Part shown: one piece after another, positions 1 through 64,000 of the stretch
Layout of the letters: each line of letters begins with the position of its first letter
Position numbering within the stretch: position 1 is the first letter of the stretch
Assembly (NCBI RefSeq): GCF_028689845.1
Contig: NZ_JAQVCH010000005.1
Span: 53,147 to 117,146, forward strand
Origin: Flavobacterium sp.
Lineage (GTDB): Bacteria; Bacteroidota; Bacteroidia; Flavobacteriales; Flavobacteriaceae
DNA length: 64,000 bases
Reading direction: 5' to 3'
Notes under the pieces: model-generated
Seen by the model: the letters and a program-made list of their open reading frames with translations, nothing else
Database searches by the model: none
What the model was told of the DNA's origin: nothing
Position numbers and translations under genes: made by a program

Positions 1-914
1 CTTTTCTGTAACAAACGCAAATGCGGTTCAGCCCTGTGTTTTTCAATTAAATCATCAATAGTCGCTTTATCTAAAAAAGTAAAGATTTTGATATATTTTT
101 CGGCATCTACATCAGTTGAATTAAACCAAAATTGATAAAATTTATACGGCGAGGTTTTGTCGGCTGTTAACCATACATTTCCGCCTTCCGATTTTCCAAA
201 TTTAGAACCGTCAGCTTTGGTGATAAGCGGCGTTGTTAAAGCAAAAGCTTTACCTCCTTCTTCTGAATTCACGTTCATTCTTCGCACCAATTCAGTTCCC
301 GTTGTAATATTTCCCCATTGGTCTGAGCCCCCCATTTGCAATACACACTGGTGGTGTTTGTGCAAATAGTAAAAATCATAACCTTGAATTAATTGATACG
401 TAAACTCCGTAAACGACATTCCTTCGCCTATTTCGCCACTCAAGCGTTTTTTGACCGAATCTTTCGCCATCATATAGTTCACGGTAATTCGCTTACCAAT
501 ATCGCGAGCAAATTCAATAAACGTAAAGTTCTTCATCCAATCATAGTTATTTACTAAAAGAGGCGCATTTGCGTCGGCCGAATTAAAATCTAAAAACCGA
601 GAAAGCACATTTTTAATACCTTCTACATTTTTATTAAGTGTTTCTTCATCTAACAAATTCCGCTCATCTGATTTTCCAGATGGGTCGCCAATCATTCCAG
701 TAGCACCACCGACAAGGGCAATGGGTTGATGCCCAAAATTTTTTAAATGAACCAATAAGATAATCTGAACCATGCTGCCAATATGCAATGAATCTGCGGT
801 AGGATCAAATCCGATGTAAGCAGTTGTTGCTTCTTTCAACAATTGTTCTTCCGTTCCCGGCATCATATCGTGAAACAAACCTCGCCAACGTAATTCTTCT
901 ACTAAATTTTTCAT
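1..914 (-). CDS. tyrS: Tyrosyl-tRNA synthetase (3' end outside window)
   Basis: Class I aminoacyl-tRNA synthetase that charges tRNA-Tyr in the cytoplasm. Translated from the ATG at 914 the protein opens [13 protein letters not shown] and carries the HIGH-type motif HIGS near residue 44 in the context [18 protein letters not shown]-type loop KFGKS follows near residue 237, and the tyrosine-site block QGYDF lies between them. About 304 residues are visible; the C-terminal S4-like tRNA-binding domain runs off the left edge. A TAnnTTTG promoter element lies 15 bases upstream of the start. It is divergent from the epimerase gene at 990. The identification is secure; only the 3' end is missing. Confidence 0.96.
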
Positions 915-929
915 TTAAATTAATTTTGG

Positions 930-937
930 CAAAGATA
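930..937 (-). promoter_or_regulatory. -7 promoter element of tyrS
   Basis: Minus-strand TATCTTTG matches the Bacteroidota -7 consensus TAnnTTTG and lies 15 bases upstream of the tyrS ATG. No clear -33 TTTG was found for it. Confidence 0.6.
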
Positions 938-977
938 GTTTTAATTCGATAATTTGAAAATGTACAACGGAAACATT

Positions 978-985
978 TATCTTTG
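978..985 (+). promoter_or_regulatory. -7 promoter element of the epimerase gene
   Basis: TATCTTTG matches TAnnTTTG. TTTG at 953-956 gives a -33 element with a 21-base spacer. The ATG at 990 starts only 4 bases after the box, so the transcript is probably leaderless or nearly so. Confidence 0.6.
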
Positions 986-989
986 TTTT

Positions 990-1979
990 ATGAATTTAGT
1001 TACTGGCGGAACCGGATTAGTGGGAGCACATTTACTCTTGCATTTAGCACAAAAAGGCGAAAAGTCAAAAGCGTTGTATCGCAATGAAATCACCATTCAC
1101 AAAACCAAAGCATTATTTGAACAATTTCAAAAATCAGAATTATTTTCTGAAATTGAATGGGTTGAAGGTGATTTAAATGATATTCCTGCTTTAGAAATAG
1201 CTTTTAAGCACTGCACATTAGTTTATCATTGTGCTGCTTTGATTTCCTTTGACCCCACAGACGAAGCGATATTGCGAAAAGTAAATATTGAAGGAACAGC
1301 CAATATGGTTAATTTATCATTGGCTTTTGGAATAGAAAAATTTTGCTATGTAAGTTCAATCGCTGCTTTAGGTGATTTAAATGAAAGCGAAACTATTATT
1401 ACTGAAGAAAGTGAGTGGAATCAAGAAAAAGCACATAGTGATTATGCCATTTCGAAATACGGTGCCGAAATGGAAATTTGGAGAGCCCAACAAGAAGGAT
1501 TAAGTTGTGTTATTGTAAATCCTGGAGTAATTTTAGGTACGGGTTTTTGGGACTCTGCAAGTGGTGAAATTATTACTAAAATAAAAAAAGGAATGCCTTT
1601 TTACACCTTGGGCTCTAGCGGTTTTGTAGCTGTTGAGGACTTGGTTAACGTAATGTTTTTATTGATGAAAAGCTCCTTTTCTGGAGAACGTTTTACCGTA
1701 ATAGCAGAAAACATCGATTTTAAAACCTTATCCAATTGGATTGGGCAAAATTTTAACGTAAAGCCTCCCTATTTATATGCAAAACCCTGGATGACAATGT
1801 TGGCATGTCGAATAGACTGGGTATTATCAAAACTCCTACTTAAAAAGAGAATATTATCTAAATCAATGGTGAAATCGCTGCACACAACCGCTATGTATTC
1901 CAATGACAAAATAACTAAAACCTTATCCTTTACCTTTAAACCTATTCGGGTTTACCTCAAAGAAATCAGTTCACTTTAG
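990..1979 (+). CDS. NAD-dependent epimerase/dehydratase (extended SDR)
   Basis: Extended short-chain dehydrogenase/reductase, resembling the 3-beta-HSD / NAD-dependent epimerase group. The N-terminus holds a Rossmann fold with VTGGTGLVGA, and the catalytic YxxxK is present as YAISK near residue 150. An ATG at 954 would add 12 residues, but 990 is chosen because the SDR core begins directly after it and because the promoter box lies at 978-985, inside that extension. The substrate cannot be read from sequence. The gene ends four bases before the convergent DUF4296 gene. Confidence 0.88.
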   Translation: MNLVTGGTGLVGAHLLLHLAQKGEKSKALYRNEITIHKTKALFEQFQKSELFSEIEWVEGDLNDIPALEIAFKHCTLVYHCAALISFDPTDEAILRKVNIEGTANMVNLSLAFGIEKFCYVSSIAALGDLNESETIITEESEWNQEKAHSDYAISKYGAEMEIWRAQQEGLSCVIVNPGVILGTGFWDSASGEIITKIKKGMPFYTLGSSGFVAVEDLVNVMFLLMKSSFSGERFTVIAENIDFKTLSNWIGQNFNVKPPYLYAKPWMTMLACRIDWVLSKLLLKKRILSKSMVKSLHTTAMYSNDKITKTLSFTFKPIRVYLKEISSL

Positions 1980-1983
1980 CTAG

Positions 1984-2418
1984 CTATTCCTTTTTTAAAA
2001 AAGTATTTCTACGTTTATTTTTAGTAGAGTCAATCACCGTTTTTGTCGATGGTATTGGTCTTTTCACTACGGCCATGGCACTATCCGCTTGTTTTTTTTG
2101 CTCTCCCAATTGGAGCTCTACCTTTTCATACATTTTTTTATAATTTTTTAAATCAGCAGCATAATAAAGGTTGTTTTCAACAAATTGCAAACTATCAATT
2201 TTATATTTTTTATAAATATAGGTATACGGATTTATTTGATGTTGTTCTAAAATAACTGGATTGTTAGATTTAATGGCTTCTAGCACACTTAAATCATATA
2301 TAATAGAAATCATTGTTTCTTCTTCAATAAACTTTTTGGGTTTTTTAGCCTTCTCTTTTTGACAAGAAAAAGTCAATAATCCTATAAAAAAAAGAATGAA
2401 GATGCCTTTTATATTCAT
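1984..2418 (-). CDS. DUF4296 family lipoprotein
   Basis: Small exported lipoprotein of about 144 residues. From the ATG at 2418 it opens with a hydrophobic signal ending in a lipobox (LLTFSC), then a lysine-rich linker, and a helical middle with repeated tyrosines typical of DUF4296. An upstream ATG at 2463 would overlap pyrC and put 15 charged residues before the signal peptide, so it is rejected. It lies 4 bases downstream of pyrC and is probably co-transcribed with pyrC and the glycosyltransferase, a grouping I recall from other flavobacteria. Its molecular role is unknown. Confidence 0.82.
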   Translation of the reverse strand: MNIKGIFILFFIGLLTFSCQKEKAKKPKKFIEEETMISIIYDLSVLEAIKSNNPVILEQHQINPYTYIYKKYKIDSLQFVENNLYYAADLKNYKKMYEKVELQLGEQKKQADSAMAVVKRPIPSTKTVIDSTKNKRRNTFLKKE

Positions 2419-2422
2419 TTTA

Positions 2423-3760
2423 TTATCGGTTAAAAAGTAGTCGTTTACCCACTTTAATTTCATTCACTTTTGAGTTGTGATAAACCAATTGTCCGTTCAC
2501 AAAGGTATGCGTAATACGCGATTTAAAATTAGTGCCTTCAAAAGGAGACCAACCGCATTTGTAAAGAATATTCTCTTTTTTAACGCTCCAAGGTTTTGCG
2601 GGATTTATCAAAACCATATCGGCATAATAACCTTCTTTTAAAAAGCCTCGTTTTTCTATTTTAAAAATTTTAGCAGGATTATGGGCCATTTTTTCGACAA
2701 TTTTTTCAATAGAAATTTTTCCTTGATGAAAAGCTTCAAACATTGCCACGACCGCATGTTGTACTAAAGGTCCGCCCGAAGGAGCTTTAGTATAGATTTG
2801 ATTTTTTTCTTCAAGTGTATGCGGTGCGTGATCAGTAGCAATCACATCGATGCGATCGTCTAACAAAGCATTCCATAAAGCAGTTCGGTCTTTATCAGTT
2901 TTTACTGCTGGATTCCATTTGATAAGATTACCTTTCGTATTATAATCGTCATTCGTGAACCATAAATGATGGACACAAACTTCTGCCGTAATTTGTTTTT
3001 CTTCCAATGGAATTTTGTTGGTAAACAATTCCATTTCTTTAGCTGTAGAAAGATGAAAAACGTGAAGTCTTGCTCCTGTTTTCTTCGCCAAAGCGATGGC
3101 TTTAGAGGAAGACAAATAACAGGCTTCTTCACTGCGAATTAAATGATGAAATTTAACTGGGATATCTTCGCCATATTCTTCTTTATACTGAGCTAAATTT
3201 GTCTGAATCGTCTGTTCATCTTCACAATGTACCGCAATTAACATTTTGGTTGAAGAAAATATTTTTTCTAAAGCCTCTTGGTTATCCACCAGCATGTTTC
3301 CGGTTGAAGAACCTAAAAACAACTTTATTCCAGCCACATTTCGTGGATTGGTTTTTAAAATTTCGTCTAAATTCGTATTGGTTCCTCCCATCATAAAAGA
3401 ATAATTGGCATGAGAAGAATTGGATGCAATTTGGTATTTATCTTCTAATAATTCTTGCGTAATCGCATTGGGAACCGTATTGGGTTGTTCAATAAAAGAG
3501 GTTATTCCGCCTGCAACGGCAGCTCTGGATTCTGATGCTATGTCTCCTTTGTGAGTCAAGCCCGGTTCACGAAAATGCACTTGGTCATCAATGGCTCCTG
3601 GAATTAAATAATTTCCTTCTGCATCAATCACTTTAAAATCGGGTTTTGCACTAATACTATCTGCAATTTCAACAATAAATTCACCATCAACCAATACGTC
3701 GCCTTCAACGATTTTTCCTTCGTTGACAATTTTAGCATTCTTAATTAAGATTTTATTCAT
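2423..3760 (-). CDS. pyrC: Dihydroorotase, Bacteroidota type
   Basis: Zinc amidohydrolase of pyrimidine synthesis that interconverts carbamoyl-aspartate and dihydroorotate. The 445-residue product has the N-terminal metal and substrate motif DDQVHFREPG (residues 58-67), an AVHCED block near residue 175, and the late catalytic-aspartate motif ATDHAPH near residue 308. The usual first HxH metal ligand pair reads Q-V-H here, a substitution I recall from other Bacteroidota dihydroorotases. It lies 8 bases after the glycosyltransferase gene. An allantoinase or hydantoinase paralogue is less likely. Confidence 0.92.
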   Translation of the reverse strand: MNKILIKNAKIVNEGKIVEGDVLVDGEFIVEIADSISAKPDFKVIDAEGNYLIPGAIDDQVHFREPGLTHKGDIASESRAAVAGGITSFIEQPNTVPNAITQELLEDKYQIASNSSHANYSFMMGGTNTNLDEILKTNPRNVAGIKLFLGSSTGNMLVDNQEALEKIFSSTKMLIAVHCEDEQTIQTNLAQYKEEYGEDIPVKFHHLIRSEEACYLSSSKAIALAKKTGARLHVFHLSTAKEMELFTNKIPLEEKQITAEVCVHHLWFTNDDYNTKGNLIKWNPAVKTDKDRTALWNALLDDRIDVIATDHAPHTLEEKNQIYTKAPSGGPLVQHAVVAMFEAFHQGKISIEKIVEKMAHNPAKIFKIEKRGFLKEGYYADMVLINPAKPWSVKKENILYKCGWSPFEGTNFKSRITHTFVNGQLVYHNSKVNEIKVGKRLLFNR

Positions 3761-3768
3761 TTTTATAA

Positions 3769-4494
3769 TTACAGTCGGTTGAACATTTTTTGAAAACGCA
3801 ATGAAATGACGCCAAAAACAGCTTCTTTAATAATTCCATTATTCATTTTTGATTTTCCTTGCGTTCTATCTGTAAAAATAATGGGGACTTCTATAATCTT
3901 AAAACCTTTACAAAAAACACGGTATTTCATTTCAATTTGAAAGGCATAGCCCACAAATTGAATTTTATCTAAATTAATGGTTTCTAAAACCGTTCGTTGA
4001 TAGCAAATAAATCCCGCGGTGGAATCGTGAATCTTCATTCCGGTAATTAAATTCACATACACCGATGCAAAATAAGACAGCAACACACGGCTTAATGGCC
4101 AATTTACCACATTCACTCCACGCACATAGCGAGAACCGATTGCCATTTGTGCTCCATCCATTGCACAAGCATCGTGCAGCCGTTCTAAATCAATTGGATT
4201 GTGTGAAAAATCGGCATCCATCTCAAAAATAAATTGATAATCACGTTGTAAAGCCCATTTAAACCCATGAACATAGGCCGTTCCTAATCCAGCTTTACCC
4301 GTTCGTACTTCTAGAAAAAGAGTATTTGGAAATTCAAGCTGAAGTTCTTTTACTTTTTCAAAAGTTTTGTCGGGAGAATTATCATCAACCACTAATATAT
4401 GAAATGTTTTTTGTAATGCAAAAACGGCTCGAATAATACGTTCTATATTTTCGATTTCATTATAGGTTGGAATCACAACTAATCCACTGTTCAT
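3769..4494 (-). CDS. Polyprenol-monophosphate mannosyltransferase-like GT2
   Basis: Family 2 glycosyltransferase resembling dolichol/polyprenol phosphate mannose synthase, which loads a sugar from a nucleotide donor onto a lipid phosphate at the inner membrane face. It shows VIPTYNEIENI at the N-terminus, VVDDNSPDKT near residue 35, the metal-binding DADFSHNP near residue 92, and TAGF in the acceptor region. There is no C-terminal membrane domain, as in single-domain DPM synthases. The ATG at 4494 is preferred over 4512 because the fold starts just after it and the -7 promoter box ends only 2 bases before 4512. Confidence 0.88.
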   Translation of the reverse strand: MNSGLVVIPTYNEIENIERIIRAVFALQKTFHILVVDDNSPDKTFEKVKELQLEFPNTLFLEVRTGKAGLGTAYVHGFKWALQRDYQFIFEMDADFSHNPIDLERLHDACAMDGAQMAIGSRYVRGVNVVNWPLSRVLLSYFASVYVNLITGMKIHDSTAGFICYQRTVLETINLDKIQFVGYAFQIEMKYRVFCKGFKIIEVPIIFTDRTQGKSKMNNGIIKEAVFGVISLRFQKMFNRL

Positions 4495-4514
4495 AAATAC
4501 CATAAATTTCATAG

Positions 4515-4522
4515 CAAAAGTA
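4515..4522 (-). promoter_or_regulatory. -7 promoter element of glycosyltransferase/pyrC/DUF4296 operon
   Basis: Minus-strand TACTTTTG matches TAnnTTTG. With initiation a few bases downstream, the ATG at 4494 would have a leader of roughly 15 bases. Confidence 0.55.
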
Positions 4523-4602
4523 AACTTTTTATAAAAGATGATTCATAATAAAAGTATAATAAAGTGAATGAACTAAAAAAATAGTAATTTTACATCGAAA
4601 TT

Positions 4603-5265
4603 ATGGACTATATTCTTGGACAACGCGTGATTGAAAATAATGACTGGGCAACGATTTTGTTTGTCCTATGTTTTATCTTGATTGCCATAACCAAAACTTT
4701 TTTTGAAGCCCGTTTTAATGATTTTTTAAAGCTTATTGTGACGGATAAGTATACCAAAATCTACAAAGATTCTTCGTTTATGTTAAGTTGGTTTACGATT
4801 AGTTTATTTATCGTTCAACTAATTTCGATTGCCTTTTTTATATTACTACTCTTAAATTATTTTGGACTAGCCTCTAAAACCGATTGGATAAAATACATTC
4901 AAATTATTACCTTAATTGGTGTGTTTGTTTTATCGAAATATTTAGTTGAAAAAATCATCGCTACCTCCTTTAAGATAGAAGACTTTATTGAACAGTTTAA
5001 TCTTCAAAAGGTGAGTTACCGCACTTTTATTGGCGTGTTTTTATTGCCAATTAATTTAATTTTGTATTATAATGACGTTTATTCAGATTTTATAATATAC
5101 AGCGTTCTCGCTATTGTGTTGATAGTTAATGGCTTTACCTACTTGCTTTCATTAAAGGCATATCAAAATTTACTATTTAGTAAGATGTTTTATTTTATTT
5201 TGTATCTTTGTGCCCTTGAAATAGCCCCCTACTATTTTATGTATTATTGGTTTACAAGACGATAG
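4603..5265 (+). CDS. DUF4271 family integral membrane protein
   Basis: 220-residue protein with about six hydrophobic segments and short polar loops, matching the DUF4271 family of Bacteroidota membrane proteins, which I recall next to hemD. The function is not established. hemD starts 20 bases downstream on the same strand, so co-transcription is likely. A weak promoter-like TAATTTTA lies about 20 bases before the ATG. Confidence 0.8.
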   Translation: MDYILGQRVIENNDWATILFVLCFILIAITKTFFEARFNDFLKLIVTDKYTKIYKDSSFMLSWFTISLFIVQLISIAFFILLLLNYFGLASKTDWIKYIQIITLIGVFVLSKYLVEKIIATSFKIEDFIEQFNLQKVSYRTFIGVFLLPINLILYYNDVYSDFIIYSVLAIVLIVNGFTYLLSLKAYQNLLFSKMFYFILYLCALEIAPYYFMYYWFTRR

Positions 5266-5285
5266 TTTTTATAACAAGTCCGTAT

Positions 5286-6035
5286 ATGAAAGTGAAAACA
5301 ATTTTGGTGTCACAACCAGAACCAAAAGTAGAGAACTCCCCATACTTTGAGCTGATTCAGAAGCATAAAGTAAAAATTGATTTCAGACCCTTTATTCATA
5401 TTGAAGGGGTTTCATCAAAGGATGTCCGAGGCCAAAAAATCGATTTAAATAATTTTACGGCTATCATTTTAACTAGTCGAAATGCTGTTGACCATTTTTT
5501 TAGAGTGGCAGAGGAAATGCGATATAAAGTGCCTGAAGATTTGAAATATTTTTGCCAATCGGAAGCGGTTGCTTTTTATCTTCAAAAATATGTGGTGTAT
5601 CGCAAACGTAAAATTTATGTTGGCCAAAAGGATTTTGTTGATTTATCTCCTTTGATAAAAAAATACAAAGAAGAGAAATTTTTGTTACCTGCATCTGATC
5701 AATTAAATTTTGACATCCCACAAACGCTTACTAATCTAAAAGTAGATTGGACTCAGGCTGTTTTTTACAAAACAGTAATGAGTGATTTATCCGATTTAGC
5801 AGATGTTTATTATGATATTTTGGCCTTTTTTAGTCCAACAGGAATTAAGTCATTATTCAAAAATTTTCCTGAATTTAAACAAAACAATACACGGATAGCT
5901 GTTTTTGGTAGTACCACACAAAAAGAAGCATTAGACCGCGGCTTACGAGTCGATATCATGGCTCCTTCGCCAGAAGCTCCTTCGATGACGATGGCTTTAG
6001 AAAAATATATTACAAAAACAAATAAAGATAAGTAA
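5286..6035 (+). CDS. hemD: Uroporphyrinogen-III synthase family protein
   Basis: HemD closes and isomerises hydroxymethylbilane to uroporphyrinogen III in haem synthesis. The 249-residue product shows the family's two-lobed pattern: ILVSQPEPK at the N-terminus, ILTSRNAVDHF near residue 62, and FFSPTGIKSLF with VFGSTTQKEA in the second half. The ATG at 5286 is used because the extra residues from 5247 are unrelated and overlap DUF4271. The HemD family diverges strongly, so the call rests on these blocks and the neighbourhood. A bidirectional terminator follows. Confidence 0.85.
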   Translation: MKVKTILVSQPEPKVENSPYFELIQKHKVKIDFRPFIHIEGVSSKDVRGQKIDLNNFTAIILTSRNAVDHFFRVAEEMRYKVPEDLKYFCQSEAVAFYLQKYVVYRKRKIYVGQKDFVDLSPLIKKYKEEKFLLPASDQLNFDIPQTLTNLKVDWTQAVFYKTVMSDLSDLADVYYDILAFFSPTGIKSLFKNFPEFKQNNTRIAVFGSTTQKEALDRGLRVDIMAPSPEAPSMTMALEKYITKTNKDK

Positions 6036-6068
6036 GCTGCTTTGTATTTGGTTTTTTGACAAAATAAA

Positions 6069-6100
6069 AAAGAGTCCTTCAAAATTTGAAGGACTCTTTT
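6069..6100. terminator. Bidirectional intrinsic terminator between hemD and pckA
   Basis: Perfect inverted repeat: arm AAAGAGTCCTTC (6069-6080), 7-base loop, arm GAAGGACTCTTT, with A and T runs on both sides. It can end transcription from the two convergent genes. Confidence 0.85.
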
Positions 6101-6122
6101 CGTTAGGTTAGTTAATGTAAAA

Positions 6123-7748
6123 TTATAGTTGAGGACCTGCTTTTACCAAGTTTTGTCCTTCTTCATTATCAGTATACTGAACGAAATTTTTTATAAATAA
6201 ACCGGCTAAATTAGCTGCTTTTTCATTCCACTCCGCCTTATTTGAATAGGTATCTCTCGGATCAAGAATGGCCGGATTCACTTCGTGCAAAGCTGTTGGA
6301 ATAGCAAAATTAAACATCGGAATAGTTTTTGTTTCAGCTTTTTCAATAGACCCATCTAAAATAGCATCGATAATGGCTCGTGTGTCTTTAATTGAAATTC
6401 TTTTTCCAGTTCCATTCCAACCTGTATTGACCATATAAGCGGTAGCGTTGTGCTCTTCCATTTTCTTTACTAATTCTTCACCATATTTGGTTGGATGTAA
6501 CGATAAAAACGCTTTACCAAAACAAGCAGAGAAAGTTGGTTGTGGTTCAGTTACTCCTCTTTCTGTTCCAGCTAATTTTGCTGTAAATCCAGAAAGGAAA
6601 TAATACTTCGTTTGCTCAGGAGTAAGTTTAGAAACGGGAGGCATAACACCAAAAGCATCTGCTGTTAAGAAGATTACTTTTGTAGCATGCCCTGCTTTAG
6701 AAACTGGCTTAACAATATTTTGAATATGATTAATTGGATAAGAAACACGCGTATTTTGCGTTACTGAACCATCTTTAAAATCAATTATTCCATTCGCATC
6801 AACGGTTACATTCTCTAATAAAGCATCTTTTTTGATAGCTCCATAAATATCTGGCTCGTTTTCTTTACTTAAATCAATGGTTTTTGCATAACAACCACCT
6901 TCAAAATTAAAAACACCTTCGTTATCCCAGCCGTGCTCATCATCGCCAATTAATTCGCGTTTTGGATCTGTTGACAAGGTTGTTTTTCCAGTTCCAGACA
7001 AACCAAAGAAAACAGCTACATCTCCGTCCTTTCCTTTATTTGCAGAACAGTGCATAGAAGCTATTCCTTGTAAAGGCAAATAATAATTCATCATCGAGAA
7101 AAGACCTTTTTTCATTTCTCCTCCATACCAAGTCCCACCAATAATTTGAACTTTTTCTGTTAAGTTGAAGGCCACATATACTTCAGAATTTAAACCGTGG
7201 GCGGCATAATCCTTAAAGGTTGTTTTTGAACCATTCATCACAATAAAATCAGGCTCACCAAAATTTTCAAGTTCCTTTTCTGTTGGACGGATGAACATGT
7301 TTTTAACAAAATGAGCTTGCCAAGCCACTTCCATAATAAAACGCACTTTTAATCGTGTGTTTTCATTGGCACCACAAAAGGCGTCAACTACAAATAATCT
7401 TTTTCCAGAAAGTTGGTTAACTGTATTCTCTTTCAAAGCTATCCATGTTTCTTGAGAAATAGGCTTGTTATCGTTTGGAGCTTTTGGAGAATTCCACCAA
7501 ATGGTATCTTTCGTCACGTCATCTTCTACAATATATTTATCTTTTGGAGAACGACCAGTAAATTCACCAGTCATTACATTTACAGCTCCGAGCTCGGATA
7601 ACTGTCCTTTTTCAAAACCTTGAAGACCTGAACTGAGCTCTTCTTTATATAAAAATTCAAACGAAGGATTGTAGATTATTTCTTGGGCATTGTGTATCCC
7701 GTATTTTTCTAACGAAATCGATTTCGTAATTTGAGCGGATGTATCCAT
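6123..7748 (-). CDS. pckA: Phosphoenolpyruvate carboxykinase (ATP)
   Basis: Gluconeogenic enzyme converting oxaloacetate and ATP to phosphoenolpyruvate, CO2 and ADP. The 541 residues are normal for the ATP-dependent family. Visible signatures are FTGRSPKDK near residue 63, [12 protein letters not shown] with the Mn ligand region near residue 203, the P-loop GLSGTGKTT near residue 247, and the kinase-2 motif GDDEHGW that follows. A TATTTTTG promoter box lies about 35 bases upstream. It is monocistronic between two terminator or promoter regions. Confidence 0.97.
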
Positions 7749-7782
7749 AAAATTAACCGTTTAGTTGTGTTTATTTATTTGG

Positions 7783-7790
7783 CAAAAATA
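7783..7790 (-). promoter_or_regulatory. -7 promoter element of pckA
   Basis: Minus-strand TATTTTTG matches TAnnTTTG, 34 bases upstream of the pckA ATG. Confidence 0.55.
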
Positions 7791-7828
7791 AAAATTTAAT
7801 CTTTACTATTTTGAGATTTATCAATAAA

Positions 7829-8215
7829 TTATGCTTTTTGTTTATAAATATCAAAAAACAGAACGCCCCAAGCGACAATTAATAACAATCCCCCAATTGG
7901 CGTAACAGGGCCTAAAAAGCCAAAATCAACCGAAGTAACGGCCGGTGTTGCTAATAAAAAAATGGAGCCAGAAAAAAGCAAAACCCCAACCAACACTAAA
8001 CTTAGAATGATTTTCTTACTTTTTTCTGTTACTAAAGAAGTGGTTCCGAGAAAAAGCAAAAAAATAGCGTGATACATTTGGTAACGCACCCCTGTTTCAA
8101 AAGTGGTCAATTGGTTTTCTGTAAGTTGTGATTTTAACGCATGGGCTCCAAAAGCACCTAAAATAATAGCTAAAATCCCAAGAACTGCGGCAAAAAGAAT
8201 TATTTTTCGATTCAT
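7829..8215 (-). CDS. DUF423 family membrane protein
   Basis: 128-residue inner membrane protein of the DUF423 (YgdD-like) family. It has four hydrophobic helices, the family signature ILGAFGAHALK right after helix 1, and a glycine-rich GPVTPIGG turn before the last helix. The ATG at 8215 (MNRKIILFAAV) is chosen because the upstream in-frame ATG at 8278 would place a polar tail over the promoter box at 8234-8241. The function is unknown. Confidence 0.85.
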   Translation of the reverse strand: MNRKIILFAAVLGILAIILGAFGAHALKSQLTENQLTTFETGVRYQMYHAIFLLFLGTTSLVTEKSKKIILSLVLVGVLLFSGSIFLLATPAVTSVDFGFLGPVTPIGGLLLIVAWGVLFFDIYKQKA

Positions 8216-8233
8216 TTGGCTTAAAATGTCTGA

Positions 8234-8241
8234 CAAATTTA
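8234..8241 (-). promoter_or_regulatory. -7 promoter element of the DUF423 gene
   Basis: Minus-strand TAAATTTG matches TAnnTTTG and lies 18 bases upstream of the ATG at 8215. Confidence 0.5.
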
Positions 8242-8306
8242 CACATTTAAATTTTCTCAAAAAAAGAATTAACAGCACTTAATTTGTTAGAAATATAACA
8301 TTTGCT

Positions 8307-8314
8307 TACTTTCG
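8307..8314 (+). promoter_or_regulatory. Probable -7 promoter element of saccharopine dehydrogenase-like gene
   Basis: TACTTTCG differs from TAnnTTTG at one position. TTTG at 8283-8286 is a suitable -33 element with a 20-base spacer. Confidence 0.45.
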
Positions 8315-8336
8315 TGTGATTTTTATACTAAAACCC

Positions 8337-9707
8337 ATGAGAAATATTCTGATTATTGGAGCAGGTCGATCAGCTTCTTCGCTTATAAAGTACTTACTCA
8401 CAAAGTCTGACTCTGAAAAACTGCATCTCACCATCGCTGATTTATCATTAGAATTAGCCATGAAAAAAACCAATAATCACCCGAATGCAACGCCAATTCA
8501 GTTGGACACTGTTAATGTAGAACAGCGGCAGAAAGAAATTCAAAAGTCGGACATTGTCATTTCTATGCTTCCTGCTCATTTGCATGTAGAAATTGCACAA
8601 GATTGTATCGCTTTCAGAAAAAATATGGTCACTGCTTCTTATATAAGTCCGAAAATGCAAGAGTTAGATGCTCAAGCAAAAGAAAATGGTTTAATTTTTA
8701 TGAATGAAATCGGACTTGATCCTGGCATTGACCATATGAGTGCGATGAAAGTCATTGATGAAATTAGAGCAAAAGGCGGAAAAATGATTCAGTTTGAGTC
8801 GTTTTGTGGCGGCTTAGTTGCTCCCGAAAGCGATACTAATTTATGGAATTATAAGTTTTCATGGAACCCTAGAAATGTAGTATTAGCTGGTCAAGGCGGT
8901 GTTTCGAAGTTTATTCAAGAAGGAAAGTATAAATATATTCCGTATAATAAATTATTTAGAAGAACGGAGTTTTTAGAAGTAGAAGGCTATGGCCGATTTG
9001 AAGGCTATGCAAATCGCGATTCGTTAAAATACCGTAGCATTTACGGACTAGATTCTATTTTGACGATGTATCGCGGCACGCTTCGTCGGGTTGGTTATTC
9101 AAAAGCATGGGACATGTTGGTGCAACTCGGCATGACTGACGATAGCTATACGATGGAAAATTCTGAAAACATGACCTATCGTGATTTTACAAATTCCTTC
9201 TTGGCTTATCATCCAACGGATTCGGTAGAGTTGAAGTTACGTCATTACCTTAAAATTGACCAAGATGATGTGATCTGGGATAAATTTATGGAACTCGATT
9301 TATTTGATGCTTCCAAAAAAGTGTCCATTAAAAATGCAACGCCGGCTCAAATATTAGAGAAAATTCTAGCTGAAAAGTGGGCTTTACAACCAGAGGACAA
9401 AGACATGATTGTGATGTATCATAAATTTGGTTACGAATTAAACGGAAAAGAGTGTCAAATTGATAGCACCATGGTTTGTCTTGGAGATGATCAAACCTAT
9501 ACTGCAATGGCTAAAACAGTTGGCTTGCCAGTTGCTATTGCCACTTTACAAATTTTAAACGGCAACATCAAAACTCCCGGTGTTCAAATTCCAATTAAAA
9601 AAGAAGTATACCTTCCAATTTTAAAAGAATTAGAATCTTTTGGTGTTGTTTTTAATGAAAAAGAAGTACCTTATATGGGTTATAATCCAAATAATGTAGC
9701 GGGATAA
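8337..9707 (+). CDS. Saccharopine dehydrogenase family protein
   Basis: 456-residue oxidoreductase with an N-terminal NAD(P)-binding Rossmann motif (ILIIGAGRSASSLI), the family block MNEIGLDPGIDHM near residue 120, and a long C-terminal saccharopine-dehydrogenase domain. Members handle the saccharopine or aminoadipate steps of lysine metabolism, but related carboxynorspermidine-type enzymes share the fold, so the substrate is inferred. The ATG at 8337 is used because it directly precedes the Rossmann strand. An Lrp-type regulator lies nearby, which would fit amino-acid catabolism. Confidence 0.85.
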   Translation: MRNILIIGAGRSASSLIKYLLTKSDSEKLHLTIADLSLELAMKKTNNHPNATPIQLDTVNVEQRQKEIQKSDIVISMLPAHLHVEIAQDCIAFRKNMVTASYISPKMQELDAQAKENGLIFMNEIGLDPGIDHMSAMKVIDEIRAKGGKMIQFESFCGGLVAPESDTNLWNYKFSWNPRNVVLAGQGGVSKFIQEGKYKYIPYNKLFRRTEFLEVEGYGRFEGYANRDSLKYRSIYGLDSILTMYRGTLRRVGYSKAWDMLVQLGMTDDSYTMENSENMTYRDFTNSFLAYHPTDSVELKLRHYLKIDQDDVIWDKFMELDLFDASKKVSIKNATPAQILEKILAEKWALQPEDKDMIVMYHKFGYELNGKECQIDSTMVCLGDDQTYTAMAKTVGLPVAIATLQILNGNIKTPGVQIPIKKEVYLPILKELESFGVVFNEKEVPYMGYNPNNVAG

Positions 9708-9716
9708 TTTTGAATT

Positions 9717-10298
9717 TTACAATCTGTTTTTATTAATTTCGTCTTGTAATTGGCGTCCCAATTTCTGTTCTTTTTCTAAAGCTTTGTGCTTATAGTCTTC
9801 AAAATCAGTTTCTAATTTTTCTGCGTGACTTTTTTGTTCATTTGCGACTGATTTAGCACTTTTAAGTTGAACAAACAACAACAGTAAAACAAGTCCTAAG
9901 ACAGAGACAATTCCCCACATCAAATAATTGTAGTTGGTTTTACTCATCGTAGTTCCAAATAAATCAACATTATTTTGAGCCGTTTGCAATTCATTTAAAT
10001 TCGCTTGTGTTGTTTTTAAGGTGTCGTTTAGTTTTGACACGATCGCTTGATGACTCTCTTTTTGTTTTTTTAAATCAACTAATTCCTTTTGGTATTGACG
10101 AACAGAATCCGTGCTGCTTTTTTTAAGTTGTAATAAATAGTCTTTTTTTACCACTTTATACTCTTGAAAATTGTTTGACTTTTGCATAACATAATCAAAC
10201 TGCTCGTTTAAAGTACCGTTACTTTTTCCTTGGCTATTTTCTTGAGCAAAAGCTAAGGAGGTTATTGAAATCAAGAGGAAAACTATATAATTTTTCAT
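9717..10298 (-). CDS. Exported or membrane-anchored coiled-coil protein of unknown function
   Basis: 193-residue protein with a signal peptide (MKNYIVFLLIS, ending SLAFAQ), a charged coiled-coil region of about 95 residues, one transmembrane helix near residue 130, and a second coiled coil ending KLGRQLQDEINKNRL. The layout suggests a periplasmic coiled coil and a cytoplasmic coiled coil joined by one helix. The ATG at 10298 is chosen because it directly starts the signal peptide; 10340 would add 14 residues. It is convergent with, and 9 bases from, the saccharopine dehydrogenase-like gene. No catalytic motif is visible. Confidence 0.75.
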   Translation of the reverse strand: MKNYIVFLLISITSLAFAQENSQGKSNGTLNEQFDYVMQKSNNFQEYKVVKKDYLLQLKKSSTDSVRQYQKELVDLKKQKESHQAIVSKLNDTLKTTQANLNELQTAQNNVDLFGTTMSKTNYNYLMWGIVSVLGLVLLLLFVQLKSAKSVANEQKSHAEKLETDFEDYKHKALEKEQKLGRQLQDEINKNRL

Positions 10299-10465
10299 AA
10301 AAAACATCTCATTAAACTCGTTTATAAAAATTAGAGGCATAACAAATTTAATTTTTTTTGTTTAAGTATCCTAACTTATTATCGTTATCAGAAGTGCTTT
10401 TAGAAAAATAAATTACTTTTACCTATCAAAAATGAAAATTTTAGAACAATTTATAACTTTATTCC

Positions 10466-10473
10466 TATTTTTG
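10466..10473 (+). promoter_or_regulatory. -7 promoter element of the Lrp/AsnC gene
   Basis: TATTTTTG matches TAnnTTTG, 17 bases before the ATG. Confidence 0.55.
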
Positions 10474-10490
10474 ATTTAAAATAGAAACTT

Positions 10491-10961
10491 ATGAAAATTA
10501 ATTCTTTAGAAGTTGAAATAGATGGGATTGATAAAGAGATTCTTCGCGATTTGATGGAAGATGCTCGAAAACCTATTTTACAAATTGCAAATAAAATTGG
10601 CATTTCAGGAGCGGCCATTCACCAACGTTTACGTAAATTAGAAGAAGCCGGCGTGATTTCGGGTTCTAAATTCATACTTAATCATAAGGTTTTAGGCTAT
10701 AAAACGATGGCATTTATTGGAGTTTATTTAGACAAAGCTTCTAGCAATGCAGAAGCGGTGAAAGAACTAAAAAAAATTCCTGAAGTTTTGGAATGCCATT
10801 ATACCACTGGAAATTGGAGTATTCTCATTAAGATTATTTGTCGGGACAATGAACATTTGATGCTTTTGTTAAACAAAAAAATTCAACCAATTGACGGCGT
10901 TTCTCGTACGGAAACCTTTATTTCGTTAGACCAACAAATTGAACGTCAAATCCAATTATAG
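10491..10961 (+). CDS. Lrp/AsnC family transcriptional regulator
   Basis: 156-residue DNA-binding regulator. The N-terminal winged helix-turn-helix covers roughly residues 8-60 (LQIANKIGISGAAIHQRLR), followed by the beta-alpha-beta RAM effector domain (VLECHYTTGNWSILIKI) ending in a conserved terminal strand. Lrp-type proteins form octamers or dimers and respond to amino acids. The nearby saccharopine dehydrogenase-like gene is a plausible target, but this is inference. It is closed by a strong terminator at 11016-11052. Confidence 0.92.
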   Translation: MKINSLEVEIDGIDKEILRDLMEDARKPILQIANKIGISGAAIHQRLRKLEEAGVISGSKFILNHKVLGYKTMAFIGVYLDKASSNAEAVKELKKIPEVLECHYTTGNWSILIKIICRDNEHLMLLLNKKIQPIDGVSRTETFISLDQQIERQIQL

Positions 10962-11015
10962 AACAAAAACTTCGATTAAAGATTGTAAAAAAGTTCAAAA
11001 TGACAAAATAGCATA

Positions 11016-11052
11016 AAAAAACCCAAGCTCTTTTTACGGAATTTGGGTTTTT
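11016..11052. terminator. Intrinsic terminator after the Lrp gene
   Basis: Arms AAAAACCCAA and TTGGGTTTTT flank a 17-base loop, with A and T tracts on both sides. It can serve both the Lrp gene and the convergent metallopeptidase. Confidence 0.8.
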
Positions 11053-11072
11053 GAATTAGTTTCTTTTTTTTA

Positions 11073-11768
11073 TTAATCTCTTGAACCAAATACTTGCATA
11101 GCCCAGTAAATTAGAGAAGCTAAGGCTCCAATTGCTGCTACTAAATAGGTTCGTGCCGCCCATTTTAAGGCATCTTCTGCTCCTTCATATTCTTGTTGCC
11201 CCACCATATTTGCTTTTTTTAACCAAGCCAATGCCCGATTACTTGCGTCATATTCAACGGGTAACGTGACAAAACTAAATGCAGTAGCCAGCGACATCAT
11301 AACTAAACCTGCCACGGCTACATAAAATCCGATAGCACTACCAGAAGCTGCTCCTAAAATTAATCCGCCAATTACTAACCATTGTGACATTCCCGAAGAA
11401 ACACTCACGATTGGTACTAATTTAGAACGCATCGCTAACCATTGATAAGCGGTAGCATGTTGCACAGCGTGTCCAACTTCGTGTGCAGCTACGGCGGCGG
11501 CGGCGGCATTACGTTGATTGTAAACTGCTTCACTTAAATTTACAGTTTTATCCACCGGATTGTAGTGATCTGTTAAACGACCGGGTGTAGATATCACTTT
11601 GACATCGTAAATTCCGTGATCATTCAACATATGCTGAGCAATTTCTGCTCCACTCAATCCGTTTCGCAAACTTACTTTGGAATAAAATTCAAATTTTTTC
11701 TTCAATTTTGAACTAACCAACCAGCTCACTAAAGCGATGGCTCCTAATAAAATATAATATCCAATCAT
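11073..11768 (-). CDS. YugP-type membrane zinc metallopeptidase
   Basis: 231-residue membrane-bound neutral zinc metallopeptidase of the YugP family. It has an N-terminal membrane helix, the zinc motif HEVGH at residues 96-100, further membrane helices at about residues 118-165, and a C-terminal helix. The conserved block GRLTDHYNP(V)DKTVNLSE precedes the active site. The substrate is unknown. It lies downstream of leuS on the same strand, but a strong hairpin at 11886-11930 separates them. Confidence 0.9.
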   Translation of the reverse strand: MIGYYILLGAIALVSWLVSSKLKKKFEFYSKVSLRNGLSGAEIAQHMLNDHGIYDVKVISTPGRLTDHYNPVDKTVNLSEAVYNQRNAAAAAVAAHEVGHAVQHATAYQWLAMRSKLVPIVSVSSGMSQWLVIGGLILGAASGSAIGFYVAVAGLVMMSLATAFSFVTLPVEYDASNRALAWLKKANMVGQQEYEGAEDALKWAARTYLVAAIGALASLIYWAMQVFGSRD

Positions 11769-11885
11769 AGCATTTTTGTTTTAAACTAACTAATAGCAAA
11801 AGGCATTCCAAACTCAGGAAATGACATCTTGACATTTATATATTATACGTAAATTTCTAAAAAAGTTACAAAAAGGAAGTAAAAA

Positions 11886-11930
11886 AAACCGCAGATTCAC
11901 AAATTTTAAAAATAACTGTGAAGCTGCGGT
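11886..11930 (-). terminator. Terminator of leuS
   Basis: Long inverted repeat: AACCGCAGATTCACA (11886-11900) pairs with TGTGAAGCTGCGGTT (11916-11930) with one mismatch. An A tract at the low-coordinate end gives a U run on the minus strand. Confidence 0.8.
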
Positions 11931-11949
11931 TAAAGAAAAAAACAAATTT

Positions 11950-14900
11950 CTATCCTACCAAATTTATGATTTTTCCTGGAACAATTATGATTTTTTTAGG
12001 CGTATTTCCCGCCAATTGAGCAATGGTTCGTTCATCTGCCATGATGATTTCTTCAATTTGAGCAGCGGTTAAATCTAAAGGTAATTTCAACGTAAAACGC
12101 ATTTTTCCATTGAAGGAAACAGGATATTCTTTTTCTGATTCTACTAAATATTTTTCTTCAAAAATTGGGAAATCTACTTTAGAAATAGAGCCTTCATAAC
12201 CTAATTGTTTCCATAATTCTTCAGCAATATGTGGTGCATAAGGCGAAATTACAACAGCTAAAGGTTCTAAAATTGCTCTATGATGACATTTTAAAGTGGC
12301 TAATTCATTCACACAAATCATAAATTGGGAAACCGAAGTATTGAAAGAGAAATTCTCAATATCTTCTGTCACTTTTTTGATGGTTTTATGCAACGATTTA
12401 TACATTTCAGCGGTTGGTTCGTCATTGGTTACATTTAATCCGTTATCATCAAAATACAATCTCCATAGTTTTTTTAGGAAACCAAAAACTCCTGTAATTC
12501 CTGCAGTATTCCACGGTTTTGCTTGTTCTAAAGGTCCTAAAAACATTTCATACAAACGCAACGTATCGGCTCCATATTCATTACAAATTTCATCAGGATT
12601 GACGACGTTATATTTTGATTTAGACATTTTTTCTACTTCGCGACCAACGATGTATTTTCCATCTTCTAAAATGAATTCAGCATCTTTATAATCTACATAT
12701 AATGGATGATTTTTGAATTTTTCTATATCTAATTCATTTGTAATATCATTAATTACAGCTAAATCAACGTGAATTGGTGCTACATTTAGTGATAAAATTT
12801 CGTTATTTGAATCTAAATCTGCAATAGATGAATTTAAAATAGAAAAATCATTTCTTCTATTAAATGACAATAACAATTGTTTTTTAACCCCAGTATTAAA
12901 AATTGCCTTCTTTTTATCTCTCAACCAAGCTTCATTAGAAATCGAAGAGTTAAAAATTTCATTTTGATACTTTAAATCAATATAAGTTATAGATTCTAAT
13001 CTATAAACAAAAGCACTCATTCCCAAAATCATTCCTTGATTAATCAACTTTTTAAATGGTTCTTCTGTTGGTGCAAAACCTCTGTCTTTTAAGAATTTGT
13101 TCCAAAAACGAGCATACAATAAATGTCCGGTTGCGTGTTCGCTTCCTCCAATGTATAAATCTACATTTTGCCAGTAATCTAACGCTTCCTTGCTTGCAAA
13201 TTCTTCTTCATTTTGTGCGTCCATATAACGCATCCAATACCAAGAAGAACCAGCCCAACCCGGCATTGTGTTTAATTCTAAAGGAAAAATAGTTTGGTTA
13301 TCTATTAACTGATTACTAACTACTGAACACTGAACACTGTCCCAAGCCCAAACCGTTGCATTTCCTAAAGGTGGTTGTCCATCTTCTGTTGGTAAATACT
13401 TTTCTACTTCTGGTAATTCAATGGGTAAATATTTTTTGTCAATCATTTGTGGTAAACCATTCACATAATAAACCGGAAAAGGTTCACCCCAATATCTTTG
13501 TCTTGAAAAAACAGCATCACGCAAACGGTAATTTGTTTTTCCTTTACCTTGTTTTATATTTTCTAAAGCTTCAATGGCTTTTTTTGTTCCTTCTTTATAG
13601 CCTAAACCGTTTAAGAAATCGGAGTTTGTTAGTGTAAATCCTGTTTTTTCACCATAAGCAAAATCCACCCCGCCCGTTGGGCACCCCTCCAATGGAGGGG
13701 AATTTAAACTAAAAATATTTTTAATTTCAGGCATTCCGTTGGTTCCTTTGAAGAAATTTGCGAAAGCATAATCACGTTCATCACCACAAGGAACCGCCAT
13801 AACCGCTCCTGTGCCATAACCTGCTAAAACGTAATCACCAATCCAAACCGGAATGGGTTCTTTTGTAAAAGGATGTTCGGCATAAGCACCTGTGAAAACG
13901 CCAGAAATGGTTTTTACATCGGCCATTCGTTCTCTTTCTGAACGTTTTGCTGTGGCCAGAACATAAGCTTCAACAGCTTCTTTTTGTTCAGGCGTTGTGA
14001 TTTTAGCGACCAAATCGTGTTCTGGTGCTAAAGTCATAAAGGTTACTCCGAAGATGGTGTCGGGACGGGTGGTGAAAACTTCGATAAAATTTGTTTCAGG
14101 TTTAAAGTTTAAAGTTTCCTCAGTTTGCGAATCTTTACTAAACTTTGAACTTTGAACTTTGAACTTAACAGTTGCTCCAACACTTTTCCCAATCCAATTT
14201 CTTTGCGATTCTTTTAAAGATTCTGTCCAATCGATATCGTTTAAACCTTGTAACAAACGTTCTGCATAAGCTGAAATTCGCATCGACCATTGAGTCATTT
14301 TTTTACGAATTACAGGATGACCACCACGTTCTGAAACGCCGTTTACGATTTCGTCATTGGCTAAAACGGTTCCTAATCCTGGACACCAATTTACTTCTGT
14401 TTCTGCTAAATAGGTTAATCGATAGTGTAATAGTATTTTTTGTTGTTCGTCTGATGAAAAAGTGTTCCATTCATCTGCTGAAAAAGAAACGATATTGTCA
14501 TCACAAACTGCATTTACATTGGTATTTCCTTTCTTTTCAAATTCTTGAATTAACGTGCAAATACTTTCTGCTTTGTTGGAATCATTATTGTACCACGATT
14601 CAAATAATTGGATGAAAATCCATTGTGTATGTTTGTAATAATCAGCGTTTGAAGTACGCACTTCCCTATTCCAATCAAATGAAAATCCGATTTTATCAAG
14701 TTGTTCGCGGTAACGAGCAATATTTTCTTTAGTCGTTTTATCGGGATGTTGCCCAGTTTGAATCGCGTATTGTTCTGCTGGCAAGCCAAAAGAATCGTAA
14801 CCTTGTGGATGCAATACATTGAATCCTTTGTGCCGTTTGTAGCGAGCTACAATATCGGAAGCAATATAACCAAGTGGATGACCAACATGTAAACCTGCTC

Positions 14901-15039
14901 CAGATGGATAAGGAAACATGTCTAATACATAGTATTTAGGCAGTAGGTTTTGGGTAGTAGGTTGTTGGGCTGCAAATGTTTGGTTTTCTGACCAGTAGTT
15001 GCGCCAATAGGCTTCGATTTCGTTTGGATAATATTTCAT
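11950..15039 (-). CDS. leuS: Leucyl-tRNA synthetase with in-frame repeat insertions
   Basis: Class I synthetase charging tRNA-Leu. All core parts are present: PYPSGAGLHVGHPLG near residue 42 (HIGH motif), the CP1 editing domain with TTRPDT and GTGAVMAVPCGDERD, the WAGSSWYWMRYMD block, and KMSKS in VEKMSKSKYN near residue 807. At 1029 residues it is longer than the roughly 920-960 I expect for relatives. The excess lies at four places where the DNA is made of short repeats or palindromes (residues 25-35, 292-313, 447-456 and 567-577), plus an unusually polar stretch around residues 676-765. None breaks the frame or hits a catalytic motif. A further repeat lies in the leader. The gene is transcribed alone. 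Confidence 0.95.
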   Translation of the reverse strand: MKYYPNEIEAYWRNYWSENQTFAAQQPTTQNLLPKYYVLDMFPYPSGAGLHVGHPLGYIASDIVARYKRHKGFNVLHPQGYDSFGLPAEQYAIQTGQHPDKTTKENIARYREQLDKIGFSFDWNREVRTSNADYYKHTQWIFIQLFESWYNNDSNKAESICTLIQEFEKKGNTNVNAVCDDNIVSFSADEWNTFSSDEQQKILLHYRLTYLAETEVNWCPGLGTVLANDEIVNGVSERGGHPVIRKKMTQWSMRISAYAERLLQGLNDIDWTESLKESQRNWIGKSVGATVKFKVQSSKFSKDSQTEETLNFKPETNFIEVFTTRPDTIFGVTFMTLAPEHDLVAKITTPEQKEAVEAYVLATAKRSERERMADVKTISGVFTGAYAEHPFTKEPIPVWIGDYVLAGYGTGAVMAVPCGDERDYAFANFFKGTNGMPEIKNIFSLNSPPLEGCPTGGVDFAYGEKTGFTLTNSDFLNGLGYKEGTKKAIEALENIKQGKGKTNYRLRDAVFSRQRYWGEPFPVYYVNGLPQMIDKKYLPIELPEVEKYLPTEDGQPPLGNATVWAWDSVQCSVVSNQLIDNQTIFPLELNTMPGWAGSSWYWMRYMDAQNEEEFASKEALDYWQNVDLYIGGSEHATGHLLYARFWNKFLKDRGFAPTEEPFKKLINQGMILGMSAFVYRLESITYIDLKYQNEIFNSSISNEAWLRDKKKAIFNTGVKKQLLLSFNRRNDFSILNSSIADLDSNNEILSLNVAPIHVDLAVINDITNELDIEKFKNHPLYVDYKDAEFILEDGKYIVGREVEKMSKSKYNVVNPDEICNEYGADTLRLYEMFLGPLEQAKPWNTAGITGVFGFLKKLWRLYFDDNGLNVTNDEPTAEMYKSLHKTIKKVTEDIENFSFNTSVSQFMICVNELATLKCHHRAILEPLAVVISPYAPHIAEELWKQLGYEGSISKVDFPIFEEKYLVESEKEYPVSFNGKMRFTLKLPLDLTAAQIEEIIMADERTIAQLAGNTPKKIIIVPGKIINLVG
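13308..13340 (-). repeat. In-frame repeat D in leuS (CTGAACA type)
   Basis: Tandem 7-base units: on the plus strand ACTGAACACTGAACACTG at 13322-13339, preceded by degenerate copies. It encodes residues 567-577 of LeuRS, between the conserved blocks VWAW and PLELNTMPGW. Confidence 0.75.
13672..13700. repeat. In-frame double palindrome C in leuS
   Basis: Two adjacent hairpins: GCCC-GTT-GGGC (13672-13682) and CCCCTCC-AAT-GGAGGGG (13684-13700). It is strongly GC-rich against AT-rich surroundings and encodes residues 447-456 (PPLEGCPTGG) between KNIF and the GF.L.NSDFLNGLGY block. Confidence 0.8.
14101..14165. repeat. In-frame repeat B in leuS (AAAGTTT inverted repeat)
   Basis: Arms TTTAAAGTTTAAAGTTT (14101-14117) and, inverted, four AAACTTTG/GAACTTT-type units (14140-14165). 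It encodes residues 292-313 of LeuRS. The same family occurs at 28318-28368 and 40325-40384. Confidence 0.8.
14935..14967 (-). repeat. In-frame repeat A in leuS (AACCTACT type)
   Basis: Two 13-base units on the coding strand, AACCTACTACCCA and AAACCTACTGCCT. It encodes residues 25-35 (QQPTTQNLLPK), just before the conserved YYVLDMFPYPSG block. Confidence 0.7.
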
Positions 15040-15045
15040 TTTTTT

Positions 15046-15081
15046 AAGATGCTGAGTTTCTGAGAGGCTAAGTTGCTCGGT
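15046..15081. repeat. Tandem repeat E in the leuS leader
   Basis: Units GCTGAGTTTCT (15051-15061) and GCTAAGTTGCT (15067-15077) in a 16-base period. It lies between the leuS promoter box and the ATG, so it is part of the 5' untranslated region. Confidence 0.65.
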
Positions 15082-15098
15082 TTTTATATTTTAAAGGG

Positions 15099-15106
15099 CA
15101 AATTTA
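15099..15106 (-). promoter_or_regulatory. -7 promoter element of leuS
   Basis: Minus-strand TAAATTTG matches TAnnTTTG, 59 bases upstream of the leuS ATG. This implies a leader of about 55 bases that contains repeat E. Confidence 0.5.
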
Positions 15107-15195
15107 CGTTTATTGTACTAAAGTCAAAACTTTGACCGTTATAAACTGTGGTTTAACCAATTTCTTTTTTAATTTTACCCCTTAAAATCAATTAT

Positions 15196-16071
15196 ATGGC
15201 ATCATCATTTGAAAAATATCAGAAAAGAAGGCTTATTTCTTCCTACTTTTCTGTGGTTTTAAGTGTTTTTTTAGTTCTTTTTCTGTTGGGAATTTTAGGT
15301 CTTTTTATTGTTAATTCAAAGAAAATTTCCAATGATTTTAAAGAGCAAATTCCAATGTCGGTTTATTTTAAAGATACGGCCAAAGATAGCACACTCAAGG
15401 CTTTTGGTGCAATGTTAAAAGAATCTGCATTTGTAAAAACAGATACTTTTGTTTCTAAAGAAGATGCCGCTTCTAAACATAAAGATATTATTGGCGAAGA
15501 TTTTATGCAGTTTTTAGGATTTAACCCCTTACAAAATTCCTATGATATTCACTTAAAAGCAGATTATGTTCAGGCGGATAGCATCAAAACAATTGAACAA
15601 GATTTTAAAGAAAATAAATTCATTTCTGATATTGTTTATGACAAACATTTAGTGGATTTAGTAAATGACAATGTTAAAAAAATTACCTTTTGGATATTAG
15701 TCGTAACCGGATTCTTAGCAATCGTTGCGGTGTTACTTATTAATAGCTCCATGCGATTATCAATTTATTCCAACCGATTTATCATTAAAACGATGCAAAT
15801 GGTAGGAGCTACAAAATCATTTATTCGCAAACCTTTTATCATGCGAAGTATAAAATTAGGGATGATTGGTGCTTTATTATCTGATGCGGCCATCCTTGCT
15901 GTATTAGTTTACATCGATACAAATTTTCCTAAATTGGGGATTTTAGCAGACAAACCCATGATTGCCGCGGTGTTGATTGGCGTTTTACTTTTAGGGGTTT
16001 TGATTTCGTGGTTCAGCACCTTTTTTGCCACTCAAAAATTCCTTAATTTGCGAACCGACGATTTATATTAA
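15196..16071 (+). CDS. ftsX: Cell division protein FtsX
   Basis: ABC-transporter-like permease that, with the ATPase FtsE, links division to peptidoglycan hydrolase control. The 291 residues show the FtsX layout: a cytoplasmic N-terminus, helix 1 (about residues 18-42), an extracytoplasmic domain (about 45-165), then three helices separated by short loops, with the family motif IKTMQMVGATKSFIRKPF near residue 196. No ftsE is adjacent. It heads a same-strand cluster with DUF3098, a redoxin lipoprotein, uppP and truB. Confidence 0.93.
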   Translation: MASSFEKYQKRRLISSYFSVVLSVFLVLFLLGILGLFIVNSKKISNDFKEQIPMSVYFKDTAKDSTLKAFGAMLKESAFVKTDTFVSKEDAASKHKDIIGEDFMQFLGFNPLQNSYDIHLKADYVQADSIKTIEQDFKENKFISDIVYDKHLVDLVNDNVKKITFWILVVTGFLAIVAVLLINSSMRLSIYSNRFIIKTMQMVGATKSFIRKPFIMRSIKLGMIGALLSDAAILAVLVYIDTNFPKLGILADKPMIAAVLIGVLLLGVLISWFSTFFATQKFLNLRTDDLY

Positions 16072-16098
16072 TTTTTCTTTTTTCAAAAACCAGCAACT

Positions 16099-16344
16099 AT
16101 GAGTAGTAAAAACGAACAAAAACAAGAGTTTCTTTTTGAAAAAGTAAACTATAAAATTCTTTTAATTGGTCTTGCTATTATTGCCCTCGGATTTATTTTG
16201 ATGAGTGGCGGCGGCAGTGACGATCCAAAAGTATTTAGTGAGGCAATTTTCAACTTTCGTCGCATTCGTTTAGCTCCAACTGTTGTTTTAGCTGGATTTG
16301 GTGTGGTTATTTATGCTATCTTGAAAAATCCCATCAAAAAATAG
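16099..16344 (+). CDS. DUF3098 family membrane protein
   Basis: 81-residue protein with two transmembrane helices and the DUF3098 signature ILMSGGGSDDPKVF between them, followed by FNFRRIRLAPTVVLAGF. It is a small Bacteroidota protein of unknown role, typically found between ftsX and uppP. Its TAG stop shares its last base with the GTG start of the next gene. Confidence 0.9.
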   Translation: MSSKNEQKQEFLFEKVNYKILLIGLAIIALGFILMSGGGSDDPKVFSEAIFNFRRIRLAPTVVLAGFGVVIYAILKNPIKK

Positions 16345-16877
16345 TGGAGAGTATTCTATCACGATTGAAAGGCAACGCTATTATCTTGAAAAGTTATTTT
16401 TTGGTAGCCTTTGCAATTATTCTGTTTTTTGGTAGCTGTATTTCAAAAACCGAAGATCCTGTCATTACAAAAATCACCGCAGAAAATTACAAGAACCTTA
16501 CTCTAAATCTAAAAAAGAAAACAATTGTTCATTATTGGTTTTCATATTGTGAACCTTGTATAAAAGAAATGCCCGCTTTAGAAAAAATGGCATCAGAAAA
16601 CAATTTAGATGTACTTCATATAAGTGCTGACAAAAGTGACAGCAAAATGCAAGACAATCTGAGTACCGTTTTAAAAAAGCTTGAAATGAAAACATGTTAC
16701 ATTGTAGATTTTGAAGATTTATATCCGGGTGGCACAAAATTCATAGCAATACAAAGGGATTTTGCAAAAAAAGTCGGCTGGCCGTCCTTTGGTAGTCCGT
16801 ATTATATTCTTTTGGATAAAAATGGAAAGACAATTATTGCTGCTGATGAATTATCAAAAATAAAAGAAAAACTATAA
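16344..16877 (+). CDS. TlpA/redoxin-like lipoprotein
   Basis: Thioredoxin-fold protein, probably attached to a membrane facing the periplasm. It has a hydrophobic signal ending in a lipobox (FFGSC near residue 32), then HYWFSYCEPCIKEMP with the CxxC pair CEPC near residue 70, and the cis-proline region SPYYILLDKNGK near residue 151. It likely reduces disulfides or acts as a peroxiredoxin-like partner. Start: GTG at 16344, overlapping the previous stop by one base; a TTG at 16385 just before the signal is an alternative. In relatives I expect uppP to follow DUF3098 directly, so this gene may be an insertion in the cluster. Confidence 0.82.
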   Translation: MESILSRLKGNAIILKSYFLVAFAIILFFGSCISKTEDPVITKITAENYKNLTLNLKKKTIVHYWFSYCEPCIKEMPALEKMASENNLDVLHISADKSDSKMQDNLSTVLKKLEMKTCYIVDFEDLYPGGTKFIAIQRDFAKKVGWPSFGSPYYILLDKNGKTIIAADELSKIKEKL

Positions 16878-16938
16878 AAAGAAAGAAGTCATTACCAGTA
16901 GAAATGAACTAAAAACTGATACTGAAAAACTAAATTAA

Positions 16939-17745
16939 ATGGAATTATTACACGTCATACTCATCGCTATTATTGAAGGCTTAACGGAATATTTACCAGT
17001 TTCTTCAACGGCTCACATGATTTTTGTGAGTTCGTATTTTGGAATTCAAGAAGATGATTTTGTGAAGCTTTTTCAAGTTTCAATTCAGTTTGGAGCCATT
17101 TTAGCTGTTGTATTTTTATATTGGCGGAAGTTTTTTGACTTTTCAAAATTTCAATTTTATATTAAATTAGCTGCAGCGGTAATTCCAGCTTTAATTTTAG
17201 GAAAATTATTTGATGACAAAATCGATGCGGTTTTAGGAAACCCTATTCCAATTGCCATCGTGCTCATTCTTGGAGGTGTTATTTTACTTTTTGTAGACAA
17301 TCGATTTAAAAATCCAACTATCGTTAGCGAAGAACAAATCACGGTAAAGAAAGCCGTTATTATTGGTTTTTGGCAATGTTTAGCGATGATGCCCGGCACT
17401 AGCCGAAGTGCTGCTTCGATTATTGGCGGAATGCAACAAGGTTTAACCAGAGCAACGGCAGCCGAATTTTCATTCTTTTTAGCCGTTCCAACGATGTTAG
17501 CCGTCACCGTTTATTCCTTATTTTTAAAAACATACGAAGTCACACAATTAAAAGGATACGAACTTTTAGTACAAGGCAATAACATCAAGTTTTTTCTTAT
17601 CGGAAACATAATTGCCTTTGTCGTTGCCGTTTTAGCCATTAAACTTTTCATAGAAGTGATTAAAAAATATGGCTTTAAACCTTGGGGCTACTACCGAATT
17701 GTAGTTGGCATTTTATTACTCATCTATTTTTCCATAAATAAATAA
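16939..17745 (+). CDS. uppP: Undecaprenyl-diphosphatase
   Basis: Integral membrane enzyme (BacA family) that dephosphorylates undecaprenyl diphosphate, recycling the lipid carrier for peptidoglycan and glycan export. The 268 residues contain both signature regions: EGLTEYLPVSSTAHM near residue 14 and MPGTSRSAASIIGGM near residue 151, within about eight hydrophobic segments. The truB TTG start lies 5 bases after its stop. Confidence 0.96.
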   Translation: MELLHVILIAIIEGLTEYLPVSSTAHMIFVSSYFGIQEDDFVKLFQVSIQFGAILAVVFLYWRKFFDFSKFQFYIKLAAAVIPALILGKLFDDKIDAVLGNPIPIAIVLILGGVILLFVDNRFKNPTIVSEEQITVKKAVIIGFWQCLAMMPGTSRSAASIIGGMQQGLTRATAAEFSFFLAVPTMLAVTVYSLFLKTYEVTQLKGYELLVQGNNIKFFLIGNIIAFVVAVLAIKLFIEVIKKYGFKPWGYYRIVVGILLLIYFSINK

Positions 17746-17750
17746 TCCCA

Positions 17751-18455
17751 TTGAAAAGTGCACAAGATTTTTTGGATGGTCAAATCCTACTCATAGACAA
17801 ACCGTATCGATGGTCGTCGTTTCAAACGGTGAACAAACTGAAATATGCGTTAAAACGAAATTTAGAACTTCCTAAGAATTTTAAAATCGGTCATGCTGGA
17901 ACCTTAGATCCATTAGCGACTGGCTTATTGATTGTTTGTACTGGAAAATTCACCAAACGCATCACTGAAATTCAAGGTCAATTAAAAGAATATACTGGAA
18001 CTTTTATGTTGGGAAGCACCACGTCTTCGTATGATTTAGAAACAGAAATTGATCAAACATATCCTACTTCTCATATTACTGAAACGCTTATTCAAAATGC
18101 AGTTTCACAATTTTTAGGTGAAATTGACCAAAAACCACCTGTTTTTTCGGCCATCAAAAAAGATGGTATTCGGATGTATGAACATGCCCGAGCTGGCGTA
18201 GAAGTTGAAATGGTCAGCCGAAAAACAACGATTTATACGTTTGAATTTACCCGAATTGCATTGCCCGAACTTGATTTTCGAGTAGTTTGCAGCAAAGGAA
18301 CCTATATTCGTTCCTTAGCCCATGATTTTGGGAAGGCACTGGAGTCTGGAGCACATTTAACGGCTTTACGTCGTACAAAAATTGGCGATTACAGCATTGA
18401 GAATGGAGTTTCTCCTGAAGATTTTGAAGAAAATTTAGTTTCTAGTAAAACGTAA
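17751..18455 (+). CDS. truB: tRNA pseudouridine-55 synthase
   Basis: TruB makes pseudouridine 55 in the T-loop of tRNAs. The 234-residue product has the catalytic motif GHAGTLDPLATG with the nucleophilic aspartate at residue 53, KPPVFSAIKKDGIRMYEHARAG near residue 130, and CSKGTYIRSLAHDFG near residue 181. The start is a TTG at 17751, directly before the conserved opening LDGQILLIDKPYRWSSF; no in-frame ATG fits. It shares an operon with uppP. Confidence 0.94.
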   Translation: MKSAQDFLDGQILLIDKPYRWSSFQTVNKLKYALKRNLELPKNFKIGHAGTLDPLATGLLIVCTGKFTKRITEIQGQLKEYTGTFMLGSTTSSYDLETEIDQTYPTSHITETLIQNAVSQFLGEIDQKPPVFSAIKKDGIRMYEHARAGVEVEMVSRKTTIYTFEFTRIALPELDFRVVCSKGTYIRSLAHDFGKALESGAHLTALRRTKIGDYSIENGVSPEDFEENLVSSKT

Positions 18456-18492
18456 TTGTTTTTTTCATAACTTTATTTTTATTTAATTCTTA

Positions 18493-18633
18493 ATGAGAAT
18501 GTCAAAAGATAAATCTAAAAACTTAGCAACTCCTGGCCCAATGTCTAAAGATGATTTTGCTTCATTGATTAAAGAAGCAGAAGAAGGCGAATTCATGACT
18601 GATAAAAAATTTGAAGAATGGAGATTGCAATGA
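18493..18633 (+). CDS. Small antitoxin-like protein upstream of a ParE remnant
   Basis: 46 codons opening MRMSKDKSKNL; the middle reads PMSKDDFASLIKEAEEGEF and the end EEWRLQ. Its length, acidic helical character and position resemble the antitoxin of a type II pair. Its TGA overlaps the ATG of the following ParE-like reading frame (ATGA at 18630-18633), the translational coupling usual for such operons. The frame itself appears intact, although the toxin frame is broken. I do not recognise a specific antitoxin family. Confidence 0.6.
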   Translation: MRMSKDKSKNLATPGPMSKDDFASLIKEAEEGEFMTDKKFEEWRLQ

Positions 18634-18948
18634 AAGAAGTAATCAGATCTTCATTTTATTTAGCAGACATTCAAGATATTTTTTGAGTACGGCGAAGCTT
18701 CATTTGGAGAAAAAGCAGCTTTGTTTTTTTTACGAGAATTTAAGGTCTATTGTTCGTAGTTTAGAAATCAACTACCTTCTTCATCCCGAATGTTGCTATT
18801 TGTAGACCAAAACAAAATTTACAGAAATATAATTCTAGGTTCTTATTTAATAATTTACTGAATAAAATCACATCAAATTGAAGTTTTAAGAGCTTTTCAT
18901 GGAAGTCGCTCACCTAGAATCATCAAACAAGTGAGAAAAATTAATATA
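18630..18948 (+). pseudogene. Decayed RelE/ParE-type toxin gene
   Basis: Reading in sections recovers a complete ParE-like protein. Frame 1 gives MKEVIRSSFYLADIQDIF, then an extra T in the T run at 18679-18684 creates TGA. The next frame gives EYGEASFGEKAALFFLREF, another shift leads to IVRSLEINYLLHPEC, then LFVDQNKIYRNIILGSYLI and, after an in-frame TGA, IKSHQIEVLRAFHGSRSPR. The last block is the C-terminal ParE/RelE strand and HGSR motif. At least three frameshifts and one stop make it non-functional. It lies between truB and the YiiX-like hydrolase. Confidence 0.8.
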
Positions 18949-19571
18949 TGAAACGTTTTCTTTTTTTAATCCTTTTATTTCAATTCAGCTGTTTTGTTCA
19001 GGCTCAAAAAATTCAATTGCAAACAGGTGACCTTCTTTTTCAAAAAATGAATTGTGGCGAATTATGTGAGGCCATCCATGCCGTTACAAAAGGCTATCAA
19101 GGGAATGATTTCAGTCATTTAGGTTTAGTTCTGATTGAAAATGACTCGGTATTTATTTTAGAAGCCGCAGGAAATGCAGTTCGGAAAGTAACATTAGAAG
19201 AGTTTTCTAAGAATACCACAACGACCATGTTTATCGGTCGCGTAAAAAAGAAGTATGAAAAACTAATTCCACAAGTAATTTCGTTTTCAAAAGAGCAACT
19301 CGGAATTCCGTATGATGATGATTATTTGTATGATAACGGAAAGTATTATTGCTCCGAATTGATTTATGATGCTTTCTTGAATGCGTATGGCAAACCTTTT
19401 TTTGAATTACAACCTATGACTTTTAAACAGCCCGAAACCAATGTGTTTTTTCCTGCTTGGGTTGCTTATTATAACGACTTAAAAATAGAAATCCCAGAAG
19501 GAAAACCAGGTTGTAATCCAGGTGGAATTTCTACTTCTAAAAAAATTAAAATTATAGGAAAATTAAACTAA
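18948..19571 (+). CDS. YiiX/YebB-like NlpC/P60 cysteine hydrolase, exported
   Basis: 207-residue protein with a signal peptide (MKRFLFLILLFQFSCFVQAQ) and a permuted papain-like NlpC/P60 domain of the YiiX/YebB group. It shows GDLLFQKM, a catalytic histidine in DFSHLGLV near residue 57, and a catalytic cysteine in YYCSELIYDAF near residue 130. Such enzymes cleave amide or thioester bonds in peptides or lipids; the target here is unknown. It overlaps the convergent thioredoxin-like gene by nine bases at its 3' end. Confidence 0.88.
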   Translation: MKRFLFLILLFQFSCFVQAQKIQLQTGDLLFQKMNCGELCEAIHAVTKGYQGNDFSHLGLVLIENDSVFILEAAGNAVRKVTLEEFSKNTTTTMFIGRVKKKYEKLIPQVISFSKEQLGIPYDDDYLYDNGKYYCSELIYDAFLNAYGKPFFELQPMTFKQPETNVFFPAWVAYYNDLKIEIPEGKPGCNPGGISTSKKIKIIGKLN

Positions 19572-20177
19572 TTGCGATTCCTGTTGCTCAATTAAAAGCA
19601 AGATTTCCGTTTGAGTACTCACCCCTTTATCTTGTAAATACCATTTTTGAAGCTCGGTTTTAGCCGTTTCATCTACAACGCCATGGGTTGCTTTATAATC
19701 GATTATTAAATTTTTTGCTCCAAGTGGTCTTGGTCCCCAATCGCCAAGAACCGTATTCGTTTCAGCATCTATTACCACTAATTTCGGAATTGCCTTTCCT
19801 CCATTGGTTAAAAACAGATTCATCAACTCTTCGTTTTCATCACGAAGAGCGACACGCATTTCGATATTTTCTGAAAATTCTGCCATTTTATGCATGATGG
19901 GAAGTAACTGAGCGGCATCGCCACACCAACCTTCAGAAATTACTAACCAAATATATTTTGTTTTTAACGTTGACAATGCGATTTTAACCTGTTCCGTCAG
20001 GGCAATGGTTTTTTCTAATCGATTCATCCGTGCCTCGTTCAAAGCGGTATAATTCGCTAAAGCTTCTGATTGTTCTAATCCCGTCACTTTTCCTTGTCGC
20101 AATAAACTAGTCACCTGATTTCTGTATTCAGAATAAGAATAACTGTTTTCTAAACTGTTTTTTATAATCGTTTGCAT
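19563..20177 (-). CDS. Thioredoxin-family protein lacking the second redox cysteine
   Basis: 204-residue cytosolic protein with a helical N-terminal region and a thioredoxin-like fold from about residue 75. The active-site position reads SEGWCGDAAQLLP, so the usual CxxC is reduced to one cysteine. Later blocks GGKAIPKLVVIDAE and DWGPRP contain the cis-proline turn. It is more likely a binding or glutathione-type single-cysteine protein than a dithiol reductase. It is convergent with the YiiX-like gene and divergent from pyrH. Confidence 0.85.
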   Translation of the reverse strand: MQTIIKNSLENSYSYSEYRNQVTSLLRQGKVTGLEQSEALANYTALNEARMNRLEKTIALTEQVKIALSTLKTKYIWLVISEGWCGDAAQLLPIMHKMAEFSENIEMRVALRDENEELMNLFLTNGGKAIPKLVVIDAETNTVLGDWGPRPLGAKNLIIDYKATHGVVDETAKTELQKWYLQDKGVSTQTEILLLIEQQESQLV

Positions 20178-20381
20178 ACTTTAAAATTTAAGAATACAAA
20201 AGTACACGCTATTCTATCATAAATAAGTAACAATTATTACAAAGTCGAATATTTACAAATACATTGTAAAAATTAAGTAAAAACAGAATCATAAAACCAA
20301 CTAGAAATAAATTTTCATCTCTTAAAAAGAGAAAATAATACGAGAAATAGTTTGAAGAATAGTTAAAAAGCAATAATTCTT

Positions 20382-20389
20382 TATATTTG
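20382..20389 (+). promoter_or_regulatory. -7 promoter element of pyrH-frr
   Basis: TATATTTG matches TAnnTTTG, 23 bases upstream of the pyrH ATG. Confidence 0.6.
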
Positions 20390-20412
20390 CACCAGAAAAC
20401 CACACACAACTC

Positions 20413-21120
20413 ATGAAATACAAAAGAATATTACTCAAATTAAGCGGCGAAGCGTTAATGGGAGACCGTCAATATGGTATTGACCCAAAGCGATTAGCAG
20501 AATACGCTCAAGAAATTAAGCAAATTCATAACCAAGGTGTTGAAATTGCCATTGTAATTGGCGGAGGAAATATTTTTAGAGGAATTGCTGGAGCCAGTAA
20601 TGGAATGGATCGAGTTCAAGGCGATTATATGGGCATGTTAGCCACCGTGATAAACGGCATGGCTTTACAAGGAGCTTTGGAAGAAGCAGGAATGCTAACT
20701 CGTTTGCAAACCGCTTTAAAAATTGAAGCCATTGCAGAGCCTTATATTAAAAGAAGAGCGGTTAGACATCTAGAAAAAGGCCGAATTGTCATTTTTGGTG
20801 CTGGAACAGGTAACCCTTATTTTACTACAGATACCGCTGCTGTTTTACGTGGTGTAGAAGTCGGAGCCGATGTAATTTTAAAAGGAACTCGTGTAGATGG
20901 CGTTTATAATACTGACCCAGAAAAAAACAAAGACGCTGTAAAATTCGACTTTATTTCTTTTGAAGACGTATTAAAAAAAGGACTAAATGTAATGGATACA
21001 ACTGCTTTTACGTTGAGTCAAGAAAACAAATTGCCAATTATTATTTTTGACATGAATAAAGAAGGTAATTTATTAAAGGTTTGTAATGGAGAACCTATCG
21101 GGACAACCGTTACGATTTAA
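20413..21120 (+). CDS. pyrH: Uridylate kinase
   Basis: UMP kinase forming UDP from UMP and ATP for pyrimidine nucleotide supply. The 235-residue amino-acid-kinase fold shows [10 protein letters not shown] at the N-terminus, [10 protein letters not shown] near residue 53, [13 protein letters not shown] near residue 138, and [11 protein letters not shown] near residue 168. It is followed by frr on the same strand, the usual bacterial pairing, and is preceded by a clear TATATTTG promoter. Confidence 0.97.
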
Positions 21121-21185
21121 AGAAAATTAAGTATTAAGACAAATAAAAAAGACTTTGTGTCTAAAAATTTAAAAATCGAACTAAA

Positions 21186-21749
21186 ATGACTGAAGAAATA
21201 AATTTTATTATCGATACGGCAAAAGAACACATGAACGGTACAATTGCCCATTTAGAAAAAGAATTTCTAAACATCAGAGCTGGAAAAGCTAGTCCGCAAA
21301 TGTTGGGTGGCGTTTTTGTGGATTATTATGGTTCACAGACACCCTTGTCACAAGTGGCCAACGTGAATGTTCCTGATGCTCGAACCATAACCGTTACGCC
21401 TTGGGAGAAAGGGATGCTTCATCCAATTGAAAAAGCAATCCAAATCGCCAATTTAGGGTTTAACCCGATGAACAATGGCGATAACATTATTATTTCTGTT
21501 CCGCCCTTAACGGAAGAACGCCGTCGCGATTTAGTAAAACAAGCAAAATCAGAAGCAGAAGATGCTAAAATCGGAATTAGAAATGCTAGAAAAGATGCTA
21601 ATACTGACATTAAAAAAGAAGAGAAAAACGGCACTTCAGAAGATATCTGTAAAGACGCTGAAGAAATTATTCAAAAAGTAACCGACACCTACATTAGAAA
21701 AATCGAAGAACATTTGGCGTTTAAAGAAGCCGAAATCATGAAAGTATAA
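21186..21749 (+). CDS. frr: Ribosome recycling factor
   Basis: Releases ribosomes from mRNA after termination together with EF-G. The 187 residues are close to the standard 185. The three-helix bundle motifs are visible: LNIRAGKASPQML near residue 29, VTPWEKGMLHPIEKAI near residue 70, and LTEERRRDLVKQAK near residue 108. It lies 65 bases after pyrH and is followed by an intrinsic terminator at 21754-21780. Confidence 0.97.
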   Translation: MTEEINFIIDTAKEHMNGTIAHLEKEFLNIRAGKASPQMLGGVFVDYYGSQTPLSQVANVNVPDARTITVTPWEKGMLHPIEKAIQIANLGFNPMNNGDNIIISVPPLTEERRRDLVKQAKSEAEDAKIGIRNARKDANTDIKKEEKNGTSEDICKDAEEIIQKVTDTYIRKIEEHLAFKEAEIMKV

Positions 21750-21753
21750 CTTC

Positions 21754-21780
21754 AAATCCACTTGAAAAAGTGGATTTTTT
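21754..21780 (+). terminator. Terminator of pyrH-frr
   Basis: Arms AAATCCACTT (21754-21763) and AAGTGGATTT (21768-21777) with a 4-base loop, running into a T tract. Confidence 0.85.
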
Positions 21781-21793
21781 TGTTTAAATAACC

Positions 21794-21801
21794 TACTTTT
21801 G
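21794..21801 (+). promoter_or_regulatory. -7 promoter element of the DUF5686 gene
   Basis: TACTTTTG matches TAnnTTTG, 17 bases upstream of the ATG at 21819. Confidence 0.55.
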
Positions 21802-21818
21802 TTATTCTTTTTTATAAT

Positions 21819-24305
21819 ATGAACAAGTTTCTTTTATTTTTTCTTTTATGTTCGGTTGGTGCACAAGCACAATACCGAATTGCAGGAATTATAAAAGATG
21901 CGGCTACTCAAAAACCGCTTCCGTTTGCAATTATTGAAACCCCGAAAGGAATTCAAACAAGTTCTGATGTAACTGGAATTTTTCAATTGGAATCAAAAAA
22001 CCCTTTTGAAACCATTGTCATCTCTTATATTGGTTATAAAACGTTTACTTTATTTGTTAAAAACAAAAATTATGTAACGGTAAACCTCATGCCAAATCTA
22101 CAAAGTGAAAGCATCGATTCATTAACCACTAAAAAAAACGAAACAATTTCCTTAATTAAAAATGTAATCTATAAGGAACCGCAAAACAATCCGCAAAAAA
22201 AATTAGCCTCTTTTCAATTTAAAATTTACAACAAACTAATTGTGACTGCCAATCCTGATTCCATTCCGAATCAAGTAGAATGGATAGAAAGCAACAGTAA
22301 TAAGATTAAAATTGATTCTTCCTCTTTAAAATTTAAACGTCTAGTTTCTAAACAACATTTGTTTTTAATGGAAAAGGTTTCGCTTTTCCAGCAAGAAAAA
22401 AACAAAGTAAAAGAAACGGTATTAGGCACAAAAATGTCAGGTTTTAAAAATTCCTTTTATGAAATTATTGGTTTCAATTTGCAATCTTTTTCGCCTTATG
22501 ATGAAAAATATGAGTTTTTTGAAACAAAATATGTCAGTCCGATTTCCAGTCTTGGATTAAAAGATTATGACTATCAATTTTTGAATTCTGTCAAAATAAA
22601 CAACCGAACTTGTTATGCGGTTTATTTTATAAACAAAAGAAAACGAAATAAAAATGGCTTAGAAGGCGTGCTTTATATCGATTCTGAAAATTTTGGTTTA
22701 GCAAAAGCCATTATTCGAATACGCGGAATTTTAGACATAACTTCTATTCATGATTTTGATTATTTACCAAATGAAAACCTTTGGTTTCCCATCATGAACG
22801 AATTTAAAGTGGTGAAAGGTCAAAATGATGATCCGCTTAAAATTTTAGGCGGAACGATTTATTTTGATGGTGAATATGAACAAATGGGTTTGAAAAAGAA
22901 AAAAGATCCAACTGACTTTTCGTATATTCAATCTAAATCCTATTTTTTTGACCGTGAGTTTAACGTTCCAATCGATATCAACCGCTCGTCGGTCGTGATT
23001 GAAATAAAAAATGATGCTGTAAAAAAAGATAATGCATTTTGGAATTCCTATCGCATGGACAGCTTGGATTTGCGAAGTAAAAACACCTATCAATCGCTAG
23101 ACAGTTTAGCTTATCGAAAAGGAATCGACTCCAAATTGTTTTTTGGCAGAAAGATAATCAACGGCTATGCTCCCTTAGGTTTTTTTGATTTTGATTTGCG
23201 TTACTTAATTAGCTTTAACAATTATGAAGGATTTCGATTTGGATTGGGCGGCATTACCAATGAAAGATTTTCTAATAAATTTAGGCTGGAAGGTTATAGT
23301 GCATATGGCTTAAAAGACCAAGAAGTAAAATATAAAATTGGTGCTGCTACTCGTTTAGATGAATTTTCGAACACGTGGATGGGAATCAATTACACCGATG
23401 ATATTTTGGAAATTGGTAGTACCAAATTCACCATAGACAAACGTGTTTTCAAAGTTTATGATCCGCGACCCATTAACGTGAATACCTTTTATCATCATGA
23501 AAGTTGGAGTGGTTTTATAGAAAGTAAAATTTTATCTAAATCAGAAAGTATTTGGCAATTAACACAGTCAGAAATCACCCCTCTTTTCAATTATTTATTT
23601 TATAATGATGGAAAAGAATATTCCTCTTATACCATGACCACCGCTTCCTTTTCGATGCAATGGAACCCATTTAGTGATTTTATGCAAACTCCAAATGGAA
23701 AAATTGAAATAGAAAAAAGGTTTCCCATTTTTTCGCTTCAGCTCACGCAAACCATTCCGGATTTTCTAGGTAATAATTTTGATTTTACAAAAATCGACTT
23801 TCGTTTTAAATACCAAAAAAAATTTATTAATGGTCAGAAGTCAACGTTTTTATTACAATCTGGAATTGCACTTGGCGATGTTCCGATAACACATTTATAC
23901 AGTTCGTCACCAAATAATTTTAATCTAAGCAACGTTTGGAGAAGAATAACCGTTGCAGGTGAAAATAGCTTTGAAACCATGTTTTTTAATGAGTTTTTCT
24001 CTAGTCGGTACTTTATGGTTCATGCCAAACATGGATTTAAACGTATTGAACTCTTTCCAAAAGTAAAACCCTCTTTGGCTTTAGTAACTCGAATGGCTTT
24101 TGGAGCAATGGACAATCCAGACCAACATCTTGACATTACTTATAAAACATTAAATCAAGGATTTTTTGAATCGGGGATTGAATTAAATCAAGTTTTATAC
24201 GGTTTTGGTCTTGGTGGTTATTATCGTTATGGTGCCAATCACTTGCCGAAATTCGCAAACAATATCGCTATAAAAATTACTTTTTCTTTTGAATTGAGTT
24301 TGTAA
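21819..24305 (+). CDS. DUF5686 / carboxypeptidase-regulatory-like outer membrane protein
   Basis: 828-residue exported protein. It has a signal peptide (to about residue 18), a carboxypeptidase-regulatory-like beta domain (residues about 20-95: GIIKDAATQKPLPFA, ISYIGYKTF), a central DUF5686 region, and a long C-terminal part rich in alternating hydrophobic and aromatic residues ending KITFSFELSL, typical of an outer membrane beta barrel. In Bacteroidota such proteins resemble plugless relatives of TonB-dependent receptors; the ligand is unknown. It stands alone between the frr terminator and the MMPL gene. Confidence 0.85.
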   Translation: MNKFLLFFLLCSVGAQAQYRIAGIIKDAATQKPLPFAIIETPKGIQTSSDVTGIFQLESKNPFETIVISYIGYKTFTLFVKNKNYVTVNLMPNLQSESIDSLTTKKNETISLIKNVIYKEPQNNPQKKLASFQFKIYNKLIVTANPDSIPNQVEWIESNSNKIKIDSSSLKFKRLVSKQHLFLMEKVSLFQQEKNKVKETVLGTKMSGFKNSFYEIIGFNLQSFSPYDEKYEFFETKYVSPISSLGLKDYDYQFLNSVKINNRTCYAVYFINKRKRNKNGLEGVLYIDSENFGLAKAIIRIRGILDITSIHDFDYLPNENLWFPIMNEFKVVKGQNDDPLKILGGTIYFDGEYEQMGLKKKKDPTDFSYIQSKSYFFDREFNVPIDINRSSVVIEIKNDAVKKDNAFWNSYRMDSLDLRSKNTYQSLDSLAYRKGIDSKLFFGRKIINGYAPLGFFDFDLRYLISFNNYEGFRFGLGGITNERFSNKFRLEGYSAYGLKDQEVKYKIGAATRLDEFSNTWMGINYTDDILEIGSTKFTIDKRVFKVYDPRPINVNTFYHHESWSGFIESKILSKSESIWQLTQSEITPLFNYLFYNDGKEYSSYTMTTASFSMQWNPFSDFMQTPNGKIEIEKRFPIFSLQLTQTIPDFLGNNFDFTKIDFRFKYQKKFINGQKSTFLLQSGIALGDVPITHLYSSSPNNFNLSNVWRRITVAGENSFETMFFNEFFSSRYFMVHAKHGFKRIELFPKVKPSLALVTRMAFGAMDNPDQHLDITYKTLNQGFFESGIELNQVLYGFGLGGYYRYGANHLPKFANNIAIKITFSFELSL

Positions 24306-24368
24306 ATAATTCCTTTTTTGCACTCTTTTTAATTTTATTGAAAATCGCTATTTTAGCCTTGATTTCAT

Positions 24369-24376
24369 TACCTTTG
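24369..24376 (+). promoter_or_regulatory. -7 promoter element of the MMPL exporter gene
   Basis: TACCTTTG matches TAnnTTTG, 20 bases upstream of the ATG at 24397. Confidence 0.55.
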
Positions 24377-24396
24377 CATCTTCATAAAACAATCCT

Positions 24397-26784
24397 ATGT
24401 CCAAATGGTTTAGCGTGGGTTTTTGGGAGTCTGTTGCCCGAGTAATCCTTCGAAATAGAATAACAATACTTTCCATCATTTTTTTATTTACAGTGTTTTT
24501 AGCATTGCAATGGAAAAATATGCGGTTTACATATACGGAGGCCAATTTACTTCCAGATCACCACGAAGTTAACCTTCAGTACAACGACTTTCTTGAAAAA
24601 TTTGGAGAAGAAGGTAATTTGATTATAATCGGAATTAAGGATTCTACTTTTTTCACGCCTAAAAAATTTCAAGCTTGGATTCAACTGATGGATACTTTAA
24701 AAAAATCCAAAGAAGTTGAATTGGTTATTTCGGTAGATGATTTAAAAAAATTAAATAAAAACGAAAATTTAGAAACTTTTGAATTTATTGATTTTATTGA
24801 TAAATCCAAATCCAATAACGCCGAATATTTGATAGAGAAGCAGAAAGAATTGTTTGAAAAACTTCCTTTCTACGAACATCTATTACTTAATAAAAAAACT
24901 GGAACCATTCGTTCAGCACTTTATTTAGATAAAAAAATTGTCAACACAAGTGTTCGAAAAGATTTTATTGAAAAAGTACTGATACCAGAAGTTGAAAAAT
25001 TTGAAAAATCGACAGGAATAGATTTAAAAGTTTCGGGAATGCCCTATATCCGAACGTTGAATTCGCAAAATATTGTAGATGAAATTGGAATATTTATTGG
25101 AGCGGCTTTATTAGTCACTTCACTTATTTTCTTCTTTTTCTTTCGCAGTTTCAGAGCAACTTTTATCTCCATGTGTGTAGTGATTGTTGGTGTAATGTGG
25201 TCTTTTGGAACTTTGGGATTATTAGGATATGAAATAACGGTTTTAACCGCTATTATTCCGCCGTTAATTATTGTAATTGGAATACCCAATTGTATTTTCT
25301 TGATTAACAAATACCAACAGGAGATTCAAAACCATGGCAATCAGGCAAAATCTTTGCAACGCGTAATTTCTAAAGTAGGAAATGCCACGTTGATGACTAA
25401 TTTAACCACTGCTGCTGGTTTTGCTACCTTCATTATTACGGATAGTGAATTATTGACAGAGTTTGGTATAATTGCTTCTATCAATATTGTCTTATTATTC
25501 ATTTTATGTTTATTGATCATTCCAATTGTTTATAGTTTTATGCCTTTGCCAAAAGACAAACATTTAAAACATTTAAATAAAGCTTATACTAGATCATTTG
25601 TAAATTGGATTGAAAAAACTGTCAAAAACAATCGAATTGCTATATTTTCAACTGCAATTACCTTACTTGTAATTAGTATTATCGGGATTTATCAAATTAA
25701 GATTTCTGGCAGTCTAATTGAAGACATGCCTAAAAAAACTGGTTTTTTTAAAGATATTGTCTTTTTTGAAAAAGAATTTGATGGCATCATGCCTTTGGAA
25801 ATAATGATTGACACCAAACGCAAAAAAGGTGTTATGAAATTAAGTACCCTAAAAAAAATGGAAGAAGTTCAGGAAGTCATTTCTGAAATTCCAGAGTTAT
25901 CCAGCCCAATGTCTGTTGTAAACGTCGTTAAATATGCTAAACAAGCCTATTACAATGGCAATCCAGAGTATTATGAACTGCCAACGGCTCAAGAACAAGG
26001 GTTTATTTTGACGTATGCTAAAAATGCGACAAAAGACAAGAATGAAAACTTCATGAAAAGCTATGTAGATTCTACCGGTCAACATGCACGCATAACAACC
26101 TTCATGAAAGATATCGGAACCGATAAAATGGATAAAATTGAAGATAAATTGTGGGATAAAATCAATACTGTTTTTCCGCCAGACCGTTACACCGTGACCA
26201 TGACCGGAAAAGCATTGGTTTTTCAAAAAGGCACCGACTTTTTAGTAAATAATTTAATCGTTTCCCTATTGTTTGCCATCTTTTTAATCTCGCTCTTCAT
26301 GGCATATTTGTTTCGGTCTTTTAAAATGATTATCGTTTCATTAATTCCAAACTTACTGCCATTAATAATTACAGCCGGATTAATGGGCTATCTTGGCGTG
26401 CCTATCAAACCGTCTACCATTTTGGTATTTAGTATTGCATTTGGTATTTCGGTAGACGATACGATTCACTTTTTAGCCAAATACCGTCAGGAATTAAAAG
26501 CCAATGATTGGAAAATCAGAAAATCGGTATTTAGTGCCTTACGAGAAACTGGAGTAAGTATGTTTTACACCTCTATTGTTTTATTTTTCGGTTTTTCGGT
26601 TTTCATGATTTCTAGTTTTGGCGGAACGGTAGCTTTGGGAGGCTTAGTATCGGCAACTTTGCTTTTTGCAATGTTGTCTAACCTACTTTTATTACCCGCT
26701 TTATTGCTTTCGTTAGAAAAAACAATTGCGAATAAAGAAGAGTTTATAGAACCAACTATAGACATCTTAGTAGAAGAAGAATAA
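24397..26784 (+). CDS. MMPL/RND-family exporter
   Basis: 795-residue inner membrane protein with two-fold RND symmetry: helix 1, a periplasmic domain (residues about 50-220), a block of five helices (about 225-385), then a repeat of helix, periplasmic domain (about 430-615) and a second five-helix block. VSVDDTIHFLAKYRQEL near residue 685 is the family signature of the second half, and PNCIFLINKYQQEI the matching site in the first half. It resembles MmpL/HpnN-type lipid exporters or sterol-sensing proteins rather than AcrB. No partner gene is adjacent. Confidence 0.87.
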   Translation: MSKWFSVGFWESVARVILRNRITILSIIFLFTVFLALQWKNMRFTYTEANLLPDHHEVNLQYNDFLEKFGEEGNLIIIGIKDSTFFTPKKFQAWIQLMDTLKKSKEVELVISVDDLKKLNKNENLETFEFIDFIDKSKSNNAEYLIEKQKELFEKLPFYEHLLLNKKTGTIRSALYLDKKIVNTSVRKDFIEKVLIPEVEKFEKSTGIDLKVSGMPYIRTLNSQNIVDEIGIFIGAALLVTSLIFFFFFRSFRATFISMCVVIVGVMWSFGTLGLLGYEITVLTAIIPPLIIVIGIPNCIFLINKYQQEIQNHGNQAKSLQRVISKVGNATLMTNLTTAAGFATFIITDSELLTEFGIIASINIVLLFILCLLIIPIVYSFMPLPKDKHLKHLNKAYTRSFVNWIEKTVKNNRIAIFSTAITLLVISIIGIYQIKISGSLIEDMPKKTGFFKDIVFFEKEFDGIMPLEIMIDTKRKKGVMKLSTLKKMEEVQEVISEIPELSSPMSVVNVVKYAKQAYYNGNPEYYELPTAQEQGFILTYAKNATKDKNENFMKSYVDSTGQHARITTFMKDIGTDKMDKIEDKLWDKINTVFPPDRYTVTMTGKALVFQKGTDFLVNNLIVSLLFAIFLISLFMAYLFRSFKMIIVSLIPNLLPLIITAGLMGYLGVPIKPSTILVFSIAFGISVDDTIHFLAKYRQELKANDWKIRKSVFSALRETGVSMFYTSIVLFFGFSVFMISSFGGTVALGGLVSATLLFAMLSNLLLLPALLLSLEKTIANKEEFIEPTIDILVEEE

Positions 26785-26826
26785 GATTATCCTGAAACAA
26801 AATCACAAAAAAAACACACGAGTTAG

Positions 26827-26834
26827 TATATTTG
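26827..26834 (+). promoter_or_regulatory. -7 promoter element of asnS
   Basis: TATATTTG matches TAnnTTTG, 19 bases upstream of the ATG. Confidence 0.6.
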
Positions 26835-26853
26835 TATCGTAAATTTATAGAAA

Positions 26854-28302
26854 ATGAACAAGCACAGTAAAGTCATCGATTTATTAAACAACACCCCTAT
26901 TCATACGGAAATTAGCGTTAAAGGATGGGTGAGAACTTTTAGAAACAATCAATTTATTGCCTTAAATGATGGTTCAACTATTCATAATATTCAATGTGTA
27001 GTTGATTTTGAAAATACTAAAGAAGAAATCTTAAAACGCATTACTACGGGAGCAGCAGTTTCCATTAAGGGTTCATTAATTGAAAGCAAAGGGGCTGGTC
27101 AGAAAGTTGAAATTCAAGTTAAAAGCATTGCTATTTTAGGCGATTCGGATCCAGACAAATTTCCGATGCAACCTAAAAAACATTCACTTGAGTTTTTAAG
27201 AGAAAACGCACATCTTCGCGTGCGAACGAATGCTTTTGGAGCGATTATGCGGGTACGATCTACCTTAGCATTTGCCGTTCATCAGTATTTTCAAGAGCGA
27301 GGTTTCTTTTATGTCAACACCCCAATCATTACTGGTTCAGACGCAGAAGGGGCTGGAGAAATGTTTAAAGTAACCGCTCTGCCATTCGACAAAACACCAA
27401 GAACCGAAGAGGGAAAAGTAAATTATAAAGAAGATTTTTTTGGAAAAGAAACTAATTTAACCGTTTCTGGTCAATTAGAAGCGGAAGCTTATGCCATGGC
27501 TTTAGGTCAAGTATATACTTTTGGCCCTACGTTTAGAGCAGAAAATTCAAATACTTCACGGCATTTAGCAGAGTTTTGGATGATCGAACCCGAAGTTGCT
27601 TTCAATGAGTTGGCGGACAATATGGATTTAGCCGAAGATTTTATTAAATATGTAATTAAATATACTGTTAATAAACACCAAGATGATTTAAAATTCTTGG
27701 AGCAACGTCTTTTAGACGAAGAAAAAAACAAACCACAAGCCGAACGAAGTGAAATGACTTTGTTAGAAAAGCTTAACTTTGTATTAGAGAATAATTTTAA
27801 ACGGGTTACGTATACCGAAGCAATTGATATTTTACGCAATTCTAAACCTAATAAAAACAAAAAATTTAACTATCTTATCGACGAATGGGGTGCCGATTTA
27901 CAAAGTGAGCACGAACGCTTTTTGGTAGAAAAACACTTTAAATGTCCGGTAATTTTATTTGATTATCCAGCAAAAATCAAAGCATTTTACATGCGTTTGA
28001 ATGACAATACAGAGCCTGGAAAAGAAACAGTTAGAGCTATGGATATTTTATTTCCTGGTATTGGCGAAATTGTTGGCGGCTCTCAACGGGAAGAACGTTA
28101 TGATGTTTTAGTTGAAAAAATGAAAGCTTTGGGCATAGACGAAGAAGAATTGTGGTGGTATTTAGATACTCGAAAATTCGGAACGGCAGTTCATTCTGGT
28201 TTTGGATTAGGATTTGAACGGTTAGTGCTTTTTATTACCGGAATGACCAATATTCGTGATGTGATTCCTTTTCCAAGGACACCACAGAACGCAGAGTTCT
28301 AA
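26854..28302 (+). CDS. asnS: Asparaginyl-tRNA synthetase
   Basis: Class IIb synthetase charging tRNA-Asn. The 482 residues comprise an N-terminal OB-fold anticodon-binding domain (residues about 15-105, [20 protein letters not shown]) and a catalytic domain with motif 2 [23 protein letters not shown] near residue 222 and motif 3 [12 protein letters not shown] near residue 450. It ends 84 bases before rpoN, with an AAAGTTT-type repeat in between. Confidence 0.96.
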
Positions 28303-28317
28303 TAGTTGATTAAGGTT

Positions 28318-28368
28318 TAAAGTTTAAGGTTGTCGAACTCACCACAACTTGAAACTTGAAACTTGAAT
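28318..28368. repeat. AAAGTTT-family inverted repeat between asnS and rpoN
   Basis: Left arm GTTTAAAGTTTAAGGTTGT (from about 28315) and right arm ACAACTTGAAACTTGAAACT (about 28339-28358) form an imperfect palindrome with tandem 7-base AACTTGA units. It belongs to the same family as repeat B in leuS and the copy at 40325-40384. Confidence 0.7.
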
Positions 28369-28385
28369 CTTTTAAAAAAACAATC

Positions 28386-29849
28386 ATGTTAAAACACAGT
28401 TTACAATTCAAATTATCTCAAAAATTATCTCCTCAACAAATTCAGTTGATGAAGTTAATTCAATTGCCTACGCAGGCTTTTGAACAACGTTTAAAGGAGG
28501 AAATGAATGAAAATCCAGCTTTAGAAGGCGGAAAAGAGGAAGATGAGTTTGCTGATGAATATGAAAAAGAAGAGTTTGATGATTATGAAGAGGATGAATA
28601 TGAACATATTGATGCAGAAGATATCAATATTGACGAATATTTAAGCAACGACGAAACACCAGAATATAAGTTACAAGCCAATAATTATAGCGATGATGAT
28701 GAAGAACGAGAAACACCTTTAGTGGCACCGGTCACTTTTCATCAAGATTTAATTAACCAATTAAATACCTTTATCTTAACTGATGAAGACCGCGATATTG
28801 CTGAGTTTTTAGTGGGAAGTATCGATGACATGGGTTATATTAGAAGAACAGTAGCTGACATTGTGGATGACTTAGCTTTTACACAAGGAATTTATACTGA
28901 TGAAGAAAATGTCTTGCGAATTTTACACGTCGTTCATGAATTAGAACCAGCTGGCGTAGGTGCTCGTGACCTGCAAGAATGTTTGCTATTACAGTTAAAA
29001 CATAAAACACCAACGGAATATGTCGATTTAGCAATCAACATTATCGAAAATCAATTTGAGCAGTTTTCCAAAAAACACTATGATAAATTGCTTCAAAAAT
29101 ATGGTGTTTCGCAAGAACAACTTAAAAAAGCGGTTGAAGAAATTGAAAAATTAAACCCTAAACCAGGTGGTGCTTTTGCTGGGAATAATAAAATTGTTGA
29201 ACATGTTGTGCCCGATTTTACTATACGAATTGTAGAAGGAGAATTAGAACTTTTGTTAAATGGCAGAAATGCACCGGAGCTTCATGTTTCAAAAGATTAT
29301 CAAGACATGTTGCGGACTTATAAAGATTCGCGGGATAAATCGAATAATCAAAAAGATGCGGTTCAATTTATTAAACAAAAATTAGATTCGGCAAAATGGT
29401 TTATTGATGCCATTAAACAAAGGCAAGAAACTTTGTTTGTCACGATGAATGCCATTATGCATTACCAACAAGAGTTTTTTTTAGACGGTGATGAAACCAA
29501 GCTTCGTCCGATGATTTTAAAAGATATCGCAGAAATGGTTGATTTAGATATTTCTACTATTTCGCGTGTTGCGAATAGTAAATATGTAGATACACCCTAC
29601 GGCACAAAATTGATTAAAGAATTCTTCTCCGAAGCAATGAAAAATGACCAAGGGGAAGATGTTTCCACCTTAGAAATTAAAAAAATATTACAAAATATTA
29701 TTGAAGACGAAGACAAAAAGAAACCTCTTCCCGACGATCAATTAGCAGATATTTTAAAAGAAAAAGGATATCCTATTGCCAGAAGAACAGTGGCAAAGTA
29801 TCGTGAACAATTAGAGATTCCAGTTGCTCGCATGCGAAAGAAAATATAA
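28386..29849 (+). CDS. rpoN: RNA polymerase sigma-54 factor
   Basis: Alternative sigma factor requiring enhancer-binding ATPases for open-complex formation. From the ATG at 28386 (MLKHSLQFKLSQKLSPQQ) the 487 residues show region I (LSPQQIQLMKLIQLP), a strongly acidic region II (residues about 49-90), the core-binding domain, a helix-turn-helix (VDLDISTISRVANSKYV near residue 385) and the RpoN box ARRTVAKYRE near residue 467. The ATG at 28356 lies in the intergenic repeat and is rejected. No enhancer-binding protein is encoded in this window. Confidence 0.95.
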   Translation: MLKHSLQFKLSQKLSPQQIQLMKLIQLPTQAFEQRLKEEMNENPALEGGKEEDEFADEYEKEEFDDYEEDEYEHIDAEDINIDEYLSNDETPEYKLQANNYSDDDEERETPLVAPVTFHQDLINQLNTFILTDEDRDIAEFLVGSIDDMGYIRRTVADIVDDLAFTQGIYTDEENVLRILHVVHELEPAGVGARDLQECLLLQLKHKTPTEYVDLAINIIENQFEQFSKKHYDKLLQKYGVSQEQLKKAVEEIEKLNPKPGGAFAGNNKIVEHVVPDFTIRIVEGELELLLNGRNAPELHVSKDYQDMLRTYKDSRDKSNNQKDAVQFIKQKLDSAKWFIDAIKQRQETLFVTMNAIMHYQQEFFLDGDETKLRPMILKDIAEMVDLDISTISRVANSKYVDTPYGTKLIKEFFSEAMKNDQGEDVSTLEIKKILQNIIEDEDKKKPLPDDQLADILKEKGYPIARRTVAKYREQLEIPVARMRKKI

Positions 29850-29854
29850 AGAAA

Positions 29855-30460
29855 TTGAAAAAAATTCTTCCCGTTTTCTCCTATATATTTCATCCGTTGT
29901 TCATTTCGGTTTATGCTGGTTTGTTCTATTTTACTTTATTTCATGATTTTTATGTGATTGAAGAAATCTACCTCTTTCTCATTCAAATCGTTATTATTAT
30001 GGTATTAATACCCATTTCGATGTTTTACCTACTCTTATCATTAGGCAAAATAGACAGTATAATGGCTGAGGAACTTTCGCAAAGAAAAATTCCGCTTTTG
30101 ATTAACTGTATATTATTGTTTATTTTAACGCAAAAGAGCGTCACATCAGACAGAATACCAGAATTGCATTATTTCTTTGTAGGAGGCATGTTTAGCTCAA
30201 TTCTAGCCTTTTTGTTTTTACTTCTAAAAAAGAAAGCAAGTTTACATATGTTAGGAATTGTTGCACTAACTTTTTTTGTAATCGGTGTTAGTCTGCATAT
30301 TGAAATTTCTTTGCTCTATACTATTGCCGCCTGCATTTTATTAATTGGATTTGTCGGCTCCTCTCGTTTGGCGATGAAAGCTCACACGCTGAGTGAATTA
30401 ACCTTAGGGTTTGTTTGTGGAGCATTGCCACAAATTTTCTTTTGGCCTTTTTGGTTATAA
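29855..30460 (+). CDS. Integral membrane protein, PAP2-like without catalytic motif
   Basis: 201-residue protein with about six hydrophobic helices, starting at a TTG 5 bases after rpoN. The last third (VGSSRLAMKAHTLSELTLGF) resembles the SR...H..E/D segment of membrane PAP2 phosphatases, but the first phosphatase motif (K......RP) is not visible. It may be a degenerate lipid-phosphatase relative; no function is assigned. It overlaps the convergent beta-barrel gene by six bases. Confidence 0.7.
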   Translation: MKKILPVFSYIFHPLFISVYAGLFYFTLFHDFYVIEEIYLFLIQIVIIMVLIPISMFYLLLSLGKIDSIMAEELSQRKIPLLINCILLFILTQKSVTSDRIPELHYFFVGGMFSSILAFLFLLLKKKASLHMLGIVALTFFVIGVSLHIEISLLYTIAACILLIGFVGSSRLAMKAHTLSELTLGFVCGALPQIFFWPFWL

Positions 30461-31138
30461 GATGTAAAACTGAAGTCCTAAGTGAATCAAGCTAACATCT
30501 AATGTATTGCTTCCAATCTTCACATTATCATACAGCGGATTAATGCCGTAGTAAGCATAAAAGTTCCACGTATTATAGCCAGAAGCTAAATAAACGCCAT
30601 ATTGCAAAGCATTAAGTTCTGGATTATTTTTAACAATACTATTTCCTTGACTCGAAATAAAACGCGATTCGTCATACAAAAGATAGCTCACTTTAAAGCC
30701 CGTATATAATCTAAAAAACTTATGACTTTGGGGTGTAGAGGTTCTCCATCTAAACTCGATGGGCAAATCGATATTTAATGTGGTAAATCTGTTTTTTCGA
30801 AAAGAAACATCCGACTCGATTATAGAATAAGTATAAACGCCTTCTTCTTCAACAACTAATAAATTTTGACTGTACGCTTGATAGGAAAACCCTAGACCTG
30901 CAGCAAAAGCAAAAGTTCGGTCTTTATTAATGGGCATATCACGCAAAAAGCCTAAATTTATACCTGGAGAAAATGTTTTTTGAGTTAATCCACTCGGTTT
31001 ATTTAGAAAAGTATTATAGGTAATTCCAACATAAAATTGGTCTTCGCGGTATTTTAAATCAACTTTTTTTTGGGAGGACAAAGTATCCTGACCCACCATA
31101 GCATAACAGAAAAAAAATAAAAATAGAGAGAGCCGCAT
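30455..31138 (-). CDS. PorT-like outer membrane beta-barrel protein
   Basis: 227-residue exported protein with a short signal peptide (to about residue 16) and alternating aromatic and polar strands ending in the terminal barrel residue pattern LGLQFYIL. It resembles the small barrel family annotated as porin/PorT in Bacteroidota; a specific role in the type IX secretion system is not supported by its context here. It follows the ExbD genes on the same strand but after a strong hairpin at 31169-31193. Confidence 0.72.
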   Translation of the reverse strand: MRLSLFLFFFCYAMVGQDTLSSQKKVDLKYREDQFYVGITYNTFLNKPSGLTQKTFSPGINLGFLRDMPINKDRTFAFAAGLGFSYQAYSQNLLVVEEEGVYTYSIIESDVSFRKNRFTTLNIDLPIEFRWRTSTPQSHKFFRLYTGFKVSYLLYDESRFISSQGNSIVKNNPELNALQYGVYLASGYNTWNFYAYYGINPLYDNVKIGSNTLDVSLIHLGLQFYIL

Positions 31139-31168
31139 ACACTATATTTAGAAAGTTAAAATTACAAA

Positions 31169-31193
31169 AAAAGCCACGCAATGCGTGGCTTTT
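31169..31193. terminator. Terminator at the end of the exbB-exbD operon
   Basis: Inverted repeat AAAAGCCACGC / GCGTGGCTTTT with a 3-base loop, flanked by A and T runs. It separates the operon from the downstream barrel gene. Confidence 0.8.
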
Positions 31194-31210
31194 ATCATAT
31201 AAAATTTGTT

Positions 31211-31684
31211 TTAATCTAATACACTTCCCTTTGTGGTGGTATAATTGATTTTTAACGCATCCATTTTTCTTAATTCTTGTTTTATTTCTCCAACAAGACC
31301 CATTTTAGCATCCTTATCAATTTTCAAAGAAGTTGTAAGAACTTTCTCTAATTCCGGATCTCTTGCAGCTCTTTCTGCTAAAATAAAATTTCTAATATCA
31401 GAAACAGCAGACAATCGATCGTTCAATTGAATACGAGCTCCTTCACCATATTGTTTTTGGTACTTTTGGTGAGGTTTCCCAGCAAAAATAAATATTACCC
31501 TATCTTTCTTTTCCAATTTGGTTACTTGGTCTGCTTTAGGCAAGTTATTTTGGATTTTTAAGTCATTGTCTTTCATTACGGTTGCAACCATAAAAAAGAA
31601 TAATAACATAAAAACGATATCTGGTAACGATGCCGTTGAAATGGCAGGAGTTCCTCCGTCTTTTTTCTTTTTAAATTTAGACAT
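31211..31684 (-). CDS. ExbD/TolR biopolymer transport protein (second copy)
   Basis: 157-residue protein with one N-terminal membrane helix (about residues 20-37) carrying the ExbD proton-relay aspartate in STASLPDIVFMLLFFFM, and a periplasmic domain of about 115 residues. It works with the TolQ/ExbB-type channel at 32761-33567 to couple the proton gradient to outer membrane transport or envelope functions. It lies 17 bases after the first exbD; the paralogues differ in the periplasmic domain. Confidence 0.9.
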   Translation of the reverse strand: MSKFKKKKDGGTPAISTASLPDIVFMLLFFFMVATVMKDNDLKIQNNLPKADQVTKLEKKDRVIFIFAGKPHQKYQKQYGEGARIQLNDRLSAVSDIRNFILAERAARDPELEKVLTTSLKIDKDAKMGLVGEIKQELRKMDALKINYTTTKGSVLD

Positions 31685-31701
31685 ACTTCTAAAATTTATA
31701 A

Positions 31702-32319
31702 TTAATTACGCTTCGGTTCAGCTTCAGATAATTTCTGAGGAAACAAGGTTTGAATATCTTTTATGATTGGCTCAATTTTATTACGTTGAGTTTCTGTCGT
31801 TTTCGGATCATCAAACATGGCCTCTAATTCTCTAAAGCTCTTGCCGTATCGAGCTAAACATTCTCTATCTCTTAAAAAATAATAGGCTGCTACTAATTCA
31901 TTTTGAACAGCGATATAGGCTTTATAAGAGGTTTCTGCATCATTTTGAAGGGAAATAATTGCTTTATCAGGATTATCAGATGAAAACTCATCTTTTAGTC
32001 CTTTACAATAAGTACAAGTACCATCTCCGCCATTATCAAGGAAATCAATCGCTTTCTGTCTTAAATCTTTTAATTCAACCAATTTATCTTCCACCAACAA
32101 TTGATCATTTCTGTTAATCAATACCGTGAAGATATTTTTCTCTTTAATGATGTTGTCTTCTGGTTTTTGGGTATCATCAATTGGAGGCAACTTACGATTA
32201 ATACCTTGATCTGTTTGGATTGTCGTAGTTACCAAGAAGAAAATTAACAGCAAGAATGCAATATCTGCCATAGATCCAGCATTCACTTCTGGTGGTGCAC
32301 TTCTGTTTTTTCTTGCCAT
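31702..32319 (-). CDS. ExbD/TolR biopolymer transport protein (first copy)
   Basis: 205-residue ExbD-like protein: a short basic N-terminus, one helix with the proton-pathway aspartate in AGSMADIAFLLLIFFLV (residues about 16-33), and a longer periplasmic domain with an insert containing a CTYCK cysteine pair (residues about 100-104) not shared with the second copy. It begins 3 bases after the small membrane gene upstream and is part of the exbB-DUF-exbD-exbD operon. Confidence 0.9.
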   Translation of the reverse strand: MARKNRSAPPEVNAGSMADIAFLLLIFFLVTTTIQTDQGINRKLPPIDDTQKPEDNIIKEKNIFTVLINRNDQLLVEDKLVELKDLRQKAIDFLDNGGDGTCTYCKGLKDEFSSDNPDKAIISLQNDAETSYKAYIAVQNELVAAYYFLRDRECLARYGKSFRELEAMFDDPKTTETQRNKIEPIIKDIQTLFPQKLSEAEPKRN

Positions 32320-32322
32320 GAT

Positions 32323-32742
32323 TTATTTTTTAATTCGTGTATATCCCGTGAAAAACATTAATAAAATAGCTACTAAAGCCAAAATATAAAATGCATTAAG
32401 TCCAGTACTGACCATTTTAGAAGCAAAAGCAGAAACTTCTCCTCCATCTTTCAAGGGAACTGCCGTACCATCTGCAAAAACAAATGCAATGACAAACACC
32501 CCAAGAAAAGCTCCAATGCTAATAAAAGTCTTTTTTAAGTCTCCTTTTTTTGCCATCAGACCTTTGATCATATAATATGCTACAAATACAATTGCAATAA
32601 TTAACATCACGTAGGCTACATAAATGATCGGTGTAATCATCCCACCGTCACTAGCATCTGACATCATGATGGTTGCCAAAAATACAATAGCAAGTACACT
32701 TAAGACCATTACCACTAATCTGGCTAACTTATTTAAGTTCAT
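32323..32742 (-). CDS. Small integral membrane protein in the exbB-exbD operon
   Basis: 139-residue protein with four predicted helices and a central basic loop (MAKKGDLKKTF). It lies 18 bases after exbB and 3 bases before exbD. I do not recognise a named family. Its fixed place within an ExbB-ExbD operon suggests an accessory subunit of the proton-driven complex, which is inference. Confidence 0.75.
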   Translation of the reverse strand: MNLNKLARLVVMVLSVLAIVFLATIMMSDASDGGMITPIIYVAYVMLIIAIVFVAYYMIKGLMAKKGDLKKTFISIGAFLGVFVIAFVFADGTAVPLKDGGEVSAFASKMVSTGLNAFYILALVAILLMFFTGYTRIKK

Positions 32743-32760
32743 AGTAATTGTTATTTAAAA

Positions 32761-33567
32761 TTATTTTTTGTTTTTGTAGTCTACTAGTATATCTACTAAA
32801 CTGATAGAAGCATCTTCCATATCGTTAACGATAGAGTCAATTTTTGCAATAATGTAATTATAAAACACTTGAAGAATCATCGCTACGATAAGTCCAAATA
32901 CCGTTGTTAATAACGCTACTTTAATACCACCCGCAACTAATGAGGCATCCATGTTTCCTGCTGCTTCAATTTTATCGAAAGCTTGAATCATCCCGATTAC
33001 TGTTCCCATGAACCCTAACATCGGAGCTAAAGCGATAAATAAAGAAATCCAAGATACATTTTTCTCTAATTGTCCCATTTGAACACCTCCGTAAGAAACT
33101 ACCGCTTTTTCAGCAGATTCTACTCCGTGATCGATACGGTCTAATCCTTGATAAAAGATAGACGCTACTGGCCCAGCTGTATTTCTACAAACTTCTTTTG
33201 CAGCATTTACACCTCCTGATTGAAGTGCATCTTCAACATCTTTTATTAATTTTTTTGAATTAGTTGTTGAAAGATTTAAATAAATGATTCTTTCAATTGC
33301 AATGGCCAAACCTAAAATCAAACACAATAAAACAATACCCATAAAGCCTGGACCCCCTTGGATAAATCTTTCTTTTAATTCTTGTGTAAACGATTTTTCA
33401 GCGGTTGCTGTTTCTTCATCTGCAACCATGTCAGTTGCTGTTTCCTCAACTGTAGCAGTAACAGTTTCTTCTACTGCTGGTTCAGTTGTTTGAGTGGAGT
33501 CTTGAGCTTGAACTGTTCCAAACGTCATTAGACCTGCGATTGCTAAAATAGAAAATAATTTCTTCAT
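32761..33567 (-). CDS. MotA/TolQ/ExbB proton channel protein
   Basis: 268-residue channel subunit. An N-terminal signal-like segment (to about residue 21) precedes an acidic and threonine-rich stretch (residues about 22-60). Helix 1 follows (GPGFMGIVLLCLILGLAIAI), and the paired helices characteristic of the family are LFIALAPMLGFMGTVIGMI and GIKVALLTTVFGLIVAMI. It pairs with the two ExbD proteins. The N-terminal extension is common in Bacteroidota ExbB. A TACCTTTA box upstream is a possible promoter. Confidence 0.92.
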   Translation of the reverse strand: MKKLFSILAIAGLMTFGTVQAQDSTQTTEPAVEETVTATVEETATDMVADEETATAEKSFTQELKERFIQGGPGFMGIVLLCLILGLAIAIERIIYLNLSTTNSKKLIKDVEDALQSGGVNAAKEVCRNTAGPVASIFYQGLDRIDHGVESAEKAVVSYGGVQMGQLEKNVSWISLFIALAPMLGFMGTVIGMIQAFDKIEAAGNMDASLVAGGIKVALLTTVFGLIVAMILQVFYNYIIAKIDSIVNDMEDASISLVDILVDYKNKK

Positions 33568-33651
33568 TGCTTTTGTTCTTAATTTTAATTAGTTAATCAG
33601 GTTAAAGGTATAAATTAATTTTTAAAAAAACACAAATTATAAAAAAATGAG

Positions 33652-33739
33652 CGGAGAGAAAGGGATTCGAACCCTTGATACCCTTTTGGAGTATACACAC
33701 TTTCCAGGCGTGCTCCTTCGACCACTCGGACACCTCTCC
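33652..33739 (-). tRNA. tRNA-Ser (GGA)
   Basis: 88-base class II tRNA. Acceptor arm GGAGAGG pairs with TCTCTCC, the D-arm region reads TGTCCGAGTGG, the anticodon stem CACGC/GTGTG encloses CTGGAAA (anticodon GGA at 33703-33705), a long variable arm follows (ACTCCAAAAGGGT), and the T arm contains GGTTCGAATCC. Discriminator G at 33652; CCA is not encoded. It reads UCU and UCC serine codons. Confidence 0.95.
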
Positions 33740-33815
33740 CACATCCATTACAATGCATTTCAAGGGAGCCAAATAACGAAAAAAATCTCACTTGGTAAAA
33801 TTTAATTTGTTATTT

Positions 33816-34847
33816 TTATGACAATTCTCCACGCAAGGGAGTTTCAAAAATGGTTTTGAACACTTTAGGTGAAACTTTTTGCCCTAATAAATACATTAAT
33901 TTAGTGACAGCAGCCTCTGTTGTGATATCTTTTCCGGATATAATTCCTATTTTTTTTAAATAAGTACTCGTTTCATATTGCCCCATATTCACACTTCCGC
34001 CTGAACATTGCGTCACATTGATAACGTAAATTCCGTTTTTTATTGCTTTTTTCAACAAAGAAATAAACCAATCTTCAGACGGTGCATTTCCAGCCCCATA
34101 GGTTTCAATAATTATTCCTTTTAAATTTGGCACATCGATTAATGCTGCAAAAATTGTTTCATTTAAACCCGGAAACATTTTTATTATTAACACATTTGAG
34201 TCCAATTCTGTGTGTACTTGTAATTTTTTGGCTCTTGTTTTGGTTAAAATTGTTTCATTATTTACTTTTAAATGCACCCCCGACTCTGCTAATGCTGGAT
34301 AATTTGGCGACGAAAAAGCATTAAAATGTTCTGCGTTTATTTTAGTTGTCCGGTTTCCGCGGTATAATTTATATTCAAAATACAAACAAACTTCCTGAAA
34401 AACAGGTTTCCCTTTTTTCTGAAGCGATGCAATTTGAATTGCAGTAATCAGGTTTTCTTTCGCATCTGTTCGCAAATCTCCAATAGGCAATTGAGAACCC
34501 GTAAAAACTACTGGCTTTGCTAAGTTTTCTAACATAAAACTCAAAGCAGAAGCCGAATAAGACATCGTGTCTGAGCCATGTAATATCACAAATCCATCAA
34601 AGCGATCATATTCGCGTTCAATAATTTTTGCCATTTCAACCCATTCGATAATACTCATATTAGAGGAATCGATTGGCTTTTCAAAAGAAATTGTTTCTAT
34701 AGCACAATCCAATTGCTTTAATTCTGGAATACGTTGCAGTAATTTTTTGAAATTAAACGCTTTTAACGCTCCTGTTTCAAAATCTTTCATCATACCGATT
34801 GTACCACCGGTGTAGATTAATAATATGTTAGCTTGTACTGGCATCAT
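33816..34847 (-). CDS. ansA: Type I (cytosolic) L-asparaginase
   Basis: Hydrolyses asparagine to aspartate and ammonia. The 343-residue product shows the nucleophile motif YTGGTIGM (first catalytic threonine near residue 16), the second active-site motif ILHGSDTMSYSASALSFML near residue 89, and AYGAGNAPS-type substrate loop residues near residue 247. It starts within the last 20 bases of the acyltransferase gene, which indicates translational coupling. The absence of a signal peptide supports a cytosolic type I enzyme. Confidence 0.92.
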   Translation of the reverse strand: MMPVQANILLIYTGGTIGMMKDFETGALKAFNFKKLLQRIPELKQLDCAIETISFEKPIDSSNMSIIEWVEMAKIIEREYDRFDGFVILHGSDTMSYSASALSFMLENLAKPVVFTGSQLPIGDLRTDAKENLITAIQIASLQKKGKPVFQEVCLYFEYKLYRGNRTTKINAEHFNAFSSPNYPALAESGVHLKVNNETILTKTRAKKLQVHTELDSNVLIIKMFPGLNETIFAALIDVPNLKGIIIETYGAGNAPSEDWFISLLKKAIKNGIYVINVTQCSGGSVNMGQYETSTYLKKIGIISGKDITTEAAVTKLMYLLGQKVSPKVFKTIFETPLRGELS

Positions 34848-35970
34848 GATAATTCAACTGATTGCTCACAGGGTTGGAATACATCGCTAAAAAACTTTCA
34901 ACCATAACTTGATTTGAGACATCGATTTTCATCTCTAAACGTCGTTCAAACAACGATTTTTCGGTTTCTGTATATAAATGTTGGTGTTGATTGGTCTGGT
35001 GCAAAATATCATACGCAATATAATTGGTTGGCCAAAGCCTATAGGAACTCAATATTGACTCGTCTATCGCTTGAGCAACTGCTTGAATTTGCTTATTACT
35101 ATTCTCTTGCGTCTTTTTAATTTCTTCTATTTCTTGGTCTAGCACATCACCTACATGAATGTGAATTCGTTTCTTCTGTCCCATGATTCCGCTGAGCAAG
35201 GTTATAAAATCTTCATTTTTTTCTTTAATGTAAATTTCATTATTGGCTTCTGCCATCAATTGTGGCATTTTTAAGGCATCTGTCGGATCATATTCATACG
35301 ATATAGAAACCGGAACAATTTTAATTTTCTTAAAATAATCCAACACATTGTCTTCATCAGAACCCATTCCGAGCATTTTTAAAACCCCTTGATGCGTTGC
35401 ATCATTGCCATCTTTGGTTCTTCCCTCGCGTTGAGCAATCCAAACGGAACGGTTTTCTCTTAACAATAATTGCCTAATATATTCAGACATTAATTTAGAG
35501 CTTTGCAGCAATTCTCTCGGCGACAATCCTCGAAGCACTAAAAAATTACGGTTGAGTTTAGACAATTTTAAAAGAAAATCCTTCTTCACTAAATTATCTC
35601 CAATTGCCGAAGCAGTCATAATTAACCCATGGTCATACAAGCAGACATTTAATAGAGAAGTGTCTAAAATAATATCACGATGATTCGATATAAAAAGATA
35701 GGAGGTGTTTTTATCTAGCTTTTCAAAACCAGAAGTTGTCAATCCTTCTGAACTTCGTTGCAACACTTTCTGTACCGATTGATAAATAAAATTAATTTGA
35801 AAATCGCGAATAGAATGTGTCTTCTCAAGTTGTTCTTTCCAAACTGATTCTTCTACTTCTGGAAAAGCAAAATTCATCAAGGCCTTCATCATCGGATGAT
35901 GAATTACAGAACAAATTCCTTCATTTACTTCACTGTCGTAATAAGGACGGATAGAATCAAAAATTGGCAT
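34828..35970 (-). CDS. PlsC-type lysophospholipid acyltransferase
   Basis: 380-residue acyltransferase of the glycerol-3-phosphate / lysophospholipid family. The catalytic HxxxxD is NHRDIILD near residue 96, and the glycerophosphate-binding block is FLVLRG...IRQLLLRENRSVWIAQREGRTKDG near residue 155-190. There is no clear membrane helix. It is larger than typical PlsC (about 240) through a C-terminal domain of about 120 residues; Bacteroidota homologues of this size are usual. It is coupled with ansA. Confidence 0.85.
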   Translation of the reverse strand: MPIFDSIRPYYDSEVNEGICSVIHHPMMKALMNFAFPEVEESVWKEQLEKTHSIRDFQINFIYQSVQKVLQRSSEGLTTSGFEKLDKNTSYLFISNHRDIILDTSLLNVCLYDHGLIMTASAIGDNLVKKDFLLKLSKLNRNFLVLRGLSPRELLQSSKLMSEYIRQLLLRENRSVWIAQREGRTKDGNDATHQGVLKMLGMGSDEDNVLDYFKKIKIVPVSISYEYDPTDALKMPQLMAEANNEIYIKEKNEDFITLLSGIMGQKKRIHIHVGDVLDQEIEEIKKTQENSNKQIQAVAQAIDESILSSYRLWPTNYIAYDILHQTNQHQHLYTETEKSLFERRLEMKIDVSNQVMVESFLAMYSNPVSNQLNYHDASTS

Positions 35971-36030
35971 TTATGAATTGTTTAATTGTACAAATGAACA
36001 AAAAAAATGTGACTTTTATGAATTAATAAA

Positions 36031-36798
36031 TTAAATTCCAAATACCGACTTTGCAGTAGAAGTGGTAATTTTTGCAATTTCTTCGATGGGTATTTGGTAC
36101 AATTCACTGAGCTTCTTGGCTACTAAAAGAATATGACCACTTTCATTTCGTTTTCCACGGAAAGGAACGGGAGCTAAATAAGGTGAATCGGTTTCTAAAA
36201 CCAATTCTTCTATTGGAATTTGATTAATGAATTGGTCAATTTTTCCGTTTTTAAACGTCACTACACCGCCAATTCCTAACTTCATATTATAAGAAAGTGC
36301 TTGTTGAGCATGTTCAAAAGTTCCCGTAAAACAGTGAAATATCCCTCTTAAATCCACACCTTTTTCAGCTTCTAATACGTCAAATATTTCATCAAACGAA
36401 TCCCGACAATGAATTACAATTGGTAATTGATATTGCTTTGCCAATTGAATTTGACGTCTAAAGGCCACTTTCTGAATTTCTAACGTGGATTTATCCCAAA
36501 ATAAATCAATACCAATTTCGCCAATCGCCACAAATTTTCGTTGTTTCAATTGAAGTTCAACGTGAGCTAATTCTTCTTCAAAATTTTCTTTGACATAACA
36601 AGGATGTAAACCGGCCATTAAAAAAACATGGGCAGGATAATGAGCCTCTAAATCATACATTGCTTGTGTGCACGAAGCATCAATTGCCGGAACAAAAAAG
36701 CGACTTACGCCAGCATTTATGGCACGTTGCATCATTTCGTCTCGGTCTGCCTCAAATTCTTCAGAATATAAATGGGTGTGCGTATCTGTTAAAATCAT
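36031..36798 (-). CDS. tatD: TatD family metal-dependent hydrolase
   Basis: 255-residue TIM-barrel deoxyribonuclease or hydrolase. Metal ligands are visible in DTHTHLYSEEF (residues 5-15), AIGEIGIDLFWD near residue 91, HCRDSFDEIF near residue 129, HCFTGT near residue 155 and ETDSPYLAP near residue 203. The substrate in vivo is uncertain (DNA 3'-5' exonuclease or tRNA/peptide hydrolase). The ATG lies four bases after a perfect -7 promoter box, suggesting a leaderless message. Confidence 0.93.
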   Translation of the reverse strand: MILTDTHTHLYSEEFEADRDEMMQRAINAGVSRFFVPAIDASCTQAMYDLEAHYPAHVFLMAGLHPCYVKENFEEELAHVELQLKQRKFVAIGEIGIDLFWDKSTLEIQKVAFRRQIQLAKQYQLPIVIHCRDSFDEIFDVLEAEKGVDLRGIFHCFTGTFEHAQQALSYNMKLGIGGVVTFKNGKIDQFINQIPIEELVLETDSPYLAPVPFRGKRNESGHILLVAKKLSELYQIPIEEIAKITTSTAKSVFGI

Positions 36799-36802
36799 CG
36801 GG

Positions 36803-36810
36803 CAAAAATA
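36803..36810 (-). promoter_or_regulatory. -7 promoter element of tatD
   Basis: Minus-strand TATTTTTG matches TAnnTTTG. Only four bases (CCCG) separate it from the ATG. Confidence 0.6.
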
Positions 36811-36864
36811 CGGAAAAAGAACGATTATTAAGTTACCAACATTTGTTTGACCTTTAAATTTATC

Positions 36865-36872
36865 TACATTTG
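36865..36872 (+). promoter_or_regulatory. -7 promoter element of the retropepsin-like gene
   Basis: TACATTTG matches TAnnTTTG, 11 bases before the ATG at 36884. Confidence 0.5.
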
Positions 36873-36883
36873 AAACTCAAAAA

Positions 36884-37348
36884 ATGAAAATGAAAAACTT
36901 ACACGATATTTTAAAAGATAAAGGATATCAAAAAATTGCTTTTAAAGTTTCTAAAACACAACATTTACTAATTAAAGCTAGTATTAATGGGGTAAAAGGT
37001 AATTTTATTTTAGACACCGGAGCGTCTAACAGTTGTATTGGATTTGAAAGTATCGAATTATTTAAAGTCAATGCCGGAGCCTCCGAAACCAAAGCAGCCG
37101 GAGCAGGTGCAACAGGAATGGAAACTTTAGTGGGAAAAAACACTGCTTTTCAATTAGGCCGTTGGAAAGCTAAAAATATTCAATTGGTGATTTTTGATTT
37201 AACACATGTAAACGTTGCTTTGACACAATATAAAGCCAAGCCAGTTCATGGTATAATTGGTGCCGATGTTTTACTGCAAGGCAAAGCCATTATTGATTAT
37301 TATAACCATTATTTGTATTTATTGAAGCCGACCCAAAAAATGAAATAA
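36884..37348 (+). CDS. Retropepsin-like aspartic protease family protein
   Basis: 154-residue single-domain aspartic-protease fold. The catalytic motif is ILDTGASNSCI (residues about 41-51), followed by a flap-like glycine/alanine stretch (AAGAGATG) and the second conserved element GIIGADVLL near residue 126. Such proteins would act as dimers; no signal peptide is evident. A second ATG six bases downstream is equally possible as the start. The substrate is unknown. Confidence 0.85.
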   Translation: MKMKNLHDILKDKGYQKIAFKVSKTQHLLIKASINGVKGNFILDTGASNSCIGFESIELFKVNAGASETKAAGAGATGMETLVGKNTAFQLGRWKAKNIQLVIFDLTHVNVALTQYKAKPVHGIIGADVLLQGKAIIDYYNHYLYLLKPTQKMK

Positions 37349-37472
37349 AAGTTTAAATCGGTTTGTTTACAGCTGTAGCTATTACGCTATTACACCACGC
37401 TGACAAATTTTTGGCATACTATTTGGAAAACTCAGAAAAGTAATTACTTTTAACCAAAATTTCAACCCTTTT

Positions 37473-38417
37473 ATGAAACACAAAATTACTTTTACTGCGT
37501 TTGTTTTACTGCTAACAACGCTTGCTTTTGGGCAAATTCAGCCCTTTGGTCATTTGACAATTTTTTCGGAAGATGGTGATAAATTCTTCTTAGTTTTAAA
37601 TGGCGAACGAATAAATGATGTGGCTCAGACTAATATTCGTGTAGAAGAATTAGTACAACCGTATTATAATGCTAAAATTATTTTTGAAGAGAACACCCGA
37701 AATGAAATTTCGAAAAACTATTTACAAGTAACCGATGTGGATGGTGTTTTTATGGATGTTACTTATAAAATTAAAAGAGATAAAAACAACAATAAGAAAA
37801 TGAAGTTGAATTTCTTTTCAATGATTCCTGTTGTGCAAGGATTTATCCCGCCTTCTAATATGTATGTAAGACAATGGGGACAACCTGCTCCACCCATTGT
37901 CATTCAACAAAATACCTCTGTTGGCGTGATTCAACAAACAACAACGACCACCACCACCAATAACGGTATCAATGCGGGTGTGAGTGTGGGCGGAGTGGGC
38001 GTGAATATTTCTATTAATGACCCTGTTTTTAGTGGAAGTACGACGGTAACCGAAACTACCACTATTGGCACTTCAAATGGTGGGCCTGCCCATTATCCGC
38101 AAGATAGTAATCCAACTTGTGCGAACAAAAGACCAATGAATCAAGCCGATTTTAATAGTGCTTTGGCAACGATTAAAAAACAAGGATTTGATGATACTCG
38201 CCTAAAAACCGCAAAACAAATTGCACAAAGCAACTGTTTGAACACGAATCAAATTATAGCAATTTGTCAAATTTTTGGGTTTGAAGATTCTAAATTAGAT
38301 TTTGCAAAATTTGCTTATGATGCCTGTGTTGAACCTAGAAATTATTTTAAAGTAAATGATGTTTTTTCTTTTAGTACCAGCGTGGATGAATTGACCGACT
38401 ACATTTCAAGAAGATAG
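37473..38417 (+). CDS. Exported DUF4476 domain protein
   Basis: 314-residue exported protein: signal peptide (to about residue 20), an N-terminal beta-rich domain (residues about 22-110), a low-complexity linker rich in threonine, asparagine and valine (about 145-205), and a C-terminal DUF4476 helical domain of about 95 residues (MNQADFNSALATIKKQGFDD, ending VDELTDYI). The domain's function is unknown. It is monocistronic and followed by a terminator. Confidence 0.87.
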   Translation: MKHKITFTAFVLLLTTLAFGQIQPFGHLTIFSEDGDKFFLVLNGERINDVAQTNIRVEELVQPYYNAKIIFEENTRNEISKNYLQVTDVDGVFMDVTYKIKRDKNNNKKMKLNFFSMIPVVQGFIPPSNMYVRQWGQPAPPIVIQQNTSVGVIQQTTTTTTTNNGINAGVSVGGVGVNISINDPVFSGSTTVTETTTIGTSNGGPAHYPQDSNPTCANKRPMNQADFNSALATIKKQGFDDTRLKTAKQIAQSNCLNTNQIIAICQIFGFEDSKLDFAKFAYDACVEPRNYFKVNDVFSFSTSVDELTDYISRR

Positions 38418-38440
38418 TTAAATTATTAGATTAAGTTAAA

Positions 38441-38471
38441 AAACACGTGAAGAACAACGTGTTTTTTTTGT
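38441..38471 (+). terminator. Terminator of the DUF4476 gene
   Basis: AAACACGT (38441-38448) and ACGTGTTT (38457-38464) form the stem, followed by a run of T. Confidence 0.8.
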
Positions 38472-38519
38472 GAATTTTATTTATTTTAACAGCAAAGTTG
38501 CAAATTCAGATAATTCGTT

Positions 38520-38527
38520 TATTTTTG
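38520..38527 (+). promoter_or_regulatory. -7 promoter element of the small lipoprotein gene
   Basis: TATTTTTG matches TAnnTTTG, 24 bases before the ATG. Confidence 0.55.
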
Positions 38528-38551
38528 CACCAAATTTTATAAAACCTTATC

Positions 38552-39013
38552 ATGAAAAAATTATTTTTATTCTTAGCTGCTAGTACTTTAGCATTAACGT
38601 CTTGTTCAAGTGATGATGATTCAGCTCCTTCAATTGGGGGGACAATTAATGTAACTATTGATGGACAAGCTAAAACATTCAACACGGTTGTTGTTAATGA
38701 AGAAGTGTTTGATGCTGGAACAGTTGATGAATATACTGAACTTACAGTAACTGGAGTTATTGGAACGAACACAAACGAAATCATAACTTTTATTGTAGAT
38801 AAAGGCGATTTAGGAGCAAATGCTATTTATTCTTTTAACTATACAAAAGATGGAGCATTCTACTACAATACAACTATTTCAACTAACGTTACGACAAACA
38901 ACGATAGTAAAAAATTAATTGGAAACTTTTCAGGAACAATGACAAGCTTTTCAGGAACTGGAGAGGGTGTTGAATTAGTTTTCACTAATGGTACATTTAA
39001 TATTCAATATTAA
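38552..39013 (+). CDS. Small surface or periplasmic lipoprotein, unknown function
   Basis: 153-residue protein with a lipoprotein signal (LALTSC near residue 17) followed by SSDDDS, the acidic post-cysteine tract associated with surface export of Bacteroidota lipoproteins. The mature part is a threonine- and valine-rich beta sandwich. No family recognised. It is flanked by its own promoter and terminator, so it is probably expressed alone. Confidence 0.75.
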   Translation: MKKLFLFLAASTLALTSCSSDDDSAPSIGGTINVTIDGQAKTFNTVVVNEEVFDAGTVDEYTELTVTGVIGTNTNEIITFIVDKGDLGANAIYSFNYTKDGAFYYNTTISTNVTTNNDSKKLIGNFSGTMTSFSGTGEGVELVFTNGTFNIQY

Positions 39014-39032
39014 TTGATAATATTATTCAAAT

Positions 39033-39066
39033 AAAAATCCCGTTTAGAAAACTAAACGGGATTTTT
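39033..39066. terminator. Bidirectional terminator between lipoprotein gene and odhB
   Basis: 15-base perfect stem AAAAATCCCGTTTAG / CTAAACGGGATTTTT with a 4-base loop. Confidence 0.88.
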
Positions 39067-39085
39067 ACTTTATATCAATTAAGAA

Positions 39086-40315
39086 CTAGAGCTCTAATGC
39101 TTTCTTTGGATTGTTATCCATTAATAGTTCTGCTGGGTTTTCTAAACCTTCTTTAATGGCAACTAAGAAACCTACTGACTCACGCCCATCGATAATTCGG
39201 TGGTCATAAGACAAAGCAACATACATCATTGGAGCAATAACCACTTGACCATCAACTGCAATTGGACGCTCAATAATGTTGTGCATTCCTAAAATTCCCG
39301 ATTGTGGTGGATTAATAATTGGTGTAGACAACATACTACCGAAAACGCCACCATTAGATATAGTGAATGTTCCACCAGTCATATCATCTACCGTAATTTG
39401 ACCATCACGAGCACGGATAGCCAAACGTTTGATTTCTCCTTCAATTCCACGGAAAGACAAGGTTTCTGCATTTCTTACGACAGGAACCATTAGCCCTTTT
39501 GGGCCTGAAACGGCAACCGAAATATCACAAAAATCATACGCTATTTTATAATCGCCATCGATCATAGAGTTCACGTCAGGATATAATTTTAATGCTCTTG
39601 TTACGGCTTTTGTAAAGAACGACATGAAGCCTAAACTTAGACCGTGTTTATCTTTAAACACCTCTTTATATTCGCTTCTTAATTTATTTACGTTGGTTAG
39701 ATTAACTTCGTTAAACGTCGTCAACATCGCTGTTTCATTTTTTGCAGAAACTAAACGCTCTGCTACTTTACGACGCAACATCGATAATTTTGAACGTTCA
39801 GAACCACGGCTTCCACCAGTAGGTGTTCCCATAGAAGGAACCGCATTTACTGCATCATCTTTGGTAATTCGTCCCCCTTTTCCAGTTCCAATTATATCTG
39901 TGGGCTGAATGTTTTTTTCGTTTAATATTTTTTTAGCCGCAGGAGAAGGAGCTTGTGTAGCATACGATTTCTCTGGAGCAGGAGCTGCCTTTGGAGCCTC
40001 AGTCTTTTTTTCTTCTACTTTTTTCTCCTCCGTTTTCGGACTTTCAGACGTTTGACTTTGGACTGCATTTGGTTTTGCAGCACTAGTGTCGATTAAACAC
40101 ACCACTGCCCCAACAGCAACCGCATCGCCTTCTTCCGCTTTTAACGTAATGATTCCGCTAGCTTCAGCTGGTAATTCTAAGGTTGCTTTATCAGAATCAA
40201 CCTCAGCAATAGCTTGGTCTTTTTCTACATAATCACCATCTTTTACTAACCAAGTGGCAATTTCTACTTCTTTTATCGATTCGCCTGGTGAAGGCACTTT
40301 CATTTCTAAAATCAT
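39086..40315 (-). CDS. odhB: Dihydrolipoyllysine succinyltransferase, E2 of 2-oxoglutarate dehydrogenase
   Basis: Transfers the succinyl group to CoA within the 2-oxoglutarate dehydrogenase complex. The 409 residues contain one lipoyl domain with the modified lysine in DSDKATLEL (residue 43), a lysine- and alanine-rich linker (about 82-120), a peripheral-subunit-binding domain ([12 protein letters not shown]...[12 protein letters not shown] near residue 125-152), and the catalytic domain ending in [12 protein letters not shown] near residue 378. It lies downstream of odhA, separated by a palindromic repeat. Confidence 0.96.
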
Positions 40316-40324
40316 ATTCTATTT

Positions 40325-40384
40325 TGTTTAAAGTTTAAATTGTTTAAAGTTTAGAAGCGTACTTCTGAAACTTTAAACTTGAAA
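40325..40384. repeat. AAAGTTT-family palindrome between odhA and odhB
   Basis: Two copies of GTTTAAAGTTT (40325-40335 and 40342-40352), an inner stem AGAAG/CTTCT, and the inverted arm AAACTTTAAAC (40368-40378). It supplies the TAA stop codon of odhA (40373-40375) and the whole spacer before odhB. Confidence 0.8.
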
Positions 40385-43147
40385 CAAATTTTTATCAAAA
40401 ACCATTCGTATAGCATCTGCATGTCTACGTCTATCTCTAGTATGACTTCCTGCCGCTGGAGCAGAATACGCTTTTAACGAGGCTAATCGCCATGGAACTA
40501 AATCAAAATTCATTAACATGAAGCTATATGCTCCCATGTTTTTTGGCTCTTCTTGTGCCCAAACATAATCATCCACATTGGGATAACTCGCAATAATTTT
40601 CTTTAATTGCTCAATTGGTAAAGGAAACAATTGTTCGATACGTACCAAAGCTACGTCATTTCTTTCTAACTTTTCACGTTCTGCTAAAATTTCATAATAG
40701 AATTTTCCAGTACAGAAAACGAGTGTTTTTACTTTCTTTTTATCTACAAAAGTATCATCGATTGTTTCTTGAAATTCACCATTGTATAATTCTTCTTTAG
40801 TAGATACACACAAAGGATGACGCAATAAACTCTTTGGTGAAAAAACAATTAATGGCTTTCTAAACTTTGTTTTCATTTGTCTTCTTAACAAATGGAAGAA
40901 GTTAGCTGGTGTTGTACAATCGGCTACATACATATTATGACGGGCACACAGTTGCAAATAACGCTCCATTCTTGCGGAGGAATGCTCTGCTCCTTGTCCT
41001 TCATATCCATGAGGTAATAACATTACTATTCCGTTTTGGTTATTCCATTTATCTTCACCACAAGAAATATATTGGTCAATCATAATTTGGGCTCCATTAG
41101 AGAAATCACCAAACTGAGCTTCCCAAATCGTTAATGCATTCGGATTGGTCAAGGCATATCCATAGTCAAAGCCTAAGACACCATATTCTGAAAGAAAGGA
41201 ATTATAAATACTGAATTTTCCTTTTTTATCTTGAAGATGATTTAATAAAATTACTTCTTCTTCACTGTCTTCTACTTTCACAACGGCATGACGGTGTGAA
41301 AAAGTTCCTCTTTCAACATCTTGTCCTGAAATTCGCACATCATAACCTTCTATCAATAAAGAGCCATAAGCTAGCGTTTCTGCAGTTCCCCAATCAATAA
41401 CGTCATTGTCAAACATGGTTTTTCTATCAGATACAATTTTTTGAATTTTATTGATGAATTTTTTATCTGAAGGTAAGGTAGAAATAGTTTCAGCAATCGA
41501 CGCTAATTTTTTCTTATCAAAAGTGGTTTCTACTTTTTTAAGCATTTCGGCATCACTCACTTGCACAAAACCTTCCCATTCATTTTGCATAAATGGCGTA
41601 ATGATAGTCAATTGTTTTTTTCGAGAAGCTTCTAAATTTTCATCTAGTTTCGCTTTGTAATCATTTTCAATTTTGGTAAGGTAGGCTTGATCTACAATAC
41701 CATCTATTATCAATTTTTCTGCATAAATATCTCTTGGATTCTTATGTCTAGCAATGATTTTATATAAAACGGGCTGAGTAAAACGCGGCTCATCTCCTTC
41801 ATTATGACCGTATTTTCGGTATCCCAATAAATCAATAAACACATCGCGTCCAAAAGTCATCCGAAAATCTAGTGCAAAAAGCATCGCATGTACTACGGCT
41901 TCGGCATCGTCTGCATTTACATGAAGAACAGGCGAAAGCGTAACCTTAGCCACATCAGTACAATAAACGGAAGAACGAGCATCTAAATAATTTGTGGTGA
42001 ATCCCACTTGATTATTGATGACAATATGAATAGTTCCTCCTGTTTTATATCCTTCTAATTGTGACATTTGAACGATTTCATATACAATTCCTTGTCCCGC
42101 TACTGCAGCATCACCATGAACGGCAATGGGCAATACTTTTGAAAAATCATTCGGATAATACTTATCTTGCTTTGCTCGAGTAATTCCTTCAATCACAGCT
42201 CCAACTGTTTCAAGGTGTGATGGATTTGGAGCTAGGTTAATATTGATGCTTTTTCCGGATTTTGTTTTGATATCGGCAGTAAGCCCTAAATGGTATTTTA
42301 CATCACCATCAAAATATTCTTTATCATAATCCTTTCCGTCAAATTCTGAGAAAATATCTTGGGTAGATTTACCAAAAATATTAGCCAAGATATTCAAACG
42401 TCCACGGTGAGCCATTCCCATTACAAATTGCTCCACTCCTTTTTCTGCTGCCTTTTCAATTAAAGCGTCTAAAGCTGGAATAACACTTTCTCCTCCTTCT
42501 AACGAAAAACGCTTTTGCCCCACATATTTTGTGTGTAAAAAGTTTTCAAAAGAAACGGCTTCGTTTAATTTATTAAGAATATGCTTTTTATTTTCTATAG
42601 AAAAATTAGGTAAGTTGTCATTAACACTTAGTTTTTTTTCAATCCACTCAATCACTTCTGGTTTTCGAATGTACATGTATTCAATTCCGATGGATTGACA
42701 ATACACAGCATCTAAATGGCGGATAATTTCTTTAAGTGAAGACGGTTCGTGGCCAATCACGCGAGCGGCATCAAAAACAGTTTCTAGATCTGAAGCCGAT
42801 AAACCAAAGTTTTCTAAAGTCAAGGTTGGTGCATATGTTCTTCGATCGCGAACCGGATTTGTTTTGGTAAACAAATGGCCACGCGTTCGATACGCATCAA
42901 TTAATTTTAAAACATTAAATTCTTTTAGTAATTTATCAGATACAAAACTACAATCTTGTGCTTCTGTTGAAAAATTTACTAATTGTTCAATTTCTTGCTC
43001 TGTTCCCGAAGATTCCATTCCGAAATCAAAACCTTGAAAAAAGGCTCTCCAACTGGGTTCAACGGCATCAGGATTTATCGTGTATTGTTCGTATAAATCG
43101 TCAAAAAATTGTGTGTGTGCTGCGTTTAAAAATGAAAACCTATCCAT
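40373..43147 (-). CDS. odhA: 2-oxoglutarate dehydrogenase E1 component
   Basis: Thiamine-diphosphate-dependent decarboxylase of the TCA cycle. The 924 residues show the E1o N-terminal segment (FLNAAHTQFFDDLYEQY), GMAHRGRLNIL near residue 243, VHGDAAVAGQGIVYE near residue 343 with the ThDP site downstream (MTFGRDVFIDLLGYRKYGHNEGDEP), and the C-terminal LPHGYEGQGAEHSSARMERYLQL block. The last residues (QV and stop) are encoded by the AAAGTTT palindrome. A TACTTTTG promoter lies upstream. Confidence 0.96.
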   Translation of the reverse strand: MDRFSFLNAAHTQFFDDLYEQYTINPDAVEPSWRAFFQGFDFGMESSGTEQEIEQLVNFSTEAQDCSFVSDKLLKEFNVLKLIDAYRTRGHLFTKTNPVRDRRTYAPTLTLENFGLSASDLETVFDAARVIGHEPSSLKEIIRHLDAVYCQSIGIEYMYIRKPEVIEWIEKKLSVNDNLPNFSIENKKHILNKLNEAVSFENFLHTKYVGQKRFSLEGGESVIPALDALIEKAAEKGVEQFVMGMAHRGRLNILANIFGKSTQDIFSEFDGKDYDKEYFDGDVKYHLGLTADIKTKSGKSININLAPNPSHLETVGAVIEGITRAKQDKYYPNDFSKVLPIAVHGDAAVAGQGIVYEIVQMSQLEGYKTGGTIHIVINNQVGFTTNYLDARSSVYCTDVAKVTLSPVLHVNADDAEAVVHAMLFALDFRMTFGRDVFIDLLGYRKYGHNEGDEPRFTQPVLYKIIARHKNPRDIYAEKLIIDGIVDQAYLTKIENDYKAKLDENLEASRKKQLTIITPFMQNEWEGFVQVSDAEMLKKVETTFDKKKLASIAETISTLPSDKKFINKIQKIVSDRKTMFDNDVIDWGTAETLAYGSLLIEGYDVRISGQDVERGTFSHRHAVVKVEDSEEEVILLNHLQDKKGKFSIYNSFLSEYGVLGFDYGYALTNPNALTIWEAQFGDFSNGAQIMIDQYISCGEDKWNNQNGIVMLLPHGYEGQGAEHSSARMERYLQLCARHNMYVADCTTPANFFHLLRRQMKTKFRKPLIVFSPKSLLRHPLCVSTKEELYNGEFQETIDDTFVDKKKVKTLVFCTGKFYYEILAEREKLERNDVALVRIEQLFPLPIEQLKKIIASYPNVDDYVWAQEEPKNMGAYSFMLMNFDLVPWRLASLKAYSAPAAGSHTRDRRRHADAIRMVFDKNLFQV

Positions 43148-43187
43148 AATTCGTAATAATAAACCTTATTTGTTAAAAATAGTTTTG

Positions 43188-43195
43188 CAAAAGTA
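43188..43195 (-). promoter_or_regulatory. -7 promoter element of odhA-odhB
   Basis: Minus-strand TACTTTTG matches TAnnTTTG, 40 bases upstream of the odhA ATG. Confidence 0.55.
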
Positions 43196-43266
43196 CACTA
43201 TTTGCTATAATCTTTTGAATATTTTTACATACTTTTATGAATGAAAATTTCTAGAGAAATAGTGTT

Positions 43267-43779
43267 ATGAAAAAAATAGCTTTTTTTAAAAAAATTTGGG
43301 TAATGTTGTTATTTTTAGGCGGAAGTTTTTTTTCGTTTTCTCAGTCAACAGATTTCATGAGTCACGTTCAATTTGGCGGAGAAATTGGTGCACAATTTGG
43401 CAGCAATTTTACCGAAGTAACGTTAGCTCCTAGTGCAATTTACAATTTTAATCAATATGTTAGTGCAGGAGTTGGACTTCGAGGTGGTTATTTAAAAGAA
43501 AAAAATTATTATGACGCCTGGATTTATGGTGGTTCGCTACTTGCGTTATTTAATCCGATACGAGAAATTCAACTTTCTGTGGAATTAGAACAATTGCGTT
43601 ACAACTTTAGTTATGATGCACCGATTTCCTATGATGATAATTTTTGGAATACTGGATTATACCTTGGAGCAGGTTATAACTCAGGTAATGTAGTAATTGG
43701 TATTCGCTACAATGTATTATTTGACAGCGATAAATTCAATTCTGAACCTTGGTTTCCGTTTATTAGAGTTTATTTCTAA
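43267..43779 (+). CDS. Small exported beta-barrel-like protein
   Basis: 170-residue exported protein: signal peptide (to about residue 25, SFFSFSQ), then alternating strands rich in glycine and tyrosine ending FPFIRVYF, an outer-membrane-barrel-like terminus. It is divergent from odhA. Database names that borrow the neighbour's enzyme activity would be misleading, as no such motif is present. It overlaps the convergent small gene by 17 bases. Confidence 0.7.
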   Translation: MKKIAFFKKIWVMLLFLGGSFFSFSQSTDFMSHVQFGGEIGAQFGSNFTEVTLAPSAIYNFNQYVSAGVGLRGGYLKEKNYYDAWIYGGSLLALFNPIREIQLSVELEQLRYNFSYDAPISYDDNFWNTGLYLGAGYNSGNVVIGIRYNVLFDSDKFNSEPWFPFIRVYF

Positions 43780-44113
43780 ACCACACTTTTTGCCATTCTC
43801 TTTTTAAAATTAAAAAAGCAACTTGTTCTGCTAATTCAAGTAAATCATCGCCATTTAATTTTTTGACTTCCGATTCGGAAACATCAATAATATAAAGCAG
43901 GTTTAAGTATTCGGCAAATTTATATTGTATAAGTCGATATACTTTTTCATGCAATTGCACTTTCAATTCCTGTGGCGAAGTGCTCAATGGAAAATCAACA
44001 GGTTCATTAGCAAAATTGAAATCTTTATTGAGTTGCTCAATCAATTTGAGATAAAGATTTTCTTTCTCGGCTTCGGTTAAGAGTTGATCGGTGGAAGTTG
44101 GGATGGGATACAT
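43763..44113 (-). CDS. Conserved hypothetical cytosolic protein
   Basis: 116-residue soluble, mostly helical protein with no signal or membrane segment (opens MYPIPTSTDQLLTEAEKE). It lies 32 bases downstream of the polyprenyl synthetase gene and is probably co-transcribed. I do not recognise a named domain; conservation beside this enzyme in relatives would suggest a shared role, but none can be assigned. Confidence 0.68.
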   Translation of the reverse strand: MYPIPTSTDQLLTEAEKENLYLKLIEQLNKDFNFANEPVDFPLSTSPQELKVQLHEKVYRLIQYKFAEYLNLLYIIDVSESEVKKLNGDDLLELAEQVAFLILKREWQKVWFRNKL

Positions 44114-44145
44114 TAAATTTACGCTTTTTGATTTGAATTTGTTGC

Positions 44146-45120
44146 TTAAACTTTTCTCTTCATTAGTTTTTCTCCAAACACTTTTAGAACCATTTTCTTT
44201 TCTTCAGAAATTTGCATTTGATTTAACGTTTCAAATGATTTAAAAGTGTAGTTTTCAATAGCTTTTTGAGTTGCTTCTGCTGCTTTTGTTTGCACAAAAA
44301 TTTCTTTTACAGAAGCCACTTTTTCCGCATTATCTTGCGGCTGAATGGAGTATAAATGCAACAGTTCTTCGCGTTCTTCTGGGTTGGCAAACTCCATTGC
44401 TTTAAGATACAAATACGTTTTTTTATTTTCGATAATGTCGCCTCCAACCTGTTTTCCAAAAGTCTCTGGATTTCCAAAACAATCTAAATAATCATCTTGT
44501 AACTGAAAAGCAATTCCTAAATTCAATCCAAATTCATAAATTAAATTCGCATTTTCATCAGAAGTTTCAGCAACGATTGCTCCCATTTTTAATGCCGCAG
44601 CGACTAATACTGCCGTTTTATATTCAATCATTTTGAGGTATTCAGGAATCGTTACATCATCTCTGTTTTCAAAATCAACGTCATACTGTTGACCCTCACA
44701 AACCTCTAATGCAGTTTTGCTAAATAATTTTGCTAATGTTTTGAAAATAGCTGGTTCATAATTTTCAAAATACTGATAGGCCAAAATCAACATCGCATCA
44801 CCCGAAAGAATTCCGGTATTCAAATCCCATTTTTCATGAACGGTTGCTTTCCCTCTTCGCAACGGAGCATCGTCCATAATATCATCATGCACTAACGAAA
44901 AATTATGAAAAACCTCTATTGCCATAGCGGCAGGCAATGCTTTTTGATACGAAACATCAAATACTTCCGCTGCCATTAACGTTAAAACAGGTCGAATTCG
45001 CTTACCACCTAAACCTAAAATGTATTCAATTGGCTCGTATAAATTTGCGGGTTGCCGATTAATGTTTTGTTGTGCAAAATAGGTTATAAAATGCTCTTGA
45101 TAAGCCGCTGTTGACTGCAT
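44146..45120 (-). CDS. Polyprenyl diphosphate synthase
   Basis: Trans-isoprenyl diphosphate synthase chaining isopentenyl diphosphate onto an allylic primer, for example for quinone side chains. From the ATG at 45120 (MQSTAAYQEHF) the 324 residues show GGKRIRPVL near residue 38, the first aspartate-rich motif DDIMDDAPLRRG near residue 78, and the second DDYLD near residue 209. Residues before the first motif do not clearly fix the product length. The upstream ATG at 45174 is rejected because its extension is unrelated. Confidence 0.92.
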   Translation of the reverse strand: MQSTAAYQEHFITYFAQQNINRQPANLYEPIEYILGLGGKRIRPVLTLMAAEVFDVSYQKALPAAMAIEVFHNFSLVHDDIMDDAPLRRGKATVHEKWDLNTGILSGDAMLILAYQYFENYEPAIFKTLAKLFSKTALEVCEGQQYDVDFENRDDVTIPEYLKMIEYKTAVLVAAALKMGAIVAETSDENANLIYEFGLNLGIAFQLQDDYLDCFGNPETFGKQVGGDIIENKKTYLYLKAMEFANPEEREELLHLYSIQPQDNAEKVASVKEIFVQTKAAEATQKAIENYTFKSFETLNQMQISEEKKMVLKVFGEKLMKRKV

Positions 45121-45344
45121 GAATTCAGGATTTTGATAATTATTAAGTATGCAAATAAAAGTAAAAAAACACAATAAATAAGATTACTCCTTTGTAAACC
45201 TAGTTTAACAAATGTTAAATTTATGTAAATACTTTGGAAACTATTTTGGTGTTAAAAGTTTCCGCTCTACATTTGCATTCGGATTTAAACACTGCTTTTG
45301 TGTTTTATAACAGCAAAATTGTTAAAATCTTTAAACTGAAAATT

Positions 45345-45866
45345 ATGAATACAATTGGAACAATCGACTCAAGTCAATCGGATATTTTGATAAAAATGCA
45401 ACGATCAATCGTGGCCTATTTAGCAGGAACAAGGAATAAATTTAATGGTTTTGTTGAAATGAATAATGAAGAAATTGAAAAAGCTTCTTTGGAGTTTTCA
45501 TTAAATATAAATGACGATAAAACAAAATTAAAGTCTAAAAACCATCAGCTTAAACTAACTGATTTTCCTGAAATTCAAGAAAATCCGATTATTAGTTTTA
45601 AATCGACTTCTTTTCAAAAAGTAAATAAACACATTAATTTTTTAAGAGGAAATTTAACTATTAAAAATGTCACGAAAGTAGTAGAACTAGACACCGAATT
45701 TTTGGGAATTAAGGCTCAAAATGGCGTTAACAAAGCACTTTTCGAAGTAACGGGCGACATCAATCAAAATGATTTTGATTTGGCGTTAACCTCAAACACA
45801 CACAAAGGAATGAAAACAAAAGGGAAGAACATAAAGCTCATCGCTAATTTGGAATTCACCTTTTAA
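45345..45866 (+). CDS. YceI-like lipid-binding family protein, divergent
   Basis: 173-residue protein with the YceI beta-barrel pattern: an opening IGTIDSSQSDILIKM, then a middle with LKLTDFPEIQENPIISFKS and HINFLRGNLTIKNVTK. YceI-type proteins bind isoprenoid or polyisoprenoid lipids. It lacks a signal peptide from the ATG at 45345, so either it is cytosolic or the start is upstream; the frame is open to 45234 but that extension has no clear signal. It precedes the TetR regulator by 12 bases. Confidence 0.65.
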   Translation: MNTIGTIDSSQSDILIKMQRSIVAYLAGTRNKFNGFVEMNNEEIEKASLEFSLNINDDKTKLKSKNHQLKLTDFPEIQENPIISFKSTSFQKVNKHINFLRGNLTIKNVTKVVELDTEFLGIKAQNGVNKALFEVTGDINQNDFDLALTSNTHKGMKTKGKNIKLIANLEFTF

Positions 45867-45878
45867 AAAGCACTAAAA

Positions 45879-46484
45879 ATGAAAGAAAAGATTATTGCAA
45901 AAGCATCCGATTTGTTTTTAAAACTTGGTTTTAAAAGCATTACTATGGATGATATTGCTAGTGAAATGTGTATTTCAAAAAAAACAATTTATAAATTTTT
46001 CGCCAATAAAGAAGTCTTAATTGAAGAAACTACTGCCGCTGTACATGAACAGGTTTATGAATCCATTCATAAAATAACCTTACTAAATTTAAATGCGATT
46101 GAAGAGAATTTCGTTATTAAGAAAATGTTTAAAGAGTTGTTTAATTCTGCCGAAGCCTCTCCAATTTTTCAGCTAAGAAAACATTATCCAGAGATTTATG
46201 AAAAAGTCATGGCAAGAGAAATTAAAGAATGTAATTTAATGTTTATTCAAAATATTAAAAAAGGTGTTGAACAAGGCTTGTATCGAGAAAATATTAATTT
46301 TGTAACCGTTGCTAAATTTTATTACACCTTAATTTTCAATATTTATGACACAGACGTAAGCGAAGAAGAAGCCAAAACCATCGAATATGAAGCACTTGAA
46401 TACCATATTAGAGCCATCGCAACACCTGCTGGAATTGCAGAATTAGAAAATCAGTTAGAGAAATTCAATCACCAATCTATATAA
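45879..46484 (+). CDS. TetR/AcrR family transcriptional regulator
   Basis: 201-residue regulator with an N-terminal helix-turn-helix (residues about 8-50: KSITMDDIASEMCISKKTIYKFF) and a helical ligand-binding domain. It leads directly into tolC-like, adaptor and RND genes on the same strand (8-base gap), so it probably represses this efflux operon and its own transcription; the inducer is unknown. Confidence 0.92.
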   Translation: MKEKIIAKASDLFLKLGFKSITMDDIASEMCISKKTIYKFFANKEVLIEETTAAVHEQVYESIHKITLLNLNAIEENFVIKKMFKELFNSAEASPIFQLRKHYPEIYEKVMAREIKECNLMFIQNIKKGVEQGLYRENINFVTVAKFYYTLIFNIYDTDVSEEEAKTIEYEALEYHIRAIATPAGIAELENQLEKFNHQSI

Positions 46485-46491
46485 TTTTTTT

Positions 46492-47829
46492 ATGAAACTT
46501 AAATTTACGTTATTCCTTTTGTTATTCGGACTAGTAATTAGTGCACAAGAAGGGAAAAAAACCTATTCCTTTTCGTTACAAGAAGCTATTAATCATGCTA
46601 TAGAGTATAATTATTCTTCTATTAATTCAGGTCGCGATATTGAAGCGGCCAAAAAGAGAAAATGGGAAACTACCGCAGCGGGTTTACCGCAAATCAATGC
46701 CTTTGTAGATTATCAAAATAATTTTGTGCTTCAAAAATCGGTTTTGCCAGCGGAAATTGTTGGCGGAAATCCAGGCGAATTTGTTGAATTGGCTTTTGGA
46801 ACCAAACAAAACATGAACTCTAGAGCGACCTTAAGCCAACTTATTTTTGATGGCTCTTATATTGTAGCATTGCAGGCTTCTAAAACATACCTTGAGTTTT
46901 TTGAAAATTCTAAACGCAAAACAGATATAGACGTTAAAGAAATGATTATCAACTCTTATGGAAATGTTTTATTGGCAGAAGAAACGATTGCTATATTGGA
47001 AAAAAATAAATCTTCTTTAGACAAAACACTTTTTGAAACCACACAAACCTATGAAAATGGTTTAGCGGAAGAAGAAAGTGTTGAGCAATTAAAAATTAAT
47101 CTTTCTGCTATTGTAAGTAATTTAAATTATAGCAAAAGACTAAAAGACATTGCCTATAAAATGCTAAAAATCAATCTCGGAATTGAAATTGAAGATGAAA
47201 TTACACTTACCGACAAATTAGAATCATTGAGTATAAGCAACCTTGATTTAGCGATTACAAACACTGAATTTTCAGCAGAGGATAACATCAACTACAGTTT
47301 GAAAAGCAATTTTGTAGAACAACGAAATTTAGAATTAAAATTAGAAAGAAGTAAATATTTACCTTCATTAGGTGCAAATGTTAACTTTGGTTACAATGCC
47401 TTTTCTAATGAATTCACTTTTGTAAACCAAGATCAAAAATGGCTTAACTATTCAAACGTAGGTCTAAATCTAAACATACCTATTTTTAGCAGTTTTGCAA
47501 GAAGTGCTCGAACACAACAAGCCAAAATTGCTCTTGAAAAAGCCAAAACTGAATTAACAGAAGTGGAGCAAACATTAAAACTGGAATATCAAAGTGCTAA
47601 AAACAAATTTGAATTTGATGTAGAACAATACATGACTACTAAAGAAAACCTAAGACTTTCTGAACGTATTGAACGCAAACAACAAATAAAATTTACAGAA
47701 GGTTTGTCTACCAGTTTTGAATTTACAGAAGCCCAACGACAATTATACACTTCACAACAAGATTATTTACAAGCTATGGTAAACATTATCAATAGTAGAG
47801 CCGCATTAGAAAAAATTACAACGAAATAA
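46492..47829 (+). CDS. TolC-family outer membrane efflux protein
   Basis: 445-residue outer membrane channel with a signal peptide (to about residue 18) and the two-fold TolC arrangement: helical repeats with SLQEAINHAIEYNY at the start, GLPQINAFVDYQNNF, and a matching second half (SKYLPSLGANVNFGYNAFS). It forms the exit duct of the efflux pump with the next two genes, 22 bases upstream of the adaptor. Confidence 0.93.
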   Translation: MKLKFTLFLLLFGLVISAQEGKKTYSFSLQEAINHAIEYNYSSINSGRDIEAAKKRKWETTAAGLPQINAFVDYQNNFVLQKSVLPAEIVGGNPGEFVELAFGTKQNMNSRATLSQLIFDGSYIVALQASKTYLEFFENSKRKTDIDVKEMIINSYGNVLLAEETIAILEKNKSSLDKTLFETTQTYENGLAEEESVEQLKINLSAIVSNLNYSKRLKDIAYKMLKINLGIEIEDEITLTDKLESLSISNLDLAITNTEFSAEDNINYSLKSNFVEQRNLELKLERSKYLPSLGANVNFGYNAFSNEFTFVNQDQKWLNYSNVGLNLNIPIFSSFARSARTQQAKIALEKAKTELTEVEQTLKLEYQSAKNKFEFDVEQYMTTKENLRLSERIERKQQIKFTEGLSTSFEFTEAQRQLYTSQQDYLQAMVNIINSRAALEKITTK

Positions 47830-47851
47830 CTAACGAATATCCTTTAACAAA

Positions 47852-49021
47852 ATGAAAAAAATACTCACTCTAACCGTTTTATCGCTTTTAGTATTAAGTT
47901 GTTCTGGCGACAATAAAAAAGAAAATATTGACGCTGTCATCAAATCGAATGATTTAAATAAAATCAAAGCTTCTCGCAAAATTGTTCATGAAGAATACGA
48001 AAAAATTGCTGCTGAATTGGCCAAATTAGATCTGGCTATAGCCGATTTAGATCCAAACAAAAAAGTGCCGTTAGTAAGAACAATCGTGGTAAAAGATTCA
48101 CTTTTTAAACACTATATTGAAATTCAAGGTAATGTAGAAACAAAGGAAAACATCATGATTAGCCCTGAATATTCAGGTGTATTAACACAAGTAAATGTAA
48201 AAGCGGGACAACGCGTTAGTAAAGGGCAAGTGTTGGCTAGAATTGACGATGGAGGCATGGGTTCGCAATTGGCTCAAGCTGAAACACAATTGGCTTTAGC
48301 AAAAACTACTTTTGAAAAACAAAAAAATCTTTGGGATCAAAAAATAGGTTCTGAAATTCAATTTCTTCAGGCCAAAACGAGTATGGAAAGTCAACAAAAA
48401 GCAGTGGCTCAAATCAAATCACAACTTAATAAAACCTTAGTTTTAGCTCCTTTTAACGGAACCATTGACGATGTTCTGATAGAAAAAGGAAAAGTGGTCG
48501 CTCCTGGAATGGATTTATTTCGAATTGTAAATTTAAACAATATGTACGTGAGTGCGAATGTGCCTGAAAATTATATTGAACAATTAAAATTGGGTGCTAT
48601 TGTAGAAGTAAATATGAATTCTATTGGAAAAACTTACCAAGGAAAAGTACGTCAAATAGGGAATTATATCAATCCAAACAATCGAACGTTTAGCATTGAA
48701 ATCGCTTTGCCTAATCCAGATAATTTATTACGTCCTAATCAAGTGGCCATTTTAAAAATTGAAGATTACACCAATCCAAAAGCAATTATTTTACCAGAGA
48801 ATATCATCCAAGAAACCGCCGATGGTAGCAAAATTATTTATGTTATTGATCAAACAAAATCTGATAAAAACACTGTTGCAATCCAAAAAACGATTGAAAT
48901 TGGTTACGCTTCTGGTGCAAATGTAGAAGTAAAATCGGGTCTAAAAACAGGAGAAACCGTAATTACCGATGGTGCAAAAGCCTTAAAAGATGGTGCAGTA
49001 GTAGAAGTAATCAATCGATAA
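47852..49021 (+). CDS. RND efflux periplasmic adaptor (membrane fusion protein)
   Basis: 389-residue lipoprotein adaptor: lipobox VLSCSGDN near residue 18, a coiled-coil hairpin (residues about 145-190), lipoyl-like halves with GVLTQVNVKAGQRVSKGQVLARID and LVLAPFNGTIDDVLIEKGKVVAPG, and a beta-barrel domain. It links the inner membrane RND pump to the TolC-like channel. An N-terminal coiled segment of about 45 residues precedes the core domain. Confidence 0.93.
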   Translation: MKKILTLTVLSLLVLSCSGDNKKENIDAVIKSNDLNKIKASRKIVHEEYEKIAAELAKLDLAIADLDPNKKVPLVRTIVVKDSLFKHYIEIQGNVETKENIMISPEYSGVLTQVNVKAGQRVSKGQVLARIDDGGMGSQLAQAETQLALAKTTFEKQKNLWDQKIGSEIQFLQAKTSMESQQKAVAQIKSQLNKTLVLAPFNGTIDDVLIEKGKVVAPGMDLFRIVNLNNMYVSANVPENYIEQLKLGAIVEVNMNSIGKTYQGKVRQIGNYINPNNRTFSIEIALPNPDNLLRPNQVAILKIEDYTNPKAIILPENIIQETADGSKIIYVIDQTKSDKNTVAIQKTIEIGYASGANVEVKSGLKTGETVITDGAKALKDGAVVEVINR

Positions 49022-49042
49022 CTAGTAGTAATAAAAAACGTT

Positions 49043-52000
49043 ATGAGTATCAATATACACAAAAATTTTGCCATATCCACTTGGGCCATCAACAACAAAA
49101 TGACAGTTTATGTCATTACCGCCATTGTTTTAATTGGCGGATTGATTTCCTATTATTCGATGCCACGGGAGAGTTTTCCCGAAATTATTGAAACCAAAAT
49201 TTATGTCAGTTCAATCAATCCTGGGAATTCTGCCGAGGATGTTGAAAAATTAATCACGAAGCCATTAGAAGAAGAATTCAACAATATTTCGGGTGTAAAC
49301 AAAATCACTTCGAACACGTTGGAAGACTACTCTATGATTTTGATTGAATTTGATGAAGCCATCTCTGTAGAAGATGCTAAACAAAAAGTAAAAGACAAAG
49401 TCGACCGCGTTAAATCGGACACAGAGTGGCCCACCGTTGATGGCGGCGGAAAAGTAGAGCCCAATGTTTTCGACTTAAATATTGCTGAGGAAGTGCCCAT
49501 TTTAAACATCAGTTTAACTGGAAATTTTACATCCGAAAAATTAAAGGAATATGCAGAATATCTCGAAGAACGTATTGAAAGATTACCGCAAATAAAAGAA
49601 GCAGCTATTCGAGGTGCCGAAGATAAAGAAATCGAAATTGCCGTAGACATGTATAAAATGGCTGCTGCAAAAGTGAGCTTTGACGACATTATCAATGCCG
49701 TAAAATATGAAAACAAAACGGTTTCAGGTGGAAGTATTTCAAATAACGGAATCAAGAAAAACATTCGTGTTATTGGAGAAATTAATACTCCCAAAGAACT
49801 AGAGAATATCATCGTAAAAAAACAAGATGGAAATGTTTACTTACGCGATATTGCAACCGTTTCCTTTCAAGAAAAAGAACGCACTACTTTTGCTCGTTCG
49901 TATGGTGAACAAGTGGTGATGCTCGATATTAAAAAACGAAGCGGAAAAAATATGGTGGAAGCCGTAGAAAGTTTAAAACTGATTGTCGAAAAAGCTCAAG
50001 AAAACTATTTCCCCGAAGGTTTATCTATTTCGTATGCGAATGACCAATCCACCAAAACCATTGCACAAGTAGATGATTTAGTAAACAATATCATTTTTGG
50101 GGTAATTTTAGTGATTGGCGTTTTAATGTTTTTCTTAGGATTCAGAAATGCCATTTTCGTTGGATTTGCCATTCCTTTATCGATGTTTATGTCGTATATG
50201 ATTTTAGCCTCATTTGGGGTAACCTTAAACACCATGGTGCTTTTTGGGTTGGTCATGGGACTCGGAATGCTGGTAGATAACGGAATCGTCGTAGTAGAAA
50301 ACGTCTACACGCTGATGAGTCAAGGCATGTCGCGAAAACAAGCCGCAATTGAAGGAATTGGCGAAATTGCATGGCCAATTATTGCCTCCACTGCAACTAC
50401 TTTAGCTGCCTTTTTCCCGTTAGGATTATGGCCAGGCACGACAGGAAAATTTATGATTTATTTTCCAATGACCTTATCGGTCGTGTTGTTTTCATCACTT
50501 TTTGTGGCATTGATTATTAATGCGATGCTAACTTCTGATTTTATGAAAATAAAAGAAGATGAAATGACCAAAAGAGGCTTAATTCGCCTTTCAGGTTTAG
50601 TGGGCGGAATCGGTTTGCTGATGCTTATTGTAGGTTTTGTTACTAAAACGGATGGCCTAAAAGGACTAGGGAACTTAATGCTCTTTTTTGCGGTTATGTT
50701 ATGGATTTACAAATACTTTTTAATTCAAGCTCAAGACTTTTTTCAAAAAATTATTTTAGTTTGGATGGAAAACAAATACCAAACTTTTTTACAATTTGCT
50801 TTAAAAGGGCGGAAACCCTTGTTGTTCTTATTAGGAACTTTTGGAATTTTGATTTTATCTTTTGTTGCAGTAGGAATTGCCAAGCCCAACGTCTTGTTTT
50901 TTCCAGAAAATCAACCGAATCAAATTATGGTTTACATTGAGTTTCCTGAAGGAACCGATATCAAAAAAACCAATGAATTCGTTAAAATTATTGAGAAAAA
51001 AGTATATGCCATTGCCAACAAATATATAGAAAACGGCGAAAACTATATGGTTGAAAGTGCCATTGCTCAAGTAGGAAATGGTTCAGGAAATCCGCAAACC
51101 GATGGCGGTTCAGAAAATGATATGCCGCATCGTGGAAAAGTAACTTTAACCATGCGTGAATTCAAATACCGTAAAGGATTAAATAGTTTAGACGTCATGG
51201 AAGAAATTCGTGCTGCCGTGCAAGGCTATGCGGGTGTTTCGGTCATCGTCGAAAAAGAACGAAATGGACCACCAGCAGGTTACCCAATTAATATTGAAAT
51301 TAAAGGGGAAGATTATAACCAAATGTTGATGGAAGCCGAAAAAATAAGAGAATTCATCAACGAAAAAAATATTGCCGGAATTGAAGAATTGAAAATTGAT
51401 GTCAATAAAGACAAACCTGGAGTAGATGTAAAGATTGATCTAGACAAAGCAGGACAATTAGGCATCACCTCTGGACAAGTTGGACAAACCTTGCGAAGAG
51501 CAATTTTTGGAGAAAAAATATCAACCTATAAAGACGGAAAAGACGATTTTGAAATCAATGTTCGTTTTCCTGAAGCACAACGAAATGATAATAATTTGAT
51601 TTACAATCAACCCATTACGTTTAGAGACCAAGCTTCTGGAAAATTAATTCAAGTTCCTATTGCTGCGATAACTTCTACGCAAAACTCAACAACTTTTAAC
51701 ACCATTAAAAGAAAAAATCTAAAAAGAGTCATTACAATTTATTCTAATGTCATTACAGGTTATAATGGAAATGAAATTGTCGATAAAATTAAATCGGAAT
51801 TAAAAGACTATCATATTGACAAAGAGATGAACTTTACATTCACCGGCGAACAAGAAGAACAGTCTAAAAACATGGGATTTTTAGTGAAAGCATTATTAAT
51901 TGCTTTAGGCGGAATTATTTTAATTTTGGTAGCTCAGTTTAATTCGATTTCGAAACCAATTATTATTATGGTATCGGTTTTATTGAGTTTTGGAGGCGTG

Positions 52001-52516
52001 TTTTTTGGGATGGTTATTTTCAAAAACGATTTTGTCATCATTATGACGATGATGGGAATTATTTCGCTGGCTGGAATTGTGGTCAATAATGCCATTGTTT
52101 TAATTGATTATACGCAGTTGCTCATCGACCGTAAACTAGATGAAAAAGGACTAGATGAAAACGGTTTGCTTAGCAAAAAAGAATACCTTGAAGTAATTGT
52201 AGAAGGTGGTCGTTCGCGTTTACGACCTGTTTTATTAACCGCCATAACAACTGTATTAGGATTGGTGCCACTCGCTATCGGATTAAATATCGATTTCTTT
52301 AATTTATTTATCAACTATAACCCTAATATTTATTTAGGTGGAGATAATGTTATTTTCTGGGGGCCATTGGCCAAAACCGTTATCTACGGATTAATTTTTG
52401 CGACGTTTTTAACGTTAGTCATTGTGCCCGTGATGTTCTTTCTTTTACACAAAGGAAAAATCAAAGTGAAAAAGAAAAAAAAGAAAAATATTGATACTAT
52501 TGTCACAACAAATTAA
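49043..52516 (+). CDS. RND efflux pump inner membrane permease (HAE-type)
   Basis: 1157-residue proton-driven exporter with 12 or more helices and two large periplasmic domains. GMGLGMLVDNGIVVVENVY-type motif (GLVMGLGMLVDNGIVVVENV near residue 404) is the family signature, with SLAGIVVNNAIVLIDY in the second half. Compared with AcrB (about 1049) it has an extra hydrophobic insert around residues 500-560, which adds membrane segments between the halves. Substrate not predictable. A terminator follows at 52524. Confidence 0.94.
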   Translation: MSINIHKNFAISTWAINNKMTVYVITAIVLIGGLISYYSMPRESFPEIIETKIYVSSINPGNSAEDVEKLITKPLEEEFNNISGVNKITSNTLEDYSMILIEFDEAISVEDAKQKVKDKVDRVKSDTEWPTVDGGGKVEPNVFDLNIAEEVPILNISLTGNFTSEKLKEYAEYLEERIERLPQIKEAAIRGAEDKEIEIAVDMYKMAAAKVSFDDIINAVKYENKTVSGGSISNNGIKKNIRVIGEINTPKELENIIVKKQDGNVYLRDIATVSFQEKERTTFARSYGEQVVMLDIKKRSGKNMVEAVESLKLIVEKAQENYFPEGLSISYANDQSTKTIAQVDDLVNNIIFGVILVIGVLMFFLGFRNAIFVGFAIPLSMFMSYMILASFGVTLNTMVLFGLVMGLGMLVDNGIVVVENVYTLMSQGMSRKQAAIEGIGEIAWPIIASTATTLAAFFPLGLWPGTTGKFMIYFPMTLSVVLFSSLFVALIINAMLTSDFMKIKEDEMTKRGLIRLSGLVGGIGLLMLIVGFVTKTDGLKGLGNLMLFFAVMLWIYKYFLIQAQDFFQKIILVWMENKYQTFLQFALKGRKPLLFLLGTFGILILSFVAVGIAKPNVLFFPENQPNQIMVYIEFPEGTDIKKTNEFVKIIEKKVYAIANKYIENGENYMVESAIAQVGNGSGNPQTDGGSENDMPHRGKVTLTMREFKYRKGLNSLDVMEEIRAAVQGYAGVSVIVEKERNGPPAGYPINIEIKGEDYNQMLMEAEKIREFINEKNIAGIEELKIDVNKDKPGVDVKIDLDKAGQLGITSGQVGQTLRRAIFGEKISTYKDGKDDFEINVRFPEAQRNDNNLIYNQPITFRDQASGKLIQVPIAAITSTQNSTTFNTIKRKNLKRVITIYSNVITGYNGNEIVDKIKSELKDYHIDKEMNFTFTGEQEEQSKNMGFLVKALLIALGGIILILVAQFNSISKPIIIMVSVLLSFGGVFFGMVIFKNDFVIIMTMMGIISLAGIVVNNAIVLIDYTQLLIDRKLDEKGLDENGLLSKKEYLEVIVEGGRSRLRPVLLTAITTVLGLVPLAIGLNIDFFNLFINYNPNIYLGGDNVIFWGPLAKTVIYGLIFATFLTLVIVPVMFFLLHKGKIKVKKKKKKNIDTIVTTN

Positions 52517-52523
52517 AAATAAG

Positions 52524-52548
52524 ACCACGTGAAAACGTGGTTTTTTTT
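52524..52548 (+). terminator. Terminator of the efflux operon
   Basis: ACCACGT (52524-52530) and ACGTGGT (52535-52541) form the stem with a 4-base loop, followed by a T run. Confidence 0.85.
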
Positions 52549-52563
52549 ATCTTTCCCAAAAAA

Positions 52564-53130
52564 ATGAAAAAAGCAATCCTTTATATAGTACTTCTGTCTC
52601 TTTTTACTAATTGTCAAAAAAAGGAAGAAACAGAGCTAGTTCGCGTAAAAAACCAATATACATTAGCCATTCCTAAATCGATGTCAAAAGTTGATTATTT
52701 GCATACAGATGCATCCTTGCAATATCAAAATGCAAATACAGATTTTTATACCATTGTGATTGACGAGCCTAGTGATGATTTTAATACGCTAGTTTTACAA
52801 GAAGCCGATTTGAGAGCAACTTATTCACCTGATTTAAAAGGGTATGCTTTGCTTTTAAAAAACAACATTTCGAATACCTTAAAAAAAGGAGCGTTTTCCG
52901 CTTTTGAAGAAACTTCCATTAACGGATTGCCTGCTCTACTCATGAATGCCAGCGGAGAAGTAGATGGATTTATTATTTATTATCAATTTGGTTTTGTGAA
53001 AGGAAAAGAAACCTATTACCAAATTGTAAATTGGACAGACCTTAAACGCAAAAAAGACCATCAAAAAACAATGGCAGACATTATTTCTTCTTTTAAAGAA
53101 TTAGGGAAACCCAAAAAGAAACAATCCTAA
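52564..53130 (+). CDS. Lipoprotein of unknown function
   Basis: 188-residue exported lipoprotein: basic N-terminus, hydrophobic signal and lipobox LFTNCQKK near residue 17. The mature domain contains KNQYTLAIPKSMSKVDYLH and ends in a lysine-rich tail. The start at 52564 is preferred over 52537 because the latter lies inside the preceding terminator's T run. It follows the efflux operon but is separated by the terminator, so it is probably expressed separately. Confidence 0.75.
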   Translation: MKKAILYIVLLSLFTNCQKKEETELVRVKNQYTLAIPKSMSKVDYLHTDASLQYQNANTDFYTIVIDEPSDDFNTLVLQEADLRATYSPDLKGYALLLKNNISNTLKKGAFSAFEETSINGLPALLMNASGEVDGFIIYYQFGFVKGKETYYQIVNWTDLKRKKDHQKTMADIISSFKELGKPKKKQS

Positions 53131-53233
53131 AAATTAGTAGTATAAACTATAAATAAAGGCCAAAATAAAATTCGTAATCTCAAAATTCATTCTGATTATA
53201 CTAAAAAATGAACAAAATCTTGAAACAAAATAG

Positions 53234-53241
53234 TACTTTTG
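53234..53241 (+). promoter_or_regulatory. -7 promoter element of aspS
   Basis: TACTTTTG matches TAnnTTTG, 21 bases before the ATG at 53263. This also argues against the upstream ATG at 53239, which overlaps the box. Confidence 0.6.
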
Positions 53242-53262
53242 CATCTCAAAATTTTACTTGTT

Positions 53263-55014
53263 ATGTATAGAAGTCACACTTGCGGAGAATTAAACATTTC
53301 TCATTGCCAAACAGAAGTTACACTTGCTGGCTGGGTGCAAAAATCAAGAGATAAAGGATTCATGAACTGGATTGATTTACGCGATCGCTATGGTATTACG
53401 CAATTAATATTCGACGAAAGTCGGACTGAGAAATCCGTTTTTGACGCTTCAAAATCATTAGGTCGCGAGTTTGTGATTCAAGTAAAAGGAACCGTGATTG
53501 AGCGAGAAGCCAAAAATAAAAACATTCCCACAGGAGAAATCGAGATTTTAGTAAAAGAACTTACTATTCTCAATGCATCGCAATTACCACCATTCACCAT
53601 TGAAGATGAAACCGATGGTGGCGAAGACATTCGAATGAAATACCGTTACTTAGATATTCGAAGAAATCCTGTTAAAAACAGTTTGATTTTTAGACATCGG
53701 GTTTCGATGGAAGTCCGCAATTATTTATCAAAACAAGGTTTTTGCGAAATAGAAACGCCTTACCTTATCAAATCAACGCCAGAGGGAGCAAGAGATTTCG
53801 TCGTTCCTAGCCGAATGAACGAAGGACAATTTTATGCTTTGCCTCAGTCGCCACAAACCTTCAAACAATTGTTGATGGTGGGCGGAATGGACAAATATTT
53901 CCAAATTGTAAAATGTTTCCGTGATGAAGATTTACGAGCCGATCGTCAACCCGAATTTACTCAAATTGATTGCGAAATGGCGTTTGTGGAACAAGAAGAT
54001 ATTCTAAATGAATTTGAAGGATTAACCCGTCATTTACTAAAGGAAATAAAAGGGATTGAGGTTGACAAATTTCCGCGAATCACCTATGATTACGCCATGA
54101 AAACCTACGGAAATGACAAACCAGATATTCGGTTTGAGATGAAGTTTGGCGAATTAAACGCGGTGACTCAACACAAAGAATTCCCTGTTTTCAATGCAGC
54201 TGAATTGGTCGTTGGAATTGCTGTTCCGGGTTGTGCTTCGTATTCTAGAAAAGAAACTGATGCCCTTATCGATTGGATTAAACGGCCGCAAATTGGTGCC
54301 AGCGGAATGGTTTATGTCAAATATGAACTAGATGGAACCTTAAAATCATCGGTCGATAAGTTTTATGACGAAGCCGATTTAAAAAAATGGGTCGAAATTA
54401 CCAACGCCAAACCGGGTGATTTAATTGTAGTGCTTTCGGGTAATGCCGATAAAACTAGAACTCAATTATCTGCTCTTCGTATGGAATTGGCCACACGCTT
54501 AGGCTTGCGAAAACCTGATGAATTTGCTCCGCTTTGGGTCGTTGATTTTCCATTATTAGAATGGGATGAAGATTCAAAACGTTATCATGCCATGCACCAT
54601 CCGTTTACTTCGCCAAAACCAGAAGACATGAAGTTAATTGAAACCGACCCTGGGAAAGTACGTGCCAATGCCTATGATATGGTCTTAAACGGAAATGAAA
54701 TTGGTGGTGGCTCAATACGAATTCACGACCGCGATTTACAAAGCAGAATGTTTTCATTATTAGGTTTCACACCAGAACAAGCCGAAAATCAATTTGGCTT
54801 TTTAATGAATGCATTCCAATTTGGAGCTCCGCCTCACGGTGGATTAGCTTTTGGTTTAGACCGATTGGTCGCTATTCTAGGCGGACAAGAAACCATTCGT
54901 GATTTTATTGCTTTCCCAAAAAACAATTCGGGTCGCGATGTCATGATTGATGCTCCCTCTGCTATTGACGAAAGTCAATTGAACGAACTACACATCAAAT
55001 TAGATTTATCTTAA
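53263..55014 (+). CDS. aspS: Aspartyl-tRNA synthetase
   Basis: Class IIb synthetase charging tRNA-Asp. From the ATG at 53263 ([10 protein letters not shown]) the 583 residues show the OB-fold ([21 protein letters not shown]), the catalytic motif 2 region [18 protein letters not shown] near residue 220, a bacterial-type GAD insertion (about residues 290-420), and motif 3 [10 protein letters not shown] near residue 535. The upstream ATG at 53239 lies on the promoter box. A 77-residue membrane gene starts 1 base after its stop. Confidence 0.97.
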
Positions 55015-55015
55015 T

Positions 55016-55249
55016 ATGAAATACGTTATCCGCATCTTGTTTTTCATCATCCTCGGATTGATTGGCTATGGCTATTATATCAAACAAAATGAAGGGCCAG
55101 ATGGCGATAAATGGATTGGTATTGGCATCTTACTCAGTGCCTTAGTGCTTATGCCTATTTTTTTATGGTATCGTTATAAAAATAAGAATTTAGAGGACTA
55201 TATGTTTAAATTCGATAAAAAAAACGAGGAAAACACTGAAAATCAATAA
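55016..55249 (+). CDS. Small two-helix membrane protein
   Basis: 77-residue protein with two hydrophobic helices (residues about 3-20 and 36-52) and a charged C-terminal tail (KFDKKNEENTENQ). Its ATG begins one base after the aspS stop, so it is probably co-transcribed. No family function is assigned. Confidence 0.72.
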   Translation: MKYVIRILFFIILGLIGYGYYIKQNEGPDGDKWIGIGILLSALVLMPIFLWYRYKNKNLEDYMFKFDKKNEENTENQ

Positions 55250-55275
55250 TTTTCATAAAAAAAGAATACTGATTT

Positions 55276-55283
55276 TATATTTG
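55276..55283 (+). promoter_or_regulatory. -7 promoter element of the cold-shock gene
   Basis: TATATTTG matches TAnnTTTG, 52 bases before the ATG, implying a leader of about 48 bases, as expected for a cold-regulated message. Confidence 0.55.
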
Positions 55284-55335
55284 TATTATTTTATAGATTA
55301 CCTTTGGCCATTATTAATTATTTTTTTATTACACA

Positions 55336-55533
55336 ATGCGTACAGGTACAGTAAAATTTTTCAATGAATCTAAAGGTTACGGTTTCATCACAGATGAAGA
55401 AACTGGAAAAGACATCTTCGTTCACGCAACTGGAATCAAAGCTGAAGAGCTAAGAGAAGGTGACCGCGTTTCTTATGAAGAAGAAGAAGGTAGAAAAGGT
55501 AAAGTAGCGGCTCAAGTAGCTGTGATCGAATAA
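55336..55533 (+). CDS. Cold-shock domain protein
   Basis: 65-residue single CSD protein: RNP1 KGYGFIT near residue 14 and RNP2 DIFVHAT near residue 25, in the frame TGTVKFFNESKGYGFI. It acts as a nucleic-acid chaperone. It has its own promoter, a leader longer than most genes here, and a terminator downstream, so it is monocistronic. Confidence 0.96.
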   Translation: MRTGTVKFFNESKGYGFITDEETGKDIFVHATGIKAEELREGDRVSYEEEEGRKGKVAAQVAVIE

Positions 55534-55564
55534 TATATATTATTTAGATTACCGAATGAATGTT

Positions 55565-55594
55565 AACGTCTCGAGCAATCGAGACGTTTTTTTT
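55565..55594 (+). terminator. Terminator of the cold-shock gene
   Basis: AACGTCTCGA (55565-55574) and TCGAGACGTT (55579-55588) with a GCAA tetraloop and a T run after. Confidence 0.88.
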
Positions 55595-55610
55595 ATGTTA
55601 ACCCGCACGA

Positions 55611-55619
55611 ATAGGTCGC
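55611..55619 (+). repeat. 9-base motif flanking the GNAT gene, left copy
   Basis: ATAGGTCGC at 55611-55619; the same 9 bases recur at 56156-56164 on the other side of the GNAT gene, where they form part of an imperfect palindrome. Confidence 0.4.
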
Positions 55620-55643
55620 CCTGTTTCTGTAAAATCAACACCA

Positions 55644-56150
55644 ATGAACTATCAATTCCGAAAAGCCGAATTAACAGAAGCACCAGAAATTTGGACAATT
55701 CTACAAAACGCTATTCTTCGTAGAAAAGCCGATGGTAGCAACCAATGGCAGGATGGTTATCCTAATCCTGAAATTGTTGAAACAGATATTAAAAAAGGCA
55801 TTGGTTATGTTTTAGTAGAACAAAACAAAATCATTGGTTATTGTGCCGTTTTGATTAATGACGAACCAGAATACGCCAATCTTCAAGGCGAATGGAGAAC
55901 CAATACTGACTTTGTAGTTTTTCATCGTGTTGCTATTGCAGCAAGTCATTTGGGTAAAAATTTATCTAAAAAAATCATTGCTTATTTAGAAGAATTCGCA
56001 CGAGCAAATAAAATTTATAGCCTAAAAGCCGATACCAATCACGATAACTTTGCCATGATGGCTATTTTTGAAAAAGCAGGATTTGTTTTCTGCGGCATCG
56101 TCCATTTTAGAGGTAGCCCAAGAAGAGCTTATGAAAAAGTACTTCTGTAA
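55644..56150 (+). CDS. GNAT family N-acetyltransferase
   Basis: 168-residue acetyltransferase with the GNAT core: an N-terminal strand-helix (RKAELTEAPEIWTIL), strand 4 with HRVAIAASHLGKNLSKKII near residue 93 (motif A, acetyl-CoA pyrophosphate loop), and the C-terminal FAMMAIFEKAGFVFCGIV. The substrate is unknown. It is isolated between the cold-shock terminator and umuC, and is flanked by short repeats. Confidence 0.87.
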   Translation: MNYQFRKAELTEAPEIWTILQNAILRRKADGSNQWQDGYPNPEIVETDIKKGIGYVLVEQNKIIGYCAVLINDEPEYANLQGEWRTNTDFVVFHRVAIAASHLGKNLSKKIIAYLEEFARANKIYSLKADTNHDNFAMMAIFEKAGFVFCGIVHFRGSPRRAYEKVLL

Positions 56151-56153
56151 AAC

Positions 56154-56173
56154 GGATAGGTCGCGAGCTGTCC
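56154..56173. repeat. Imperfect palindrome between the GNAT gene and umuC
   Basis: 20-base palindrome centred on TCGCGA (arms GGATAGG and GCTGTCC, 16 of 20 positions self-complementary). It contains the second copy of ATAGGTCGC. Confidence 0.5.
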
Positions 56174-56233
56174 GCACTACAGAATCTTATCAACATTAAC
56201 ATTCGTTCGCTTTCTAAAAAAACAATAATCTAC

Positions 56234-56241
56234 TAACTTTA
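56234..56241 (+). promoter_or_regulatory. Probable -7 promoter element of umuC-umuD
   Basis: TAACTTTA differs from TAnnTTTG at its last base. It is followed by CAAC and then ATG, the same layout as the higB promoter. Confidence 0.4.
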
Positions 56242-56245
56242 CAAC

Positions 56246-57511
56246 ATGTATGCTCTAGTAGATTGTAATAATTTTTATGCCTCGTGCGAACGAGTTTTTC
56301 AGCCTCAATTAAACGGAAAACCCATAGTAATTCTGTCTAATAACGATGGCTGTATCATTTCGCGGAGCGACGAAGCGAAAGCTCTCGGCATTCCGATGGG
56401 AGCTCCCGAATTTAAATTCCGAGACCAACTTAAACAACATAATATTACTGTTTTTTCATCCAATTATGCTTTGTATGGCGACTTGAGTAGTCGCGTCATG
56501 GCAATTTTAGGACAATTCACACCAAATTTAGAAGTGTACAGCATCGACGAAGCTTTTCTGAATTTTGACGGTATGAAAATTGACGATTACCAGCAGTATG
56601 GCTTAGAAATAAAAAAACGCACCTTGAAATGGTTGAGTATTCCTGTTTCGGTTGGCTTTGCTCCCACCAAAGCCTTGGCCAAAGTCGCCAACAAAATTGC
56701 ACGAAAATTTCCCAAAGAAACACTCGGCAGTTATGTGGTGGATAGTGATGAAAAACGCATCAAAGGTTTAAAGTGGACCAAAATTGAAGATGTTTGGGGG
56801 ATTGGTTTTCGGCTTTCTAAAAAAATGAAAGCCCAGCTTATTTTCACGGCTTATGATTTTACGTTACCTCATCACGAAGCATTTATTAAAAAAGTAATGG
56901 GCGTGGTGGGAGTTCGGTTGCGGTATGAACTTTTAGGCCAATCGGTTTTGGAGCTGGAAGAACCAAAAACCAGAAAAAATATTGCCATTACTCGAAGTTT
57001 TGATGGAAATATCACCACTTTTGATGAAATGAAAGAACGGGTTTCCACTTTTGCAACCGTATGTGCCGAAAAACTGCGAAGTCAGCAATCGTGTTGCCAT
57101 CAAATCACCCTTTATTTACGAAAAGATCATTATAAAATCACCAGCGACCGTTATCATTTTTATCAAACCGAAACCTTGCCGTTTGCAAGCAATTCAAGTC
57201 TTACGCTAAGCAATACAGCCATAAAAATGCTCAAAAAATTGTTTAAAGAAGGCGAGATTTATAAAAAAGCTGGGGTTATTGTAGGGCAGCTCATTCCGCA
57301 AGACCAAAAACAATTTCAGTTGTTTGACGAAGAAAATCCGAAACATCAAAAATTAATGCAAGTCATGGATGCCCATTATAAAAAAACGGGCGAACGTAAA
57401 ATTAGGCTTGGCAGTCAAGATTTGCAACGTACCTGGAAAATGAAACAAAATCATTTATCACCCAAATACACGACAAATATTCGAGATATTATGAAAGTGA
57501 AAGTGGGATAA
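56246..57511 (+). CDS. umuC: Y-family DNA polymerase (DNA polymerase V catalytic subunit)
   Basis: Translesion polymerase. The 421 residues show the palm motif ALVDCNNFYASCERVFQP at the N-terminus, the catalytic motif YSIDEAFLNF near residue 98, helix-hairpin-helix WGIGFRLSKKM near residue 184, and a little-finger domain with AITRSFDGNI. The C-terminal part matches UmuC rather than DinB. It is followed 30 bases later by umuD, the opposite order to the Escherichia coli umuDC operon. Confidence 0.94.
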   Translation: MYALVDCNNFYASCERVFQPQLNGKPIVILSNNDGCIISRSDEAKALGIPMGAPEFKFRDQLKQHNITVFSSNYALYGDLSSRVMAILGQFTPNLEVYSIDEAFLNFDGMKIDDYQQYGLEIKKRTLKWLSIPVSVGFAPTKALAKVANKIARKFPKETLGSYVVDSDEKRIKGLKWTKIEDVWGIGFRLSKKMKAQLIFTAYDFTLPHHEAFIKKVMGVVGVRLRYELLGQSVLELEEPKTRKNIAITRSFDGNITTFDEMKERVSTFATVCAEKLRSQQSCCHQITLYLRKDHYKITSDRYHFYQTETLPFASNSSLTLSNTAIKMLKKLFKEGEIYKKAGVIVGQLIPQDQKQFQLFDEENPKHQKLMQVMDAHYKKTGERKIRLGSQDLQRTWKMKQNHLSPKYTTNIRDIMKVKVG

Positions 57512-57541
57512 TGTATTAATTTGTAAATTTAAAAATTAATT

Positions 57542-57973
57542 ATGACCAAAAACAAACTTACTTTTTTTCTTCCTGATTTAGAAAATCCGATAGAACTTCC
57601 GTTCATTACGGCTGGAATTAAAGCTGGATTTCCTTCGCCAGCGGCAGATTTTGATGAATCCAAAATTAGTTTGGATGCCGTTTTGGTCAAAAATAGAGAT
57701 GCTACTTTTTATGCAAAAGCAGCTGGAACCTCCATGATTGGAGCCGGAATTGATGATGGCGATATTTTAGTTATCGACCGAAGTTTAGAGCCGCAAAACA
57801 ACAAAGTAGCCGTTTGTTTTTTAGATGGCGAATTTACCGTAAAACGGATTAAAGTCGCTAAAGACAAGGTGTTTCTCATGCCCGAAAACAAAGATTTCGA
57901 ACCGATTGTAATCACCGATGAAAACCAACTGATTATATGGGGAATTGTGACCTATGTGGTAAAAAAAATGTAA
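57542..57973 (+). CDS. umuD: UmuD-type S24 peptidase
   Basis: 143-residue self-cleaving LexA-like peptidase, whose trimmed form joins UmuC to make polymerase V. The cleavage region is KAGFPSPA near residue 27, the catalytic serine lies in AAGTSMIGAGI near residue 62, and the lysine in FTVKRIKV near residue 101. No DNA-binding domain is present. Promoter sequence was not recognised directly upstream, so it probably depends on the umuC promoter. Confidence 0.93.
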   Translation: MTKNKLTFFLPDLENPIELPFITAGIKAGFPSPAADFDESKISLDAVLVKNRDATFYAKAAGTSMIGAGIDDGDILVIDRSLEPQNNKVAVCFLDGEFTVKRIKVAKDKVFLMPENKDFEPIVITDENQLIIWGIVTYVVKKM

Positions 57974-57998
57974 TAGAAGCGAACAACTACCAAAATAG

Positions 57999-58880
57999 TT
58001 AATGTGAAACTATTTCTTTCTTGAAAATTTTCTTAAAAGCCATTACAACAAAAACACAAACTAAACCCACAATTAAACCCAATAAGAATTCGACAATCCA
58101 ACTAGGCATAAAATCAAAATAATGATGTAAAAAAGGAATTTGATGTGAAAATATTCCACCAGAAACAAACAACAAGGCAAGTGTTCCTACTACTGCTAAA
58201 AATTGAATAACCTTAGGTAAAGCTTTTACTAAAAACGTTCCTGTTTTATGAAGTAAATTATTTCGACCTCCACTCCATTGTATCAATTTATAACCCGCTT
58301 CGTCCATTCGAACAATTAATGCCACGATGCCGTAAACACCAACTGTTGCAATAAAAGCAACAACACTTACCACCATAACTTGTGTCCAAATATCTTGGCC
58401 CATGACTGCCCCTAAAGCAATAATAATGATTTCAACCGAAAGAATAAAATCAGTTAAGATTGCTGATTTTATTTTAGCTTTTTCTAAAACTAAAATTTCT
58501 GCTTCCGATAATTCTTCAAAAACTTCCACTTTTTTTTCAATAGGATGCGGGAAGAAATATTCATATATTTTCTCGGCTCCTTCATAAGCCAAATAAAGTC
58601 CACCCAAAATTAAAATAACATTAATTAGCCAAGGAATAAATGCTGTAAGCAAAAAAGCAATTGGAAGAATAATGATTTTATTGAGGGCAGATCCTTTAGT
58701 TATTGCCCACAAAACGGGTAATTCTCTCGAGGAAACAAACCCAGATGCTTTTTCGGCATTTACCGCTAAATCATCACCTAAAATTCCAGCTGTTTTTTTT
58801 GCCGCAATTTTACTCATTGATGCCACGTCGTCCATTAACGTTGCAATATCATCTAATAACGCAAAAAAACCTGAAGCCAT
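57999..58880 (-). CDS. DUF808 family membrane protein
   Basis: 293-residue integral membrane protein matching the DUF808 (YedI-like) family: it opens ASGFFALLDDIATLMDDVASMSKIAAKKTAGILGDDLAVNA with the characteristic DDIA...DDVA pattern, followed by about six helices and a short basic tail. The function is unknown. A TATTTTTG promoter box lies upstream. It is the last core gene before the accessory island. Confidence 0.92.
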   Translation of the reverse strand: MASGFFALLDDIATLMDDVASMSKIAAKKTAGILGDDLAVNAEKASGFVSSRELPVLWAITKGSALNKIIILPIAFLLTAFIPWLINVILILGGLYLAYEGAEKIYEYFFPHPIEKKVEVFEELSEAEILVLEKAKIKSAILTDFILSVEIIIIALGAVMGQDIWTQVMVVSVVAFIATVGVYGIVALIVRMDEAGYKLIQWSGGRNNLLHKTGTFLVKALPKVIQFLAVVGTLALLFVSGGIFSHQIPFLHHYFDFMPSWIVEFLLGLIVGLVCVFVVMAFKKIFKKEIVSH

Positions 58881-58899
58881 TTATTTTTGATTTAAGATA

Positions 58900-58907
58900 C
58901 AAAAATA
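58900..58907 (-). promoter_or_regulatory. -7 promoter element of the DUF808 gene
   Basis: Minus-strand TATTTTTG matches TAnnTTTG, 19 bases upstream of the ATG. Confidence 0.55.
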
Positions 58908-59040
58908 CAATTGTCAATTTTTCTTAATGTTAAAATAAAGAAAAAAGTTTTGCTCCATAAAAGCTAATAAAAAAGCATCAAGATAAACAGAGCAGGAAGA
59001 ATTTTGATAATTAAAAAAAGACTATCAATCTATATGTCAA

Positions 59041-59087
59041 AAAATAAAAAAGACCCCCTTCCGCAAACCACTGACCAGAAGGAGGTC
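59041..59087 (-). terminator. Terminator downstream of RHS module 2
   Basis: GACCCCCTTC (59052-59061) and GAAGGAGGTC (59078-59087) pair with one mismatch; the A run at 59041-59051 gives a U run on the minus strand. The rest of 58908-59156 shows no gene. Confidence 0.65.
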
Positions 59088-59156
59088 AACCACTAAATTA
59101 TATCTAACTTTATAATTAAGGATTTTAATATTTAAAAAACACAGTACAATTGCATA

Positions 59157-59267
59157 CTAAAGAAATCCCAAATCTATTAAATAAGCCTTTTTACCTTTTT
59201 TTTTAGTTTTATCCCACCTTTCTTTATTCTGAGTAAAAAGCACGTTAAACCATTTATTTTTATTCAT
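59157..59267 (-). CDS. 36-residue small ORF after RHS module 2
   Basis: Opens MNKNKWFNVLFTQNKERW and ends LIDLGFL; very rich in lysine. Its ATG overlaps the stop of the RHS tail (ATGAATAA), as toxin and immunity genes often do, but it is too short for a usual immunity protein and could be the displaced end of the tail or noise. Confidence 0.3.
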   Translation of the reverse strand: MNKNKWFNVLFTQNKERWDKTKKKGKKAYLIDLGFL

Positions 59268-60087
59268 CATATCCTGTATAGCCTGTTTGAGGGTTAGTAA
59301 CTCCTTTATATTTTAATATTAGACTCTTTGATAAATTTCTTAATTCTAATATTTCTTTTTGAGTATAATACTTTTCTTGAAATGCTGTTGCATCAGCAGA
59401 TAAAGCCGAGCCCAAACTCCAAAAAGCATCTATAGCAAACGTCACTCCGCTAACTTTAAATGATTTAGATATAATTCCTGAAGACCCACTAACTACTAAA
59501 AATTGGCCACCGTAATTTACGATAAATTGGCTCATACTAAAAGAATCAAAATCATATAAAGGAATCCATCTGCCATTAAAAAAATGATAAGTTGTATTGT
59601 CCTGTACTAAAATTTGACCCTGTTTACCATTCATTAATATCCAATTTCCTCCAACTAAAACATAAGTATTACCATTCGAAGATTTGTGCACTGAATATTC
59701 TTTAACAGATTTACTTGATGGACAACCTTCACAACTCCCATTTGAATTGGATTCTAAATATTCTTTAAATAATTCATTTATCTCATTAGAAATTTTTATT
59801 TCTGTTTCTTTTTGTTCAGTTAGTGCACGATAATCTATTTCTTCTTCTTTTTTATCTTCAACCTTATCATCAGGAATCATTCCATCAGGATCCGTAAATC
59901 TTAAAGGGTCATTGTAGGCGTAATTATAAGGCTACCATCTTCTTGATTGTTCCGCTAGCGGGTCAATGTTCATCCATCTACCAATTGCAGGGTCGTAATT
60001 TCTAGCTCCATAGTCGTAGAAGTTAAGCCCCAACTCATCCTGCCACTCCTTCCCATTGTATTTATACTGATACGCCTTTGTAAAACT
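59260..60087 (-). pseudogene. Truncated RHS-core module 2 with distinct C-terminal tail
   Basis: The minus strand encodes the end of an RHS repeat-associated core: [20 protein letters not shown], then [21 protein letters not shown] and PYNYAYNDPLRFTDPDG. It is followed by a non-core tail of about 206 residues that starts MIPDDKVED at 59880 and contains a CEGC cysteine pair and YVLVGGNWILMNG repeats. The frame begins at an in-frame TAA (60088-60090) without a start codon, and a TAG at 59932-59934 replaces the serine of the usual [11 protein letters not shown] tails are often toxins; this one has no motif I recognise. Residues from 59880 could still be translated alone. Confidence 0.75.
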
Positions 60088-60230
60088 TTACTAGGAAATA
60101 AAAAGCACCTTAACTTAATTCAAATAAGAACGTCCAACTTCATTTTCCAACAAAACGAAATTAAGAGTAATCTTAAAATATTCCTATTAAATTTAATTAA
60201 AATAAATTTGGTCAATGTTAACTTTTAAGA

Positions 60231-60238
60231 TAACTTTG
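60231..60238 (+). promoter_or_regulatory. Promoter of the HigBA-type operon
   Basis: TAACTTTG matches TAnnTTTG with TTTG at 60207-60210 as -33 element (20-base spacer). The ATG at 60243 is four bases downstream, so the message is probably leaderless. Confidence 0.65.
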
Positions 60239-60242
60239 CAAC

Positions 60243-60587
60243 ATGATTAGGAAAATTATATTTCACAATAACCACTTTATTGAATTTTACCAAAATCAAG
60301 ATGATAAGGTAAAAACTAAAATTCAATATGTTTTAGAATTGATAAAACAGGTTGATAGAGTTCCTGAAAAGTTTTTAAAGCATTTGACAGGAACAGATGG
60401 TCTTTATGAAATACGAGTAGAATATCAGTCAACTATTTATAGAATATTTTGCTGTTTTGATGAAGGTAAATTGGTTGTTTTATTTAATGGGTTTCAGAAG
60501 AAAACACAGAAAACACCAAAGGGAGAATTGGAAAAGGCAATAAGTTTAATGAAAGAATATTTTGAACTAAAAAAACAAGTAAGATGA
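60243..60587 (+). CDS. higB: HigB/RelE-type toxin
   Basis: 114-residue RelE-superfamily toxin of the phage-derived Gp49/HigB-like group, an mRNA interferase working at the ribosome. It shows the core pattern VLELIKQVDRVPEKFLKHLTGTDGLYEIRVEYQSTIYRIFCCFDEG and the later VVLFNGFQKKTQKTPKGELEKA, where the lysine-rich KKTQKTP motif is typical. It is toxin-first, with a 4-base overlap (ATGA) with the antitoxin, as in higBA loci. It lies on the strand opposite to the RHS cassettes. Confidence 0.9.
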   Translation: MIRKIIFHNNHFIEFYQNQDDKVKTKIQYVLELIKQVDRVPEKFLKHLTGTDGLYEIRVEYQSTIYRIFCCFDEGKLVVLFNGFQKKTQKTPKGELEKAISLMKEYFELKKQVR

Positions 60588-60883
60588 AAAAGTACGAAAA
60601 CATAAAATCATTTGATGAGCTAGTTGATGCTGAACATGGTAAAATTGGAACAGAAAGTAGAAATGATTATGAGGAAAACTCTCAGATGTTTATCATTAGC
60701 GAGATGTTAAAAGAAGCTCGTAAAGAAGCTAAAATGACTCAAGAGCAACTTGCTGAAAAAGCAGGAACTAAAAAAAGTTATATTTCTAAACTTGAAAATG
60801 GTAGAGGAAATATTCAACTTTCTACATTAATCAGAATTTTTGAAATCGGATTGAATAGACGAATCGGATTAACTTTCTTATAA
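60584..60883 (+). CDS. higA: HigA-type XRE antitoxin
   Basis: 99-residue antitoxin with a C-terminal HTH_XRE domain (residues about 38-90: LKEARKEAKMTQEQLAEKAGTKKSYISKLENG) preceded by a helical toxin-neutralising N-terminus. Such proteins bind their own promoter and repress the operon. It is coupled to higB by an ATGA overlap. A hairpin at 60946-60963 can end the transcript. Confidence 0.9.
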   Translation: MKKYENIKSFDELVDAEHGKIGTESRNDYEENSQMFIISEMLKEARKEAKMTQEQLAEKAGTKKSYISKLENGRGNIQLSTLIRIFEIGLNRRIGLTFL

Positions 60884-60945
60884 TAGAAATGATTATCATT
60901 TTGAGCATTCCCCAAAAAAAATTAGACACCATTTAGGGCATATTC

Positions 60946-60963
60946 AAGACGGTTCGTCTTTTT
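60946..60963 (+). terminator. Terminator of higBA
   Basis: AAGACG (60946-60951) and CGTCTT (60955-60960) with a 3-base loop, followed by T residues. Confidence 0.65.
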
Positions 60964-60986
60964 GTTTTAATTTTTGTTTATAAATT

Positions 60987-61035
60987 GATTTACAAATGGT
61001 TAAATTGTGGATTTTGGTTCATCACTAACTATGGA
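60987..61035. repeat. Cassette-flanking repeat, copy A
   Basis: Shares ATTTACAAATGGTTAAA exactly with copy B (62842-62858) and continues with matching ATCACT and TATGGAA blocks. It lies directly after the stop of the putative immunity gene at 61039. Confidence 0.7.
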
Positions 61036-61038
61036 AGA

Positions 61039-61563
61039 TTACCGCTTTTCATAGGAACTCTTTACGGATGTATCATCCCTATTATCAATTACATATACAG
61101 CACGTGTAAGTCTTATTTCATTGGTTATTATTCTATCTCCTTTACTTCCATCTTTCAAAACACCGCCTTTGGCTATGATAATTTCATCTTTTATAATACC
61201 ATTAAAATAATGTAGTCCCAGCTTATCAAACTTTATATCATATAAAGGGATTAGTCTATTTGTTTCCGCTACAAAAGTATCTGTAACCATTTTTTTCAAA
61301 AGTTTGTTGTCTTCAATTGGCTTTTTTGTTAACCAAAAAGAATACTCAAGAAACCTTGCTTTTTGATAATCACTTAAACTTGTAGTAATTGTATCGAAAT
61401 TGCTTTTAAAACTAATTTTCCCATCATAACTTTCATTAACATAAACTGTATCAGGAAAAATAAATTTTATGTCTTGATAAGCTGATTTTTGAGTTACTTC
61501 AACATCTTTTCTGCATGAAATACAAAATATTATGAATATTGAAAATACTATTTTTTTTGTCAT
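61039..61563 (-). CDS. Putative immunity lipoprotein of RHS module 1
   Basis: 174-residue lipoprotein: signal and lipobox FCISCRKD near residue 17; the mature part is beta-rich (FIFPDTVYVNESYDGKISF) without a recognised domain. It starts two bases after the RHS module stop, the position where RHS toxin genes carry their immunity gene; lipidated export would suit neutralising an effector in the periplasm. This role is inferred from position only. Confidence 0.6.
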   Translation of the reverse strand: MTKKIVFSIFIIFCISCRKDVEVTQKSAYQDIKFIFPDTVYVNESYDGKISFKSNFDTITTSLSDYQKARFLEYSFWLTKKPIEDNKLLKKMVTDTFVAETNRLIPLYDIKFDKLGLHYFNGIIKDEIIIAKGGVLKDGSKGDRIITNEIRLTRAVYVIDNRDDTSVKSSYEKR

Positions 61564-61565
61564 AT

Positions 61566-62639
61566 TTATTGTTTCAATAGTGAATTAATTCTTTCTTTTA
61601 GCTCCTTTTTATCTTTAACTACTTGTTGTTGTGCTCTCTTTTCACTTTGTTGATTCATTCTTTCAATGGTAGATACTTGTGATGGTGCAACAGTTGTATC
61701 ATTTGTGGATACATGAAGTCTAGGTTCATTTAGTCCAACATTGCCTGACGAAGACCAAGTTTGTTTATCAATGGTCACGTTTTCATTCTGCTCTGGTTTA
61801 TTAGTTTCGCTTACACTACCATTTTTACTTGATTTATCTCTATTGAGTTCAACTGCATCACCAACTCTGTCTAACGCATTTGCTGCATTTTCCAATTTAG
61901 AACCATTACCGGGTCCTGGTCTATAAATTTTTCCAATTGTTTCAGCTCCAGATCCATCTACCGTTTCTGGATTCCTACCACCTGGTTTCATTAAACTTTT
62001 ATCTCCTGTTGCACCACCTTTGTCATTAGTAAAAGCAATACCTCCCGATACATCAATTTTAAAATTGGAAACTGATTCTTTAAAATTATTTATAGCATCA
62101 CTAGTAGACTTTTTTGCCTCATTATATTTCTTACTTATAGTATTTCCCATACTAGTAAAAGCACTTTTAACATATCCTGGAAAATCAGGCCACATTCCGT
62201 CAGGGTCTTGAAAATAAACAGGATTATTAAAACAATAATTATATGGTGACCACCTGCGACCTTGCTCTGCAAGTGGGTCGGTTTGCCAAAATCTACTTAT
62301 TGCAGGGTCATAAACCCTATTATCGTAATCGTAAACATTAAGCCCCAACTCATCCTGCCACTCCTTCCCATTGTACTTATACTTATACTCCAATGGTTTT
62401 CCATCAGTAGGCGGTAATATTCTAAGTTTTAAAAGTTGGGTGATGGGGTCGGTTTCTTTGGTGTACTTTCTAATATCGCTGTTGTAGTTGGTGTGTTTTA
62501 AACCATCCCGAATGGTCGGGAGGATAATAGTGATTCTCTTCCAGTATTTTAAGAACGTTTGATTTGAATTATCTTTTACCAAATATATTAAAATATTACG
62601 CAAAGTAGTGAGACATTTACGGAGCTTTTCATTGAACAT
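61566..62639 (-). pseudogene. Truncated, frameshifted RHS-core module 1 with distinct C-terminal tail
   Basis: From about residue 48 the frame encodes an RHS core end: [60 protein letters not shown] and [21 protein letters not shown] tail of about 205 residues follows that is rich in N, K and S and has no catalytic motif I recognise. Upstream of GLKHTNYN the homology (ILEENHYYP) continues in another frame: the palindrome at 62506-62521 interrupts it, so the N-terminal 47 residues of this ORF are not RHS. No RHS repeats precede it, so it is an orphan tip. The tail could be expressed if an internal start is used. Confidence 0.72.
62506..62521. repeat. Small REP-like palindrome inside RHS module 1
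   Basis: TCCCGA (62506-62511), ATGG loop, TCGGGA (62516-62521), a perfect 6-base stem, more GC-rich than its surroundings, at the point where the RHS reading frame shifts. Confidence 0.65.
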
Positions 62640-62787
62640 TTTTCAAAATCAGATTATTATTACCTATATGAAATTGCCAAATTCTCCACCACTAACTCTG
62701 ACCCGAGCCGAAAGGCGAACTGAGCGAAGCTAAATACGTGGCGTCATTTTTCTTCATTACATTCATTTTAAGTGATTTTCAAATGTA

Positions 62788-62817
62788 AAAAAGGCAAACT
62801 TTACAGCTTGCCTTTTT
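62788..62817. terminator. Bidirectional hairpin between cassette pairs
   Basis: AAAAAGGCAA (62788-62797) and TTGCCTTTTT (62808-62817) form a perfect 10-base stem with a 10-base loop and A/T tracts at the stem base. The remainder of 62640-62839 shows no gene. Confidence 0.7.
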
Positions 62818-62839
62818 GGTTTGAATTTTATTTAAAGAT

Positions 62840-62890
62840 TTATTTACAAATGGTTAAAATTTGAAAATAGGTTTATCACTTATTATGGAA
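62840..62890. repeat. Cassette-flanking repeat, copy B
   Basis: Partner of the repeat at 60987-61035, with a 17-base exact match (62842-62858). It lies 32 bases beyond the stop of the gene at 62923. Confidence 0.7.
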
Positions 62891-62922
62891 CATCACTAAA
62901 ATACTTAATCTGAAAAATTATC

Positions 62923-63369
62923 TCAACAGTCTGGGAACAATTTATAAATACCACTGTTCAACATCTTCTCGAAATAGGCATCAACATCTTTTTGGTAGTC
63001 ATCAATTGGAATTTTATCCCATCCATAAGGAGTAACTTCTAAGCTATCTGGTACTGGACAATTTGAAAACAAAACCGACTGTTCTATATTTTCTTTATTA
63101 AATGCAATAAAATATTTTTTCCCTAATTCAGGCTTTAAACCATGATATAATGTTTCTGTTTCATAAATTTTATTATCATAATAAAATTTTATCTTTATGG
63201 TATTATCCATTCTACCTCCTGAATATTTTACAGGAATTGCAACTGCATGCTGAATATTTTTTTTTATGGCACAATTTTTAAAATGATTGTAAGTAAACCC
63301 ACCAATACAAATAATTATTATTAAAATAATAAATGCTAAAATATTTTTATGCTTTTTATTTGTTTCCAT
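62923..63369 (-). CDS. Putative membrane-anchored immunity protein
   Basis: 148-residue protein with one N-terminal helix (residues about 11-27) and a soluble domain containing AVAIPVKYSGGRMDNTIKIK and YFIAFNKENIEQS. No family recognised. Its ATG overlaps the end of the upstream small ORF by 14 bases, and it is followed by the cassette-flanking repeat, as in module 1. By analogy it may be the immunity gene for the tail encoded at 63356-63757; this is inference. Confidence 0.6.
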   Translation of the reverse strand: METNKKHKNILAFIILIIIICIGGFTYNHFKNCAIKKNIQHAVAIPVKYSGGRMDNTIKIKFYYDNKIYETETLYHGLKPELGKKYFIAFNKENIEQSVLFSNCPVPDSLEVTPYGWDKIPIDDYQKDVDAYFEKMLNSGIYKLFPDC

Positions 63370-63757
63370 CTTGCTTTATTATTTCGTTCATTAAAATATC
63401 TCCACTATTTAATAATCCATTCAAGGGTACACCACCCAAGCTATTCAAAGCGTTTCCAGGTGTCACACCTGTTCCTAAACCCATCATAATATAGCCTGTT
63501 GTAACGTCTCTTAAAGTGCTTGGAATAGTTTTATTGCCAATAAATGGAGATTGAAAACCCTTTTCATCAAAATTAAAAAGTGCCATTCCAGCTGGTTTAA
63601 TTGCTTGCACAAGACGACCCCCAGGAGCTCCTGCAATTAAAGCATCCGCACAGTCAACATTACCCCAGCTCCACGAAGTCTTCTCTTTAAAACTATGCAC
63701 TGTGCTCTGCGATGGTCTCCTGACCTCGCAGCGACCAACTCGTAACCTTGCTTCCAA
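63356..63757 (-). pseudogene. Orphan C-terminal fragment, toxin-tail-like
   Basis: 133-residue frame. Residues 1 to about 20 are encoded across the REP-like hairpin and are unlikely to be original; from about residue 28 it reads like the end of a larger exported protein (SWGNVDCADALIAGAPGG, then YIMMGLGTGVTPGNALNSLG). It is overlapped at its stop by a membrane-protein gene, the same order as RHS module 1 and its immunity gene. I recognise no catalytic motif. It is probably the surviving tail of an effector cut by transposase activity. Confidence 0.5.
63707..63731. repeat. REP-like hairpin next to the RAYT gene
   Basis: CTGCGA, bulged T, GGTC, loop TCCT, GACC, TCGCAG: a 10-base-pair stem with a single bulge, GC-rich. 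It lies 53 bases beyond the stop of the transposase gene, the usual place of a REP sequence. Confidence 0.7.
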
Positions 63758-63783
63758 TTAAATTAATAGGAATCATAACGTTG

Positions 63784-64000
63784 TCAATTATTTAAATTTA
63801 ACACATCTACAATTGGATGATCAGCTTTTTCAATTATTATCAACCCATTATCATTTATATAATTGGAAACACTGGAATAAATATAATGCGATGCTTTTTC
63901 AACCAAACCGGCACGAACAGGGTTCAAGTGAATATAATCTAATTTCGACCACATGAATTTTGTTGTATAAATTTCTTCCGGATGATTGCCATATTGCCAA
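63784..64000 (-). CDS. REP-associated tyrosine transposase, C-terminal part
   Basis: 72 codons of a RAYT (IS200-related Y1 transposase) running off the right edge. The diagnostic block YIHLNPVRAGLVEKASHYIYSS is present, preceded by WQYGNHPEEIYTTKFMWSKL. The catalytic HUH pair and tyrosine lie outside the window. RAYTs process REP hairpins as single-stranded DNA; the hairpin at 63707-63731 supports this. Confidence 0.88.
   Translation of the reverse strand, partial: WQYGNHPEEIYTTKFMWSKLDYIHLNPVRAGLVEKASHYIYSSVSNYINDNGLIIIEKADHPIVDVLNLNN

Follow-up and report, generated by a model that had tools for sequence, protein, structure and literature searches.

Homing nucleases located in essential genes are usually accompanied by an intron or intein, which takes them out again, and fungal mitochondrial rps3 hosts inserted homing nuclease genes. 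REP elements are short hairpins with an asymmetric tail of the GGGGTGG type that occur both alone and in inverted pairs. In the available part of one source (PMC3943268), homing nucleases are generally intron-borne, intein-borne or free-standing, and the EDxHD nucleases are described as a family of group I intron nucleases. DUF559 is assigned to the EDxHD homing family and a DUF559 gene is treated under inteins in the accessible portion of a second source (PMC9403480), and inteins are said to prefer conserved sites in an excerpt of a third (PMC2814812). Rickettsia palindromic elements, as an excerpt of PMC10969869 describes them, are about 150 bp long and encode a conserved peptide. Our literature search, which covered titles and the openings of abstracts, returned no paper on an in-frame DUF559 domain in leuS, metH or recG.

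Here we describe leuS, the gene for leucyl-tRNA synthetase (LeuRS), in a 64,000-nucleotide stretch of DNA from Flavobacterium sp. (hereafter, the window). Inserts at two of its sites, B and C, lie where relatives carry an in-frame nuclease cassette; from sequence comparison, that cassette is probably a homing element and the Site C unit probably its end repeat. The nuclease family sits openly in frame in an aminoacyl-tRNA synthetase, in methionine synthase and in DNA helicases across the genus, and empty, filled and nuclease-free alleles occur among related species.

Inserts in the leuS gene of the window

The features of leuS are listed in Table 1. The catalytic motifs HVGH (residues 51-54) and KMSKS (residues 804-808) are in place. 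Three period-7 arrays, encoding residues 292-299 (26 nt), 308-313 (18 nt) and 567-572 (18 nt), exceed chance: the gene holds four exact runs, counting the 14-nt double period of the residue 292-299 array, while synonymous-codon shuffles averaged 0.023 runs and none of 300 reached four.

Table 1. Features of leuS and its leader in the window
Feature	Coordinates	Strand	Description
leuS, leucyl-tRNA synthetase	11950..15039	-	1029 aa; Pfam tRNA-synt_1, editing domain, anticodon domain; bears the inserts
Site A	14935..14967	-	N-terminal loop, 3 codons longer; imperfect 14-nt doublet; weak
Site B	14086..14169	-	In-frame insert; AAGTTCA heptamers and inverted GTTTAAA array
Site C	13665..13703	-	39-nt palindromic unit CCCCTCC-ATT-GGAGGGG-T-GCCC-AAC-GGGC-GGGGTGG; net +10 aa; peptide NSPPLEGCPTGGVD
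Site D	13322..13339	-	18-nt CAGTGTT tandem run; window protein length normal
Site E	12778..12999	-	Residues 681-754, hypervariable, precedes KMSKS; distinct from the repeats
Leader segment of the preliminary description	15046..15081	-	One copy in the 454 kb scanned of the host genome

The LeuRS of the window was compared with those of 56 of 60 genus genomes (57 sequences in all; G003, G048 and G037 were dropped as partial and G046 as having no usable match), and the leuS alignment leaves out the partial rows L009/L062, L019/L060 and L061 along with the self copy L001. Positions of the sites come from an alignment with the solved LeuRS 1h3n, because the AlphaFold model of a natural LeuRS-nuclease fusion (P0035; mean pLDDT 44) was too poor to use. 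Site B is a loop close to where the editing domain begins, and its insert spans residues 292-318, adding 17 aa to the base form (43 aa in the window versus 26 aa); 22 of the 57 sequences have the base form, 30 are longer and five carry the nuclease. The Site C insert (residues 446-459) is in frame and brings its segment to 41 aa, compared with 30-32 aa in 50 of the 57 sequences. Seven are longer, among which the window, L023 and L025 carry the 39-nt unit. Among the 120 best LeuRS from a separate database, at least 16 (window included) have this unit at the same place and in the same frame.

The preliminary description had proposed four inserts of four unrelated families within this one gene. 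Clear inserts are present at two of the four sites, B and C, and the number of families shrinks accordingly. At Site D the window has the common length of 33 aa (three of the 57 others are longer) and codons similar to those of many relatives, and for both reasons we do not count it as an insert here; in other species Site D is an insertion site, once with the nuclease (L104). Site A, at 31 aa versus 28 aa, is a weak length variant whose length is common to four of the 57 rows, and its sequence has diverged. The refuting observation named in the preliminary description (residues present in most relatives, or repeats absent elsewhere in the genome) was made at Site D and in part at Site A, and not at B and C.

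The host genome, a 62-contig draft that is 90.8% complete, offers few further copies. A whole-genome pattern search for the core CCCCTCC-N2-6-GGAGGGG found two places, leuS-C and C16:41332, where the palindrome core sits within a 499-aa open frame; a 24-nt heptamer pattern likewise matched two, leuS-B and C46:4141. When all five segments were compared by blastn against 454 kb, pieces of Site B of 15-25 nt matched at a few extra places and little else was found. The B and C repeats therefore do recur in the genome, each at one other place, as rare sequences, and for the patterns searched an abundant repeat family was rejected. The RAYT that the preliminary description placed in the window was rejected as a mobilizer as well: the contig of the window (C43) has no Y1_Tnp (PF01797) match, and the two matches of the genome lie on C23 and C58. 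The enzyme family tied to the leuS insert sites is DUF559. Searches of the host genome (G000) for DUF559 (PF04480) and for metH gave no match, so nothing there can be homing now.

DUF559 cassettes at the same sites in related species

Site B is the principal nuclease site in relatives, with a DUF559 nuclease (PF04480) in frame in 33 genomes of the fetched set; Sites C and D have it once each. Across the genus, loops B, C and D take unrelated repeats as well as whole nuclease cassettes, which supports the suggestion that leuS is a tolerant landing site. Cassettes also occur in metH, recG and a UvrD-type helicase, often flanked on both sides by palindromic repeats. Of the 150 DUF559 matches listed from 398 genomes of the genus, 120 are within open frames at least 300 aa long, and none of those 120 has a stop inside the match. 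The 123 non-redundant domains fall at leuS-B (33), leuS-C (1), leuS-D (1), metH-1 (30), metH-2 (11), recG (15) and the helicase (23), with four in other hosts and five free. This set omits seven duplicate loci (L087, L088, L090, L092, L093, L095 and L098), domains shorter than 90 aa and matches scoring no more than 30 bits. The resulting figure of 114 of 123 nucleases at seven sites of four genes overstates the share at host sites because large open frames were the main criterion in choosing the fetched loci; the less selected share is the 120 of 150 given above, and those 150 are in turn the best-scoring part of a longer list of matches. The same sites are filled in other genera of the phylum (leuS-B in L310 and L313, metH-1 in L318), and P0035 combines the nuclease at Site B with the window's Site C unit at Site C in one protein.

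In a nuclease tree built by a quick search from 106 columns, site labels require 11 changes (minimum 8) compared with 74.9 after shuffling (0/200 as low), and genome labels require 119. Copies at the same site share ancestry; those of recG and of the helicase form one clade each, and leuS-B, metH-1 and metH-2, which are not single clades, need four, four and three changes, respectively. The cassettes are under purifying selection (median dN/dS 0.11-0.33 over five sites), and the E, D, E, D, H, D columns of the nuclease are kept at 0.99-1.0. Profile searches matched the nuclease to 3hrl (E 3e-30) and to 3r3p, annotated 'Mobile intron protein' (E 3e-6), which we take to be I-Bth0305I. A defence-system scan of L057 gave a single weak homing-endonuclease match.

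An intein was considered and rejected. The 11 cassette proteins scanned contain no intein splicing family, and in the 105 of 112 copies at five sites for which borders were found, the linkers (5-49 aa on the left, 10-81 aa on the right) never end in HN or QN. Since the scanned proteins have no splicing domain, the nuclease would persist as an additional domain of the mature protein.

Palindromic repeats at the cassette borders

Hairpins of at least 6 bp within 170 nt of the nuclease were counted and compared with control stretches. Such hairpins border the leuS-B cassettes on the left in 27 of 33 and on the right in 21 of 33 (controls, 2/33), the recG cassettes in 8 and 14 of 15 (controls, 0/15) and the helicase cassettes in 11 and 16 of 23 (controls, 0/23). 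None of the 41 metH cassettes is flanked by a 6-bp hairpin; 5-bp stems are visible in nuclease-free metH-2 copies.

In G021 and G033, inverted copies of the Site C unit itself lie on either side of free-standing DUF559 genes, and inverted flanking units are also present at L051 and L057. Six of 35 copies of the Site C core have a DUF559 match no more than 250 nt away, compared with 0.018 expected under uniform placement (the count took in two of the four DUF559 matches of G033). Nuclease-free copies that have both cassette ends occur in metH-2 of G033 and G055, and at leuS-C, L058 carries a lone repeat that is close to the right cassette end of L057. The Site C unit is therefore likely to be a nuclease-free end repeat of an element of this kind. 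The GGGGTGG tail of the unit points inward at the free DUF559 genes, whereas the leuS cassettes (L051, L057) have related hairpins with a different tail pointing outward, and this difference lowers our confidence in the homing reading. The Site B heptamers resemble no cassette end; position is their only link to the element, and this loop may be tolerant of any in-frame repeat.

Empty sites and apparent exchange between species

Tolerance alone might account for these observations if many repeats arise or insert, selection spares those in surface loops and DUF559 is just another insert, with no homing at all. Site B and metH-2 take many unrelated repeats, 14 of the 30 longer Site B rows are not repeat-like by the criterion used, and Site B states on the LeuRS tree are as patchy as shuffled ones; Rickettsia palindromic elements, as the available part of PMC10969869 presents them, provide a precedent. 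We nevertheless consider this explanation unlikely, given the site-by-site clustering of the 114 nucleases and single cassettes that are far more alike than the surrounding gene. Moreover, recG and metH-1 take the nuclease but no other insert. In the rows without it that the pattern caught, the recG loop is 7 aa long in 27 of 27 (30 loci) and metH-1 has 14-16 aa in 22 of 22. Because no repeats were seen in these 27 and 22 empty sites, a nuclease scar is not the general cause of short repeats, and we rejected that origin. No target duplication, a hallmark of MITEs and insertion sequences along with terminal inverted repeats, was seen at empty and filled recG.

If instead each site had been filled once in a common ancestor and the cassette then lost many times, the single clades of recG and the helicase and the sharing of sites with other genera of the phylum would follow. 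Most cassettes also co-diverge with their hosts (correlation of cassette and host identity, 0.43-0.77), and the nuclease is on average no more alike than the host (leuS-B nucleotide identity, 0.655 vs 0.751), with slightly fewer four-fold differences at leuS-B (0.580 vs 0.604 in the host). The mean flank profiles of leuS-B and the helicase have little or no gradient. For single pairs, however, near-identical cassettes in divergent hosts contradict purely vertical descent, which we regard as improbable overall. The metH-2 nucleases of G028 and G138 are 99.1% identical, with four-fold changes at 0 of 28 sites versus 40 of 88 in the host (P 1.4e-6, uncorrected for the 1371 pairs examined). Weaker candidate cases of exchange are metH-1 in G126 and G101 (2/21 in the nuclease vs 48/83 in the host) and recG in G315 and G061 (0/24 vs 46/152). 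The transfer filter was passed by 21 of the 1371 same-site pairs, and by seven in reverse.

Repeats at Sites B and C might also act as protection, breaking the target so that the nuclease could not cut the allele. Repeats and nuclease coincide at B, C, D and metH-2, but the empty recG and metH-1 sites are free of repeats, and the idea seems to us decidedly doubtful. Although the genome is a multi-contig draft, an assembly artefact or chance is scarcely conceivable, given the recurrence of the Site C unit in the separate LeuRS database (window included) and the shuffling result for the leuS runs.

A probable homing-like element without splicing

We favor a reading in which a palindrome-bounded EDxHD nuclease has become a permanent, unspliced domain of its host protein and solo end repeats write peptides into the same loops; on the sequences compared here, this appears reasonably likely. 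It would cover leuS, metH, recG and the helicase in the genus, and restriction genes elsewhere in the phylum. The cassette nuclease would cut an uninvaded allele, repair would copy the cassette in, and cutting of empty sites would let the element spread between species. Loops would be the sites since an insert that is never removed has to be tolerated. Solo end repeats would arise when an element loses its nuclease or when the unit inserts on its own. If homing is true, it becomes possible to test directly what a selfish gene within an essential protein costs, how it spreads and how it decays, and repeat-coded peptides in proteins gain a source.

Comparison with known systems

The cassettes resemble EDxHD homing endonucleases (I-Bth0305I; DUF559/Vsr-like) in their nuclease domain by profile, in lineages bound to sites and, for a few pairs, in apparent exchange between species. 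Unlike those precedents, they lie in frame within protein genes, where neither an intron nor an intein was found. They share with inteins that bear a homing endonuclease an in-frame nuclease in housekeeping genes and the relatedness of same-site copies, but the cassettes have no splicing domain and their sites are variable loops. As in Rickettsia palindromic elements, palindromic DNA lies in frame within protein genes; the Site C unit differs in being 39 nt long and in also flanking a nuclease gene. With its short hairpin and GGGGTGG tail, occurring solo and in inverted pairs, this unit is also similar to REP/RAYT systems, but its partner looks to be DUF559 and the window contig has no Y1 transposase match. 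Fungal mitochondrial rps3 offers a further parallel, in that a gene essential for translation carries an in-frame homing nuclease fusion, although that nuclease is of another family and the gene is organellar.

Repeats and insertions in leuS

The leucyl-tRNA synthetase (LeuRS) gene leuS was previously described as carrying four in-frame repeats (sites A to D; residues 25-35, 292-313, 447-456 and 567-577), each an insert. The core of that preliminary description is real, its details need correcting, and a bigger finding lies behind it. Three period-7 arrays (residues 292-299, 308-313 and 567-572) were confirmed both with Tandem Repeats Finder and by an exact-run test, and the gene contains four exact runs, including a 14-nt double period, compared with a mean of 0.023 in synonymous shuffles, of which 0/300 reached four. 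Not all four sites are inserts, however. We aligned the window's LeuRS with those of 56 relatives out of 60 genomes of the genus (57 rows). Site B spans 43 aa against a base form of 26 aa (22/57 rows), and site C 41 aa against 30-32 aa in 50/57 rows, which upholds both as insertions. The 41-aa form, with one shared unit, recurs in loci L023 and L025; other longer site-C rows hold different repeats (L008, L058, L059) or a nuclease (L057). Site A is a length variant, longer by three codons and common to 4/57 rows, and site D is no insert in the window, because its length is normal and related codons are seen across many species.

Positions of the leuS features
Feature	Window position	Strand	leuS residues	Description
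leuS	11950-15039	minus		codes 1029 aa
Site-C unit	13665-13703	minus		hairpin CCCCTCC-ATT-GGAGGGG, second small hairpin GCCC-AAC-GGGC, tail GGGGTGG
Hypervariable segment before KMSKS (site E)	12778-12999		681-754	separate from the repeats

Among the best 120 of 7999 database LeuRS proteins, the site-C unit was found in at least 16, counting the window (6 rows were unmatched by the pattern), and inserts at site D in 7/119. By an automatic criterion, 16 of the 30 longer site-B rows were repeat-like and the remaining 14 were not, compared with 1/22 base rows and 1/260 control stretches drawn from codons 1-250 of these leuS genes. The three site-B states required 20 changes on a LeuRS tree built with variable sites left out, versus 21.8 when shuffled (49/200 shuffles were equally low), and loop content differs freely between close relatives.

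The segment before KMSKS is an oddity separate from the repeats and the nuclease. It is long in 23/57 rows (window, L002-L008, L010-L018, L020, L021, L051, L053, L057, L059) and short in 34/57. Long forms average 22.8% identity versus 21.2% when shuffled, and in the sample of 120 proteins 83 long forms fall into 43 types at 60% identity. L006 and L011 are 17% identical here and 96% in the rest of LeuRS; the window and database protein P0002 share 96%, against 86% and 89% in the compared flanking parts. The pattern suggests that alternative segments are exchanged under diversifying selection, possibly, as a guess, against an inhibitor of LeuRS. Natural LeuRS inhibitors are known (PMC5059758).

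DUF559 cassettes in leuS and other genes

Five of the 57 rows carried 113-170 extra residues at site B, all over matches to the DUF559 nuclease (PF04480), and one of these had a second nuclease copy at site C, likewise over PF04480. DUF559 was found in 218/398 genomes of the genus, and open frames of at least 300 aa hold 120 of the 150 matches listed. Hosts were named by BLAST at 80 fetched places and the search tool's loci, plus Pfam for nine proteins. These in-frame cassettes occupy leuS (sites B, C and D), metH (metH-1 and metH-2), recG and a UvrD-type helicase gene, and more rarely restriction-modification genes and an isoleucyl-type synthetase (L163), which we read as IleRS from its domains and with which L185 is grouped by its matching flank. 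Among 30 loci fetched elsewhere in the phylum, leuS-B is in use in two other genera of the same family (L310, L313) and metH-1 in one genus of another family (L318), and further hosts are HsdR, HsdM and type ISP enzymes.

DUF559 lies in frame within restriction-modification or methylase genes both in this genus (L194, L207) and elsewhere in the phylum (L308, L309, L311, L315, L329). The free-standing genes L085, L086 and L123 have a common start, NMWKGA or NMWKDA, and the first two adjoin one and the same gene, presumably acyltransferase-like. A metH match was absent in 5/61 genomes of the genus (the window's own G000, G001, G022, G058 and G059), and in G027 the query was matched by its nuclease part only.

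Relationship of the window repeats to the cassettes

In G021 and G033, free-standing DUF559 genes lie between inverted copies of the site-C kind of unit, with the GGGGTGG tails facing inward. Related hairpins also border leuS cassettes (e.g., L051 and L057), with tails that differ and face outward, and the fit of the site-C unit to cassette ends is not exact. The core (CCCCTCC-N2-6-GGAGGGG) has 35 copies in 8 genomes, 6 of them within 250 nt of a DUF559 versus 0.018 expected under uniform placement, a count that includes two of the four G033 nucleases and several genomes chosen as cassette carriers. Both palindromic cassette ends occur nuclease-free and in frame at metH-2 of G033 and G055 (L211, L212), a lone repeat at leuS-C of L058 closely resembles the right end of the L057 cassette, and database protein P0035 combines a nuclease at site B with the window's unit at site C. 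A second core copy in the window's genome is also inside a long open frame. The window's site-B heptamer insert is tied to cassettes by place alone; a different heptamer occupies six places in G032, two of them leuS-B and metH-2, in a search whose genomes, G032 included, were chosen after the repeat was seen there. The window's repeats sit in predicted landing sites of the nuclease cassette.

A reversed control pattern matched 41 times in G032, pointing to another heptamer array family common there. Solo palindromic cores lie within long open frames of other genes at L299, L302, L307 and L297, the genes at L299 and L307 resembling aroA and ruvX, respectively.

Probable homing, vertical descent and a search for splicing domains

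On a quickly built nuclease tree (106 columns), the nucleases group according to insertion site (11 label changes versus 74.9 when shuffled) and not according to genome (119 changes). The recG and helicase nucleases each form one group; the tree takes four changes for leuS-B and four for metH-1. Empty sites were uniform among rows caught by pattern (recG 27/27, metH-1 22/22), and comparison of filled with empty recG sites revealed a few replaced residues and no visible target duplication. Some pairs have near-identical cassettes in diverged host genes, as at metH-2 of G028 and G138 (nuclease 99.1%), where identity of the left flank, taken in 90-nt steps, drops from 0.96 beside the cassette to about 0.8 further out. 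As a sign of exchange this gradient is suggestive only, since linker of the cassette falls within the nearest step and little or no gradient is seen when leuS-B or the helicase is averaged as a group. Of 1371 same-site pairs, 21 passed the transfer filter and 7 its reverse, and mean conservation of the nuclease is somewhat below that of the host (leuS-B 0.655 vs 0.751), which argues that vertical descent of cassettes is also common. Four-fold sites of the nuclease differ slightly less than those of the host in all five groups. Median dN/dS values of 0.11-0.33 indicate that the nuclease is kept. Overall, homing is likely.

A splicing domain was considered and rejected as a misfit with the linkers joining host and nuclease: in the 105/112 copies at the five recurrent sites with both borders caught by patterns, these measure 5-49 aa to the left of the nuclease and 10-81 aa to its right, and none of the 105 ends in HN or QN. 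Pfam detected no splicing domain in the 11 cassette proteins scanned.

In this genus leuS is, as far as comparative data indicate, a repeated target of an apparently unspliced, homing-like nuclease cassette. A profile built from the nucleases matches 3r3p, titled 'Mobile intron protein' (E 3e-6). DUF559 has been assigned to the EDxHD homing family (PMC9403480), and Caulobacter cells lacking a cytosine methylase need a DUF559 protein for their DNA-damage response (PMC12907096).
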